A stretch of DNA of 64,000 nt from the NCBI GenBank assembly GCA_947259225.1, contig CAMYLK010000010.1:39568-103567 (forward strand). The letters are read 5' to 3'. The notes below the pieces were generated by a model. That model saw only the letters and a list, made by a program, of their open reading frames with translations. It was not told the origin of the DNA and did not search any database. The translations under genes were made by a program, and so were the position numbers. Source of the stretch: an uncultured Desulfobulbaceae bacterium (GTDB lineage: Bacteria; Desulfobacterota; Desulfobulbia; Desulfobulbales; Desulfobulbaceae). Position 1 is the first letter of the stretch; each line of letters begins with the position of its first letter. Below, piece after piece: positions 1-64,000 of this stretch.

Positions 1-1
1 C

Positions 2-1270
2 CGTGCCATAGCTTTCCTTGTCAAGGACCGTACCAAAGGACACCATATAGTCATTGGCAAGGATACCAGACTTTCCGGCTACATGATTGAAAATGCTCTG
101 GCAGCAGGAATCTGCTCCATGGGTGTGAATGTCCAGATTCTAGGTCCCATGCCGACTCCAGGCATAGCGTTTATAACCACATCCATGCGTGCTGATGCCG
201 GAGTTGTGATATCTGCATCCCATAATCCTTTTCAGGATAACGGAATTAAAATTTTTTCCCGGGATGGTTTCAAGCTCCCTGACGCAAAAGAAGCAGAGAT
301 AGAGGAGCTGATATTTTCCCAGAAGATGGAAGCGCTGCGACCTGTTGCCGACGAAGTTGGTAAAGCTTCCCGTATTGAAGATTCCAAGGGCCGGTATATC
401 GTTTTTCTTAAGAATACCTTCCCGAGAAAATATACTCTTGATGATTTTCACATAGTACTTGATTGTGCCCATGGTGCGACATACAAGGTAGCGCCGCATG
501 TGTTTACAGAATTGGGAGCCAGGGTAACGACCATTGGCGTTGAACCTGACGGTAAAAATATAAACCATAAATGCGGAGCCCTGCATCCTGAAATAATGGC
601 CGAAAAAGTTAAACAGGTTGGAGCTGATATCGGTCTTGCACTTGACGGTGATGGCGACCGGCTCATAGTTTGTGATGAGAGGGGGCATGTAGTGGACGGC
701 GACCATATTATGGCCATCTGCGCCAAAAACCTTCTCAAAAGCCGTAGACTCAGAAAGAAAACACTTGTGACAACGGTCATGAGCAATATGGGCCTTGAAG
801 AGGCCATGAGAATTATGGGCGGCCAGATGGTCCGGACACAGGTGGGTGACAGGTATGTTGTCGAAACCATGCGAAGTAAAGGGTACAATTTCGGAGGAGA
901 ACAGTCAGGCCACCTTGTTTTCCTTGACCACAATACAACCGGAGACGGAATCCTCGCTGCATTACAGCTTCTCTCCGTTATGATAAAAAAACATAAACCT
1001 TTGTCTGAACTTGCCAGGGTTATGACGACCTATCCGCAGGTTCTGGAAAACGTTCGCATGTCGTCCAAAATCCTGCCTGAGCAGATTCAGGGTTTTCCGG
1101 AAGCGCTAACTGAAGCAGAAAATCAGCTTGGTAACAACGGGAGAATACTGGTGCGACCCTCAGGTACCGAGCCGGTAATACGGATTATGGTGGAAGGTGA
1201 AGATGAAAAAGAAATTTCAACAATCGCTCTCGAACTCAGCGACGTGATCAGACATGCTGACAGGTACTGA
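2..1270 (+). CDS. glmM: Phosphoglucosamine mutase (5' truncated by window edge)
   Basis: Frame is open from base 2 ([33 protein letters not shown]); metal-binding DGDGDR, SASHNP phosphoserine loop and C-terminal [15 protein letters not shown] motifs. Confidence 0.95.
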
Positions 1271-1299
1271 CTGGATATCAATGGGAATGACTCAACCAG

Positions 1300-1818
1300 A
1301 TGACGATAAATTTCGAGAATAAATCAATGTTGCGTATATATATACTAACCGCTCTTTTCATTCTCTGCATGGTGCATCCCATGTCTGGAGGAGAAAATAT
1401 CTATACCTGGAAAGATGCTCAGGGAGAGATTCATATAACCGATCAGTCGCCTCCTGACGGCGTCGAGATCATTGACTCAAGCCCTGCTCCCCCAAAACCT
1501 GACATGAAATCCACTGAGAAACAGCCAAAGGCCGGAAAAGTTACCCGCCAGAATGTCCAACAACGGGAAAAACTGCTCAAAGAGTTTACCGAATATAGAG
1601 CTGAAGAGGCTGCCGCCTGGAAAAAAGCGGAAGAATTGATCGCTGAAGCAGAAGAGCTACGAAGCAGGAGTGCCATTCAAAAGGTTAAAAGGAAATACCG
1701 CAGAAGAGCCCGTGCCCTGGAGGAAGAAGCAGGAGAGGTAATAAAAAAAGCAGAAGCAGCAGCAGTTCAAGCCGAAAAACTGGAAAAAAGTTTAAATATC
1801 AACCCGGGTTCGAAGTAA
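1300..1818 (+). CDS. DUF4124-like domain protein with signal peptide and Lys/Glu/Ala-rich coiled C-terminus
   Basis: N-terminal hydrophobic signal followed by NIYTWKDAQGEIHITDQSPP, typical of DUF4124. Confidence 0.7.
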   Translation: MTINFENKSMLRIYILTALFILCMVHPMSGGENIYTWKDAQGEIHITDQSPPDGVEIIDSSPAPPKPDMKSTEKQPKAGKVTRQNVQQREKLLKEFTEYRAEEAAAWKKAEELIAEAEELRSRSAIQKVKRKYRRRARALEEEAGEVIKKAEAAAVQAEKLEKSLNINPGSK

Positions 1819-1908
1819 TAAACGCTGGCAAACAGGTGTGAAAAAAAGCATACAAGTTTACGAGACCCAGTCAGCTGCTACAATATACTCCTCACACTTT
1901 TTCCACTC

Positions 1909-2331
1909 TCAATACAGTTTCCCACCGGTACTTGACATGGTAAGGTTTCCGTCTTTAACTCCTTTGAGAGCAATCAGTCCCTGGGCAAGCTCCTGTACAT
2001 CGGAAGCCTTTCCCTTGGTAATTGTGACTTCCAGGCAGTTGTCATGATCCATGTGCACATGCGTGGAAGAGGTAATAATGTTATAAAACCGATGCTGCAA
2101 TTCAGTGACCTTTTCCTGGAGCTGCGGCCTATGATGATCATACACAAGTGTAATCACTCCCACAACCTGGCTGTTGCTCTCCCATTCCTCCCTCACAAGG
2201 CTTTTTCGGATGAGATCGCGGACAGCCTCCGAGCGATTACTGTATCTGTGCTGCAGGATATACGCATCAAAATTTTCCAGCAGGTCTTCTTCAAGTGAGA
2301 TGGAAAATCGCTTCAGCATCTCTTCTCCCAT
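1909..2331 (-). CDS. nikR: Nickel-responsive ribbon-helix-helix regulator NikR
   Basis: RHH N-terminus (LKRFSISLEEDLLENFDAY...NRSEAVRDLIRKSL) plus C-terminal ACT-like H/H/C metal region (HHRPQLQ..., HVHMDHDNCLEV). Confidence 0.9.
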   Translation of the reverse strand: MGEEMLKRFSISLEEDLLENFDAYILQHRYSNRSEAVRDLIRKSLVREEWESNSQVVGVITLVYDHHRPQLQEKVTELQHRFYNIITSSTHVHMDHDNCLEVTITKGKASDVQELAQGLIALKGVKDGNLTMSSTGGKLY

Positions 2332-3740
2332 TACTTTTCTATTTCATCAATCAGGGCTACCAGTTTTTCCGATTCCTGCTGGAGAAGCGGTGGTACAGTC
2401 GAATCTTTCTTCGCCTTTGACAGGTATTCCCGGGCCAGTTTTAGTTTTCCTTCATACACATAAAATTTACCCAGATAAAAATTACTTTCACCGGTTTTCT
2501 TCGCCCCGGCCTTGATCCTGCCAAGTTCAAAATAAATCTTGGAGTACTCCGGCATAACTTTCATAATTTTATTATACAACTGCTCAGCTTCATCCGGTTG
2601 ACCTTTTTTCACATACGCACGGGCAAGATGAAAGGCAGCATACATATCCCCTGGATCCTTCTGATAAGTCTCTGTAAGCAGTTGAAACCCCCGATCAACA
2701 TCGCCGGAATCGAGATACATAATTCCAATATCAATATCAACAATGTTGCGATTTGGAAAATATCTCTTCACGTCCGCAAGATTTTTCAAACCCTGGGAGA
2801 AGTTAAGCTCTCTCGCCTCAAGAAGGGCTAATCCGTAGGAAGCCATTGCTGATTCTTCAGGACTCCGGCTTGTTGCGAGAGAATTGGCAAGATATGCCCG
2901 AGCTTTCTGGGGATCTTTAACACTGGTCATTATTCTGTATTTAATCCTGAGAAAATTAAAATTATCTGTTTCTGAAAATTTTCTACCCGCATTCAAATCA
3001 TGGTCATAATCAAGCTGTGATTGAACATATTGAAGTCTTGCCTCGGGATTGGGATGAGTGAGCAGGTATTGAGGGATCTGTCCGGAGCGATACCGGGTGA
3101 TGCGTCGCATTGTACTGAGCATGCCTGCTATGGCCCTGGGATCTCTGTCCAGCGCAACAAGCCAGTCATAGGAAAGCCTGTCAGCCTGTTCTTCGTCAAC
3201 CCTGCTGAAATGAAGTTGTGCGGCCTGCCCCGCAGCCTGAAACCCGGTAAATAACCCGGAAGCCAATGACGGATCCCCGAGGGCCAGGCTGGCCAGAGCC
3301 AGGGCCATTGAAATGGCACCCACTTTACCGCTCTTGGAAGAACGAGAGGCGATATGACGGCTTGCTACATGACCTATTTCATGGGCCATTACACTGAGCA
3401 GTTCATCTTCGGTCTTCATTGTTTCAACCAGCCCTGAAAAGAAAAAAATCAGACCGGACGGTGCGGCAAAAGCATTAAATTCATTGATGGGAACGACGAA
3501 AAAATGATAATCAAAATACTGTGGTCCGGCCTGGGCCAGCACTTCACGACCCAACTCGTTAATATACTGAGAAATATCAGGGTCATCCAGAAGACTGAAC
3601 TGAGTCCTGATAGAATAGAGCAGCTTTTGTCCTATTTCCCGTTCCTCGCCAATGGTCAGGGCCAAAGCCGGGTTGGAAACAAGCAGGATACTCAACAGGA
3701 GTGCTGTAAATACACAAAGATGTTTATATCGTTTTATCAT
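2331..3740 (-). CDS. M48 family metalloprotease with TPR repeats (BepA-like)
   Basis: HEIGHVASRH zinc motif, signal peptide, C-terminal TPR-like helices; stop overlaps nikR start. Confidence 0.88.
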   Translation of the reverse strand: MIKRYKHLCVFTALLLSILLVSNPALALTIGEEREIGQKLLYSIRTQFSLLDDPDISQYINELGREVLAQAGPQYFDYHFFVVPINEFNAFAAPSGLIFFFSGLVETMKTEDELLSVMAHEIGHVASRHIASRSSKSGKVGAISMALALASLALGDPSLASGLFTGFQAAGQAAQLHFSRVDEEQADRLSYDWLVALDRDPRAIAGMLSTMRRITRYRSGQIPQYLLTHPNPEARLQYVQSQLDYDHDLNAGRKFSETDNFNFLRIKYRIMTSVKDPQKARAYLANSLATSRSPEESAMASYGLALLEARELNFSQGLKNLADVKRYFPNRNIVDIDIGIMYLDSGDVDRGFQLLTETYQKDPGDMYAAFHLARAYVKKGQPDEAEQLYNKIMKVMPEYSKIYFELGRIKAGAKKTGESNFYLGKFYVYEGKLKLAREYLSKAKKDSTVPPLLQQESEKLVALIDEIEK

Positions 3741-3998
3741 AATAAAAATTATTCATTATTTTCAAACAATACTAATTGACGCAATACGAGGCAAGGTGCA
3801 ACACTTATATTTATTTCACATTTCAGCATTAAAAATTATATTTACTACAAAAAGGATCGTTTGGGCCAGGGTCAGGATAATTATGTGAAGGCAGGAATCC
3901 ACTGCAAACTTCATATCTCCTCAGTACATCTTCCTGTTGCTGTTCAATCCTTCATACGGTAAAAGTAAATCTCTCTATTACCTTTAATTAGAATTGTA

Positions 3999-5633
3999 AT
4001 GAACGTAAACGAACCTTTACTATCAATAAAAAATCTGTCTCTTTCGTTCATTAATGACCAGAATCCTGAAGGGAAGGACAAGGTCATTGATAATGTGAGC
4101 CTGGAGATTAAACCATCGGCGACCCATGCTCTTGTCGGGGAGTCAGGATCCGGAAAATCAGTTACGGCCCTTTCTATCCTGCGCCTGCTTGAAGAGATTT
4201 CAGAAATTCGCATGAATGGATATATATTATTCAAGGGGGATGATATTCTCTCGCTTCCCAAAAAAAAGCTGCTTGATATTCGAGGCAACGAGATAGCCAT
4301 GATCTTTCAGGAGCCCATGACATCTCTTAATCCGGTCTATACAATAGGAAGCCAGCTGCAGGAACCACTTATGCAGCACCAGAAACTCAGTAAAAATGAA
4401 GCACGTGAAAAAGCACTACATCTCCTGGAGCGGACCGGGATAACTCAGCCCGAGTACAGAATCGACGCTTTTCCCCACCAGCTTTCCGGAGGACAGCGCC
4501 AACGGGTGATGATCGCCATGGCCCTTGCCTGCCGCCCTGCTCTGCTTATCGCAGATGAACCTACCACCGCCCTCGATGTCACCATCCAGGAGCAGATTTT
4601 ATCGCTCATCAAAGATCTTCAGCAGGAATATAATATGGCGGTTCTGCTGATCACCCATGATCTTCCCATGGTTCAAAAAATTGCTGAAACCGTTTCGATC
4701 ATGCACCAGGGAAAAATAGTTGAGCAGGGTTCAACGGAAACCATCTTTACTTCACCACAAGCTGAATATACAAAACATCTTCTCTCTTCCCTGCCGCATG
4801 GTAAGCCTGATCCGGTTCCGGCTACTAAAGATTTGATTACCCTGGACAGAATATACTGTGAATTTGTAATGAAGACCGGGTCTAAATGGCTTTTTAAAAC
4901 AAAAAAAACAAAACTCAAAGCCGTTGACAATGTCTCACTGAAGGTTAGACAGGGCTCAACCCTCGGCATTGTCGGTGAGTCAGGGTCAGGAAAAAGTACT
5001 CTGGGAATGTGTCTGCTCAGGCTGGCTTCATGCAATGGTAAAATCCTTTATCGTACGGCCGACACCGAATACGAGCTTTCTACATTATCCACCGGTGCAA
5101 TGCGTCCGTTACGAAAAAACCTGCAGGTGGTTTTCCAGGACCCTTTCTCTTCCCTGTCACCCCGCATGTCAATTGAGCAGATCGTGGGTGAAGGACTTAC
5201 AGTGCACAACATAGGCAAAGACAAAAATGATAGGCGCTTAATGGTCGAGAAGGCTCTGGCAGAAGTTGATCTTGAGCCGGAGATGATTCACCGCTATCCC
5301 CACGAATTTTCCGGCGGGCAGCGTCAGCGCATAGCAATTGCCCGCGCAATAATTCTCAAACCTGAACTGCTCATTCTCGATGAACCGACAAGTGCCCTGG
5401 ATATGACAATACAGGCCCAGATTATTAAACTGCTCAAACGTCTGCAAAAGCGTTACAACATGACGTACATTTTTATCAGCCATGATCTCAGGGTAATTCG
5501 GTCACTAGCCAATGATGTGGCTGTCATGCAGCACGGCCGCATAGTTGAAAGCGGTCCGGCAGAGGACATATTCAACGCTCCAGAACATGAATATACCAGG
5601 AAACTTTTTCAAGCCGCATTTCTCGAGACCTGA
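3999..5633 (+). CDS. Fused dipeptide/oligopeptide ABC transporter ATPase with two ATP-binding domains (YejF/DppDF-like)
   Basis: Two Walker A (GESGSGKS), two signature (LSGGQRQR / FSGGQRQR) and two Walker B (LLIADEP, LLILDEP) motifs. Confidence 0.9.
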
Positions 5634-5642
5634 TCACTTTCA

Positions 5643-7463
5643 ATGGCATCGGTAGAACTCCTTTCTACATCATTCCTCAAAACCGTCAGCAGTGGACCAG
5701 GTGTATACCAGATGCTCGGTAATAAAGAGGTTCTGTACGTGGGCAAAGCAGTCAACCTCCGTAAACGTTTAGCCTCATACAAGAGATACGTCAAGCCTGG
5801 TCACACTAAGACCGCCGTGATGCTTGCAAAGGTAAAACGGATTGAAACAATACTTACGACAACGGAAAAAGAAGCCCTTATTCTTGAAGCCTCTCTTATA
5901 AAAAAACATAGGCCCCGCTACAATGTTATCCTCCGTGATGATAAAACGTATCCGCTAATCAAGGTCACCGTTGCGGACGAGTGGCCCCGTATCATCGTCA
6001 CCCGGAAACGAAAACGTGATGGAAGCCGATACTTCGGACCATATTCTTCAACTTCTTCTATGCGCGAAACATTGAAGTTGCTGCAAACCATTTTCCCCTT
6101 ACGCCGTTGTCCCAAAGTAAAACCACGGAGCAGGCCCTGCCTGAATTTTCAGCTTGGTCATTGCCTGGCTCCATGCAATAAGCCGGTCGATAAAAATAAT
6201 TACGGGGAACTGGTAAACGGTGTATTAATGGTCCTGGAAGGGCGTAACCAGGAGCTGATGACCGATCTCGGCAAAAAAATGAAACGTGCCGCCCACGAAC
6301 TTGAATTTGAAAATGCAGCAATAATAAGAGACCAGATTGATGGCCTGAAACGTACTCTTGAACGCCAGGTCATTGTTGCCGATCATACTCGTGATCAGGA
6401 TGTGTTTGGCCTGGTCAGGAAAGATGCTTCAGTGGGCATAGCAATTCTTTTTGTACGGTCCGGGATGATCAGCGGCACACAGTCTTTTTTCCTGGAAGAC
6501 CCTCTTGGTTCGGATGGAACAATACTTTCCAAGACCATACTTCAGTACTACACCACTGATCGTCAGCCTCCTGGTGAGTTGCTTTTGCCGCAGGATCCCG
6601 ACGACCTCAAATTGTTGAAGGAAAGACTGACAGAACTTCGTGATGCGGTTGTCAGTTTACTGGTACCTAAAAGGGGCAGGTCAATGCAACTGATGAAAAT
6701 GGCGCGTCGTAATGCTGCTCAAATTTTCGCAGAGCGGGGAAAGAAAAGAATATCATGGGACAACCTTTCCACTGCCATGCAAAAATCTTTATCCCTGTGC
6801 AACCAGCCAGACCATGTCGAATGTGTTGACATATCCAATATCAGTGGCAAACAGGCTGTAGGTTCTCTTGTTTCCTTCAGATATGGAGCTAAAAACAAAA
6901 AATCATACCGTCATTTCACAATTAGAAATAAAAATGAACCAGATGACTATGCAATGATGCGGGAAGTGCTGGACAGGAAAATGCGAAGAGGCATAAAAGA
7001 AAACAGCTTACCGGACCTGCTCCTGCTTGACGGTGGCAAAGGACAGCTTAACCTTGCTGTGGATATCCTTAAAAAATACTCACTGGAGGATAACATCGAA
7101 CTTGTAGCCATAGCCAAGGAAAAGCAGCAGGAAGGTGAAAAATTATTCCGTCCGGGAAGAAAGAATCCGATTCTGCTTCCCCGTCATTCACCGGTTCTGC
7201 TTTTTCTGATGCGGATCAGGGATGAAGCGCATCGGTTCGGCATCACGCATCATCGAAAACTGCGTAGAAAAAACACCCTCTCCTCAAGCCTTGATTCACT
7301 TCAGGGTGTTGGTGAAAAAAGAAAAAAGCTCCTGCTGACAACATTCGGCAGCCTGAAACGACTGAAAAGAGTCTCCAGACAGGATCTGAAAAATGTTCCT
7401 GGAATAGGAGAACAACTGGCAGAATCAATTTACAGCCAATTGCACACTACTGATGAAACCTGA
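5643..7463 (+). CDS. uvrC: Excinuclease ABC subunit C
   Basis: GIY-YIG start (GPGVYQMLGNKEVLYVGKAVNLRKRL), UVR motif, RNase H-like core (DGGKGQLNLA), C-terminal HhH. Confidence 0.96.
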   Translation: MASVELLSTSFLKTVSSGPGVYQMLGNKEVLYVGKAVNLRKRLASYKRYVKPGHTKTAVMLAKVKRIETILTTTEKEALILEASLIKKHRPRYNVILRDDKTYPLIKVTVADEWPRIIVTRKRKRDGSRYFGPYSSTSSMRETLKLLQTIFPLRRCPKVKPRSRPCLNFQLGHCLAPCNKPVDKNNYGELVNGVLMVLEGRNQELMTDLGKKMKRAAHELEFENAAIIRDQIDGLKRTLERQVIVADHTRDQDVFGLVRKDASVGIAILFVRSGMISGTQSFFLEDPLGSDGTILSKTILQYYTTDRQPPGELLLPQDPDDLKLLKERLTELRDAVVSLLVPKRGRSMQLMKMARRNAAQIFAERGKKRISWDNLSTAMQKSLSLCNQPDHVECVDISNISGKQAVGSLVSFRYGAKNKKSYRHFTIRNKNEPDDYAMMREVLDRKMRRGIKENSLPDLLLLDGGKGQLNLAVDILKKYSLEDNIELVAIAKEKQQEGEKLFRPGRKNPILLPRHSPVLLFLMRIRDEAHRFGITHHRKLRRKNTLSSSLDSLQGVGEKRKKLLLTTFGSLKRLKRVSRQDLKNVPGIGEQLAESIYSQLHTTDET

Positions 7464-7680
7464 TGACCGAATCATGGGACGTTTGAAACCCGGCTGCATC
7501 TGCATGGGGATCAAACTGCACCGCATCCTTGAAGCAATTGAACAAGGCGCCTCATCGTTTGAAGAAGTAGCACAGATAACCGGCATCGGCAATGGTGACT
7601 GCAATGGCCAGCGTTGCGGCAAAAAGGTTGAAGAACTCCTGAAAAACTTATCCAATAAACAAACTACCACCGGTATTTAG
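7453..7680 (+). CDS. Small (2Fe-2S)-binding, BFD-like protein
   Basis: CxC...C(N)xxxC pattern (GCICMGIK ... GDCNGQRC); start overlaps end of uvrC. Confidence 0.6.
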   Translation: MKPDDRIMGRLKPGCICMGIKLHRILEAIEQGASSFEEVAQITGIGNGDCNGQRCGKKVEELLKNLSNKQTTTGI

Positions 7681-7696
7681 TTACCGGAAGTTTTTT
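7670..7696 (+). terminator. Rho-independent terminator
   Basis: ccggta-tttagt-taccgg hairpin followed by aagtttttt. Confidence 0.55.
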
Positions 7697-7999
7697 ACAG
7701 TTTCTCTTCACTATCCCCGCCAATTTATTACAGTTTTGAAATTGATTGTTATTCAGTAATTTGAGATAATAATATATGGTCGGGTTAATCGTTTTACTCT
7801 ATCAGCAAGGTTGAAGTTATGCCTGTGGAGGTATACCACATTAACCATTGTACAGTGCGTATTCTCTGTATTTGAAGATAATAAACTGCCGTTTATTAGC
7901 GAATTCTGATCAACAATTAATAAGCTTTACAAAGGAGGTGAGAAACACAGATTTAATTTCGTCAACAATGCTATGAGGTAAAACGTATCAGGAGGGATT

Positions 8000-9232
8000 A
8001 TGAAAATGAGAACCGTATGTCTTTTTTTTGCCAATATAGCAGCCTTGCTGTTATTCACTCTACCGGCATCTTTTGCAAAGGAAGCAAACACTGTTGATGA
8101 ACTTATTGCCATGTTTGACGACTCAAGATGCGCTGAATGCCATGAGGAAATTTATAAACAGTGGCAAGATTCCTGGCACTCAAAAGCAATAGTGTCATCG
8201 CTTGGCGGGATGAGGAATTTTATTGCAATCGGGCTGTCCAAGGAGTGGAAAACTCCTTTAACCAAGACTCAAGTTTTGAAATGCCTTGACTGTCATGCGC
8301 CGGCGGTAAACTTTGCCTCTGAAAAACTTGCCGTTGAAATCGGGGAAATGATCGTTACAGCAAAAGACAAAGCCGGCACACCGGAAGGTGACAAGGCAAA
8401 AAAAGAGCTCGCCCGCCTCAGTGTCGGCTGCCTGAGCTGCCACAACATCAAGGCAACAGCAGTAGCAATCGGCTTGCGGAAAGATCCGGAAAAGGGTAAA
8501 GTTTACGGACCGAATGGCCAGGACAGTGACGGCCATGAATCAGTGGAGACGGTTGATTTGAGCCGTTCCGTATTCTGCATGCAGTGCCATGGCATCTACA
8601 AGGCCATTGACGGAGAAATGATCCAGTGCAACACGCTTTCCGGCAGCTACCAGAACATGTATATCAGTGCAGGTGGTTCACAGACCTGCCAGGACTGTCA
8701 CATGAAAAAAGGCCACCTTTTCCCCGGCGGTCATGATCTGGAAACTGTTAAGGAAGGTCTTGGCTTTCAAGTAGAAATCGCTCCCTACAGACATCTTCCC
8801 GGTAAAATCCCCGGTGTGAAGGACAGTAAAAAATGGGTTCCAAGTGCCGTTATCACAGCGTTTGTTGAAAACAAAACCGGTCACCGTGTCCCGGACGGCT
8901 GACTCTGGTCCGGCAAAGTGGTCCTGGAAGTGACCGCAAAAAACCTGAAGGAGAAAGACGCAGACAAGCAGGAAATGTTCAAGGCTACCAAAACCTGGTT
9001 TGAAATCGGTGTAGATATGGACCGGGATATGCGTTACGGAGCATGGCAGATCAAAGAGATTGTCGATTTGACCCTGCCGCCTTTGCAGACCCAGAAAGAA
9101 CAGTATATAATGCATTTTGACACAGACACCGAAGAGGTCGAGGTTGAGGCCAAGCTTTTCTACTACATTAGTGGAAAAAAAGGAGATGAAATTTATTCAA
9201 TCAAGGAACAGCTTTCTTTTAATGTTGACTGA
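8000..9232 (+). CDS. Periplasmic pentaheme c-type cytochrome, predicted selenoprotein (TGA at 8900-8902 read as Sec)
   Basis: AGGAGG RBS; signal peptide; five CxxCH motifs (CAECH, CLDCH, CLSCH, CMQCH, CQDCH); ORFs 8000..8902 and 8918..9232 are in the same frame and join as GHRVPDG-U-LWSGKVVLEV; possible SECIS hairpin directly after TGA. Confidence 0.75.
8900..8936 (+). promoter_or_regulatory. Putative bacterial SECIS element
   Basis: UGACUCUGGUCCGGCAAAGUGGUCCUGGAAGUGACC: UCCGG/CUGGA stem (one G-U pair) with a loop containing GGUC; GGU lies at nt 21-23 counting from the UGA. Confidence 0.5.
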
Positions 9233-9264
9233 TAAAATCAGTTGAACATTATTGAAATATAAGA

Positions 9265-9297
9265 GCGGGTTTATTCAACCGGGTAAACCCGCCTTTG
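9265..9297 (+). terminator. Rho-independent terminator after the selenocytochrome
   Basis: gcgggttta ... taaacccgc perfect 9-bp stem, then cctttg. Confidence 0.6.
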
Positions 9298-9326
9298 GTA
9301 ATACGTAACAATTTTATTATTAAGGC

Positions 9327-9995
9327 ATGGATTCTAAAATAAATATCATTCAGACCGTAACCGGTTCCTACATGGTCAACACCTACCTGGTGTCATGTCC
9401 GGAAACCAGGGAAGGATTCATAGTTGATCCCGGTGGTGATGCCGAGAAAATCAAAAAACTTGTAACGGACAACAACATACAGGTCAAATATATCCTCAAT
9501 ACCCATGGTCATGCTGATCATGTCCTGGCCAACATGGAGCTGAAACATTCATTCAAGACCCGGATTTGCATGCATAAGGATGATGCCGATTTTTTTATTC
9601 AACCTGAAATACAAAAAATATCCGAAAAGGAATTGGGCCTTGCAGCCTCGGGTTCTGTTGACATCAAGCTCGGTGACGGTGACCTTCTTAAGGTAGGTTG
9701 CCTTGAGATTCGTGTTTTACATACTCCTGGTCATTCACCCGGTTCTGCCTGTTTCCTTGTCAAAGGCAATCTTTTTACGGGAGACACGCTTTTTGTGGGG
9801 GATGTGGGGAGAAGTGACCTGGTCGGCGGGTCTTTTGATACACTCCTGCAGTCCATCAAGGAACAGATTATCGTTCTGCCCCGGGATACAATCGTGTGGC
9901 CCGGACATAATTACGGTGAAACGCCTACTTCAACCCTGGCCTGGGAGATGGCGGAAAACCCATATATTACCGACTTTATCCTTGCCGAAGAATAA
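9327..9995 (+). CDS. MBL-fold metallohydrolase (glyoxalase II-like)
   Basis: THGHADH motif, HTPGHSPGS, GDTLFVGDVGRSD, GHNYG. Confidence 0.88.
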   Translation: MDSKINIIQTVTGSYMVNTYLVSCPETREGFIVDPGGDAEKIKKLVTDNNIQVKYILNTHGHADHVLANMELKHSFKTRICMHKDDADFFIQPEIQKISEKELGLAASGSVDIKLGDGDLLKVGCLEIRVLHTPGHSPGSACFLVKGNLFTGDTLFVGDVGRSDLVGGSFDTLLQSIKEQIIVLPRDTIVWPGHNYGETPTSTLAWEMAENPYITDFILAEE

Positions 9996-10018
9996 CCGCC
10001 CCTCACATCTGTTTATCT

Positions 10019-10390
10019 TCACTGTACTGACAGGTATTTCTTGAGCTGAAAAATTCTGGCCTCGCTGATTCCTGAAAAGCCCGCCAACTGATCGATGCTT
10101 GTATAGTCCCCGTTTCTGTCTCTGTGGTTAACGATTTGCCGCGCGGCAGTTCTGTTGATTCCTGGAACCCGCATCAGGGTTTTGGCGTCAGCAGTATTGA
10201 CATTGAAAGGATATTCCAGCGGTTTGTCCAGGGGTGTTTTCTTCTTAAGTAATATCGGGGTGGAAGGATCACCCGGCAGAGAAATTGCGATTACTGAAGT
10301 CGTCGTATTTGAGAATACAAGGAAAGCGCCAAATAACAGAATAACACCTGCTAATTTTCTACCTTGCCCGGAGAGACTTAGATTTTGCAC
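10019..10390 (-). CDS. ComEA-like helix-hairpin-helix DNA-binding protein
   Basis: N-terminal hydrophobic segment and FNVNTADAKTLMRVPGINRTAARQIVNHRDRNGDYTSIDQLAGFSGI. Confidence 0.85.
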   Translation of the reverse strand: MQNLSLSGQGRKLAGVILLFGAFLVFSNTTTSVIAISLPGDPSTPILLKKKTPLDKPLEYPFNVNTADAKTLMRVPGINRTAARQIVNHRDRNGDYTSIDQLAGFSGISEARIFQLKKYLSVQ

Positions 10391-10439
10391 AAATAACTCC
10401 TGAAACAGAATTGCTCTAATCCTGCTTTAAGGATAAGCA

Positions 10440-11060
10440 CTATATTGAGAAAGGAAAATTTCGGTCATCGACGAGTTTGAACACCCTTTGTTTTTTTGGG
10501 GTCCTGGCAGCATGAAAATCAGCAATCCTGCCGACCGCCCCAACCACTTCTTCTTTTGTGAGCCCTTTTGCAACTTTCTTCCCTACCCTTGGCAACGGTC
10601 CTCCTTTTCCGCCTGCATAGACGTCATACCCTTTCCTGGTTGCTATAATACCGATGTCGGCCAGTAAAGACCCACCGCAACTCGCGGGACAACCGGATAT
10701 GGATATTTTAAACTTGGGCTTTACCCCAGTCCGCCCTCCGTAATGTTCCTGCAGACTGTCCGCAAGAGCAAAAGTGTCTGAAAGTCCTAAATTACAGAAC
10801 GGCATGCCGACACAAACTTTGGCCATGGGGAATTTCCCTGGAGCCTTTAATGAAAAACCTTTATCAACCAGGGCTTTCCTGACTTCTTCAATATTCTCCT
10901 CATTTGCTCCCAACAGCCTCATATTCTGTGCAGTGGTGACATACTGTGTAAGATCATATTTCCCAGCTATTCTGTTAATTTCTCTGCTTTTTTCAGTGGT
11001 CAACAATCCCCCTGAAAGCAGGACGGTAACGTGCTTGATATTGGTATGCGTATCTTTCAT
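10440..11060 (-). CDS. Stand-alone nitrite/sulfite reductase (siroheme/4Fe-4S) domain protein
   Basis: Cys pattern CVGMPFC...CPASCGG characteristic of the NIR_SIR 4Fe-4S/siroheme domain; ~206 aa only. Confidence 0.8.
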   Translation of the reverse strand: MKDTHTNIKHVTVLLSGGLLTTEKSREINRIAGKYDLTQYVTTAQNMRLLGANEENIEEVRKALVDKGFSLKAPGKFPMAKVCVGMPFCNLGLSDTFALADSLQEHYGGRTGVKPKFKISISGCPASCGGSLLADIGIIATRKGYDVYAGGKGGPLPRVGKKVAKGLTKEEVVGAVGRIADFHAARTPKKQRVFKLVDDRNFPFSI

Positions 11061-11353
11061 TACTTTCTCTTTGCTGATGAATTCTGTAACTCAACCTGCA
11101 TCAGGTGAATTTCTTAATAATTTCCTGAAAAAATATTACCTCTTCTGCATCATGGCAATATTTTTGTTGAACAAATCAGCTTTAATCAAATTCTTCTGAA
11201 CTTCATAAAAATTATCTTTCATTTCAACAGGTTCTTGTTCTCACACAAAAATAATGATAAATTACAAGTATACATGTTTGTTGCTGTCGACACGTTAAAG
11301 GATGTGTATTTCACGGATCACACATGAGTATCTCTTTCAAATAAACAGGGTCT

Positions 11354-13063
11354 ATGAACGAAACGTTTGACATCTGGAGTCTCTTGGCAGGTCTTGGCAT
11401 GTTTCTTTTCGGGATGTTTATTCTGGAAGAATCCATCAAGGCCCTGTCGGGCAAGGCATTCAAAAAATTGATCCGTCAGTATACAGATGGACGCCTGAGA
11501 GCAATCAGAAGTGGGGCCCTGGTTACGGCCATACTACAAAGCAGTTCCGCAGTTTCCCTCATGGTTCTCGCTTTTGTCGGGGCTGGTGTAATGAGCATGG
11601 AAAATGCCATTGCGGTGATGATGGGCTCCAACATCGGAACAACTTTTACCGCCTGGATAGTCGCTACGCTAGGTTTCAAGGTAAAAATCGACACCTTTGC
11701 CCTGCCTTTTATCGGCCTGGGGGGCATGGGAATGATTTTTTTCTCATCCACTCCCAAACTGATGCAGGCGGGTAGGCTGCTAATCGGATTCGGGCTGCTT
11801 TTTCTGGGGCTCGACTACATGAAAGACAGTGTGGATAATCTGGCAGCAAGCGTAGATCTCAGCCATATTCCTGATTACGGGCTTTGGCTCTACCTGGTGG
11901 TCGGGGCTCTTCTTACAGCGCTTATGCAGTCCAGCTCGGCAAGCATAGCCATTGTCCTGACCGCCCTGAACAGCGGATTGATAACCTTTAACATGGGAGT
12001 CGCACTGGTTATAGGAGCAAATATCGGTACGACCATTACCGTCCTTCTCGGTTCAATAGGTGGTGTCCAGTCCAAAAAAAGAGTAGCGGTCAGCCATCTG
12101 GTTTTCAATGTTGGGGCTGGCCTTATTGCATACTTCACGATCCCTGTTTTTGTATGGTTTATAAAAATATTTATCGAGGTCGGGAGTAACAGTGTAATAG
12201 CGCTGGCCCTTTACCATACGCTGTTCAACATTACAGGGGTCTTGATTTTCTTTCCATTTATCAGCCTGTTGGCACGGACACTCGTCAGGCTGTATCCTGA
12301 CCGGAGAACGGTCGTGACCGTGTATATTGATAAGACTCCAATGGAAGTAACAGACGCGGCAACGGATGCATTGCAGGAAGAAGTAAAGCATATGCTCGAG
12401 GAATGCCAGCTATATAACCTCCGGCTGCTCAACATCGATGAAAAACTTGTGTTTGACCACGATACTCCTTTCCAGAAAAACGCTCAGATGAGATTGACCA
12501 ACGAAAGGCTTTATGACCAGATCAAACTCCTGCATTCGGACATATTTGCTTTTTACTCCAAAATCCATACCCAGGAAATGGAAGAAAGTGATGTCAAGAG
12601 ATCTGAACGGATAATATATGCATCAAGAAATATCATGAATTCCATAAAAAACTTCAAAGACATCAAACATAATCTGGACGAGTTTGATGCCTCTGAAAAT
12701 ATTTACCTCAACACCCAGTACAAACTCTTTAGAAGGCGGCTGGTGGATGTGTATCATGAAATGAACAAGATCCTGGAAATGAAAAATCAGGAAGAACAGT
12801 ATCGAAAACTTCTCTCCACCTTTGTTCATGTTGAAGAGGATGACAAAAGACTCATTACAGAAACGATGCAGGCGGTTTCAGATAAAAAAATACATGAACT
12901 TGAAATCGCTTCCATCCTGCTGGTGAACAGGTTGTTCACGATGTCCTGCCGGCTTCAGATTTTCAGCCTGAAGGACCTGCTGCTGACCCCTGAACAGGTA
13001 AATGACTTTGACCGGGCCCTTGACATGAAGGACATCATTGAGGAGGAGCACGCGAAGTCGTAG
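11354..13063 (+). CDS. Na/Pi cotransporter family protein with PhoU-like C-terminus
   Basis: Duplicated QSSSA motifs (LQSSSAVSLMVLAFVGAG, MQSSSASIAIVLTA), GANIGTT x2. Confidence 0.9.
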   Translation: MNETFDIWSLLAGLGMFLFGMFILEESIKALSGKAFKKLIRQYTDGRLRAIRSGALVTAILQSSSAVSLMVLAFVGAGVMSMENAIAVMMGSNIGTTFTAWIVATLGFKVKIDTFALPFIGLGGMGMIFFSSTPKLMQAGRLLIGFGLLFLGLDYMKDSVDNLAASVDLSHIPDYGLWLYLVVGALLTALMQSSSASIAIVLTALNSGLITFNMGVALVIGANIGTTITVLLGSIGGVQSKKRVAVSHLVFNVGAGLIAYFTIPVFVWFIKIFIEVGSNSVIALALYHTLFNITGVLIFFPFISLLARTLVRLYPDRRTVVTVYIDKTPMEVTDAATDALQEEVKHMLEECQLYNLRLLNIDEKLVFDHDTPFQKNAQMRLTNERLYDQIKLLHSDIFAFYSKIHTQEMEESDVKRSERIIYASRNIMNSIKNFKDIKHNLDEFDASENIYLNTQYKLFRRRLVDVYHEMNKILEMKNQEEQYRKLLSTFVHVEEDDKRLITETMQAVSDKKIHELEIASILLVNRLFTMSCRLQIFSLKDLLLTPEQVNDFDRALDMKDIIEEEHAKS

Positions 13064-13524
13064 CAGAAATAATAGAATTAGAACAATTTTTAAGAGGTAT
13101 TGAGCAATAAAGATCGAATTCCGATCTGACAATTTTACATATCAATTTTGACCTTTTCTGACGCTAGTGAGTAATTTGCCCTCCATCTGAAGGTTATTAC
13201 GATCTCCACGTAACATATTCTGTTTTTTCTCTTTATATTAGCCTGTTACCTTGTGTTAAGTTTCACCTCTATTCGCCGTTTAGTTAAGTTTTTTGATTTC
13301 TGCCCATCCATATTAATTTAGATATAATTTTCAGTTGTTATATATTGACCTTGTAGGTTCTTCCTACAATTCAAAACCAACTAAGTCTGATTTCACTTTT
13401 TAATTTTGACTGTTTTTTTTAATACAATATGGTTTCATGATCATGTGCTCCGGCACCAGCGGAGAAAGTATTAAGGAACATCTCTATTGTTCCGAAAAAA
13501 TGTCTCATTTAATTCACAATCCCC

Positions 13525-14901
13525 ATGAGGTTTTGCATGAGTGACTTAACTTCTCCCCAGGAAATATTACGTGAGCTTATCGCTACAGATAACAGCGTTG
13601 AGTTGACAAAGTTCATTGATACTCTCAGTCCGTCCGAGACAGCGAGAGCTATCTCCAGACTGACTGAAAAAGAAAGGCTTCACCTCCTTAACCTACTTAG
13701 TCCTGAGGATGCTGCGGATGTTATCGAGGATATCCCGGATGTTCAGGCTGCAGATATGGTAGAGGATCTGTCATCGGAACAAGCTGCGGCTATTATGGAG
13801 GAGTTGTCCAGCGACCATCTTGTTGACGTACTCGGCGAAATGAATGAAGACGCAAGTCAAGCCATTCTGGAAAAAATGGATAAAGAGGATGCTGAAGAAG
13901 CAAGAAGATTTCTGGATTACCCACCGGACTGTTCCGGTGGAATTATGATATCCGAGTTCCTCGCTTATAAAACCAACGATACTATCCAGGATGTACTCGA
14001 TGACCTTCAGGCCAATCGGAAAGAATACTTAGATTACCATGTACAATATTTTTATGTGATTGAGCGAGAAAATAAATTGGCCGGTGTGCTGCGGATTCAC
14101 GATATACTTTTTCCTGACCGGGGAACTCGTCTATCACAGGTTATGATTTCCCCTCCTTTTAGTGTTTCAGACAAGGCTTCGCTCGCCGAACTCCAAGACT
14201 TTTTCGAAAAACATCATCTTTTTGGCGTTCCAGTTGTGAACGATGAACAGCAGTTGCTTGGTGTGGTGCTACCTGAAGCTGTTGAGGAGGCAATCAACAA
14301 GCGAAAAACCAAAAACTTTCTTAGCTTGAGCGGTATTATAGGTGGTGAGGAGTTCCGAACTATGCCGCTGCTTTCTCGGTCCGGACGCCGTCTTTCCTGG
14401 TTGAGCATGAACATTGTACTTAATATTATCGCCGCAAGTGTCATTGCCTTGTACCAAGACACCCTCGCCGCAGTTATTACCCTGGCAGTTTTTCTACCCA
14501 TGGTCAGCGATATGAGCGGGTGTTCAGGCAACCAGGCCGTAGCAGTTTCCATGCGTGAACTCTCCCTTGGCCTGGTTCGACCAGCCGAACTACTCTGGGT
14601 GCTGGCAAAAGAAGCCAAAGTTGGCATCATCAATGGCTTGGTGCTTGGTTTGTTGCTCGGCGGTGTAGCTTATTTTTGGAAGGGAAACATTTGGCTGGGA
14701 GTTGTTGTCGGTGGTGCCTTGGCCGCTAACACCCTGGTTTCCGTCACTCTCGGCGGAATGTTGCCCCTTGTGCTAAAAAGGCTGAAGTTTGATCCGGCTC
14801 TGGTTTCCAGCCCCTTATTGACAACAGTCACCGATATGTGTGGTTTCTTTTTCGTTTTGAGTTTTGCGGCGGCTGTATTGCCCAAACTCGGAGGTATATA
14901 A
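13525..14901 (+). CDS. mgtE: Magnesium transporter MgtE
   Basis: MgtE_N repeats (LSPEDAADVIEDI), CBS domains, C-terminal TM region with VFLPMVSDMSGCSGNQAV. Confidence 0.94.
   Translation: MRFCMSDLTSPQEILRELIATDNSVELTKFIDTLSPSETARAISRLTEKERLHLLNLLSPEDAADVIEDIPDVQAADMVEDLSSEQAAAIMEELSSDHLVDVLGEMNEDASQAILEKMDKEDAEEARRFLDYPPDCSGGIMISEFLAYKTNDTIQDVLDDLQANRKEYLDYHVQYFYVIERENKLAGVLRIHDILFPDRGTRLSQVMISPPFSVSDKASLAELQDFFEKHHLFGVPVVNDEQQLLGVVLPEAVEEAINKRKTKNFLSLSGIIGGEEFRTMPLLSRSGRRLSWLSMNIVLNIIAASVIALYQDTLAAVITLAVFLPMVSDMSGCSGNQAVAVSMRELSLGLVRPAELLWVLAKEAKVGIINGLVLGLLLGGVAYFWKGNIWLGVVVGGALAANTLVSVTLGGMLPLVLKRLKFDPALVSSPLLTTVTDMCGFFFVLSFAAAVLPKLGGI
14826..14901 (+). repeat. Copy 1 of 76-bp direct repeat (3' end of mgtE)
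   Basis: agtcaccgatatgtgtggtttctttttcgttttgagttttgcggcggctgtattgcccaaactcggaggtatataa; 73/76 identical to 19618-19693. Confidence 0.95.
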
Positions 14902-15032
14902 TATCAAGTATTGTTTGGCAGGGATGGCATTTTGTTCCCAGGTGACGTTGTAATGCCAATGAATATTTTCCTGATCAGGCTTTTGACAAAGGTATCGTGC
15001 CCATATGCCAATAATTATTTTGATCTGGTATT

Positions 15033-16631
15033 TTACTTCATTTTCAAAACATGTTCAGTAAAGTTATTGGCATGGTCACTTATTCTACCTAAATCTTTTA
15101 GTACATATGGATAAAATGCATCAATGGCAGGTTTTAATTGCTCCTCTTCCAATTTGCGCAGGTACTTGTTTTTGTATTCTGCTTTTAACTCCTTCAACTG
15201 ATGTTCCATTTTGTGAATATCAATATCCAGGGCTTTTTGTTTCGACTTAAATGAGTTGGCTGCTGCTGTATAAACTTGGATGGCATTGTCAAAAAAAACA
15301 GACAGGTCCTTTTTTGCTGCATCTGAAAAAACAACTTCTTCCTGGTTGGTATATCCTACAATATTTTCTGCCAGGTCAGCGATCCGTTCTAAGTCGGTTA
15401 CTGCATGGACCAGAGCTCTTTTTTTTGTCCTGTCCCCATCATTAAGTGTAATTGTACTTATTTTATTTAAGTAGCTTCCAACTTTTTCATGCATGCCGTC
15501 TACAATTTTCTCGTTTTCACTGAGCAGCTTGACAGCATCTTTGTCATCCTCAAAAAAGGCTTTTTGTGCCTGTTTCAGTAATTCTGCAACAATGGAAGCC
15601 ATCCTGTTAACCTCTTGTTCTGCCTCGTACAGTGCAAGGGCAGGAACGTTGAGGAATTTGTTTTCAAGGAGGCCGTATGCAGATTCTGGAGGTTCTGCTT
15701 TTCCAGGAATTATTTTGGTCAGAACAAAAACCAGTATACCAACAAAAGGCATAAGGATAAGGCTGACTGTAACATTGAATACCGTGTGAGCATTGGCGAT
15801 AAGACGTGGTGTGTCGGATGCGGTCAGAGAAATCACTGCGGCAAACTGTTCCAGAAATGGATAAAAAATCAAAGCACCAAAACAATTTATGAGGAACTGG
15901 GCCATACCTGTTCGCCGAGCAGCTGTATTCGTGCCTATGGTTGCAACCAGTTCCAGCACACAGGTCCCTATATTTGCTCCTATGATAAGAGCTATGCCGG
16001 AATTGAGAGGTATTATACCCTCCATGCTCATTGCAATAACCAAGCTTGTTGTTGCCGAACTGCTGCTGGTAATGGCGGTTAGTAATGCACCAATCAAAAT
16101 ACCTATCAAAGGGTAAACACCAAAATCTCCTAGGATTTTGTGAACAACAGGATACTCTCCTAATGGTGCGGAGCCGTCGGACATGATTTTCATTGAGAGA
16201 AAGATCATTCCTACGTACAGGAGTATATCTCCAGTGTTTTTGATGTTCTCTTTTGAGCTAAGAGCGCTCATGGCAAAACCTGCTATCATGAACGGGTAAA
16301 AAATCATTTTTAATTTAAAGGCAACTATTTGTGCAGTAATGGTTGTCCCTATTCCAGAACCCAGAACAACATATATTGCCTGTCGCAAATTCATGATTCC
16401 AGCATTTACCAGGCCGAGGAGCAATAGAATAGTTACGCTTGAACTCTGAACCATAAAGGTTACAAAAGTGCCAGTGAAAGCTCCTTTCACAGGGTTTCCG
16501 GTTGCTTTCCGAAGGATAGATTTGAGGCGGACACTGGCGACTTTCTTTAAGGTGTTGCTCAGCATGCCTATGCTGAACAGAAACAGTGCCAATCCGCCGC
16601 CTAATTGGAATATTATAAAAAGAATATCCAT
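15033..16631 (-). CDS. Na/Pi cotransporter family protein (second, divergent paralog) with PhoU-like C-terminus
   Basis: VQSSSVTILLLLGLVNAG, TSSSSATTSLVIAM, GANIGTC; C-terminal PhoU-like helices. Confidence 0.9.
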   Translation of the reverse strand: MDILFIIFQLGGGLALFLFSIGMLSNTLKKVASVRLKSILRKATGNPVKGAFTGTFVTFMVQSSSVTILLLLGLVNAGIMNLRQAIYVVLGSGIGTTITAQIVAFKLKMIFYPFMIAGFAMSALSSKENIKNTGDILLYVGMIFLSMKIMSDGSAPLGEYPVVHKILGDFGVYPLIGILIGALLTAITSSSSATTSLVIAMSMEGIIPLNSGIALIIGANIGTCVLELVATIGTNTAARRTGMAQFLINCFGALIFYPFLEQFAAVISLTASDTPRLIANAHTVFNVTVSLILMPFVGILVFVLTKIIPGKAEPPESAYGLLENKFLNVPALALYEAEQEVNRMASIVAELLKQAQKAFFEDDKDAVKLLSENEKIVDGMHEKVGSYLNKISTITLNDGDRTKKRALVHAVTDLERIADLAENIVGYTNQEEVVFSDAAKKDLSVFFDNAIQVYTAAANSFKSKQKALDIDIHKMEHQLKELKAEYKNKYLRKLEEEQLKPAIDAFYPYVLKDLGRISDHANNFTEHVLKMK

Positions 16632-16701
16632 AGAGGTGTCGACATATTGATGACTTGTTAAAATATCCGTCTAATATTATCCACGATAAATACGTGATTA
16701 T

Positions 16702-17556
16702 CTATTTGACGGTGGAGTTTTTTCTTAGATACACAAACCAGTATACCGCCCCGACAAGGAGCGCTCCACCGATGATGTTTCCAATGGTAACTGGAAGAAG
16801 ATTGCTTGCCAGAAAATTACTGACAGTCAGATTCATAAATTGATCAGGCTGGGAGCCGGTAGCCTGCCAGAAAGCAGGTGGGGCCCCAGAGCGGATGAAA
16901 AGGCCAATAGGAATGAAATACATGTTGGCGACACAGTGTTCAAAACCCGCCGCCACAAAGGCGGTGATAGGAAAAATGATCGAGAGTATTTTGTCGGTTG
17001 AGGTCCTTGCACTGAAACAAAGCCAGACTGCCAGGCAGACCAGCACGTTGCACATTATGCCAAGAGATATTGCCTGAATAAACGTAAGACTGCATTTTGC
17101 TTGTGCTATTGATAAGGCGGTTATCCCAACCTGGCCATTAGCGAAAGTGTACTGGCCTGTAAAGAACATGAGGACTGCTGTAGCAAGGGAGCCGAAGAGA
17201 TTGCCCGTATACACAATCACCCAATTTCGGAATATCTGAAAAGCGGAAATTCGTCCACTTGCCCAAGCCATAACGATAAGATTGTTGCCTGTGAATAGTT
17301 CAGCTCCTCCAATGATGACCAGGATCAGGCCCAGTGAAAAAACAATGCCGCCAAGCAGTTTTTTGACCCCGAAGGCTATATCTCCCGTTACAGTGACCGT
17401 GCAAAATATGGCTCCTATGGCAATGAATGCCCCTGCCAGGACAGCCAGGACAAACATCGTCAGAGTATTCATATTTGCCTTTTTAACTCCTGTCTCTTCT
17501 GCCTTGCTGGCCATTTCAGCCGGGAGCAGTGCATCAATTACGTGAGAAGTTTCCAT
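16702..17556 (-). CDS. Formate/nitrite transporter (FocA/FNT family)
   Basis: FNT signature region AELFTGNNLI, GIMCNVLVCLAVW, FEHCVANMYFIPIGL. Confidence 0.92.
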   Translation of the reverse strand: METSHVIDALLPAEMASKAEETGVKKANMNTLTMFVLAVLAGAFIAIGAIFCTVTVTGDIAFGVKKLLGGIVFSLGLILVIIGGAELFTGNNLIVMAWASGRISAFQIFRNWVIVYTGNLFGSLATAVLMFFTGQYTFANGQVGITALSIAQAKCSLTFIQAISLGIMCNVLVCLAVWLCFSARTSTDKILSIIFPITAFVAAGFEHCVANMYFIPIGLFIRSGAPPAFWQATGSQPDQFMNLTVSNFLASNLLPVTIGNIIGGALLVGAVYWFVYLRKNSTVK

Positions 17557-17854
17557 GAGACCTTCCTTGCTTATATGTATGGTGATAGATCAAAGGTTCA
17601 GAGCTGTTGGAAAGACGGACAAAAAGAAGAGTAGAAAATACAAGATCAGCTGTGCGGGAGTAGTTTTATTCTGCATGGATTACTCCATCTGTATTATTTG
17701 CACTGGTTCGCTTGGTTTGCTTTTATTCTATTATATTCTGCCCAACAAAACGAAACACTTTTTTTCAGTTTCCTTAGTACAGCAAGGTACCGATTAAAGT
17801 ATATTTATCGCAGTATTTAGGAACCTTTCATTTCCTCATTCATAATCCTGCACT

Positions 17855-18354
17855 TTAAATTTGCTTTCCTTCGCCCTTTTGCCTCGCACATTTATCAATT
17901 TCAACGGCAATGATTATTGTTGAAGCCACTAAGCTTATCTTTACCCATTCAATGACGGTAATGGCTCGGTTTTGAAAATCCACTGAAAGGCCGCACAACC
18001 TGGGTTTGGGCACCACCATTTTTTTTGGCGCCCTGACGCTTTCTTCCGCTTTATGCTCCTGGACAAAACCGATTATCGCATTAATAACGACTACCGAGAA
18101 AATGACCCCAGAATCGATATATTCTTTGAGGAGGATTGTTACGATACCTGCAATGAGCAGGATATGGATGAGCAGGCTGGTAAACTGATGGAGGAGTATA
18201 TGGAGTTTACTTATTTTTCTTCTTCGGCAAGCGTGTTGGGACCATATTGTTTTAGCCGTTTTTCAACCTCTTCCCCACTTAGTCTATGCTCAGAAGTCTG
18301 GAGCTCTTCAAACGCCTCTTTGGCACCAAGTTGATACCAGTTCAACTTTCCCAT
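17855..18354 (-). pseudogene. Remnant of cation-transporting P-type ATPase (N-terminal and C-terminal ends only, frameshifted)
   Basis: Reverse-strand MGKLNWYQLGAKEAFEELQTSEHRLSGEEVEKRLKQYGPNTLAEEEK* then, after restoring one base in an A-run, ISKLHILLHQFTSLLIHILLIAGIVTILLKEYIDSGVIFSVVVINAIIGFVQEHKAEESVRAPKKMVVPK, fused to a C-terminal-like AITVIEWVKISLVASTIIIAVEIDKCARQK; the D-K-T-G phosphorylation and nucleotide-binding regions are absent. Confidence 0.8.
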
Positions 18355-18533
18355 ACGTGCGCTTCCTATGATTTTCTATGTGCAAGAAAAAAGTGTTCGA
18401 AATTGTCACGTACTACCCACCATGCCCTGTATCATTTCAGACGATTGTGAAAAATCTCTGTCTTCTCCAATTATTGAAAAATTACATGACAATTCTTATT
18501 TGCTTTGGCAATCTCAATCTGGACCTATTTTTT

Positions 18534-19557
18534 TCATTGCCTGGGCAAAATGACGCTAAAAATGGTTCCATGAGGAGAGTTATCTGAAATTTCCAATGAT
18601 CTTTCATGTGCTTCCACAAGCTTTTTAACAATGGCAAGGCCCAGTCCAGTACCCTCCTTTTTGCTGGTAAAAAATGGATCAAAAACTTTCGCTCTATGGT
18701 CATGCGAGATGCCACTACCATAATCGGCGACATCAATGACAATATTTTTCTTTGCCATGGAAGTTCGTATTGTTACTTTTTCCCCTTCCGAGGATGCCTG
18801 AACGGCATTCAGCGCAAAATTGATAATCATCTGTTCCATACGGATGGCATCGAATGTAACAGTTGGGAGGTCAGGGGAAAGCAAGATTTCAACTGTAACC
18901 CCCCTCTTTTGTACCGTCTCTGTCAATATATCCATACTCCTTTGAACTATTTCATTCAGTGTCCACGGGACAGTTGCAGCGTCAGTGGACTTGTAAAAAC
19001 GAGCATATATTCATCATTTTTTTTAGACGCTCCGTTTCACGTATGACGATGTCTAATTTTTCACGATACGGGTCACCCTGTTTAAATTTCTTTTGTAGTC
19101 GCTCAGCAAAACCGCTAATGGCAAAAAGCGGTGTTTTCATGTCATGGGCAACAGCGGCAAGTGACCTGCCCATTGTCGATAGGCTTTTGGCCTTCAATAG
19201 CTATTCATTGGTGACAGTCTCGCGGTCTTTCAGGACACCAATAAAGGCTGCAATAAAAATGTACAGTACCATCGACAGCATCCTGTCAAAATCAACTGGG
19301 GAAAAGCCCTGCCAGTGCAAATAAACAAATGGAATGCGGCAAATCGTAACCCCAATAGAAACTACCAGGGCACCACGCAGACCTAACCAAAAGCCCGCCA
19401 GGACAATTGGCAGGAAATAGAGGCCTACGATAAAAACATGGTAGTGGTGCTGGGTCTGATCGGTAAGGTAATGTAAGAGGCTGATACCTGACACCAGGAT
19501 TACAATGAGTAGAATTTTTGTTTTTCGGGACATATCTGTTTTGAATTCTCTCTTCAT
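18534..19557 (-). pseudogene. Disrupted sensor histidine kinase (in-frame amber stop plus frameshift)
   Basis: Three ORFs in series: TM sensor part (19201..19557), H-box part LAAVAHDMKTPLFAISGFAERLQ (18982..19197, same frame after TAG), HATPase part NFALNAVQAS...GSGISHDHRAKVFDPFFTSKKEGTGLGLAIVKKLVE (18534..18935, shifted frame). Confidence 0.82.
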
Positions 19558-19617
19558 TAAGTGTCAGGAGAACAACTCCACCTACCTGTCACAGATTAAG
19601 CTAAGGCCTTAAAATAA

Positions 19618-19693
19618 AGTCACCGATATGTGTGGTTTCTTTTTTGTTTTGAGTTTTGCGGCGGCTGTATTGCCCAAACTCGGAGGTATGTAG
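19618..19693 (+). repeat. Copy 2 of 76-bp direct repeat: orphan mgtE 3' end (VTDMCGFFFVLSFAAAVLPKLGGM*)
   Basis: agtcaccgatatgtgtggtttcttttttgttttgagttttgcggcggctgtattgcccaaactcggaggtatgtag; 73/76 identical to 14826-14901, no mgtE body upstream. Confidence 0.95.
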
Positions 19694-19701
19694 AAATATT
19701 C

Positions 19702-20862
19702 TTACGAAGTTCGGTATAACCAGTTACGAAGTAATATCGGAACGATGAGAGTTGTAATCAAGCTCATCAGTACCAAGGCTACGTAGGCTGGCTGTTCAAT
19801 TACACCACGATCAAGAGCTAGTAATGCAATTACCATGGCGACCTCACCACGAGGCGCCATCCCGACTCCGATAATCATGCTTTCTCTAATCGAAATACCT
19901 GTTACTCGTGCACTTACCCCACAGCCGAGAAATTTGGAGAAGAAAGCGACAAGTGTCAACACCCCTGCAAAAATTATAGTATCTGTATCTAAAGTGCGCA
20001 TGTCTGCAAGCACACCGAGTGAAACAAAAAAGACTGCTCCAAACGAAGCCCGTACGTATTCTGCGCCTATATGTATTGACCGACTCTTATTAACATGAAT
20101 ACCCTCGAAGACTACACCAGCAACAAAAGCACCTACGATTGCCGATAAACCAAGGTGCTCTGCAACCAGTGCATATACAAATGCCATTAGCAAGCCAAGG
20201 ACAAAGATGAACTCCGGAGATCGCTCAGCTAATGCTGAACTATCGACTTTGGTAATCAAACGGGAGAATATTTTTTGACCAAGCACTGCCCCAGCACTTA
20301 TAAACAGCACGGCTTTTACTGCCGTTAAAGCAATTGTAAACGGCACAATGATTCCTGTGCTGAGTTGATCTGTAAGGGATAAAATAAGTAAAGCCAGAAC
20401 ATCATCAATGACTGCTGCGCCAATAATAAGCTTGGCTTCTGGCGACTGAAGTCTACCCAGCTCGCGTAATGTATCGGCGGTTATAGCTATACTGGTAGCA
20501 CTCAAAACAACCCCAATCAACAATGCTCGGTTCGTTTCAAAGCCGAAACCACGTGCTGCCAGATATCCAGCAATCCAAGGTAATATTATACCGGCTAGTG
20601 CAATTATAAATGGGCGTACGCTTGCCAGATCTCGAATGCGAAACTCCAAGCCTACAACGAACAGAAGTATTATGGCACCTAAATGAGCTATATTAGAAAC
20701 AAATGTTGTGTAGGTAATCCAGCCAAGGAGACTAGGGCCGACAAGTAAGCCAATTATTATTTGTCCAACGACTGCGGGCTGACGCACAAGTCCGGACAAT
20801 AAATGACCGGCAAGGCCGACAGCCAACAGTAGGCTCATCTGAAATTCTATTGATTCGCTCAT
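19702..20862 (-). CDS. Cation:proton antiporter (CPA2/Kef-type)
   Basis: ~12 TM segments; GLVRQPAVVGQIIIGLLVGPSLLG, ATSIAITADTL, AAVIDDVLALLILS. Confidence 0.9.
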   Translation of the reverse strand: MSESIEFQMSLLLAVGLAGHLLSGLVRQPAVVGQIIIGLLVGPSLLGWITYTTFVSNIAHLGAIILLFVVGLEFRIRDLASVRPFIIALAGIILPWIAGYLAARGFGFETNRALLIGVVLSATSIAITADTLRELGRLQSPEAKLIIGAAVIDDVLALLILSLTDQLSTGIIVPFTIALTAVKAVLFISAGAVLGQKIFSRLITKVDSSALAERSPEFIFVLGLLMAFVYALVAEHLGLSAIVGAFVAGVVFEGIHVNKSRSIHIGAEYVRASFGAVFFVSLGVLADMRTLDTDTIIFAGVLTLVAFFSKFLGCGVSARVTGISIRESMIIGVGMAPRGEVAMVIALLALDRGVIEQPAYVALVLMSLITTLIVPILLRNWLYRTS

Positions 20863-20915
20863 TCAATCAAGGCCATCAGACAGTAAATTACGCTGGATAG
20901 TGAAAGAACCTGGTT

Positions 20916-21209
20916 TCAGAAGTTTTCTGATTTATAAACATCAAAAATAGTTTTTTCTCCTATGATGGTGTCAATTCTTCCCTGAAGCTTTTTCACCTCT
21001 TTTCTTTCCATCCATTTTTTCCAATGATTTTCCGTTTTCCATTCACTGATGACAATATTATCGACGGAATCATTAATGTTAGTGAAGGTAGCTCTTGATA
21101 TAAAACCTTTCTGCTTTTTTGCGTGTTTGCGAAGTTTTCCCAGAAGATCAATGAGTTTATCATTATTTTGAATATTAAAAACCCGTTTGCTGATTACTGT
21201 GACTGACAT
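20916..21209 (-). CDS. Antibiotic biosynthesis monooxygenase (ABM) domain protein
   Basis: Dimeric alpha-beta barrel pattern: KQKGFISRATFTNINDSVDNIVISEWKTENHWKKWM. Confidence 0.8.
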   Translation of the reverse strand: MSVTVISKRVFNIQNNDKLIDLLGKLRKHAKKQKGFISRATFTNINDSVDNIVISEWKTENHWKKWMERKEVKKLQGRIDTIIGEKTIFDVYKSENF

Positions 21210-21257
21210 AAATTCCCCTCTGGTTGTAATTGATTGTTAATAATGAGGTACTTATAC

Positions 21258-22304
21258 TTATGTAACCGGTGGTTCATTTTTGAGTTCAGAGACATTACCT
21301 TCGATATGTTTCTCCTGAAATCCTTCTACCTGCTGATGGGCTTCAACGAGATCCTCGAACCGGGCAAGATGAAAAATTGCTTCACCTTCGTGGATCAAGG
21401 GTGTTTCTGTTCTACCGATAATAATACCGCTAAATGGTGCTTCAACTCGAGTCACTTCTTCTCCATATAGGTCATCAACCAGGGCCAGCAGGTCTCCCTT
21501 TCGCATTTTATTTCCCAATGGCTTTAATATTCGAAGCATACCACTTGCAGGTGCTCTGACCCATGAACTGGAACGTGCCTCTACAGGCTCTGTAGTAGAA
21601 CGTTTCTTTCTGGTTTTTGGGAGCATACCTAAAAACCGTAAAACATTGACCACACCTTTAACTCCAGCCCTGATACTCATCTCATCAAATCTTAATGCTT
21701 CACCGGCTTCATAAAGCAATACAGGCACTCCCATCTCGGAAGCAACTTCACGTAAAGAACCGTCGCGCTCAACGGAGTTCAATATAACCGGAGTACCGAA
21801 TGCCTTTGCTAATAAACGAGTCTCATCATTTTCCAGATTAGCACGGATTTGAGGGAGATTGGAACGGTGAATTGCACCAGTATGAAGATCAATCCCGTGA
21901 GTGCATTGTGATACTATTTCATCTATAAAAAATCTTGCTATACGAGCAGCAAGAGACCCTTTTTCCGATCCTGGAAAACTTCGATTAAGATCCCTTCTGT
22001 CTGGAAGGTATCGGCTATGATGTATCAACCCATAAAGATTTACAGCTGGGACAGCTATGAGTGTACCGCGAAGTCGTGACAGGGATGGTAATTGAAGAAT
22101 ACGCCTAATTATCTCCACACCATTAAGTTCATCCCCATGGAGGGCAGCACAAATAAATAGTCTTGGCCCATCTTTTTTGCCCCGGATGATGTGAACCGGC
22201 ATACTGATTGGTGTATGGGTGTAGAGCTTGGGCAGAGGTAGTCCTATGATTCTACGAGTCCCTGGCGCAATAATTTCACCATTGATCCGCAACTCAGAAT
22301 CCAT
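21258..22304 (-). CDS. Succinylglutamate desuccinylase/aspartoacylase (AstE/AspA) family protein
   Basis: ALHGDELNGVEIIRR, DLNRSFPG, DLHTGAIHRSNLPQIRAN; start set at MDSELRING just downstream of the rimK-like stop (ORF extends to 22382). Confidence 0.85.
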   Translation of the reverse strand: MDSELRINGEIIAPGTRRIIGLPLPKLYTHTPISMPVHIIRGKKDGPRLFICAALHGDELNGVEIIRRILQLPSLSRLRGTLIAVPAVNLYGLIHHSRYLPDRRDLNRSFPGSEKGSLAARIARFFIDEIVSQCTHGIDLHTGAIHRSNLPQIRANLENDETRLLAKAFGTPVILNSVERDGSLREVASEMGVPVLLYEAGEALRFDEMSIRAGVKGVVNVLRFLGMLPKTRKKRSTTEPVEARSSSWVRAPASGMLRILKPLGNKMRKGDLLALVDDLYGEEVTRVEAPFSGIIIGRTETPLIHEGEAIFHLARFEDLVEAHQQVEGFQEKHIEGNVSELKNEPPVT

Positions 22305-22308
22305 GTAA

Positions 22309-23229
22309 TTAACCTTTACCCTTGGTACTGGTTCGGCTTTTCTTTCCTGCAGTGGCTTTGACCTGTTTTTCAGTATACTCAATTATCAATTTTGCCACGT
22401 CTTTTCCTGTTGCAGTCTCAACACCCTCTAAGCCAGGAGAAGAGTTTACCTCCATTACAAGAGGTCCATGATTTGACCTGAGGATATCTACCCCGCAAAC
22501 GTTCAAGCCCATAACTTTCGCCGCCCGTATAGCCGTTGCACGCTCCTGTGGATTTATTTTTGCGAGACTTGCCGTTCCGCCACGATGCAGGTTTGATCGA
22601 AATTCGCCCTCAGGTCCCTTCCTTTTCATTGCAGCAACTACCTTCCCATTCACAACAAAACATCTTATATCAGTGCCGGATGATTCTTTAATGTATTCCT
22701 GGACCATAATGTTAACACTCAAGCCCATAAACGCCTGTATAACACTTTCAGCTGCTTTTTTTGTTTCGGCAAGAACAACTCCGATCCCCTGTGTGCCTTC
22801 AAGAAGTTTAATAACCAGAGGTGCTCCACCAACTTCTTGAATTAGATCTTCAATGTCTCCGGGATTTCTTGCAAATCCTGTGACTGGTAACCCAATGTTT
22901 TTCCTTGCAAGCAACTGCATGGACCTGAGCTTGTCCCGCGACCGTGTAATGGCAACCGACTCATTTAGAGGGTACACCCCCATCATTTCAAACTGTCTGA
23001 GAACAGCAGTTCCATAAAAAGTTACAGATGCGCCTATTCTGGGAATAACAGCATCAAAACCTTCAAGGCTCTCTCCCTGGTACTTCATGGTAGGTTTCAA
23101 TGATGTAATATTCATGTAACATTTCAGGACATTTATGATTTTGACTTCATGTCCCCGCTCTTTGGCTGCTTCCACAATACGCCTTGTTGAATAAAGTTTA
23201 GGATTGCGGGATAAAATTGCTAATTTCAT
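22309..23229 (-). CDS. rimK: RimK-type ATP-grasp alpha-L-glutamate ligase
   Basis: [29 protein letters not shown]..., ATP-grasp [46 protein letters not shown]. Confidence 0.93.
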
Positions 23230-23253
23230 GTTTTCTCTCCTGTTGAAGCAATT

Positions 23254-23724
23254 CTATTTCTTCCTTCTATGCTCCAACTTCTTTTTTCCTAATAAGTATG
23301 ATGCCTGTGGATCAACCTGAAAACGTCCAGCCATACCGGTTCTCCCCAGCAACATCCGAAAACGCATTGTGTCCCGATTTGTCAGGGTCATCTCAACTGG
23401 AAAAATATGGAACCCCAAAGCTACATTAGTACGAATTACAAGGCGGCTTTCCTTGTGCCCCCCAGAGTCTGTTACTATACGTTCATCAATTACATCTGAT
23501 ACACATTCCACGACAGTGTCTACACGCCTTTGTCGTGGGTGTATACCAAAACGCACACGCTGAATGCCGTTTTCCTCAAAAGGCTCCAGATAAAAAGCAT
23601 GTAAAGCTGAAGACCTTGCACCCGTGTCTATTTTACATTTTATATGCTTTATGCCGAGATCCGGTAACGAAGCCCATTCTCGCCAGCCGACAAGGTTTAT
23701 ATTTTCAATATCTTTTTGCATCAC
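23254..23724 (-). CDS. Retropepsin-like 'ATP-dependent zinc protease' family protein (RimB-like)
   Basis: [33 protein letters not shown] ... [19 protein letters not shown]. Confidence 0.85.
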
Positions 23725-23921
23725 AAGATTTTAATAGTGGTAATAGATAAAAAATCAATGTTGTTTTCAGTATAACAAATGTCTATTCGTACATGGGACT
23801 GTAAAATGTCAACATAAAATTATAACGATGATTAATTTGTATGAGATGTTGTTGAAAATTAATGGTAATAATTGTTCAAGAAATTCAGAGTTTAAGTATC
23901 ATATATCAATGAGGAAGCTGT

Positions 23922-24809
23922 ATGGACTATAATAGCATTTTATCCAGATTGGCTGAAATAACTGTGCAGCCTTTATTTAAAGTAGCTGGTACAGAAGTTA
24001 CACTGTTTTCTATTTTTCTCTTCTTGTTTATCATTGCTGCGACTTTCTTAATATCTTCAATCCTCCAGCGTGCGTTAAAGAAGTCTCTCGCTTCTAAATT
24101 TTCCAGTAAACTTGGAACGCTCGCTGCTATACTTAGGCTAGTCCACTACACGGTACTTGTTGTTGGTTTCGGAATAGCCCTGCAAACGGTCGGCATTAGT
24201 CTCAGTACACTTTTTGCCGCTGGAGCAATTTTTGCCATTGCGATTGGATTCGCTATGCAGAATGTAATGCAGAACTTTGTTTCTGGAATAATATTGCTTG
24301 CTGAGCGAAGCATTAAACCAGGGGATATTATAGAAGTTGAAGGGGTTGTTGTTAAGGTGATAGACATGGGAATACGTACAACTGTTGTACGTACCTGGAG
24401 GGAAGAAGACCTCATCATGCCCAACTCTGTTTTTTCTCAATCAACAGTTAAAAATTTTACCCTGCGCGATAACCTTTTCCGCCTCGGTGTCGAAGTAGGA
24501 GTTACCTATGACTCTGACATGAAACAAGTTATGGCAGTACTTGAGAAAACAGCCCTTGAACAAACCTGGGGCTCTAAAAATGCAGAACCTCGAGTGCTTC
24601 TTCGGGATTTTGGAGATTCAGCTGTTATTTTTGGCACCTATCTCAATGTTGATGACCCTTGGAAGCAAAGAACTTACATGTCGGAATTACGAAAAGCAAT
24701 TTGGTTTGCTTTTAAAGAGGCTGATATCACAATCGCGTTTAACCAAATGGATGTACATTTTGACCCTCCGGTAAGTGATGCAATAGCAAGCCTTCGTAAA
24801 GTCGTATGA
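23922..24809 (+). CDS. Small-conductance mechanosensitive channel (MscS family)
   Basis: TM3-like GAIFAIAIGFAMQNVMQNFVSGIILLAERSIKPGDIIEVEGVVVKV..MGIRTTVVRTW. Confidence 0.92.
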   Translation: MDYNSILSRLAEITVQPLFKVAGTEVTLFSIFLFLFIIAATFLISSILQRALKKSLASKFSSKLGTLAAILRLVHYTVLVVGFGIALQTVGISLSTLFAAGAIFAIAIGFAMQNVMQNFVSGIILLAERSIKPGDIIEVEGVVVKVIDMGIRTTVVRTWREEDLIMPNSVFSQSTVKNFTLRDNLFRLGVEVGVTYDSDMKQVMAVLEKTALEQTWGSKNAEPRVLLRDFGDSAVIFGTYLNVDDPWKQRTYMSELRKAIWFAFKEADITIAFNQMDVHFDPPVSDAIASLRKVV

Positions 24810-24829
24810 TTTGAGACGAGGAGAAAACA

Positions 24830-25801
24830 ATGGAACAGTCTGGACTAATTCACGGTTTTATTCTTGATGGGAAAGGCGGCGGGCAGGAAATCGGCTGGGA
24901 AGATTTAAAAATTTGGTCACCGGAGAATGGTCCTCTTTGGCTTCATTTTGATTATACAAGTGAAAATGCAACCAACTGGATTCAGCATGAAGGCGATCTT
25001 GATGAAGTGCCAGCTGCAGCCCTGCTTACGGAGGAAACACGACCAAGAACTACAGTGCTTGAGGATGGTACCATGATAGCTTTACGTGGTGTGAACCTTA
25101 ATCCGGGTTCCGACCCGGAGGATATGGTCTCTATAAGGTTATGGGTAGAGGAGAACAGGATTATAAGCACAAGGAAGAGACCTTTGCTTTCCGCTCGACA
25201 CCTTGCCGAAAGTATACAAAACAACAAGGGACCAAAGACAACCGGAGAGCTCATTGTCAATTTGACAGACATGTTAACGGACAGAATGGAAGATACTATA
25301 GAAAGCATTGAAGACAGGTTGGCAGAATTGGAAGAACAAATCATGGACAGCGGAGGTTATGAGCTTCGCAACACTCTCTCCAATATTCGCCGGGAAGCAA
25401 TTATGCTCCGACGTTACCTGGCACCTCAGCGTGAAGCACTTGTAAAACTACATTCAGAACACATTCCATGGTTGAACACTGATAACAGAATAAAAACCAG
25501 AGAAGTAACTGACAAGTTAGTTCGATACCTTGAAGACCTCGATTCGGTTCGGGACAGGGCTGCTGTAACTCAAGAGGAACTTATCAATCGTATCTCAGAA
25601 CAAATGAATACGAGGATGTATGTACTGTCTCTCGTTGCGGCGGTATTCCTGCCACTTAGTTTCCTCACCGGTCTCTTGGGTATCAATGTAGGCGGCATTC
25701 CTGGTGCAAATAACAACTGGTCATTCCTGACTGTTGTACTGTTGATGATAGGAGTTGCAATTATTGAGATTATTCTTTTCAAAAGAAAAAAATGGTTATA
25801 A
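24830..25801 (+). CDS. CorA/ZntB-like divalent cation transporter
   Basis: Long helical domain and C-terminal VAAVFLPLSFLTGLLGINVGGIPG. Confidence 0.9.
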   Translation: MEQSGLIHGFILDGKGGGQEIGWEDLKIWSPENGPLWLHFDYTSENATNWIQHEGDLDEVPAAALLTEETRPRTTVLEDGTMIALRGVNLNPGSDPEDMVSIRLWVEENRIISTRKRPLLSARHLAESIQNNKGPKTTGELIVNLTDMLTDRMEDTIESIEDRLAELEEQIMDSGGYELRNTLSNIRREAIMLRRYLAPQREALVKLHSEHIPWLNTDNRIKTREVTDKLVRYLEDLDSVRDRAAVTQEELINRISEQMNTRMYVLSLVAAVFLPLSFLTGLLGINVGGIPGANNNWSFLTVVLLMIGVAIIEIILFKRKKWL

Positions 25802-25861
25802 TGGGATTACCAGTACACACCTCAACCAAATAGCAATTCCTCTCGAGTTGACCTTATCTGC

Positions 25862-25966
25862 GAGTATACGTAACAAGGAATTTTAACAAATTGTTAAATG
25901 CTTTTGATACGTATACTTACGGAGTATACACTCGCTCTGCTAACCAACAAATTAGTTCGTATACTC
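25862..25966. repeat. Cluster of four alternating GAGTATACG-type motifs
   Basis: gagtatacg 25862-25870, cgtatact 25910-25917, gagtatac 25922-25929, cgtatactc 25958-25966; plus TTAACAA/TTGTTAA near-palindrome between. Confidence 0.7.
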
Positions 25967-26100
25967 AGTAACAATTTACAACATGTCTGGATTCAGATGA
26001 ATGGCATGTCAGAAAAGATCAAAGGCTATCTGGTAAATTGTCAGGTGGGATTCAGATTATTCCAATTTATCATCCTTCAGCAATATCGAGAAAGTTAAGG

Positions 26101-26382
26101 TTAACCGAGTTTCACTGACCTGTTCGCAATCTTTTTGTCACCACCGACAACCCACTCAATTTCAATTTCAAGCTTCTTTTTCGACCTTCGCTTGCCGTCC
26201 TCTCTTTCGGCCTTTATCTCCAGCTCCACATTATCTGGAATTTTAAGCTTTACTGTCTTGTTCCCCTGCTTGAGCACAACTTTCTGCTGATCAATTTTAT
26301 CGGCCAGCTCCCTTAAAAAGGATGAAACACTCTTGATGTCCCTTTTTTCCTCGCTCTTGAACAGTATGGTTTCTCTTCCCAT
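26101..26382 (-). CDS. Amphi-Trp domain-containing protein
   Basis: SVSSFLRELADKIDQQKVVLKQGNKTVKLKIPDNVELEIKAERED..KKKLEIEIEW. Confidence 0.82.
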   Translation of the reverse strand: MGRETILFKSEEKRDIKSVSSFLRELADKIDQQKVVLKQGNKTVKLKIPDNVELEIKAEREDGKRRSKKKLEIEIEWVVGGDKKIANRSVKLG

Positions 26383-26404
26383 GACAATCCTCCGATAAAA
26401 GAAG

Positions 26405-29125
26405 TTATTTCAGACTTTTGCTTGCGACTTCAGCAACATCGCCGGACAGGTTTTCCGCGGACATGATACGTTCAAGTTGCCCACGCATCAGTGTCTGACG
26501 ATTATTATCATACCTTTTCCAGGTGGTCAACGGTGTCAATAGCCGGGCAGCTATCTGCGGATTCATTGCATTCAGTTGAATGACATAATCTGCCAGAAAG
26601 GTATATCCTGCACCGCTTTCATCATGAAACCTGACCTGGTTGGCCTGACAGAACGCTCCGATGAGGGCCCGCACCTTGTTGGGATTTTTCAATATGAAGG
26701 CCGGGTGGCCTGTCAGCTTCTTTACCCGGTCAAGTGTTCCTTCGAGGGGACAGAGCGACTGCAGTGTAAGCCACTTGTCCACGACAAGCGGATCAACCTT
26801 CCACAGTTCATAAAAGTCATCCAGCAGTGCATCACCGGCTATACGATCACTGTTGACAACAGCCCTGAGAGCGGCAGCCTTATCTGTCATATTATCAGCA
26901 CCATGATATTGGGTCAGGGCAAGATCAAGGATATCCTCAGAGAGCCCGTTGCCGTCCTCCGGTGAAAGAAGATACGTCAGGCAGGTATTTTTCAAACTTC
27001 TTCGCCCGGCATCCCGTGGAGAATACATGTATGGCCCTGCCAGAATATTTTCCCGGTATATCTCCAGAAATTCGAGCCGAAGCTGTTCGCTTAATTGTCG
27101 GCGGAAAAACTGCAGCACCTGAAAAATTGCATCCGGATCCACAACTTCCAGCTGCTGGCCAATCCAGTTTTCCATAGGGAGCGCGAGGGCTAAGGCTATA
27201 AACGCGGGATCAGCATTTCTGTCAATCAGAATCTCTTTAAACGATGATACAAAGATGTTCGGGACCTGTAGGGGCTCATTATTCTGGAAACGTGATATCT
27301 GCTCAAGGATATACTTCATGCTCAACTGCTGCCCGGCATCCCAGCGGGTAAACGGATCAGAATCATACGCCATGAGAAAGGCCAGTTCCTCGTCAGTCCT
27401 TTCCAGTTCAACCTTGACCGGGGCGGAAAAGTTCCGGAGAAATGACAGTACGGGCTTTTCAGGAATTTCATCAAACTCAAACAGCTGTTGTTCATCTCGC
27501 AGATAGAGGACCTTAGAGGACTCTGGCATGTCGTCCGCATCTGTAAGCTTAATTGGGATATCCCCGCCTTTACTGTCCAGCAGACCTACAGCAACAGGCA
27601 ACAGCATTGGTATCTTGTCCTCCTGTTCAGGGGTCGGAGGTATTGACTGCTTGATCTGCAACCTGTATTTTTTTGCACCTGGATCATACTCGGAATTGAC
27701 TTTGAGTACAGGTGTTCCTGCCTGGCTGTACCAGAGTTTGAACCCATCCATTTCAACATCATTGGCATCGACCATTGCAGCGACAAAATCATCGCACGTG
27801 ACTGCCTGGCCGTCATGCCTCTGAAAATAAAGATCAAGACCTCTGCGAAACCCCTCTTTGCCAAGGAAGGTGTGGAGCATACGGATAACCTCAGCGCCTT
27901 TGTCATACACTGTCAATGTATAAAAGTTATTGATCTCCATGTATGAGTCCGGTCTGACAGGATGAGCCATAGGGCCGGCGTCTTCACGGAACTGATAGTT
28001 GCGCATGATCTGCACATCATTTATTCGCTTGACCGGGCGAGAGGTCATATCAGAACTAAACTCCTGGTCTCTGAAAACGGTCAGTCCTTCCTTGAGGCTC
28101 AACTGGAACCAGTCACGGCATGTTACCCTGTTACCGGTCCAGTTATGAAAGTACTCATGGGCAATCACCCCTTCTATGCCTTCATAATCAATATCTGTCG
28201 CTGTTTCCGGCTTGGCCAGTACATACTTTGAGTTAAATACATTAAGCCCCTTGTTTTCCATGGCACCCATATTGAAATCGTCAACTGCCACTATCATGTA
28301 CACATCCAAATCATATTCAAGACCAAAGGTATCTTCATCCCATTTCATGGCCTTTTTCAAAGACTCCATGGCATGCGTACATTTTTCTCTGTTGCGGGGT
28401 TCAACGTATATATGCAGTTTTATTTCCCTCCTGGACCTTGTAAGGAAAGTGTCTTCTATCTTTACAAGATTGCCAGCCACCAGAGCAAACAGATAACATG
28501 GTTTTTTAAAAGGATCATGCCAGACAGCATAGTGTTGGCCGTCATCCATATTCCCCTTCTCTACCAGGTTGCCGTTGGCTAATAGAACAGGATACTTCTC
28601 ATGGTCTGCAATAATTGTAGTTTTAAACTCTGCCATGACATCCGGGCGATCGGGGTAGCATGTTATGCGCCGAAACCCTTGAGCTTCGCACTGGGTACAG
28701 AAGTTACCGCTGGAAAGATATAACCCTTCAAGTTCCGTGTTATCATGAGGGTTGATAACAGTCACCACCTCAAGAGCGAATTCTGCAGGGACATTTTCAA
28801 TGATCAGTTCTTTTTCGTCATACGTGTAGCCGCTGCTGTCCAGTTCTATACCATTCAACGATATTGACCTGATCTCAAGCTTTTCACCATTGAGCATCAG
28901 GGGCGGGCTTCCCTTGGTATCAGGGTGACGGTAAAATTCAATCTTTGAATACACTTGTGTCGCGGTCTCGTTAAGCTCAAAACGAAGGTCAACGGTTGTC
29001 ACAAGATATCGAGGTGGTGTATAATTCTTTAAAAGGGTTGTGTTATTTACATTTTCATTCATTTTGATTTCCTTGATTGAAGATTCCTGCCTGAACTGAG
29101 CCACGAATATTGCAGTTCCGGACAA
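26405..29125 (-). CDS. pepN: Aminopeptidase N (M1 family)
   Basis: GAMENKGLNVFN, HEYFHNWTGNRVTCRDWFQLSLKEGLTVFRDQEF; start probably MNENVNNTTLLKNYTPP. Confidence 0.95.
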   Translation of the reverse strand: MSGTAIFVAQFRQESSIKEIKMNENVNNTTLLKNYTPPRYLVTTVDLRFELNETATQVYSKIEFYRHPDTKGSPPLMLNGEKLEIRSISLNGIELDSSGYTYDEKELIIENVPAEFALEVVTVINPHDNTELEGLYLSSGNFCTQCEAQGFRRITCYPDRPDVMAEFKTTIIADHEKYPVLLANGNLVEKGNMDDGQHYAVWHDPFKKPCYLFALVAGNLVKIEDTFLTRSRREIKLHIYVEPRNREKCTHAMESLKKAMKWDEDTFGLEYDLDVYMIVAVDDFNMGAMENKGLNVFNSKYVLAKPETATDIDYEGIEGVIAHEYFHNWTGNRVTCRDWFQLSLKEGLTVFRDQEFSSDMTSRPVKRINDVQIMRNYQFREDAGPMAHPVRPDSYMEINNFYTLTVYDKGAEVIRMLHTFLGKEGFRRGLDLYFQRHDGQAVTCDDFVAAMVDANDVEMDGFKLWYSQAGTPVLKVNSEYDPGAKKYRLQIKQSIPPTPEQEDKIPMLLPVAVGLLDSKGGDIPIKLTDADDMPESSKVLYLRDEQQLFEFDEIPEKPVLSFLRNFSAPVKVELERTDEELAFLMAYDSDPFTRWDAGQQLSMKYILEQISRFQNNEPLQVPNIFVSSFKEILIDRNADPAFIALALALPMENWIGQQLEVVDPDAIFQVLQFFRRQLSEQLRLEFLEIYRENILAGPYMYSPRDAGRRSLKNTCLTYLLSPEDGNGLSEDILDLALTQYHGADNMTDKAAALRAVVNSDRIAGDALLDDFYELWKVDPLVVDKWLTLQSLCPLEGTLDRVKKLTGHPAFILKNPNKVRALIGAFCQANQVRFHDESGAGYTFLADYVIQLNAMNPQIAARLLTPLTTWKRYDNNRQTLMRGQLERIMSAENLSGDVAEVASKSLK

Positions 29126-29223
29126 GAATAATCAGTTCAGGTAAAAAATACCACTTTCAATGGTTATTTACTGTTCATTACTAAACATAAAACCAAAATT
29201 GCAACACCAGCCGAGGGGCTATT

Positions 29224-30150
29224 ATGGATAAAAAAATACTGGTTGCCATTGACGGTTCTGTTTACAGCTTAAACAGTATCGACTACCTTATCCGGCTTTT
29301 CCGGGGAGACAAAAATCTGTCTTTGCACCTGTTCTCAGTTGTTTCCGAGTCAGGAACCGGCCAGAACTGGATGTATGAGGTTGATTCCCTGAGGCAGCAT
29401 TCTCCTTTGGCCGAACGACGGAGGGTAACAGCCGAAAGATATCTCAGAGACGCGAAAACACGCCTGATCCGAAACGGGTTCAGTGATGACAGTGTTACCT
29501 TTTCGGCTGAGATAACTTCTTCACAGTCAGTAGCAGCAATTCATCATGAGGCAAACAAAGGTATTTATGATGCCCTGGTTATCGGTCGACGAGGAATAGG
29601 CAAAGTCGGTGAAATGTTTTTCGGAAGCGTTTCCGCGTACCTGGTTGAAAAATGCCATGAAGTTCCGATCTGGATAATTGACGGGGAGATCACATCAAGC
29701 CGATTTCTTCTTGCCGTACATACCATGCCGAAATCACTGATGGCGGCCGACCATCTTGGATATATAGTCCAGGCCAATCCTGAGGCGGAAGTGCTCCTTT
29801 ATCATTCCAAAATTCTATTCCGTAAAGAACCCAAGGTTTCACTGGAAGAACTGCATCAAATGTGGGGCAAAGAATGGTGCGATAAATACCTTGATCCGGA
29901 CAACTATCTTTTCTACGCACACGCACAGGTCCTCAAGGATAACGGCGTACGAAAAGAATGTATCACCCAGCTGCCTATGGGAACCGACCTGGATGCAAGC
30001 AGGGATCTTATCAAACATGCAAAAAAACATAAATGCGGTACAATTGTAGTAGGCAGGCGTGCCAGGGGGGCCGATAAAGGTCTTTTCGGAGGTGTCTCGG
30101 ACCGGACTCTCGGCCAGGCACAAAATCTGGCTTTATGGCTCATCGGGTAA
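29224..30150 (+). CDS. Universal stress protein (tandem UspA-like domains)
   Basis: KILVAIDGSVYSLNSIDYL, DALVIGRRGIGKVGEMFFGSVSAYLVEKC, second domain TIVVGRRARGADKGLFGGVSDRTL. Confidence 0.88.
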   Translation: MDKKILVAIDGSVYSLNSIDYLIRLFRGDKNLSLHLFSVVSESGTGQNWMYEVDSLRQHSPLAERRRVTAERYLRDAKTRLIRNGFSDDSVTFSAEITSSQSVAAIHHEANKGIYDALVIGRRGIGKVGEMFFGSVSAYLVEKCHEVPIWIIDGEITSSRFLLAVHTMPKSLMAADHLGYIVQANPEAEVLLYHSKILFRKEPKVSLEELHQMWGKEWCDKYLDPDNYLFYAHAQVLKDNGVRKECITQLPMGTDLDASRDLIKHAKKHKCGTIVVGRRARGADKGLFGGVSDRTLGQAQNLALWLIG

Positions 30151-30152
30151 AG

Positions 30153-33032
30153 TTATCTATCCTTTTCTGCAATAACTTTTGACCTGAATACTATTGCAGC
30201 CGACCTGTCTGGTATCAGGTAACGTTCTGCAAGTTCGTCAAGATCATCAGTTGCTATGGACGCAAAATCACTTTGAATTGATAAAGGCCACTTCAACTGT
30301 TCCGGATGACGGCTTGACAGGGACAAAACAGATTGCAGCCAGTAGCGGTTTGTTCGCATCATATCCTTGATAGACGTCAGTGTCGGCTCTAAGGCCCTGG
30401 TCAATTCTTCCTCAGTGATGCCTGACAGCGCAAGATTCGAACCAACCTCCTCAACTTTCTCCTTTACCATTTCAACCTGCTGAGGATCAACAGTTAAAAT
30501 CGCTTTCATAACGCCAAACCCTGGTGCAACGCGGCTTGACTGATTGTACACAACTGGAGAATAAGCGGCCCCTAATTTTTCCCGTATTTCTACACGAAGC
30601 CGATCATCAAAAACCGAAGAAAGCACGTTAAGTCGACGTGTTCTAAAAATATCCCAGAAATCATCCGTCTGCCAGGCAATAACAACGACCGCCTTGTTTA
30701 TCTGCGATGCAACGCTGTCTTCCAGCACCTTCCCTCCAGGAAAAGTCAGGTTTTCCTGTATTCCATTTACAGTAGTTTTTCTGTCAAGAGTGCCAAAGTA
30801 CCTTCCTGCCATTTCAATTGCCGCTTCAGGATCAACGTCACCTATAATTGTAATTTCAAGTTGGGCGCTTTTGAATACGGGAGCAAGCCATCTATCTACC
30901 TGTTCAATCTTCAGGCTTTCAAACTGTGAACGTGGAGGTAAACCGAAATTGGGGTTCCCTCCGGCAAGAAATTGTTCACCTTTGAGTTTTAACATCCCCT
31001 CTACGGAACTTTCAGTTTGATCATACATTTGACTGAACCTGTCCATACTGAGACGAAAGGCATCGTCACGAAATGCCGGATCAAGAAGCCTGGTACGTAT
31101 AAGCTGCATCAACTGTTCAAGTTCACCGCTCAACCCCTTGCCGTTCAAAATGAAACTCTCCTGGCCAACCTGGAACGAGGTGGTGACACTGGAGCCGGCG
31201 AGAGCCTCTTCAAGCTCATGACGGGTGAGTTTGCCGGTTCCGCTTTCCTTTACTACTGCCTCAGCCAGCATTCCCAGTCCAGGCTGCGGCTGACTCAAAC
31301 GACCCTCACCAAAGTGGACAGCTAAGAGAACCTCATTGGGTTGAAAATCTGTTTTCTTGAAATTCAGGACAGTGCCGTTTGCAAAATGGATTTGTTGTGC
31401 ATCAATATCTACCAGTTCAATGACCTCTTTTTTGTCGGCTGCAATGATTGGAACAGGGAGATAGGGGAAAGTCTTTTCTTCTCCATTTTTCCATGCAGTG
31501 AGCGGTATCTCTCCGGAATTTATAAATGCCTGATGTACAATTTCCTCCCTGTCAGCCTTACCCTGGATATTGGCAGTGCCAGCGACGACAACCAGCCTGT
31601 TATCCGGCTCCCACAGGGCCCTGAAAACACTATTGACTTCATCTAATGCCAGATTGTCCAATATCGGTCCGTACAATTCCAGCTCCTGTTCAGGAGAGAG
31701 AAATACCTGGTTACTGTTGAGCTTACCGATGATCTCACTGGCCAGTTTCCGGCTGTTCCTGCCAGCAGCAATTTTGACCTGCTTTTCAAGATCGGCTCGT
31801 ATCTCTTTCCTGGTCCTGACCAGCTCAACTTCACTGAATCCAAACTCCAGTGCCTGGCGCAGTGTAACATTAAGGAGTTCAAGGGCACTCTGCCATTTCT
31901 CAGCTTCAGTACGAGTGCTCATGGTTGTGTATCCAACCCGTTGAAGAAATATTCCGGAATAGGTCTGGGCACTTGTCAGCGGGCTTCCCGGCCGGTTAAC
32001 AAGCCTTTTTAACCGGTTATCCAATAGAGATGCGGCCACATACTTTTTCAGATCTTCTGCTTGCCTGGCAGCGGAATCCTCGATTGCCTTTTCATTCCAC
32101 CTTGTTCCTATGGATATTTCAGTATGTCCAATTTCAGGTTCATGAATAGAGAGCACCCGGGTCCCTGCCTGTTCAATCTGCCCAAAATCGTAGCACAGAG
32201 GTTGCAATGGTGGATTTTCTAAATGATGAAAGTGGTTGTAAACAAGTTCATGTGCGAGGCCGGTATCAATATCACCCACTATGACGAGGATCATATTTTC
32301 CGGCCGGTACCATGAATCATAGTACTGGCGCAGCAGAGCAGAATCCGCCTTGGACAGAGTCTCTTCTGTGCCGATGGGAAGCCTTTCAGGAATACGGGTG
32401 CCCGCAAAAGAAAACTTTGTTCTTTTTTCATACAGACGATATCCGGCAGAATCCCTTGTCCGTTTTTCCGCCATAATAATACCTCGCTCACGGTCAACCT
32501 CACTCTCCAGAAGAAGAGCCCCCCTGCCATAATCGGCCATGACCAGCAGCCCTTCATCAAGATGCTTACGGTCTCCCTCGGGCAGGAGGATTTTATACAC
32601 TGTCTCGTTAAAAGTTGTATGAGCATTGGTATCTGCGCCGAAACTCATACCTATCGATTGAAAATACTCCACCAGAGTACCGGGAGGATAATTCGTTGTT
32701 CCATTAAAAAGCATATGTTCAAGGAAATGTGCCAGACCTCTTTGCTGGTCTGTTTCATCCAGTGAACCTGCCTGGATATTCAGGTACATGCCGACCCTGT
32801 TCTCCGGCTCATGGTTCTCCATAATGACATAACGAAAACCATTGTCCAGGGTACCGAAAATGACTCCAGGATCAGGCTGCAGGTCTGAATGATCGTGCGG
32901 CCAACCTTGCGAGAAGCATGAACCATGCTGAATACCGGCTTGTGGTTTATCATGTCCGGAAAGGGTGCATCCTGAAACCAGAACGGCTACAAGGAGAAAG
33001 GCAACTAATTGAAATTGAAAGCGACTGTTCAT
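30153..33032 (-). CDS. M16 family zinc peptidase (pitrilysin-like), lipoprotein-type signal
   Basis: HFLEHMLFNGTTNYP inverted zinc motif; LVAVLVSGC lipobox; two peptidase M16 halves. Confidence 0.92.
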   Translation of the reverse strand: MNSRFQFQLVAFLLVAVLVSGCTLSGHDKPQAGIQHGSCFSQGWPHDHSDLQPDPGVIFGTLDNGFRYVIMENHEPENRVGMYLNIQAGSLDETDQQRGLAHFLEHMLFNGTTNYPPGTLVEYFQSIGMSFGADTNAHTTFNETVYKILLPEGDRKHLDEGLLVMADYGRGALLLESEVDRERGIIMAEKRTRDSAGYRLYEKRTKFSFAGTRIPERLPIGTEETLSKADSALLRQYYDSWYRPENMILVIVGDIDTGLAHELVYNHFHHLENPPLQPLCYDFGQIEQAGTRVLSIHEPEIGHTEISIGTRWNEKAIEDSAARQAEDLKKYVAASLLDNRLKRLVNRPGSPLTSAQTYSGIFLQRVGYTTMSTRTEAEKWQSALELLNVTLRQALEFGFSEVELVRTRKEIRADLEKQVKIAAGRNSRKLASEIIGKLNSNQVFLSPEQELELYGPILDNLALDEVNSVFRALWEPDNRLVVVAGTANIQGKADREEIVHQAFINSGEIPLTAWKNGEEKTFPYLPVPIIAADKKEVIELVDIDAQQIHFANGTVLNFKKTDFQPNEVLLAVHFGEGRLSQPQPGLGMLAEAVVKESGTGKLTRHELEEALAGSSVTTSFQVGQESFILNGKGLSGELEQLMQLIRTRLLDPAFRDDAFRLSMDRFSQMYDQTESSVEGMLKLKGEQFLAGGNPNFGLPPRSQFESLKIEQVDRWLAPVFKSAQLEITIIGDVDPEAAIEMAGRYFGTLDRKTTVNGIQENLTFPGGKVLEDSVASQINKAVVVIAWQTDDFWDIFRTRRLNVLSSVFDDRLRVEIREKLGAAYSPVVYNQSSRVAPGFGVMKAILTVDPQQVEMVKEKVEEVGSNLALSGITEEELTRALEPTLTSIKDMMRTNRYWLQSVLSLSSRHPEQLKWPLSIQSDFASIATDDLDELAERYLIPDRSAAIVFRSKVIAEKDR

Positions 33033-33125
33033 AGGGATCGTTGTTCTAGGGTTAGAAGTAGTGTATGAATAATTCTATATTTTAACTGTTCTTAGACTAT
33101 AAGTAAGCTACGGTAAAGAGGCAAT

Positions 33126-33953
33126 ATGAAGATTAAAGGTAAAACAGCACTTGTTGCCGGAGCGACCAGGGGAATTGGGCTCGCAATAGCTCGAAAGCTT
33201 GCGGCTGCAGGTGCCCGGTTGTTCATGCCATGGCATGATTGGCCGAAAGACTCAGAAGCAGTACAGGATGAATTTTCCAGGCTTAACGCTGGACATATCT
33301 TTATTGAAGCTGATCTGCGGAATACAGACAATGTGAAAAGCCTGTTTGAAATCTTTAAACAGGAAGCAGATGCCTTGCATATTTTAATTAATAATATTGA
33401 AAGAGGAGGTATGCCCATAGTTCATGGCCCATACAGTCGCGAAATCAATCGTGACCAATGGCAACTGGAATTGGACACCACCCTGCTCGCAAAAAAGCTT
33501 TTGTTTGACAATTCCCTGCCCTTTCTCAAAAAAGCGGATGAAGCCGCAGTAATTAATATCACATCCATTGCGGGGTTAGTTGGCCGAAGTGGTCCGGCGG
33601 GTCTTATATTCAGTGACGGTTATGCAGTTGCCAACAAGGGGGTCGCCTCATTTACTGAAAACTGGGCAAGACTTGGTGCCCCAACTGTCAGGGTGAACGA
33701 GGTCATGCTGGGTTTTATAGATACCCGGCACGGTAAATACACCCGTGGATGGCACGCTTTATCGGAGCAGGAAAAATCAGACATCCTTCAGCACACTCTG
33801 CTTGAAAGGACAGGAACCCCTGATGAAGTAGCCGATACTGTTATGTTTCTTCTAAAGAACGCGGATTATATGACAGGATCTGTAGTGAGACTTGACGGAG
33901 GCTATGTTGTGGGTGGGGAAAGTGTTCCGCCTATTCCTGATGGGATAATATAG
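33126..33953 (+). CDS. SDR family NAD(P)-dependent oxidoreductase
   Basis: ALVAGATRGIGLAIARKLAAAGARL and C-terminal MTGSVVRLDGGYVVG. Confidence 0.88.
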   Translation: MKIKGKTALVAGATRGIGLAIARKLAAAGARLFMPWHDWPKDSEAVQDEFSRLNAGHIFIEADLRNTDNVKSLFEIFKQEADALHILINNIERGGMPIVHGPYSREINRDQWQLELDTTLLAKKLLFDNSLPFLKKADEAAVINITSIAGLVGRSGPAGLIFSDGYAVANKGVASFTENWARLGAPTVRVNEVMLGFIDTRHGKYTRGWHALSEQEKSDILQHTLLERTGTPDEVADTVMFLLKNADYMTGSVVRLDGGYVVGGESVPPIPDGII

Positions 33954-33989
33954 TAATGGTCTGGCAATAATATCAATGACAGAAAAGCC

Positions 33990-34247
33990 CTAAATATCAA
34001 GAGCCCATTCCGGCAGGTGGCGTAGAACATATTCGGAAACAACTTCTTTTTCCTCGGACTTGTCCACCGGAGGTATTGCATTCATTACTTCGTCAAAATC
34101 AAACCAGCATATTTCTTTGTCATCATGATTGTATACAGTAAGTATTCGATGATTCGGCCTGTGAATATCTTCTTCCTCCTGAATTGCCGCAACGATTTTT
34201 ACTGCTTCTTCATACGAAAGAAAACGTTCTTCTTCTCCCTGACTCAT
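33990..34247 (-). CDS. Small acidic hypothetical protein
   Basis: Start set at MSQGEEERFLSYEEAVKIV; 85 aa; no recognised family. Confidence 0.55.
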   Translation of the reverse strand: MSQGEEERFLSYEEAVKIVAAIQEEEDIHRPNHRILTVYNHDDKEICWFDFDEVMNAIPPVDKSEEKEVVSEYVLRHLPEWALDI

Positions 34248-34324
34248 AATTCTCGCTTTAAAAAAATGAAAAAAAAGGCGGAAAGAATGACCTTCCGCCA
34301 TAAATTCAATGCATCTGGAAAACC

Positions 34325-34519
34325 TTAAGCGGGCTTTACAACTGCTCCGGAACGAATACACCTGGTACAGGCATTGACCCTTACGGTACTGCCGGTTTTG
34401 GTTACCGTACGAACTTTCTGCAGATTCGGCAGCCAACGCCGACGAGTTTTATTATGGGCATGACTGACATTATTGCCTGTCAATGGTCTTTTTCCACAAA
34501 TATCACATACACGAGCCAT
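34325..34519 (-). CDS. rpmB: 50S ribosomal protein L28
   Basis: [38 protein letters not shown]. Confidence 0.96.
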
Positions 34520-35235
34520 TATATACATCTCCTCAAAAAGGTTGTTTTTTCAATAATCTTTTTTTTTAACGTTATGACCAAAAAAATGCAAGTCATTTCC
34601 AAACTGAAATGTTTTCAATTAAGAATTAAAACATTTCACATCTGATTTTACATATCCAGCAAGTGAATATAAATATGCCCACCTGCTCATTATTACATTC
34701 CTGGACAATTTATGTTTACTGGCATTTTATTTGCTAACTGTATCTCCATGAAAACATTATCACAAAATACTCAACACAAATCGACCCCAGTGTGCATGAA
34801 CCGCTTTCGACCATCAAAAAAGGTTCTTGAGCAGATACATAACGTCGAGCTTCATTCAGCTTTGGTACGTATTGTATTAATCTCCCAGAAACTCTACACC
34901 CTGGGCATGTATAAATATTAGTCACTCTCAAAGCTGTGCAGGGTATTTTTTACCCAGTTTACCCAACAGCTGTGGGATAATTATGTTTTTTTCAATAATT
35001 GATAGAATTACCTAATCATGTTTTGTCATTGTGCTTGAAAATAACTTGTAAATATTACGAAAATAACTATCAATATCGTAACTGCCATGAAGTTTTTTTC
35101 AAACATCATATTAAATTGTTTCCAAATCAGCTTGTTTTAGCATTGACAGGCAATAGTCCGCATGGTAGCAAAATCTGTTCGTTTAATTGAATTTATCCGG
35201 AAAATTAACAACAAACTTTTACCAAACTAATTTTC

Positions 35236-36585
35236 ATGACTACGAAAACAAAAAATCCTGTCTGGGCCCTTTTCTCATCAGTTAAGCTTGCCCTTTTTCT
35301 TCTTATTGCCCTGGCCTCCACTTCAATAATCGGAACAATAGTTCCACAAAGCAAACCGGTCGGCTTTTATGTTCAAACCTACGGCCCCAACCTGGCCCGG
35401 TTCATGCAAACCTTGAGCATTCCTGACATGTATAATTCCTGGTGGTTCATGATCCTGCTCGCTATGTTCAGCCTGAACCTTATTGTCTGCAGTATTGAAC
35501 GCATCCCGAATGCCTGGCGCCTTGTAACCATGGACAACCTCGCCACTGATCCTGAACGGTTAAAAAAAATGGGCATGAGGAAATCATTTATCTTAGATGG
35601 TTCCTTAAACGAGGCTGAAGAAAAAGCTTCAACATTCCTTGGAAATAATGGTTGGAAAACAGAAAAACAGGACAAGGAAGGGGCCACCATGCTCTTTTCT
35701 CAGAAAGGGGGATGGACACGTTTTGGTGTTTATATTGTGCACTCCAGCATCCTTATAATTCTGATTGGAGCGATCATAGGATCCCCCAGAGTTGCCAAGA
35801 CTATCCTGAGAGACCCGAACTTCGCCTTCAAAGGAAGTATTATGATCCCGGAATCTCAGCAGACGGATGTCATTTATTCCTTCCAGTCCGGTGTCCAGAT
35901 CCCACTGGGATTTACTGTACGATGTGACTACTTTACAATTGATTACTACCAAAACGGAATGCCCAAAGAGTTTCTTTCCAAGTTGACAGTGCTTGAAGAT
36001 GGGAAGGAAGTCCTCAAAAAGGACATAGAAGTTAATGATCCTTTGATATACAAGGGAATTACTTTCTATCAATCCAGTTATCAACCTTACCAGGATTTCA
36101 TTCTCAATTTACAGAACAATACAACCGGGCAGAGTAAATCAAGTATTGTTCCCGCCCGTGAACAGATTAACTGGACGGAAGGCGGTGTTCGATTCGGCAT
36201 TATCAACATGAAGACCCGCGGTGAATCCGTCCTGGAATTAAAAATATGGTTTACGGATGACAAGGCGGAACCATCTGTCTTTTGGATTGAACCCGGCCGC
36301 GAAGCCGTTATAGAACGCCCTACTGGTAATTATACGTTATCAACAAAACAACTTTATGCTACCGGTCTCCAGGTCGCAAAAGATCCTGGAGTGTGGTGGG
36401 TATACATTGGTTGCGGTCTCATGCTGGTCGGACTTATAATCGCCTTCTTTATGTCGCACCGTAAAATCTGGGCACTCATCTATGATGAGAATGGCAAAAC
36501 GACTGTCCTTTTCGCTGGCAGTGCGCATAAGAATAAGGTAGGTTTTGAAAAGACTTTCGAGGCACTGGTTAAGGATTTTCAATAA
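35236..36585 (+). CDS. resB: ResB/Ccs1-like cytochrome c biogenesis protein
   Basis: VWALFSSVKLALFLLIALASTSIIGTIVPQ; ITFYQSSYQ; C-terminal TM. Confidence 0.9.
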   Translation: MTTKTKNPVWALFSSVKLALFLLIALASTSIIGTIVPQSKPVGFYVQTYGPNLARFMQTLSIPDMYNSWWFMILLAMFSLNLIVCSIERIPNAWRLVTMDNLATDPERLKKMGMRKSFILDGSLNEAEEKASTFLGNNGWKTEKQDKEGATMLFSQKGGWTRFGVYIVHSSILIILIGAIIGSPRVAKTILRDPNFAFKGSIMIPESQQTDVIYSFQSGVQIPLGFTVRCDYFTIDYYQNGMPKEFLSKLTVLEDGKEVLKKDIEVNDPLIYKGITFYQSSYQPYQDFILNLQNNTTGQSKSSIVPAREQINWTEGGVRFGIINMKTRGESVLELKIWFTDDKAEPSVFWIEPGREAVIERPTGNYTLSTKQLYATGLQVAKDPGVWWVYIGCGLMLVGLIIAFFMSHRKIWALIYDENGKTTVLFAGSAHKNKVGFEKTFEALVKDFQ

Positions 36586-36653
36586 ACCGGTCCTTATAGG
36601 ATTCAAGTAACTTATAAATATTTTTAACTTTTAATAGATCTAACGGTTTTCCT

Positions 36654-37499
36654 ATGAACAGTTCACAATTCTTTGGCTTCACTACGCTGGCATACCTTTT
36701 ATCCACAGTATTCTATATTGCCCTTTTTGTTTTTAAGAACAAAAAAATAGGCCCCATCGGCACAGCACTGTGCGTCATCGGCACGCTTACCCTGACGGCA
36801 GCTTTGGGCCTGCGCTGGCAGGAATCATACCAACTCGGTATCGGCCATGCTCCACTGACCAACATGTATGAATCACTGGTGTTCTTTGCCTGGTGCATCG
36901 CCCTTTTCTACCTGTTTATGGAATTCAAATTCAAGAGCAGGGTTATCGGAGCCTTTGTCATGCCCTTTGCCTTTGTTGCCATGGCTTACGCATCCTTCTC
37001 CAAAACCATGAACCAGGAGATCAGCCCACTCATCCCTGCCCTCCAATCAAACTGGCTCATTGCCCATGTTATTACCTGCTTCATTGGCTACGGTGCCTTT
37101 GCCATGGCAGCCGGACTTGGGGTCATGTATCTCCTGAAAAAATCTGCTCTCAATAAAAAATTGTCTGATGATTCCCTGACCGGTTCCCTCCCTGAACTTC
37201 GCTTCATTGATGACATGACCTATAAAACCATAGTTTTCGGTTTTCTCTGGCTCTCGGCAGGTATCATAACCGGCGCCATCTGGGCAAACGAAGCCTGGGG
37301 TACCTACTGGAGCTGGGACCCCAAAGAAACGTGGTCCATCATTACCTGGTTTATCTATGCCTTGACCCTGCACGCACGCTTCACCCGCGGCTGGAGCGGC
37401 AGCCGAATTGCCTGGCTTGCGATAATTGGTTTTATTTCCGTCTTTTTCACCTACTTCGGTGTGAATTATCTTTTATCAGGGCTCCATAGTTACGCATAG
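36654..37499 (+). CDS. ccsB: Cytochrome c biogenesis protein CcsB/CcsA (system II)
   Basis: HAPLTNMYESLVFFAW and WANEAWGTYWSWDPKETWSIITWFIYALTLHAR tryptophan-rich heme-handling motif. Confidence 0.94.
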   Translation: MNSSQFFGFTTLAYLLSTVFYIALFVFKNKKIGPIGTALCVIGTLTLTAALGLRWQESYQLGIGHAPLTNMYESLVFFAWCIALFYLFMEFKFKSRVIGAFVMPFAFVAMAYASFSKTMNQEISPLIPALQSNWLIAHVITCFIGYGAFAMAAGLGVMYLLKKSALNKKLSDDSLTGSLPELRFIDDMTYKTIVFGFLWLSAGIITGAIWANEAWGTYWSWDPKETWSIITWFIYALTLHARFTRGWSGSRIAWLAIIGFISVFFTYFGVNYLLSGLHSYA

Positions 37500-37657
37500 G
37501 TACGGTTTAAATTAAAAACGATCACCCTTTTTCTGATCCAACTTACAAGCCTTAATACCGTCTTGACAACAGATTGAAAACCCATTATAGACCCGATTAT
37601 TGAATGATAATTCAGTAGTCCTATTTATAAAAATTCTCAGAGAGAAAAGGAGGAACA

Positions 37658-37975
37658 ATGAAAAAGGTGATTGTATTAGGAGTGGCAGTAGCTTTCCTTT
37701 GCACAGCAGGACTGGTCAGCATGACCATCGCTGAAGAAGACAAAGGCCCGGCAGAAATAACAATTGAGATTAAAGACTCTGAAAAGCCTAAACCAGCAGT
37801 TTTCCCGCATGCTGCCCACCAGGAGCGCGGCGTAGAATGTGACAAGTGCCACAAGAGCGAATTTTACACTCAAGGAGCATGGACAAAAGATTCTGGCCAC
37901 AAGCTGTGTAAAGACTGCCACAAGGCAGAAGGTGCACCTGTCAAATGTGGAACATGCCATCCTAAGAAAAAGTAA
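37658..37975 (+). CDS. Periplasmic triheme c7/c3-like cytochrome
   Basis: Signal peptide; CDKCH, CKDCH, CGTCH; AVFPHAAHQERGVECDKCHK. Confidence 0.88.
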   Translation: MKKVIVLGVAVAFLCTAGLVSMTIAEEDKGPAEITIEIKDSEKPKPAVFPHAAHQERGVECDKCHKSEFYTQGAWTKDSGHKLCKDCHKAEGAPVKCGTCHPKKK

Positions 37976-38009
37976 ATGGATAACGTCACACATAGGATGT
38001 AAATTTTAA

Positions 38010-38037
38010 GGCCGCTCGATAACGAGTGGCCTTTTTT
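38010..38037 (+). terminator. Rho-independent terminator between the two cytochrome genes
   Basis: ggccgctcg-ataa-cgagtggcc followed by TTTTTT. Confidence 0.8.
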
Positions 38038-38058
38038 CATTTTAAGGAGGGAGACGAC

Positions 38059-38475
38059 ATGAAAAAAATTTGTTCCATTCTGATATTGACCCTACTCAGT
38101 ACACTTGCTTTAACGGCTGTAAGTCTGGCAGAAGAAAAAGGACCTGCCGAAATAGTTCTCAAGAGTACAGTTGATCCAGCCGCAAAAGCAAAGCCCGCCT
38201 TTTTCCCTCATGCTGTGCACCAGGGAAGCTTAAAATGTGCGGACTGTCATCATGGTAAAAGCGATGATGGCAAACAGGCTCCTTACGCCGAGGGAATGAA
38301 AATTGGTAAATGTGAATCCTGTCACAACAAGACCGCAGGGATGACAAAAAAACTTGAAACTTTCAAAAATGCGTCGCATGAACTCTGTAAGGGATGCCAC
38401 AAAAAACTGACCACTGAAGGGAAAAAAGCCGGACCAACAAAATGTAACGGGTGTCACAAGAAAGATCTGAAGTAA
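38059..38475 (+). CDS. Periplasmic tetraheme c3-like cytochrome
   Basis: Start at MKKICSIL; signal peptide; CADCHH, CESCH, CKGCH, CNGCH. Confidence 0.87.
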   Translation: MKKICSILILTLLSTLALTAVSLAEEKGPAEIVLKSTVDPAAKAKPAFFPHAVHQGSLKCADCHHGKSDDGKQAPYAEGMKIGKCESCHNKTAGMTKKLETFKNASHELCKGCHKKLTTEGKKAGPTKCNGCHKKDLK

Positions 38476-38503
38476 ATTACCTGTTCCTCTTTTCTCGAAA
38501 ACC

Positions 38504-38556
38504 AACCGCAACCAGGCAGAAGTTTTTCCCCTTCTGCCTGGTTGCGGTTTTTTTAT
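38504..38556 (+). terminator. Strong Rho-independent terminator
   Basis: aaccgcaaccaggcagaag ... cttctgcctggttgcggtt 19-bp stem then T-run. Confidence 0.92.
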
Positions 38557-38975
38557 TTTTATACTACCTGATCATTTTTTATGCTGAATACCTCCAATCC
38601 TCAGTAACTTAAAGTTGCCATGTCATAGCGCATTGAACTTATACTTTCTTTCTTCCAAGCTGTAGATCTAGCAATATCCTTTCTCTGCTAACGAGAGCAA
38701 AGAGATTAGATGTACTCTGTCATCCTACCGGGGAAGGTAGGAAACTATTACGTCACAGCAGTCTGGTTTCCGGCTCTTCGGTTCACGCAGTGCAAAATGA
38801 CGTACTGTAAAGTAAAACAAGGGCCGTAGACAGGAACCATGCAATTTCGCTTTGTTCTTGCGAAGTCTGCAGTTGACAACTACTTTTATATAACAAGTAA
38901 TGTCTTTACTGAATCTCGAGGGTAATCAAATCTTGACAGTTGAAATAGAGCGGATGGAAATATGCGAAACGGTCC

Positions 38976-40283
38976 TCAGCCGCCTATCATTTTACTTACA
39001 GCGTCAAAGAAAAAAAGCCGTCCGAGAACAAAGAGTATGGCGGACATAACGGCCGCTGCAGGAACTGTGAACAGCCATGATCCGAAAATTGAGCCTACAA
39101 TTTTCTTGTTTATACCACCAAGCCCTCGAGCCATGCCGATGCCCAGAATTGCACCGACCAGGGTATGAGTTGTTGAAACCGGCAGGGCAAGGCGTGTACA
39201 AACCAGGACAGTGGCACTTGCGGCAATATCAGCAGCTACACCACGCGATGGCGTTATTTCAGTGATTTTTGTTCCGACCGTCATCATGACCCGATACCCA
39301 TATGTGGCCAATCCCAGAACAATGCCCGCACCACCAAGGCTGAGTATCCAGAGCGGGACCGGCACCTTCATATCGATGGCCCCTGTTTTTAAAATATTGA
39401 CAATGGCGGCAAGGGGACCTACCGAGTTGGCCACATCGTTTGCTCCATGCGCAAAGGCAACGGAGCAGGAACTGATGATAACAAGAGGCACAAAAACACG
39501 TTCAACAGCCTCGAGCTGGTCGCCAATCTTCTCCTCACCTTTATCCTGGAGTTTTCTCTTAACCAGAATATACGAAATAATTGATGCGAAAATGGAAATG
39601 GCAATAGATAGCCAGATGGAATTGCTTCCTGACAGCCATTCAATGTCTCCAATAACATGTTTGAGGCCTTTGTAGATGGTGGCAAGCATAACTACCAGTG
39701 TCATCATGAATACGATAACCGGCATGTGCTTTATCGCAGCCTGAGAGGGCTTCTCCTGACCGAGGATAGCTTTACTGATATAGATAAATATGAGGTAAGA
39801 CAGAAGACCTCCAGCAAACGGTGATATGAACCATGATGCAACAATCTGACCCATTTTTACCCAATTAACGGCGCCCCAGCCGGCAGCAACCAAGCCAAAG
39901 CCGGCTACAGCTCCGACTATTGAATGTGTCGTAGAAACCGGCATACCGACAACAGTAGACATATTCAGCCAGAATGCTGCTGAAATTAAAGCTGCAGACA
40001 TCCCGATAACAAGAATCACAGCGGCGTCGTGCGGGGTCATTCCGGGGAGCGTTGCCAGTACAGACGGATCCACTATCCCTTTGCGAACAGTATTCGTCAC
40101 CTGGGCACCGACAAGAACCGCACCGGCAAACTCGCAAATGCCTGCGGCAATGACTGCATTACGGATGGAAAGCGCACCTGAACCAACAGCGTCGGCCATG
40201 GAATTGGCCACATCGTTAGCTCCAATGTTCCAGGCCATGTAAAGCCCGAGTGCGGCTGCAAATGCAATTATATAAAAATCCAT
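38976..40283 (-). CDS. pit: PiT family inorganic phosphate transporter
   Basis: NIGANDVANSMADAVGSGAL and second GANDVANSVGPLAA motif; VSTTHSIVGA / VSTTHTLVGA. Confidence 0.94.
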   Translation of the reverse strand: MDFYIIAFAAALGLYMAWNIGANDVANSMADAVGSGALSIRNAVIAAGICEFAGAVLVGAQVTNTVRKGIVDPSVLATLPGMTPHDAAVILVIGMSAALISAAFWLNMSTVVGMPVSTTHSIVGAVAGFGLVAAGWGAVNWVKMGQIVASWFISPFAGGLLSYLIFIYISKAILGQEKPSQAAIKHMPVIVFMMTLVVMLATIYKGLKHVIGDIEWLSGSNSIWLSIAISIFASIISYILVKRKLQDKGEEKIGDQLEAVERVFVPLVIISSCSVAFAHGANDVANSVGPLAAIVNILKTGAIDMKVPVPLWILSLGGAGIVLGLATYGYRVMMTVGTKITEITPSRGVAADIAASATVLVCTRLALPVSTTHTLVGAILGIGMARGLGGINKKIVGSIFGSWLFTVPAAAVMSAILFVLGRLFFFDAVSKMIGG

Positions 40284-40349
40284 TTCAATTTATCCCGGTT
40301 GGTTAATGACATTGATATAATCAACAACTCATTATGAAAAAGGCTATAA

Positions 40350-41027
40350 TTATCTCTTTTCAATCATTACCCGAAGGTAATCAGCAGCATTCTCAGCCTG
40401 GTTGGCTATCGCTCCGTAACGCAGCAAAAGTTTTTCACAGAAAAGAATATCCAGCATTTCCACTTCACCTTCCAGTGCAAAGATATTCCGGGAAAGTTTC
40501 CGTGACATCTTGTCTGCTTCCCATTCTTCCTCACCAAGATGTTCAATATATTTCATAATGGATCTGGCTTCAGCTCCGCTGAAGGCGGTTTCAGCGAGGT
40601 TTTTAAATTCAACTGCAGCCGTCAGAAGAGTTCCGCTTACCTGAAAAATCTGGTTCAGGTAATTAAAAAAACCATCATGGAGATCAGGATGTATTTTAGT
40701 TTTCCGGAGAGTCATGATTACTGCTATATCTTCAGCAAGATCAGCAATATTCTCCTGATACTTGAGAAAATTAATCAGGTCTGATTTGTCGACCGGCAAA
40801 AAATAGCGCTGTGAAATGAAACCGCGTATATCATGTTTAATCATATCCGCCTCGTGCTCCAGTCTGGACATTTTCGAGTGAAGAGTATGAATTTTATCAT
40901 AATCTTCATTAATCTGAGCTTCCAGAAGTGGCCACAGCATTTCAACGCATTCATGGACCTTTTTGCTGTGTTCAACAATGGGTCCAAAGGGAGATTTCCC
41001 AAAAAGATCAGCAACAAAGGTCTTCAT
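40350..41027 (-). CDS. DUF47 / TIGR00153 family phosphate-transport accessory (PhoU-like)
   Basis: PFGPIVEHSKKVHECVEML... EHEADMIKHDIRGFI; immediately upstream of pit on the same strand. Confidence 0.88.
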   Translation of the reverse strand: MKTFVADLFGKSPFGPIVEHSKKVHECVEMLWPLLEAQINEDYDKIHTLHSKMSRLEHEADMIKHDIRGFISQRYFLPVDKSDLINFLKYQENIADLAEDIAVIMTLRKTKIHPDLHDGFFNYLNQIFQVSGTLLTAAVEFKNLAETAFSGAEARSIMKYIEHLGEEEWEADKMSRKLSRNIFALEGEVEMLDILFCEKLLLRYGAIANQAENAADYLRVMIEKR

Positions 41028-41219
41028 ATATTTCTCCTGTTATATTATGGGACAGAATTATTTCATAATGAGTACATATTCGAAAACGCTATCCAACAGC
41101 GAAGTGAATGTCAATCACTTAATTGAAGCCTCAAACATCATATTTCTATCATCTCACAATGAATAAACCCTGATCCATACCTAAGGAAAACAAAATGGTC
41201 AAACATACAGTTCTTTTCA

Positions 41220-41722
41220 TTGCGGATACAGAGCAGAGGTGAAATTTCTCTATCACCAATCTATATACAATTCATCCTGGATGCTACTGTTCATTTATGC
41301 CTGGCGAGGGCCAGCGAAAAAGATATCTCCATAGATGTAGAATGTGAAGAAAACCTCTCTACAAAAATTAACCCGAATCTTATCGAACAGGCGATTATTA
41401 ATCTTTTAACCAATGCCTTAACATACACCCTCCACACAGTACAATTACTGTTAAATCATATCCCAGTGAAACTCCAAAGACTTCTGATTGTGATCTCTGT
41501 TCAGGATCAGGACGCAGGAATAGCCAAGGTACATATTGACAGGTTTTTTGAGCGTTTTTACAGATGCGATAAAGGAAGAAAAAAAGAACAGGATGGGACA
41601 GGCCTGGAGCTTTCCATTGTCAAACATATTGCTATGCCCACGGTGGCACGTTTTCCGTTGAGAGCCAACCAGATCAGAGTTCAACCTTTACAATCACAAT
41701 CCCCAGACACATGGACTTGTAG
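41220..41722 (+). pseudogene. PhoR-like histidine kinase C-terminal remnant (single-base frameshift near 41636)
   Basis: NPNLIEQAIINLLTNALTY ... FERFYRCDKGRKKEQDGTGLELSIVKHIA then shifted frame AHGGTFSVESQPDQSSTFTITIPRHMDL*; no sensor or H-box domain upstream. Confidence 0.82.
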
Positions 41723-41880
41723 ATGTTGCAATCGCTCCCAATTTTTTATTGATTGGATTTGAGCAATATTTTTTGCACAGCTAACAAAAAACCCCCGTGT
41801 TTTTATTTTACATTCAGCGGTTTAGTACAGTTACCTTTTCTGCAATCATACATGTTTTAAGTTTTACCATCCTCAACAAA

Positions 41881-42672
41881 TTAAAACAGAGGACGTTTAA
41901 GGTTCTTATACTTGGGCAAAGGCCGTCCTGTAATTTTCAAGTAAGTTGAATCTCCTAACGTGGCCGCGTATTTCAACCAGGTGAGCATGACCCTGGCATC
42001 AAACATGTTGAAACCGGGTCGGTTAAACGTATCTGGGAGAGATTCAAAATGTGCGCCCAGATTATTTCTTTCTGCAAGTTCCTCGTATTCGCGCCACTCA
42101 TTCCTATATTCCATGACAGGTCTGCCTTCCTTATCAAGTTGGGCATATTCGGGATATAGAAGAGGATATTCAGAGCACCCTCTTTTGAGGGCAACTGGAA
42201 CTTTTTCCGAAATTTCCCCTGATATAACTGACCGGGCCTGATTAAAGATATCTTGCGCCTCTTCCAGGTTCTGGCAATAAATGAACCCCTTATATGATCC
42301 GGATATTTGTGGTCTTATTTCTACCATGCATTTTCTAATGTTATCATCAGGCAACAACAAATATTTTTTTCTTTTGTCATCTGGCAAGGGCAAGTCAAGT
42401 CTTTCAAAAATAATCATCAGCTTGAAAAGTTCAATTACAGTTCTAGGCTCAATCGTAATCTTATAGCAATCAAAACAATATTCAGGGATAATTTTATAGG
42501 TATTAAAAACCATCATAAATCGCAGGCAATGACGAGAGGATTTCCAGGATGGCGGTACTGTCCCTCTAAAAAATTGTGAGGTTTCCAGCAATATTGAATC
42601 GTCCTGCCAATATTCTTTCAGATCATTTTGGGCATTTTGAAATAATTTCTGCAGAATTTCGTTGCTTATCAT
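41881..42672 (-). CDS. Hypothetical protein (263 aa)
   Basis: Long uninterrupted ORF MISNEILQKLFQNAQNDLKEYW...; no recognised family. Confidence 0.6.
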   Translation of the reverse strand: MISNEILQKLFQNAQNDLKEYWQDDSILLETSQFFRGTVPPSWKSSRHCLRFMMVFNTYKIIPEYCFDCYKITIEPRTVIELFKLMIIFERLDLPLPDDKRKKYLLLPDDNIRKCMVEIRPQISGSYKGFIYCQNLEEAQDIFNQARSVISGEISEKVPVALKRGCSEYPLLYPEYAQLDKEGRPVMEYRNEWREYEELAERNNLGAHFESLPDTFNRPGFNMFDARVMLTWLKYAATLGDSTYLKITGRPLPKYKNLKRPLF

Positions 42673-42679
42673 AATCAGA

Positions 42680-42907
42680 TTAATAATAGATTTTCAGATG
42701 GTTAAAACGATACATATTGCCACCTGATTGGGTTATTTTCTCTTTAATACAACAATGGTTCATAAAATTACATGCTGAACACATTTTTCCTGACAGGACC
42801 TCCATGGCCGTCAACAAGCAATCCAACATGAATTTACTCAGTTCTCTCATAACGAAAGCTATTCTCTTTAAAATCAGTAATAATATGCCACGTAGGGTAT
42901 CACTCAT
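42680..42907 (-). CDS. Small hypothetical Cys-containing protein
   Basis: MSDTLRGILLLILKRIAFVMRELSKFMLDCLLTAMEVLSGKMCSACNFMNHCCIKEK; co-directional with neighbours; start site uncertain. Confidence 0.35.
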   Translation of the reverse strand: MSDTLRGILLLILKRIAFVMRELSKFMLDCLLTAMEVLSGKMCSACNFMNHCCIKEKITQSGGNMYRFNHLKIYY

Positions 42908-42939
42908 CCGATGAAATTTGAAACAGCTTACACTGGAAA

Positions 42940-44283
42940 TCACTTCCTGCTTTTTTTCTTGCTACGCTCTCTGAAAACTACTCGTACCGGAACACGGTCC
43001 AGGCCTAGGCCTTCACGAAATTTGTTTTTCAGGTACCGCTGATAGGAGAAATGAATACCCTTGGGAGAGTTGGCAATAACAGCAAAGGTTGGCGGGGCTG
43101 TTTTAATCTGGGCAGTGTAGTAGAATTTGAGACGGCGACCATGATGATACGGGGGGCTATGCCTGGATACAGCCTCTTCGAGTAATTGATTGAGAGCGCT
43201 TGTCGGAAAACGTTCATTGAACTGACGGTATATCTTGCCGATTTCCGGGAAAATTCGTTTGATACCCTTCCCGGTCAATGCTGAGACTTTCAGGACCGGT
43301 GCAAAGCTCATAAAAGTTGTCGCCATTTCAATCTCTTCCATCAGCTGCTTTTGACGTCTGGTATTACTTTTGAGGAGGTCCCACTTGTTGACGAGGATAA
43401 TACACGCCCTGCCCTGCTCCTGTGTATAACCCAGCACTTTAGTGTCCTGCTCTGTTATGCCTTCGCCCGCATCTATCAGGACAAGGGCTATATGGCACCT
43501 TGCCAAAGCACCCAGTGCCTTAAGGATTGAAAATTTCTCCAGCTTATCTTTTGTTTTTCCCTTACGACGGATCCCTGCTGTATCGATAAGCAGGTAAGAA
43601 TGTTTGCCGTGGGTGAGAAGCGTATCGACCGAGTCGCGGGTTGTTCCTGCTATATCGGACACAACCATGCGCTCCTGTCCCATAATTGCATTTATCATGG
43701 ATGATTTGCCCACGTTTGGGCGTCCCAGAAAGGCAAGCCTGACAGTACCCTCAGGCAAGGCCTGCTCAATTGAATGGTCAGGCAAATGATCAGCAAGCCC
43801 ATCCATGAGTGATTGAAATCCAAAACCGTGATCGGCAGAAAGGGGCCAAAGTGTATCAACACCGAGTTCCCAGAAAGGTGAAAGAAAATCTATCTCTCTT
43901 TCCGGTCCGTCTACCTTGTTAACCACATAAAACACTTGTTTTGCAGCACGCCGGAGAAGGCCGACTATTTCAATATCGCTTGGTGTCAAACCTTCGCGCC
44001 CATCCATAAGAAAGAGAATTATATCAGCTTCATCAATTGCCTGGAGGGCATGATGCCTGATGTGACCGGTAATGATGTCATCTTCATCGTCAATGCCACC
44101 GGTATCTACTACTATAAATGACTTGTCATTCCTCGTTACCTGAGCATAGTGACGGTCGCGGGTCACACCGGGGGTTGGATCGACAATGGCATCACGGCTT
44201 TTTGTCATCCGGTTGAAAAGTGTTGATTTGCCCACATTCGGTCTACCGATCAGGGCAACAAGATTTGCGGTTTCAGATGTCAT
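42940..44283 (-). CDS. der: Ribosome biogenesis GTPase Der (EngA)
   Basis: Two G domains: GRPNVGKSTLFNRM and GRPNVGKSSMINAI; start at MTSETANLVALIGRPN. Confidence 0.95.
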   Translation of the reverse strand: MTSETANLVALIGRPNVGKSTLFNRMTKSRDAIVDPTPGVTRDRHYAQVTRNDKSFIVVDTGGIDDEDDIITGHIRHHALQAIDEADIILFLMDGREGLTPSDIEIVGLLRRAAKQVFYVVNKVDGPEREIDFLSPFWELGVDTLWPLSADHGFGFQSLMDGLADHLPDHSIEQALPEGTVRLAFLGRPNVGKSSMINAIMGQERMVVSDIAGTTRDSVDTLLTHGKHSYLLIDTAGIRRKGKTKDKLEKFSILKALGALARCHIALVLIDAGEGITEQDTKVLGYTQEQGRACIILVNKWDLLKSNTRRQKQLMEEIEMATTFMSFAPVLKVSALTGKGIKRIFPEIGKIYRQFNERFPTSALNQLLEEAVSRHSPPYHHGRRLKFYYTAQIKTAPPTFAVIANSPKGIHFSYQRYLKNKFREGLGLDRVPVRVVFRERSKKKSRK

Positions 44284-45328
44284 ATGGTTGTGCCTTTGCA
44301 AGACATATTTCAGTCGTTTGTTTAAGGGCAGAATACTTTTGCAGCAGAGGTTTGGCAAGCAGGCTTTGCAGTGAATTAAGGGCCGGTGGAATATACTGCC
44401 TGAAAAAGCTCTTATTGCGCTGTTTGCTTAGAAAAGCGAAAGCCCCCAGCATCTGCAGATTTCGCTGCAGGGAGAGGTATATGAATTCCTGCCTGAACTG
44501 ATCAATGTCATACGAAATATTTTTCTTCAGCTCCATTACATATTCATCAATAAGCATTTCCTGCATTTTTTCAGGTAAACCGACGTACGGGTCTATAAGC
44601 AATGAAGCAAGATCGTAACCGAGCGGGCCCAGTCTTCCTCCCTGGTAATCTATAAATCGTATGACACCCTCCTTGAGCATAATGTTACGGCTCTGGAAGT
44701 CACGATGAAGAAAAAAGCCGGATGGTGCTTTGGAAGCCTGATCGGCCAAGTCTTTAAATTCTGTTTCAAGAGTGCTGTCATGAGTCTCAAGTCCCATGAA
44801 ATCGTTGACCAGGGCTTCATGAAAGTAACCGGTCTCCTTTTCAAGCATGAGCAGACGGTCGTAATGCCCTGATTGCCAGCACCAGGAAGTATCAAACCCT
44901 TCACGCCCGTTAATCTGCATCCGGACCAGTTTACGGACTATTTTCCGGTATACTGCAAACTGGCTGTTCTCGTCCTGATGCGGACCATGTATATATTCGT
45001 ACAACCGCACATCACCCATGTCTTCAGATACAATCAGGCCAATATTGCTGTTAAAGCCTAGAAGTTCGGGAACAGGTACTCCCCTGTGATATAAATGGTT
45101 TCCAATGGACCATGATGAAAGGGCTTCCGCCATACCCTGTTTTTGACCTTCAGTTGGCGTAATTAAAATGAAGGACAGGTCATTCTCAAAACATAACCGG
45201 TAAAATTCACGCTGTGAACCGTCTCCTGCCAACAGCGTAATAACAGGATGTCCTGATCCTGTATCCACACCCCGTTTATTCAGTATTTCACAGGCGACTT
45301 GAACGAGGTATTTTGTCTTTTCTTCCAT
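44273..45328 (-). CDS. Aminoglycoside phosphotransferase-family (APH) kinase
   Basis: FFLHRDFQSRNIMLKEGVIRFIDYQGGRLGPLGYDLASLL; overlaps der start by 11 bp. Confidence 0.88.
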   Translation of the reverse strand: MEEKTKYLVQVACEILNKRGVDTGSGHPVITLLAGDGSQREFYRLCFENDLSFILITPTEGQKQGMAEALSSWSIGNHLYHRGVPVPELLGFNSNIGLIVSEDMGDVRLYEYIHGPHQDENSQFAVYRKIVRKLVRMQINGREGFDTSWCWQSGHYDRLLMLEKETGYFHEALVNDFMGLETHDSTLETEFKDLADQASKAPSGFFLHRDFQSRNIMLKEGVIRFIDYQGGRLGPLGYDLASLLIDPYVGLPEKMQEMLIDEYVMELKKNISYDIDQFRQEFIYLSLQRNLQMLGAFAFLSKQRNKSFFRQYIPPALNSLQSLLAKPLLQKYSALKQTTEICLAKAQPYDI

Positions 45329-45443
45329 ACAGGTTAAAATATTGTTATGTTAAATTAAAATAACGGCTTATTCAGCCCTGAAAATAATCATTATGTTATC
45401 GGTGAGCCAGGCTCAAATCTAGATGACACATACCATTTGATAC

Positions 45444-46979
45444 ATGTTAAAGCAAAACGAATTCTCTCAATCACTGCATGACTCGGACGAGTTTACAATT
45501 ACATATGAACTTGTCCCCGGCCAAGGGTCAGGAGGAAAGCAGATCGACAGGCTTTTGGAGTTTGCCAGTTGTGCCAAGGAAGACGGAAGGGTCAAAGCAC
45601 TGTCGATAACCGACAATCCTGGAGGACACCCCGCCCTTGCCCCCATTGCCATAGGCTCTGATGTCAAAAAAATAGGTATCGAGCCCCTCCTGCATTTTTC
45701 CCTTAAGGACAAGAACCGCAACCAGGTTGAGAGCCATCTGTTTCATTACCATCGTCAACGGTTTGACAACCTGCTTATACTTGGTGGTGACTTTCCCCGC
45801 TTCAATTATTATGGCCAGGCCAAACCTGTCTTTGACCTTGACAGTGTCCAGACTATCCAACTCATGCGCGATATGGAGGAGGGTGAATACCAGGCTCACT
45901 CAAGCCCGAGCCGTTCATCGTTCGAACCTATCTTCTTTAACAGGGGTTGTGTTGTTTCACCTTTTAAAACACGTGAATCAGAGCAGGTCTGGCAGTATGC
46001 AAAGCTTTTGATGAAAATAAAAGCCGGAGCGCAATTCATCATAACCCAGGTCGGATATGATATCTGCAAGTTTGAGGAGTTCATAAGGTTTATAAACGAA
46101 AGCAATTTGCAGATTCCGGTTCTTGGTAATGTCTTTATTCCGTCTCTCTCCGTAGCCACTCACATGCATCGGGGCCAAGTGCCAGGCATTGTTTTTCCTG
46201 AACAGCTTGTCCACCAGATGGAACAGGAAGATCAGGCAGGAAATCATGAAGCCCGTTTGTTCAGGGCGGCCAAGTTAATCAGCGTACTGAAAGGACTTGG
46301 TTATTCCGGCGTTCATGTCGGCGGAAACAACCTGAATTTTGATAATGTAAAATATATTATTGATACAGCACAGGAGTTATCATCCCAATGGAATGAACTT
46401 CGCGAGGATGTCCACTATCCGTTTCCCGGAACCTGGTATTATTTCAAACCTGACCGTCCTGGCGCCTGTGGAGAAGTGAAAAACAAAATCCATCCCGGAC
46501 GACTGTTCATGCACCAGAAGCCACATAGAATGACGCACAGACTTCTCTTTAAACCTTCTACTATTTCCAGTCGTTTATTTGGAAAATTGTGTTTATTCTG
46601 TGCACGGGGCAGAATTCGGAAATCAATGATTCGTACAGTTGAACGGTGGATAAAAAGCTTTCTTTTTTATTGCCGGATGTGCGGTGATTGTACCCTGTCT
46701 GAATCGACCTATATATGCCCCCAGTCTGGATGCCCAAAAAAACTGCTTAACGGACCGTGCGGCGGGAGCAGAAACATGACGTGTGAAGTCTTTGCTGACC
46801 GCTACTGTTTCTGGGTCAGGGTATATGACCGTGTGGAACCCTCGTCAACACTCCGGCAACTGGGCGAAATCCCCATCCTGCCTCCCAAAGACTGGGCTCT
46901 TGAGCATACTTCCTCATGGATAAATTATTTTACGGGCCAGGATCACAACAAAATAAAGATGAACAAAAAAAAAGGATGA
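45444..46979 (+). CDS. Methylenetetrahydrofolate reductase with fused Cys-rich C-terminal domain
   Basis: MetF-like TIM barrel (FTITYELVPGQGS...ALSITDNPGG...LLILGGDFPR; GAQFIITQVGYD) plus C-terminal CRMCGDCTLSESTYICPQSGCPKKLLNGPCGGS. Confidence 0.87.
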   Translation: MLKQNEFSQSLHDSDEFTITYELVPGQGSGGKQIDRLLEFASCAKEDGRVKALSITDNPGGHPALAPIAIGSDVKKIGIEPLLHFSLKDKNRNQVESHLFHYHRQRFDNLLILGGDFPRFNYYGQAKPVFDLDSVQTIQLMRDMEEGEYQAHSSPSRSSFEPIFFNRGCVVSPFKTRESEQVWQYAKLLMKIKAGAQFIITQVGYDICKFEEFIRFINESNLQIPVLGNVFIPSLSVATHMHRGQVPGIVFPEQLVHQMEQEDQAGNHEARLFRAAKLISVLKGLGYSGVHVGGNNLNFDNVKYIIDTAQELSSQWNELREDVHYPFPGTWYYFKPDRPGACGEVKNKIHPGRLFMHQKPHRMTHRLLFKPSTISSRLFGKLCLFCARGRIRKSMIRTVERWIKSFLFYCRMCGDCTLSESTYICPQSGCPKKLLNGPCGGSRNMTCEVFADRYCFWVRVYDRVEPSSTLRQLGEIPILPPKDWALEHTSSWINYFTGQDHNKIKMNKKKG

Positions 46980-46986
46980 TACCTGT

Positions 46987-47871
46987 ATGAGTTCAGTTAT
47001 GAATTTCATTTACGAGAGATGTACCTTTATTTTCGATCCCCTGCACCACTTCTGGGAACATGAGAAAATGCACCGCAAGATTTCTCTGCTTCTTGTGCTC
47101 CTGTTTCTTGGCAGCCTGTTTACCATTGAACTCAACCGTCATGGCATACTGCCTGACCAGCTGGCATCATTAGTGCCAAGAAATCATTTCTTTGCGATTC
47201 AGACGGCTTTCACGGTTGTCCTTATCCTGGAGGTCATAAGCCTGATATTTACCCTCCCCTGCTCATTCTCCAGATCGGTCGGTAAGCAATTTGAGATCCT
47301 GACCCTTATTCTGATTAGAAATGCCTTTAAAGAACTCTCTTATCTGCCCGAACCCATAGTCTTTTACGGCCATGAAAAAGCCATATATCGTATTCTTTCA
47401 GACGGCTTTGGTGCTCTTGTTATCTTTGCCCTGCTAGGGCTGTATTATTTGATCCAGTCCAGCCAGGAGGAAGAAAAAGGGAAGCCGGAGGACCTTTTCA
47501 GTTTTGTCGCAGCCAAAAAAGGGATTGCCCTTATCCTGCTCGGAATTTTCATCTACATGGGTATCAAAACTATATTCCAGTCAATTGCCGGCATAGAAAC
47601 CCAGGATTTCTTCCACGGGTTTTACACAGTCCTGATTATCACTGATATACTCCTGGTCCTTGTAGCCCAGTGTTTTCAACCCTCTTATTATGCAGTTTTC
47701 CGCAACTCCGGTTACGCATTATCGACTCTGATTATCCGACTGGCTCTTGCCGCACCGGCTTACTTCAATGTCCTGCTCGGAATTGCCGCTGCCCTTTTCG
47801 CTATAGGGCTGACCATTATCAGTGACAAGCTGTTTACCAAACAAGTCTGGAGGCACTCACACACGTGTTAG
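46987..47871 (+). CDS. Hypothetical integral membrane protein
   Basis: Multiple TM segments; starts 7 bp after the metF-like stop. Confidence 0.65.
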   Translation: MSSVMNFIYERCTFIFDPLHHFWEHEKMHRKISLLLVLLFLGSLFTIELNRHGILPDQLASLVPRNHFFAIQTAFTVVLILEVISLIFTLPCSFSRSVGKQFEILTLILIRNAFKELSYLPEPIVFYGHEKAIYRILSDGFGALVIFALLGLYYLIQSSQEEEKGKPEDLFSFVAAKKGIALILLGIFIYMGIKTIFQSIAGIETQDFFHGFYTVLIITDILLVLVAQCFQPSYYAVFRNSGYALSTLIIRLALAAPAYFNVLLGIAAALFAIGLTIISDKLFTKQVWRHSHTC

Positions 47872-47906
47872 ATGACAAGGAGAAATAATAAAGAGACTAA
47901 ACGTGT

Positions 47907-48677
47907 CTAGAGGTGAACACGCTCAGGGGCGTTAAAGACGTTAAGGCGCCCCGGCCTTGCATATGAGATGAGGGTTACTCCCGCCTTACGCGCAATAGCA
48001 AGGCCCAGGGAAGAGCTGGAGGTCCTCGACATGACGATGGGGATTCCGATTCTGGCACACTTCAGGACCATATCCGAAGTCAACCTTCCGGTCGTATAGA
48101 TTGCCCCTCGAGGTGTTATTTTCCCAAGGAGAATTGCGCCAATTATCTTGTCCACGGCGTTATGACGCCCAATATCCTCGTAAAAAGCCTGCAGCGTGCC
48201 GTCAGACCAGAAACCGCACCCATGCACACAATGGGTCTTCATGCCAAGTTCAGAGGCATGCAGTGCCTTGCGTATGAATTCGCCTGCCTCGGCAAGGGAA
48301 AGGGTATATTCTTCCAAATCGTCAAAAGCGCCTTCAAGCATATCGCGCGAAATTTTACCGGTTCCACCACACCCGGATGTAATAATAACATCTTTAGGGG
48401 CCGCATCTTCATCCACATCAGCATGGACAACGATACGTCCATCAGGGCAGACCAGCACTTCACGTACCTGATCAGGTCTTTCAACATACCCCATGCCGAA
48501 CAGAAATCCGGCTCCGAACTCCTCCAAACCGGTTTCCAGAACCATAGCCGTACCGATTTCATGATCGTTTAGAACCACCAAAAACGGTTTTTCAACAGCC
48601 AGAGTTTCACCACCTTTTTCTGTCCCATCAGGAGTAAAAATAGTGGTTGAATGGTTTAATTGAGTATTATCAGTCAT
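47907..48677 (-). CDS. fdhD: Formate dehydrogenase accessory sulfurtransferase FdhD
   Basis: TSGCGGTGKI, DIGRHNAVDKIIGAILL, GRLTSDMVLKCARIGIPIVMSRTSSSSLGL. Confidence 0.94.
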   Translation of the reverse strand: MTDNTQLNHSTTIFTPDGTEKGGETLAVEKPFLVVLNDHEIGTAMVLETGLEEFGAGFLFGMGYVERPDQVREVLVCPDGRIVVHADVDEDAAPKDVIITSGCGGTGKISRDMLEGAFDDLEEYTLSLAEAGEFIRKALHASELGMKTHCVHGCGFWSDGTLQAFYEDIGRHNAVDKIIGAILLGKITPRGAIYTTGRLTSDMVLKCARIGIPIVMSRTSSSSLGLAIARKAGVTLISYARPGRLNVFNAPERVHL

Positions 48678-48947
48678 ATATTATTTATCAGGTATAAGTG
48701 TTCAGATTAGTATCGTACGTATCTATTATTTACACTCAGAAAAACACCTCATTCAAAAGACTGTCTTTCCTGGATTTGTCAACAAAAAAAACCACATTTT
48801 ACTGGAAAGTTCACTGTTTAATATATGTCAATTTTGACATATATAATCTTTCCTAATTACAGGTAGTTATGCGTCGTTATTGCTTATTAGTATATTTTTT
48901 TAACTTTTTTCAAGTCATTTCAACCTTTTTACCTTGCAATCACTCTT

Positions 48948-50918
48948 TTGAGATGTATAAGAGAAGGGATAAAGTTCCATGAGCCAGGTAAAGTTTTAAA
49001 TACTATAAACCGGTTTTTTTATACACTAATGGACGAAGCTTTCTTTTCCTGTGTACTACTTGATGATGGTAGTGGCAACCCAGCACTTGCAAAACAACGT
49101 GCAACCATTGAACCCGGCATAGCATTTCACCTGAAGGACTCATCAGAAAAAGTTTATCTTGCCGGCGGATTTCCAAGCTTCACCCCACAATCAACTTTTT
49201 CACTTTCCCCTACATTCCAGCTGAATTGTGACCTCGGTAATTTATCTGACAGTGAACTCCAGCTCATTGCCCAGGCAGAACTGAACAGGCTCAATGCCTC
49301 CACCTACCGCAGCTATACCCGTGAAGTTGATACCCGGGTTGCAGTCCTTGCCAATGATTCATCTTTGCTGAACGACTTTCTTGAAACCTATGGCGGTGTT
49401 GTTCATGCCGAACCACTGCTGCTTAAAGGGTATGATGCAGACTATCCGACTATTGATAATCTTCAGGTCGAGCAGGGGGAAAACGGTTACCGGCTGCTCT
49501 ATACTGTTCGCACCCCAATTGATGATGAAAAGTGCGCTTACTGTGGGCTGTGCGGTCCCGCATGTCCGGAAGACTGTTTATCTGAAGACCTTTTCCTCGA
49601 TCTTTCCAACTGCAGCTACTGTAAAAAATGTATCGAAGTCTGTACACATGATGCCATAGATCTTTATCGTGCCGAAAAAAGATCGCTCGATATCCCGGCA
49701 GTCATTCTGCTCGGAGTGAAGAATATTGAGCTGCCCCGTGACAGGAGCAGAATCTTTTCAGAAGATTCACTTGATTCTTTTTTTGCTACCCTGATCCCCA
49801 TTCAGGTTGATGAAACAGTTTCCTGTAATCCATATATCTGTCAATATATCAGCAGGCTTGATGCAGGGTGTCAAGAGTGTGTGGATGTATGTCCCCGGAA
49901 CGCTGTACTTAAAACAAAAGCAGGCATATCTCTCAAACACGAACTCTGCTCAGAGTGCGGCTCCTGTATTTCTTCGTGCCCTACAGGATCCATGCAGTAC
50001 GAACTCTTTGATGATCACCGCTTTGTTGAATGGTTCAAAAATATTCCAATCCCGAGTAACTGTACAGTCATAATCGGTAATGAAAAACAGCTTCATGCCC
50101 TGTGGTGGAAAAGGGGCCTGCCTGGAGACGTTAATTTTCTCTTTCTTGAATACCCAAACATAAGTGCGCTAACAAGTATGCACCTGCTTTTCCTGCTGTC
50201 ATTGGGGGCCGGAAAAATTATTCTGCTTGGCGAACCAGATTCCATGGCATCACATCCGGTAGCCCGGGAAATCCAATGCACCAATACTGTTTTTTCTTCT
50301 CTTTTTGGCCAGAATGAGAGCGTTTCTGTTACAACAGGCCTAAACCTGGCAGAATTATTAAAGAAAACATATACAAACCCTCTTTCCGAAGTGTATCACG
50401 ATTTCAGCTTCACTAACCGACGCGAAAAACTCGGATCAGTTCTTCGCTACCTGATAGACCAGGATGCAGCGACCGCAGACTTGATAGCTGATCTCACTGG
50501 CCAGGGTTTTCAATCGTTCGGTGCTGTTATTTGTGACGCTGACAAATGCACCCACTGCGGGGCGTGTCTCAACGAGTGCAGGATGAATGCCCTCACAACA
50601 GATGAAGACACATTATCACTCAACCTTCTAGGTATTAATTGCATTCAATGCTCCATCTGTGTCGAGGTATGCCCTGAAGATGCTCTTGGACTAAAACAGG
50701 GCCTGCAGCTCCACTCTTCTTTCCTGAAGCCCAGGGAGTTAACCCGGGCTGAAGCTGTGATATGTCCTGAATGCGGCAAAGCGTTCGGCACCAGAAAGAG
50801 TTTTGACCGGGTAATAGCAAAACTGCAAGGTCACCGTTCCATGAATACGGGAAACAACTTTTTTGAGTATTGTGATAAATGCAGGGTTGTAAAACTCTTT
50901 GAGTCGCAGCAGCAATGA
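48948..50918 (+). CDS. Multi-cluster 4Fe-4S ferredoxin-domain protein of the formate dehydrogenase locus
   Basis: Repeated CxxCxxCxxxCP motifs (CAYCGLCGPACP, CSYCKKCIEVC, CSECGSCISSCP, CTHCGACLNEC, CIQCSICVEVCP); true start may be ATG at 49029. Confidence 0.85.
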   Translation: MRCIREGIKFHEPGKVLNTINRFFYTLMDEAFFSCVLLDDGSGNPALAKQRATIEPGIAFHLKDSSEKVYLAGGFPSFTPQSTFSLSPTFQLNCDLGNLSDSELQLIAQAELNRLNASTYRSYTREVDTRVAVLANDSSLLNDFLETYGGVVHAEPLLLKGYDADYPTIDNLQVEQGENGYRLLYTVRTPIDDEKCAYCGLCGPACPEDCLSEDLFLDLSNCSYCKKCIEVCTHDAIDLYRAEKRSLDIPAVILLGVKNIELPRDRSRIFSEDSLDSFFATLIPIQVDETVSCNPYICQYISRLDAGCQECVDVCPRNAVLKTKAGISLKHELCSECGSCISSCPTGSMQYELFDDHRFVEWFKNIPIPSNCTVIIGNEKQLHALWWKRGLPGDVNFLFLEYPNISALTSMHLLFLLSLGAGKIILLGEPDSMASHPVAREIQCTNTVFSSLFGQNESVSVTTGLNLAELLKKTYTNPLSEVYHDFSFTNRREKLGSVLRYLIDQDAATADLIADLTGQGFQSFGAVICDADKCTHCGACLNECRMNALTTDEDTLSLNLLGINCIQCSICVEVCPEDALGLKQGLQLHSSFLKPRELTRAEAVICPECGKAFGTRKSFDRVIAKLQGHRSMNTGNNFFEYCDKCRVVKLFESQQQ

Positions 50919-51529
50919 GTGAATTGACAGATAAAGAACTGATGCGGGTCCGCCTCCGCTTTCTCGATGTCATCAAATCTTTTTTTATTGATGAACCGGA
51001 TGCGGAACGGTTGAGCAGGTGGAGAGGTTTTATCACCGCACTGAGCAATGAACCCGTCAATCCCATGATAGATACGGCGGTCAGGCAACTGGGCAGTCTC
51101 ATGACCGATATGAAGCTTGATGACATCCGTGATGAATATTACGAACTTTTTATCAATCCGTTCAGTGAAGACATTATCAGTACAAGCCTGTCGTATTACA
51201 TTGACGGGCGCTCTTTCGGGGAAACCCTGGTGAATTTCCGTGGATTCATGATGGATGCGGGGCTCATCAAAAACAAAGATATCGATGATACTGAGGATTC
51301 ACTTGTTTTTATTCTTGATGTACTTGCTACCTTAATTGAGGAAGAGAAGAGCGGACCCGAGGAAGCCAGGACGAAACAAACAAAAGTTGTAAATGAGTAC
51401 TTGGACCCATTAACAGTTCACTTCAATACGACCATGAAAGAGAACGGCAGGGCTCGTTTTTATGAAGCCTGTGCGGGGTTTCTTTCCGGCTATGTTGATC
51501 TGGAAAAGGGCCTGACTGCTCCTGTGTAA
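50915..51529 (+). CDS. TorD/DmsD-family molybdoenzyme chaperone
   Basis: ~204 aa helical; YYELFINPFSEDIISTSLSYYIDGRSFGETLVNFRGFMMDAGL; position before Fdh genes. Confidence 0.82.
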   Translation: MSELTDKELMRVRLRFLDVIKSFFIDEPDAERLSRWRGFITALSNEPVNPMIDTAVRQLGSLMTDMKLDDIRDEYYELFINPFSEDIISTSLSYYIDGRSFGETLVNFRGFMMDAGLIKNKDIDDTEDSLVFILDVLATLIEEEKSGPEEARTKQTKVVNEYLDPLTVHFNTTMKENGRARFYEACAGFLSGYVDLEKGLTAPV

Positions 51530-51591
51530 ACTGTCAACGTTGGTGAGCAAAGGGCTGACCAGCACATCCTTTACTTTATGGAGGAAGGAAC

Positions 51592-51786
51592 ATGAAAAAA
51601 AATGAGGAAGGAAGAAGATCATTTCTCAAACATGTCCTTGCCGGTTCAGCGGTTGTAGCCGGAATTGCGGCATCGAAAAAACCCGCTACGGCTGGTAAGC
51701 ACCCAATCGATAATCCTGAGGGACAGGATGTTCTTTACCGCGAAACAGAAGAGTTCAAAAAATATTATGATTCACTACGTTCCTAA
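51592..51786 (+). CDS. Small twin-arginine signal protein of Fdh operon
   Basis: EGRRSFLKHVLAGSAVVAGIAA Tat motif, 64 aa, good RBS, directly upstream of fdhA. Confidence 0.8.
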   Translation: MKKNEEGRRSFLKHVLAGSAVVAGIAASKKPATAGKHPIDNPEGQDVLYRETEEFKKYYDSLRS

Positions 51787-51803
51787 AGGAGAAGAGGTGT
51801 GCC

Positions 51804-54596
51804 ATGGCAAGTAAAAAATTGATTAACAGGCCGGCTTCCTCTGTCAGAGTCGGCAGCAAGGTAACCCTGAATCCCAGGGTTGCCAGGAGGTCTTTCCTCA
51901 AACTTTCCGCCGCTACTGCGGCATTAACCGGGGCTGCAATGACGACCGGTATGACAAGCAAGGTCTCGAAGGCTGCTGATGCGAAAGAAGCCTACCCCGG
52001 CTCCACAAAGGTGAGAAGTGTATGCTCTCACTGCGCTGTTGGTTGTGGCATCAATGCCGAAGTGCAGAACGGGGTATGGGTTCGCCAGGAAGTAGCCCAG
52101 GACCATCCTGTTTCGCGCGGCGGGTACTGCTGTAAAGGCGCAAGTGCGATTGATATGGTGACCAGCGAAAAACGGATGAAGACCCCCATGAAGAAAGTTG
52201 GTGGCAAGTGGCAGAAACTTTCCTGGGACCAGGCCTTTGACGAAATAACCCAAAAACTTACTGCTATACGAGATAAAGACGGCCCTGACGCACTGCATTT
52301 CAATGGCAGCGCCAAGGTCTCCACCGAAATGGCATATCTGCAGAGGAAATTTGCTGCATTCTGGGGGTCGAATAACATTGACCACCAGGCCCGAATCTGA
52401 CACTCCACAACGGTGGCAGGTGTCGCCAATACTTGGGGTTACGGAGCAATGACCAACAGCCTGAATGACATCAGGCACGCTAAAAGCATGATATTTATCG
52501 GATCAAACGCAGCAGAAAACCATCCGGTTTCCCTGCTGCATATCCTTCATGCCAAAGAAGTCAACAACGCACCAATTATTGTTGTTGACCCACGATTTAC
52601 CAAACTTGCCGCAAAGGCGACTGATTTTGTTCGCATTCGTCCCGGTACGGATTGTGCCTTCATCATGGGACTGATCAATGTCATTATCCAGAATGGCTGG
52701 CAGGACAAGGCATTCATCGATGCCAGGGTTGCAGGATTTCAGGAAATGGCAGAAGTAGCTACCCAATACACTCCGGAGGAAGTAGAAAATATCACCGGTA
52801 TCCCGGCTTCCGAAGTAACCAGGATTGCAAAAATCCTTGCCAACAACCGTCCCACAAGCCTGACCTGGTGCATGGGCGGAACCCAGCATCATATCGGCAG
52901 CAGTATCACAAGGGCTTTCTGTATCCTGCAGCTGGTGCTTGGTAACATGGGTAAATCCGGCGGAGGAACAAACATCTTCCGCGGTCATGATAATGTCCAG
53001 GGCGCAACCGATATGTGTGTCCTTTCCCACAGTCTGCCTGCGTATTACGGGCTGGCTGAGGGTTCCTGGAAACACTGGTGCCGGGTCTGGGATGTAGACT
53101 ATGACTGGATGGTTTCCAGATTTCCTGACAAGGAAATGATGGGGAAAAAAGGTTTTACTCTTGCCCGCTGGTACGAAGGGGTAAACCAGGACGACAAAAT
53201 TCACCAGCAACCGCTCAAGGCACTTTTGCAATGGGGTTGCGGTACTAACTCTAACTCCCAGTTCCATAAGGTCAAAAAAGCACTGGACAAGCTTGAACTT
53301 GTCGTTATTGTCGACCCATTCCCGACTTTGGCCGCAGCAATAACTGAATCCGACAACATCTATCTGCTTCCCTGCTCCAGCCAATACGAAACTTCCGGCA
53401 GCGTGACCTCAACATCCCGCCAGATCCAATGGCGTGACAAGATTGTTGAGCCGGTCCATGGCAGCAAGGAAGATTATGACATCATGAAGGGGCTGGTCGA
53501 GCGGTTGGGTTTTGCCGATAAATTCTACAAGAACATCAAACAGGTTCCGGAAGACATTACACTGGAACTGGGCAAGGGATCCCTGACCATCGGTTATAAT
53601 GGACAGACTCCCGACCGGATCAAGAAGCACAAAGACAACTGGCACACCTTTGATATTGACACCCTTCAGGCCAAGGGTGGCCCGTGCGACGGTGAATATT
53701 TTGGTATGCCATGGCCGTGCTGGACAACGGAACATCCGGGCACCCCAATCCTGTACGATATTTCCAAATCTGTAGCCGAGGGCGGACTGCCATTTAGAAA
53801 CAGATTTGGCCAGTCGACCACGTACATAATGAGCGGCCGCGAAGAAAACCAGCTTGCAGCAGAAGGTGTGTGCAATCCGGGCAGTGAAGTCAAGGGCGGA
53901 TATGCCGAGTTTAAGGATGTTGTGCCCGGCACAAACTGGAAGACTGATCTGTCACAGGAAACCATCAAGTCTGCAATAGAACGTGGCATGGCGCCTTTTG
54001 GTAACGCCAGGGCACGTTGCGTTGTCTGGACCTTTCCGGATCAGGTGCCTATACATCGCGAGCCTTTGCACTCACCGAGGCCTGATCTGTTCGATAAATA
54101 TGGTACCTATGATGACAAACCGAACCACTACCGGGTAGATACGCAGTACAAAAGCCAACAGGATCCCAACCTGGTAAAGGAGTTTCCGTTTGTCATCACC
54201 ACCGGTCGCACGGTCGAACATATGGGAGGTGGTGCTGAAACACGCAGCAATAAGTACCTGTCAGAACTACAGCCGGACATGTATGTGGAAATAAATCCCA
54301 CAACTGCCAATAACATGGGCATCCGTGAAGGTGAAGACGTATGGATCGAATCACCCGAAGGAGGCAAGGTTAAGGTCATGGCGAAAGTTACCGAACGGGT
54401 TGACGAGAAGACTATCTTCATGCCTTTCCACTTTGGCGGAACACTAATGGGCCAGACGTTTACCGGTAATTATCCGGAAGGACATGCACCATATGTCTTT
54501 GGTGAGTCTGCAAACACGTGCACAAATTACGGGTATGACATCATAACGCAGATCCAGGCGACAAAAGATGGTCTCTGCAAAGTCAGCAAGGCTTAG
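51804..54596 (+). CDS. fdhA: Selenocysteine-containing Tat-exported formate dehydrogenase catalytic subunit (TGA at 52398-52400 = Sec)
   Basis: ORFs 51804..52400 and 52413..54596 share a frame: [29 protein letters not shown]; Tat signal RRSFLKLSA; 4Fe-4S CSHCAVGCG; molybdopterin oxidoreductase domains. Confidence 0.95.
52398..52432 (+). promoter_or_regulatory. SECIS element of fdhA
   Basis: UGACACUCCACAACGGUGGCAGGUGUCGCCAAU: apical UGGC-AGGUGUC-GCCA hairpin, closely resembling the remembered E. coli fdhF element (CGGUUGCAGGUCUGCACCAAU). Confidence 0.85.
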
Positions 54597-54618
54597 GCCT
54601 ATTTGGAGGTATTTATAA

Positions 54619-55206
54619 ATGTCACGAGTAAAATTCTTATGTGATGTGGAACGCTGTATTGACTGTGCTGGCTGCGTTATTGCCTGTAAGGAAGGCAACC
54701 ATGTTCCAGTTGGAGTCAACCGGCGCCAGGTAATAACCATCAACCAGGGAAAACCGGGTGAGAAATCAATTTCGGTGGCCTGCATGCATTGTGCTGATGC
54801 TCCCTGCATTGCAGTTTGCCCTGTCGATGCTATCTATCAGCGCGATGACGGCATTGTTCTGGTGAACAAGCCGACTTGCATCGGGTGCGGCTACTGCTTT
54901 ATGGCCTGTCCGTTCGGTGCTCCCCAATTTCCAAAAAGCGGGGTGTTCGGTTCCCGCGGGGCCATGGATAAATGCACCTACTGTGCCGGCGGGCCGTCAG
55001 AAACTTTCAGCAAAGAAGAGCGTACGCTGTACGGGCAGAACAGGATTGCCGAAGGCAAACCACCACTTTGCGCGGCAATGTGTGCCACCAAGTCGCTTCT
55101 GGCCGGTGATGCAGATACAGTGGCTGACGTGTACCGTGAACGTACATTCAAACGCGGTTCCGGATCCAACGCCTGGGGATGGGATAAGGCCTATAAAGGC
55201 AAATAA
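54619..55206 (+). CDS. Formate dehydrogenase 4Fe-4S beta subunit
   Basis: CDVERCIDCAGCVIACKEGNH, CMHCADAPCIAVCPVDAI, CIGCGYCFMACPFGAPQFP. Confidence 0.92.
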   Translation: MSRVKFLCDVERCIDCAGCVIACKEGNHVPVGVNRRQVITINQGKPGEKSISVACMHCADAPCIAVCPVDAIYQRDDGIVLVNKPTCIGCGYCFMACPFGAPQFPKSGVFGSRGAMDKCTYCAGGPSETFSKEERTLYGQNRIAEGKPPLCAAMCATKSLLAGDADTVADVYRERTFKRGSGSNAWGWDKAYKGK

Positions 55207-55223
55207 AATCTCCTGATATTATT

Positions 55224-55268
55224 CCTGACCGGAATGTAAAGTTTTTATGTGTTATCATTCCGGCCAGG
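55224..55268 (+). other. Intercistronic inverted repeat between Fdh beta and gamma genes
   Basis: cctgaccggaatg ... cattccggccagg, 12/13 complementary. Confidence 0.65.
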
Positions 55269-55289
55269 ACAACCTTACTGGGGGAGACA

Positions 55290-56171
55290 ATGAAGAACAT
55301 CCTTACAATTCTTTTATGTTCTGCTTTTCTTGCGGGAGGAATAGCGTTCGCCTTTTCGCCTGGCGGAGAGCAGATAATTAGCAGTTTTGGGCCTGAACCC
55401 TCAACTGTTACTTTTCAAAAATTCAATGAAGCGTACACCGGAGACTGGCAAAAGTACGGCCAGGGTTTTACCAACGTCCATGTATCACTCTTCAGTAGAA
55501 TTTTCCTCCTGGTTATCACCATAATTCCGATAGCTTTTCTGCTGCATTTTTTAGTGATAGGGGCAAAAGTCTTTTCTCACGAAGGTCAACAGATCTTGTT
55601 TTTTAACGCATTCTGCCGCTTTATACACTGGATTGTCGCTATCTCCTTTACCCTGCTTGTCATAACCGGTCTTATGATAATCTTCGGCAAGATATTTGGT
55701 GGCGGAGCTTTTGTCCGTGGAGGCAGAACAATCCACATAATCTCCTCCCTGGTGCTTGCTTTCTCTGCGATCCCGATGTTTCTCATCTGGCTTAAGGATA
55801 TGTTTCCGGCACCACATGACATAAATTGGCTCTTCATGATGGGAGGGTATCTGAGCAAGGAGAAAAAACCCGTCCCTGCAGGTAAATTCAACGCCGGCCA
55901 GAAGACTTGGTTCTGGATTGCAACAGTCGGTACCGGAGTAATGGCCTATACCGGATATATAATATATGCCTTCCAGGGTTCAACCGATCAGCTTAGAATC
56001 ATGGCGTTAATACACAATTATCTTGGTGCAGTTATGGTAGCATTTTTCATCATACACCTGTATATGTCCATGTTTGCAATTAAAGGTGCCCTGTCCAGTA
56101 TGATTTCCGGTTACAAGTCCCAGGAGGAGGTTGAAATCCTGCACAGCAGGTACAAAATCACAAACACTTAA
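55290..56171 (+). CDS. Formate dehydrogenase cytochrome b556-type gamma subunit
   Basis: HFLVIGAKVFSHEGQQILFFNAFCRFIHWIVAISFTLLVITGLMIIFG; multiple TM helices with His. Confidence 0.9.
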   Translation: MKNILTILLCSAFLAGGIAFAFSPGGEQIISSFGPEPSTVTFQKFNEAYTGDWQKYGQGFTNVHVSLFSRIFLLVITIIPIAFLLHFLVIGAKVFSHEGQQILFFNAFCRFIHWIVAISFTLLVITGLMIIFGKIFGGGAFVRGGRTIHIISSLVLAFSAIPMFLIWLKDMFPAPHDINWLFMMGGYLSKEKKPVPAGKFNAGQKTWFWIATVGTGVMAYTGYIIYAFQGSTDQLRIMALIHNYLGAVMVAFFIIHLYMSMFAIKGALSSMISGYKSQEEVEILHSRYKITNT

Positions 56172-56230
56172 CCTTAGCTGGTCCTTTGACATAGGGACCT
56201 GAAAAATAGAGCAATCTGCAAAAGCAGCAT

Positions 56231-56264
56231 AAACAGCAAGTCTCATCAGGGGCTTGCTGTTTTA
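56231..56264 (+). terminator. Rho-independent-like terminator after Fdh gamma
   Basis: aaacagcaag ... cttgctgttt hairpin with T-rich tail. Confidence 0.6.
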
Positions 56265-56279
56265 TGTAGAGGAAAAATT

Positions 56280-56933
56280 ATGGTCCCAATTGTAAGCTTT
56301 ATCGGCTGGCATGATTCAGGTAAAACAACTTTTACACGAGAAGTCGTTACTCATCTTAAAGAGAAAGGCCTGCGAATTGCAGTTATCAAGTCGACAAAAC
56401 ACACAGGCATTGAATTTGACCGAGAGGGTTCAGATACTGACAGTTATAAACAAGCCGGCGCTAATGCTGTTACACTCATGGCACCTGACCAGATGATCCT
56501 GATGTCGGCCAAACCTGAACTGAATATCATAGCCCTGGTTCATCGCTATTTTCATGATTATGACATCGTCATAGGAGAAGGTTTCAAACACGAACGCAAG
56601 ATCGCAAAAATTGAAGTAACTCGTGGTGATGCTGACCTTCTCAAAGACCAGGTTAATGGCGTCATCGCCACTGTCTCGGACAGAAATATTTCCGGTGATT
56701 ACGTTTTCAGACCTGACGAAAGTAAAGAGGTTGCCGAGTTTATCATCAAAAGATTTATTGAAGATAAACGGGGGAAAGAAGAACAGGTACTCCTACTTGT
56801 AAACGGCAAAAAAGTCCCACTCAAGGGTTTTGTTCAGGATGCCCTTGCCGGCACGGTGCATGGATTTGTCAAAACGCTGAAGCAGATTGGTGAAATAGAG
56901 GAAATTGACTTAAAAATTAAAATTCAAACGTAG
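56280..56933 (+). CDS. mobB: Molybdopterin-guanine dinucleotide biosynthesis protein MobB
   Basis: PIVSFIGWHDSGKTTFTREVVTHLKEKGLRIAVIKSTKH...FDREGSDTDSYKQAGA. Confidence 0.9.
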   Translation: MVPIVSFIGWHDSGKTTFTREVVTHLKEKGLRIAVIKSTKHTGIEFDREGSDTDSYKQAGANAVTLMAPDQMILMSAKPELNIIALVHRYFHDYDIVIGEGFKHERKIAKIEVTRGDADLLKDQVNGVIATVSDRNISGDYVFRPDESKEVAEFIIKRFIEDKRGKEEQVLLLVNGKKVPLKGFVQDALAGTVHGFVKTLKQIGEIEEIDLKIKIQT

Positions 56934-56986
56934 CTGTTCACTCGATATTTATCTTTTCGATTAATACAATATAATGAGTGTGTATA

Positions 56987-57047
56987 TTCCTGGGGGGAGA
57001 AATGTTTCCTCTTCCGCTAGAAAATATTTATATTACTCCCCCCGGAA
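56987..57047. other. G6/C6-core inverted repeat between convergent genes
   Basis: ttcctggggggag ... ctccccccggaa, complementary apart from one bulged T, ~36 nt loop. Confidence 0.6.
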
Positions 57048-57055
57048 AAACTGAA

Positions 57056-57214
57056 TTATTTTTTCTTTTTAGCCTTTTTTTTCTTGGTTTCTTTTTTAGA
57101 TTTTTTTTCTGCTTTTTTCTTGCATACTTTCTTTTTACACTCTTTCTTTTTTACAGCTTTTTTCTTAGCTGCTTTTTTTTTCGCTGCCTTCTTCTTGTCA
57201 TCTTTTTTCGCCAT
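57056..57214 (-). CDS. Very lysine-rich (histone H1-like) small basic protein
   Basis: MAKKDDKKKAAKKKAAKKKAVKKKECKKKVCKKKAEKKSKKETKKKKAKKKK; AAAGGAGG RBS with proper spacing. Confidence 0.75.
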   Translation of the reverse strand: MAKKDDKKKAAKKKAAKKKAVKKKECKKKVCKKKAEKKSKKETKKKKAKKKK

Positions 57215-58164
57215 AGCGTCCTCCTTTGAAAAGTTAACATTGTGCATCAAGGATTTTAAAGATCATTTCCCATGTGATATTAACATATTACATCATAATG
57301 TTACATGTAATGTATTAATAACACAACAATAATATTGTGCACTGAAAATTATCTAATTGCCACCAGTACTTTACAAGGTTATTACACGTAATATGAACAT
57401 TGTTGCAACTTGTGGCTTTTTCATATTCCTTAATCGAATTCCCAATGCTCATCTTCTTGAACAATGTCATTCTACAATACTTCATAATGAACATAGCAAA
57501 GCGAAGAGGAAAAATCCGGGCACTTGATTATAATCGATTCTTGCTTTTGCAGGAATGACTGAAAACTCATGATCTGCACAATTCATGTTCCGTACTGTGA
57601 GAATCCTCTTTATGCTCAACATATTACTGAAAATAAGAACACAAATTCTAGAGTAATGACAATGTAATCATAACATTGCTGAAGCATGCTGGTAATCAGA
57701 TATAACTATAACTCTTTCCCATATTTGAAGTATGGCCATTTCTTCTTATAACCTTTGCTCCTAAGTAATATCCACTTATCATTCACTCTCTGCGATATTG
57801 AGACGTGTTTGCAGTTTGTTTCAAACAATTACACTGCGACAAAACACCACTCCAAGCTTGTACCATATTGTGGCACACAAATATCTTTGTTTTTCTGCCA
57901 GTTTGTTTATAATGAAACATGTTGAAATTACATAAGCTTATTAAGCAATAAAAATTATTTTTAATTTGATATTTAGGGCGCTTCTATAATAATATGGATT
58001 ATATGTGTGAAAGTAGTTATTTTTATGCAACCCACCTCTAACTAAAGGTTATAGTGAATACATTTAACATGCCAATATAAATAGACTTTATTGAACTTAA
58101 CATACAGGCAGATATGTATCGTTAATATCTCGTGCCTTAATTAATTACTTTACTGGTTGATGAA

Positions 58165-60222
58165 ATGACAAGTGCAGGACTTAAATCTTCACTCCACCTT
58201 GCAAAGGATAATGTAACCCAAGACAGGGATAAGGATTCTAAACGAGTATCACGAACCCGTCTGAAAAATTACCTGAATCGCATAAACTTCAGAAACGGTG
58301 TCATTACTCTTCACTTCAGACATTCAAAATATAAGCATAGCGTTTCCCTTCCTGCAAAACCCCAAATATGTAATGACAGCTACTTGCGTTGCCTGTGGTC
58401 GGAATATGCTGACGCAGAAAAAAAACTCAAGCACTTTTCATTTATTAATTTCTCGTTTACAGACGGAATTAAACATTTTCATGTTCACGCCAAGCTCATC
58501 GAATTGACTGAGAACGGTGTTTACCTCGAGCTTCCGGACTACTGTTTTGAAAGAAAATACAGGGTTATAAAAAGACACAAGTGCAACGGAGTATCTGCCC
58601 AGATAAGTCAGGACGGTAAATTCACAAGGGGCAACCTGACAAGTTTCAGTGCTCAATATTTCGGGATCAAGCTGCAGGAGAGCGGTAACTCTTTTGCCAA
58701 TGAATTTGACAAAACTGTTCCGGCTAACGTCATCCTGTATACTGAAACAGATCATATTTATTCCGGGAGCTGTGACATTATCAGACACAGCAAAACCCCA
58801 AACGACAATTACCTTGTATTTAAACCTGTTAAAGACAACATCCAGCTCTTTAAACCCAAGGAAATCAGGAGTGAAAGACTGCAGCTCAACCCCCTGCCAA
58901 ATATTATTTTCCAGCACCCCTTAACCGGTAAAAAAATAAGCCTGGGCCTGATAGACATCTCCGGAAGCGGTTTCGCTGTCGGAGAAGATGAAGATAATGC
59001 CTTGCTTATGCCCGGTATGATTCTTCCTGAGCTGGAAATTGAATTCATTCATGGGTTCAGTGTCAAATGTCGGGCTCAGGTTGTGTACCGGGCTCCCACA
59101 GAAAATTATGTGAAATGCGGTGTTGCGATCATTGACATGGGCGTTCAGGATCATCTCAAACTATCCTCGTTTCTCCATCAGGCAAAAAATAGCCACTCAT
59201 ACATCAGCACAACTAATGTTGACCTTGATGCCTTGTGGGACTTCTTCTTCGAGTCCGGCTTTGTTTACCCTGAAAAATATGCCCATATTGTTGAACAGAA
59301 GGAACGGTTCCACGGGCTGTTCAAAAAACTCTATAACCAAAGCCCTGAGATATCCCGCCATGTTATTTACCAGGACAAAGGTAAAATTTACGGGCATGTT
59401 TCCATGTTCCGGTATTATGCGAACACCTGGATCATGCACCATCATGCAGCTCTCAAGTCGCCCAAACATAAGGCCGGTCTGGTTGTAATGGAGCACATTC
59501 TGCAATATATCAATGAATGCCATATGCTCGCCTCTGCCAGAATGAAATACATCGCCTGTTATTTTCAGCCCAAAAACAGGTTTGCCAATCGGGTTTTCGG
59601 TGGAGCTGCCAGAGCACTTGAAGACCAGCAGAAATGTTCATTGGACGCTTTTGCTTACTTTCATTATGAACCCGACCCTGATTACAAAAAACTTCCCAAG
59701 CAATGGTCCCTTGACGAGACACAGCCTGAAGACCTTCAGCTGCTGGCACAATGGTACAGCAAACAATCCGGTGGTCTTATGATTAAGGGACTTGACCTTA
59801 CTTCTGATGGTAAAATTATTGATGAAAGCACAAGTAAAGAATACAAAAAAGCGGGCTTGGACCGACTCAGGATTCTTTATTCCCTGAAAAAGGATGACGA
59901 ACTTCAAGCCTTATTCGTTGTCAACCGCTCTGACCTGGGACTGAATATGTCTGACCTGACGAACTGCATACAGGTTTTTGTTCTGGAAGATGATAAGCTT
60001 CTTGAAAACAGGGTAACATCAGTTCTTTCGGAACTTGCAAAATATTATGAGCAGGAGGAGATCCCGGTCCTGCTTTATCCTGACAGCTACCCAGAAAAAC
60101 ACTCCATAAAATTTGATAAAATATATGAACTCACTGTCCTCGACCTGGATTACCTGAGCCCCTACCTGCTATTCATGCAATCACTGACTACCCAGAAAAA
60201 CAAGAAGATAAAAAACCTGTAA
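58165..60222 (+). CDS. Large PilZ-domain-like protein (685 aa)
   Basis: Central segment NPLTGKKISLGLIDISGSGFAVGEDED...ARVVYRA-like PilZ features; C-terminal acetyltransferase-like region not confidently assigned. Confidence 0.6.
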   Translation: MTSAGLKSSLHLAKDNVTQDRDKDSKRVSRTRLKNYLNRINFRNGVITLHFRHSKYKHSVSLPAKPQICNDSYLRCLWSEYADAEKKLKHFSFINFSFTDGIKHFHVHAKLIELTENGVYLELPDYCFERKYRVIKRHKCNGVSAQISQDGKFTRGNLTSFSAQYFGIKLQESGNSFANEFDKTVPANVILYTETDHIYSGSCDIIRHSKTPNDNYLVFKPVKDNIQLFKPKEIRSERLQLNPLPNIIFQHPLTGKKISLGLIDISGSGFAVGEDEDNALLMPGMILPELEIEFIHGFSVKCRAQVVYRAPTENYVKCGVAIIDMGVQDHLKLSSFLHQAKNSHSYISTTNVDLDALWDFFFESGFVYPEKYAHIVEQKERFHGLFKKLYNQSPEISRHVIYQDKGKIYGHVSMFRYYANTWIMHHHAALKSPKHKAGLVVMEHILQYINECHMLASARMKYIACYFQPKNRFANRVFGGAARALEDQQKCSLDAFAYFHYEPDPDYKKLPKQWSLDETQPEDLQLLAQWYSKQSGGLMIKGLDLTSDGKIIDESTSKEYKKAGLDRLRILYSLKKDDELQALFVVNRSDLGLNMSDLTNCIQVFVLEDDKLLENRVTSVLSELAKYYEQEEIPVLLYPDSYPEKHSIKFDKIYELTVLDLDYLSPYLLFMQSLTTQKNKKIKNL

Positions 60223-60253
60223 TCGATCGTCACAGAAATCCATATAACGATTT

Positions 60254-62794
60254 ATGTCGATACAACATGATGAAAATAAGCCTTTGTATGGCAGCAGTGG
60301 GATTGATACCTACCTGAAACTGATCGCACAGAAATACCCCGATGTAAACGTAACTGAACTTCTCGAGCATGCCGAGATGAAACCGTACCAGGTACAGGAT
60401 GCAGGCCATCGGTTTTCACAGCGGCAGATTAACCTATTTTACGATAAGCTTGTTGAATTGACTGGTAACAAAAACATCGCCCGGGAAGCAGGACGATTTA
60501 TATCCTCACCTGCTGCCTTCAATAATGCTGCACGATTTGTCATCGGTTTTCTCAGTCCAGTCAAATTTTATCAACTGATGGAAAAATATGCCAACAGGAT
60601 ATCCAAAGCTTCAATTTACAAAGCTAATATCCTGGGCTCAAACAAAGTGGAAATAGTTGTCACCCCGAACCTCGGCACAAAAGAAGAACCTTATCAGTGT
60701 GAAAACAGACTAGGGTACTGGGAAGCGATGTCATCCCTGTTCAATCTCAAACCCCCGACAATAGAACATCCTGAATGCCTCTTCAAGGGGGGAGCGACAT
60801 GCCGTTATATTGTATCCTGGCCAAAATCTCCCGTAACTTTGATGAAAACAATTCGCAACGTCAGTCTTTTACTGCTGCTGCTTGTCTGTATTGTTTTTCC
60901 TCTCGTATACAACTTGACAGCCCAACAGCGAATGCCTTTCATGACAATTGTATCTATTTATGCGATATTCGCGACTATTATACTGATGTTAAACTGGTAC
61001 ATAAAAAGACTCGAGACAATCAACCTGGAAGAAACAATAGATGCATTACGAAATTCTTCTGATGAACTTACTGAACAGATAAATATCAATTATGAAAATT
61101 CTCTTTTGATCAATGAAGTCAGCCAGATACTGGCCAACCAGTCTGAGCCTAAGGGCTTGTTCGCGGAGCTCATCAAAGTGCTTCATAAGCGTCTGGATTT
61201 TGATAGAATACTTATCATGCTTACCGATTCAGGAAAAACCAAACTCAACTACCAGACCGGTTTCGGATATGACAAACAACAGGAGGCTATCCTGGACGAA
61301 CTCTCTTTCCAACTCGATAATCCCCACTCCAAGGGGATCTTTTTAACAACATACCATGAAAAAAAACCAATATTGCTCAATGATATAGAAGATATAAGAG
61401 ATGACCTTTCTGAACGCAGCTATCAGTTTGCCAGGAAAATGGAAGCAAAGTCACTCATCTGCTGCCCTATTATTTACGAAGATGAAGCACTTGGAATTTT
61501 AGCAGTTGACAATATCGAAAGCAAAAAACCTCTTCTCCAACGGGACCTTAACCTGTTAATGGGTATTGCCCTGCAGGTTGGTGCCCGTATGCACAACATC
61601 AAGATCGAATCTATTCTCCGACAGGCACAGAAAATGGAGGCCATTGGAAATCTGGCCGGAGGTGTAGCCCATGATTTTAACAATATCCTGACAACCATTC
61701 TCGGCTACAGCCAGATGATTTCCATCAAGTTATCCCAGGACGATCCTGTCTGGAAAATGGTTGACAGTATTCATCAGGCAGGAGTTAAGGCTTCAGGACT
61801 TACCCATCAACTCCTCGCATTCAGTCGCAAGCAGGTCCTGGAAATGAAGGTTACAAACCTCAACCTGATTGTTTATGACATGAGTAAAATGCTCAACCGG
61901 TTGATTGGTGAAGACGTGATTATTAAAACATTCCTGGACAGTTCCGTCGGAAATATCATGGCGGACCCTAGCCAGTTGGGACAGATTCTGATGAACCTTG
62001 TTGTGAATGCGAGGGACGCCATGCCCAATGGTGGGCGGATTACCATTGAAACCGGAGATATTTTTCTGGACGAAAAATATACGCAAAATCAAAACGATGT
62101 CAAACCAGGTGCCTATTCAGTACTCAGCGTTACTGACACCGGGTTAGGTATGGGTGCTGAGTTGCGCGAAAAAATCTTTGAACCCTTTTTCACAACCAAG
62201 GAGCCGGGAAAAGGTACAGGACTTGGCCTTTCAACAGTTTACGGCATCGTAAAACAGCATCATGGTCACATTCATGTTTACAGTGAACTGAACCATGGTA
62301 CCAGTTTTAAAGTGTATTTTCCTGCTACTGACATTGAAATGGATGATCAGGAAATCAGTGAAAATATTGTAATGGCAGAAGGTACGGAAACTATCCTGGT
62401 GGTTGATGATGACGTGGCAATCCGCAGTCTTATCCTCGACACTCTGCAACCCCTTGGCTACAATACCATTGAAGCCTCGTCAGGCAGAGAGGCTCTTGAT
62501 CTTTACCAATCAACCTCACACAAGATTGATCTTGTTTTAAGTGATGTCATCATGCCCGGAATGAACGGCAAAGTTCTGGTTGACAAGTTAACTGACATCC
62601 AGCCGGATTTAAAAATAATTCTCATGTCAGGATATACGGATAATGTCATTGCACTCCATGGTGCCATTGAATCCAACTACACTTTAATCAACAAACCTCT
62701 CCTTCCTGTATCGTTGGCAAACAAGATAAGATCTATTTTGGATAAAGATACAGCTGCAGATAATAATGGGGATTCTTTGTCAGAAGAAAGCTAA
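60254..62794 (+). CDS. Hybrid sensor histidine kinase: V4R/heme-NO-like N-domain, 2 TM, GAF, HisKA/HATPase, receiver
   Basis: [21 protein letters not shown]-like block; [21 protein letters not shown]-box; [15 protein letters not shown]; receiver [10 protein letters not shown]...[14 protein letters not shown]...LMSGYTD. Confidence 0.9.
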
Positions 62795-62813
62795 AAAAAG
62801 GGGGAATAAAATC

Positions 62814-64000
62814 ATGCTTCAAACACTGAGACCTGTCCTGTGCTTTACAGTAGCACTATGTGCGACCACTTCTTTTGCCTCCGGATACCGTATTCCGGAA
62901 CAGTCCCTTAATTCAACAGCTCTGAGCAGTGCGTATGTTGCCAATGCTTTTGACGCTGATGCCGCATATTATAATCCTGCAAACATGTCCTGGATGGATG
63001 CAGGCACATCCATCGAGGGCGGCTTTACTTACATCCACCTGCCAAGCATAACGTACACTGATAACAGATCACCGACACTCAGCGGCGAATCAGAGGGGGA
63101 ACATTTCATTATTCCCAATTTCTATCTCGTGTCACCTGACTACAACAACTTCAGGTTCGGGCTTGCCGTTGTTTTTCCAGCCGGCCTGGCCAAAAGATGG
63201 GAAGACCCTTTCCCAAGGACCTTTGCAGAGAAATTCAGCATGACAGTGATAGAAGCAAACCCGACCGTCTCATATGGATTCGGGGAAAAGTTTTCCGTCG
63301 CCGCCGGGTTAAGAGCACTCTACAGCGAAGCAACAGTACAGAGCCAGGGAGCAGTAACAGCTGTACCTGCCGGAGGATTGGGCGGGGGAGTGCCGCCCAC
63401 AGATGAAATTACTTACATTACCAGAGATCTTGAAGGAGACACCTTTGAGTGGGGATACAACCTTGCCCTCACATTCAGGCCAATCGACAAACTGAACCTT
63501 GCTGCCACGTACAGGTCAAAAATCGACCTGGACATGGATGGTGACGGAACAATGACAGCCTCCGGCAGTTCTCCGAACGGTATCATACCCGCAGCAGTTT
63601 ACCAGGGATCAGGAGCTGTTTCTATTCCGGTACCCGCCGTTCTGGCACTGGCTGTTTCATATACCTATGAAAAAGCTACTCTTGAATTCGAGTATGACCG
63701 TACTTTCTGGTCAGACTATGAAACGCTGGATGTCAATTACTCCAGCAGTCTCGGTCATCCTGTCCTCACTGCAGCGTTTGACTCCCCAATTGCAAAAAAC
63801 TGGGATGATGTTGATGCCTTCAGGCTGGGCCTTACCTATGAATGGGACGAGAAGCTTACCTTAATGGTTGGCGGAGGCATTGATGGCAATCCTGTGCCTG
63901 ATGAAACTCTCTCGTTCGATCTGCCTGATTCTGACGCATGGTTTGCTTCCCTTGGGTTCAGGTATAGCTGCAATGAAAGGTTTGAGTTTGGAGCAGCGTA
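62814..64000 (+). CDS. OmpP1/FadL-family outer membrane transporter (3' truncated by window edge; absent from ORF track)
   Basis: Translation from ATG 62814: MLQTLRPVLCFTVALCATTSFASGYRIPEQSLNSTALSSAYVANAFDADAAYYNPANMSWMDAGTSIEGG...; open to window end. Confidence 0.92.
   Translation, partial: MLQTLRPVLCFTVALCATTSFASGYRIPEQSLNSTALSSAYVANAFDADAAYYNPANMSWMDAGTSIEGGFTYIHLPSITYTDNRSPTLSGESEGEHFIIPNFYLVSPDYNNFRFGLAVVFPAGLAKRWEDPFPRTFAEKFSMTVIEANPTVSYGFGEKFSVAAGLRALYSEATVQSQGAVTAVPAGGLGGGVPPTDEITYITRDLEGDTFEWGYNLALTFRPIDKLNLAATYRSKIDLDMDGDGTMTASGSSPNGIIPAAVYQGSGAVSIPVPAVLALAVSYTYEKATLEFEYDRTFWSDYETLDVNYSSSLGHPVLTAAFDSPIAKNWDDVDAFRLGLTYEWDEKLTLMVGGGIDGNPVPDETLSFDLPDSDAWFASLGFRYSCNERFEFGAA

Follow-up and report, generated by a model that had tools for sequence, protein, structure and literature searches.

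A displaced mgtE 3' end in a Desulfobulbaceae genome is most likely a scar of old DNA recombination

The Mg2+ transporter gene mgtE lies in the window analyzed here, a stretch of 64,000 nucleotides from an uncultured Desulfobulbaceae bacterium, and its final 76 bp recur several kilobases downstream, beyond a set of transporter and kinase genes. How did the genome come to hold a second mgtE end without a second mgtE, and is the DNA enclosed by the two ends a mobile element? We compared the two copies with each other, and then with the same region in related genomes. The block is most likely an ordinary scar of old DNA recombination and not a mobile element.

The repeated mgtE end and the block that it encloses

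The intact mgtE gene (13525 to 14901, plus strand) encodes a protein of 458 amino acids with the Pfam domains MgtE_N, CBS, and MgtE. Its left neighbor, also on the plus strand, is a gene for a Na/Pi cotransporter (cotransporter 1, 11354 to 13063; Pfam PF02690). The last 76 bp of mgtE, stop codon included (copy 1, 14826 to 14901), are repeated in direct orientation at 19618 to 19693 (copy 2, plus strand). An earlier, sequence-only reading had put the identity of the two copies at 73 of 76 positions, and this was borne out by direct comparison, the mismatches (copy 1/copy 2) falling at repeat positions 28 (C/T), 73 (A/G), and 76 (A/G). Copy 2 keeps just 25 MgtE codons, counting the stop, in an intact reading frame and with no mgtE body, and a gap of 8 bp separates it from the stop codon of a convergent gene for a CPA2-type Na+/H+ antiporter (19702 to 20862, minus strand). 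The size of ~4.8 kb first given for the block corresponds to the distance of 4,792 bp from the start of one copy to the start of the other; the DNA between the copies measures 4,716 bp. Given that no other direct repeat of 28 nt or longer was found anywhere in the window, and that the organism's draft genome contains just two copies of the mgtE end, both of them here (E values of 9e-34 and 2e-30), a chance origin of the repeat is excluded.

A repeat of this kind might also be produced by an assembly or binning artefact, if the mgtE contexts of two strains had been chained at their common end. The state of the draft (4.28 Mb in 288 contigs, ~93% complete, with an estimated contamination of 5%) would allow for this, as would the fact that the arrangement is seen in no related genome. 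Both copies, however, have unique flanks on either side within one 103-kb contig and differ from each other at three bases, and a typical read is longer than 76 bp. We therefore regard an artefact as very unlikely.

Four transporter and kinase genes or their remnants, all on the minus strand, account for most of the block. Domain searches agreed with the contents that had been named from the sequence: a second Na/Pi cotransporter (NaPi2, with PhoU domains, 15033 to 16631) and a formate/nitrite (FNT) channel (16702 to 17556), both intact, followed by a frame-shifted remnant of a P-type cation ATPase (~17858 to 18375) and a histidine kinase pseudogene with a DUF4118-like sensor, HisKA, and HATPase (18534 to 19557). 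In the ATPase remnant, Cation_ATPase_N and the first membrane segments match Ca-ATPases and the catalytic core is missing; the C-terminal part might be an ATPase tail that has become fused to it, a suspicion that our searches did not confirm. The kinase pseudogene carries two lesions, an in-frame stop between the sensor and HisKA and a frameshift before the ATPase domain, and its homolog in a genome of another genus (L187) is intact at 370 amino acids. No homologs of NaPi2, FNT, or the ATPase remnant were found beside the intact kinase homologs of other genera. The gene decay inside the block indicates that losses do happen at this locus. Across the block, G+C content showed no clear boundary.

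Downstream flanks and base states of the two copies

The DNA that follows copy 1 (14902 to 14957, plus strand) proved to be homologous to the 3' flank of mgtE in the closest ortholog, L037. The similarity begins 3 nt past the stop codon and runs to 14957 with one 25-nt gap, and its score was reached by none of 2,000 shuffles. It includes a 34-nt motif (14924 to 14957) with outer arms GGCAT and ATGCC, which is 26/34 identical in the L037 flank, is common to that mgtE 3' flank only, and has no other occurrence in the window. No such similarity to the L037 flank was found after copy 2, where the end of the CPA2 gene is reached within the 8 bp given above. When the flanks of the two copies were compared with each other, the local score of 16 lay within the range of shuffled sequences. 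The two flanks are thus unrelated, and the identity of the copies ends at the stop codon. Given that copy 1 is followed by a genuine mgtE flank and copy 2 by other DNA, these alignments suggest that two mgtE contexts, each with its own downstream sequence, have been joined.

The sequence-only reading had proposed a past duplication, or else an insertion through recombination at the end of mgtE, with loss of the second mgtE. Recombination is the part of that proposal that is best supported, whereas plain tandem duplication was rejected because the copies diverge at the stop codon into unrelated 3' flanks, and because the flank of copy 1 is one that it has in common with another genome's mgtE. 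A tandem duplication that later lost one of its copies would, like the present locus, leave behind an orphaned part of a second gene, but the downstream DNA that duplicated copies would be expected to share is missing here.

The three sites at which the copies differ provided a second line of evidence. Copy 2 has TTT, ATG, and TAG, which are the states of the closest ortholog (L037) and are also present in L042, L043, L045, and L048, with two of the three in L040 and L044. Copy 1, the end of the functional gene, departs from L037 at all three sites. Copy 2 therefore looks like an original mgtE end. The changes would then have fallen on the gene still in use and spared the fragment that is free of selection, whereas a drifting duplicate should show the opposite. 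We take these base states as a lean toward copy 2 as the original, bearing in mind that three sites would all agree by chance one time in eight if neutral. The conserved flank of copy 1 could also be read the other way, with copy 1 as the old locus and copy 2 as the later arrival.

Taken together with the position of the orphan, which is considered below, these results lead us to think that the repeat is probably the scar of recombination between two closely related versions of mgtE with different downstream DNA. Two homologous gene ends followed by different DNA, as expected of such a scar, are present here, and recombination between mgtE versions would account for the identity ending at the stop codon, for the flanks, for the base states, and for the place of the orphan. 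The resident locus would have consisted of mgtE, then CPA2, a gene for an ABM-domain protein (20916 to 21209, minus strand), and a cluster of AstE/AspA-like, RimK, and zinc protease genes (21258 to 23724, minus strand). The incoming or relocated DNA would have brought an mgtE 3' end and the 3' flank belonging to it, then NaPi2, FNT, the P-type ATPase, and the histidine kinase. After the join at the mgtE end, the intact gene would have acquired its present 3' end and flank from the incoming DNA, while the terminal 76 bp of the resident mgtE would have stayed behind as an orphan beside CPA2. The join might have been made through a RecA-dependent single crossover involving a circular molecule with an mgtE end, or through homologous recombination on one side and an illegitimate join on the other; a complete second mgtE might also have been present, its body being deleted later. 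The direction of the exchange, its donor, the enzyme, and the order of events are what we infer in this scheme.

Recombination events of both of the first two kinds have precedents. In Escherichia coli, a single crossover of a circularized molecule containing part of a gene end gives rise to a partial gene-end duplication, and one-sided recombination events have likewise been observed (PMC3240628). Campbell-type integration and homology-facilitated illegitimate recombination, as described there, are like the present case in leaving a partial gene-end duplication or a one-sided illegitimate junction, and in being integrase-free. They are unlike it in that the event here is old and natural, the remaining homology is just 76 bp, and no donor was found. 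The length of the repeat also counts against a scar: for homologous recombination 76 bp is little, unless the two ends at first overlapped over a greater length.

The mgtE neighborhood in related genomes

Orthologs of this mgtE, 57 to 85% identical, are scattered over Desulfobacterota, but the same-genus relatives lack it and have only distant homologs of ~24 to 29% identity or none. A relative of the gene for Na/Pi cotransporter 1 adjoins mgtE in L037 and L049. On the 3' side of mgtE, an AstE-like gene on the opposite strand is present in eight loci (L048, L055, L057, L059, L061, L069, L117, and L118), and in all of these except L059 it is backed by RimK and zinc protease genes. Because the window has kept the AstE-RimK-protease cluster at 21258 to 23724, its mgtE has been parted from its usual partner by the block, CPA2, and the ABM gene. 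The RimK of the window is of the same subtype as those of L061 and L048 (70%), which places the orphan 3' end on the side where the ancestral mgtE end would be expected, with CPA2 and ABM still intervening. One genome of the window's own genus, G002, has the AstE-RimK-zinc protease cluster and lacks mgtE.

An empty site with mgtE directly next to the CPA2 gene, which the sequence-only reading had suggested looking for in relatives, did not turn up, since close homologs of this CPA2 are lacking in the rest of the family. A search of the family at E ≤ 1e-60 returned none, so that the gene is unusable as a synteny marker and its arrival is a separate question. What we found instead was a related empty site in L061, where mgtE directly faces AstE-RimK across a gap of 3 bp, and where the CPA2 and ABM genes, which lie between copy 2 and AstE in the window, are absent. 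In no genome searched, with one genome taken per species, did this mgtE adjoin CPA2 or NaPi2-FNT, and neither the predicted donor nor the predicted resident order (mgtE followed directly by CPA2) was seen there. The missing donor and the missing pre-insertion strain are an absence of witness rather than a contradiction. It had also been considered that all relatives might have the same arrangement, which would have argued against a particular event at this locus; in fact, a second mgtE end was present in none of the 23 other genomes that have this mgtE. Within about 10 kb of the ortholog loci, the search for further mgtE ends gave a single match, 17 bp long and inverted, in L078.

In two genomes of a single genus, the interval between mgtE and AstE contains repeat-protein genes (L117) and a Fic-like gene (L118), as named by eye from the translations. 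Given these different contents, the mgtE-AstE interval tolerates insertions.

Such free variation of the interval among relatives would also suit a local duplication, in which template switching during break repair placed a 76-bp copy of the mgtE end at the junction between the kinase pseudogene and CPA2, and in which the rest of the block was never mobile. A single small event would suffice, and the flank of copy 1 does look native. This explanation, however, needs a coincidence for the copied piece to end at the stop codon, to keep the orientation of mgtE, and to lie on the AstE-RimK side, and it requires the functional gene to have acquired all three base differences and the free copy none. 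We consider it unlikely that the repeat arose in this way.

Block genes and the case for a mobile element

Insertions at gene 3' ends are well known at tRNA genes, icd, and similar sites, where they have been made by islands, prophages, and PICIs. The block shares with gene-3'-end islands an intact target gene, a cargo, and a directly repeated, displaced 3' fragment that is identical up to the end of the gene, which is the textbook anatomy of gene-end insertion, and at the sites where the copies differ the distal one agrees with the closest ortholog. A degenerate integrative element would explain these features as a tyrosine-integrase island in the mgtE 3' end, in which attP restored the end of the gene, the integrase was later lost, and the displaced original mgtE end forms the far border of the island.

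Several results speak against such an element. The assignable ORFs of the block, namely, NaPi2, FNT, the ATPase remnant, and the kinase remnant, include no integrase, recombinase, or other mobility gene, in keeping with the earlier statement that no integrase or transposase lay inside, and these four make up most of the block. No inverted-repeat (att-like) core was found in the 76 bp. Recurrent use of the site, as expected of gene-3'-end islands, was not seen either in the 23 related genomes or among plasmids, phages, and viral contigs, where no carriers of the mgtE end were found, and a search of the literature gave nothing relevant on the insertion of islands at mgtE. Moreover, the DNA after copy 1 is not element specific but the normal chromosomal 3' flank that mgtE has in another genome. 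We conclude that a degenerate integrative element is unlikely. The more specific claim that the mgtE 3' end serves as the attachment site of an undescribed, now degenerate, integrase-dependent or trans-mobilized Desulfobulbales element that moves ion and phosphate transporters is, in our view, highly improbable.

Short gene-end repeats are readily mistaken for the borders of mobile elements. Here, what the flanks and base states suggest is recombination, homologous or one-sided, between two versions of one gene that had different neighborhoods, an ordinary route of transporter-gene reshuffling, and the locus is a neat worked example of ordinary genome dynamics that raises no new question.

The cargo itself further argues against an integrative element, as it comes from the gene pool of the genus, unlike that of gene-3'-end islands. 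Within the genus, NaPi2 is 76% identical over its N-terminal half in G002 and 68% identical in G006. In both genomes it lies behind a gene for a protein of 118 to 122 amino acids, and in G004 it is decayed at that place. A decayed FNT gene is located between the small-protein gene and NaPi2 in G002. With FNT thus found beside NaPi2, the two are a native pair of the genus, unlike typical mobile-element cargo. In the window's own genome, the gene for the 118-amino-acid protein is on another contig, without NaPi2. The FNT-NaPi2 pair seems to have been lost repeatedly in the genus; a decayed FNT and a decayed NaPi2 were located at L155 1394-1663 and L195 723-1053 in the same-genus genomes G002 and G004.
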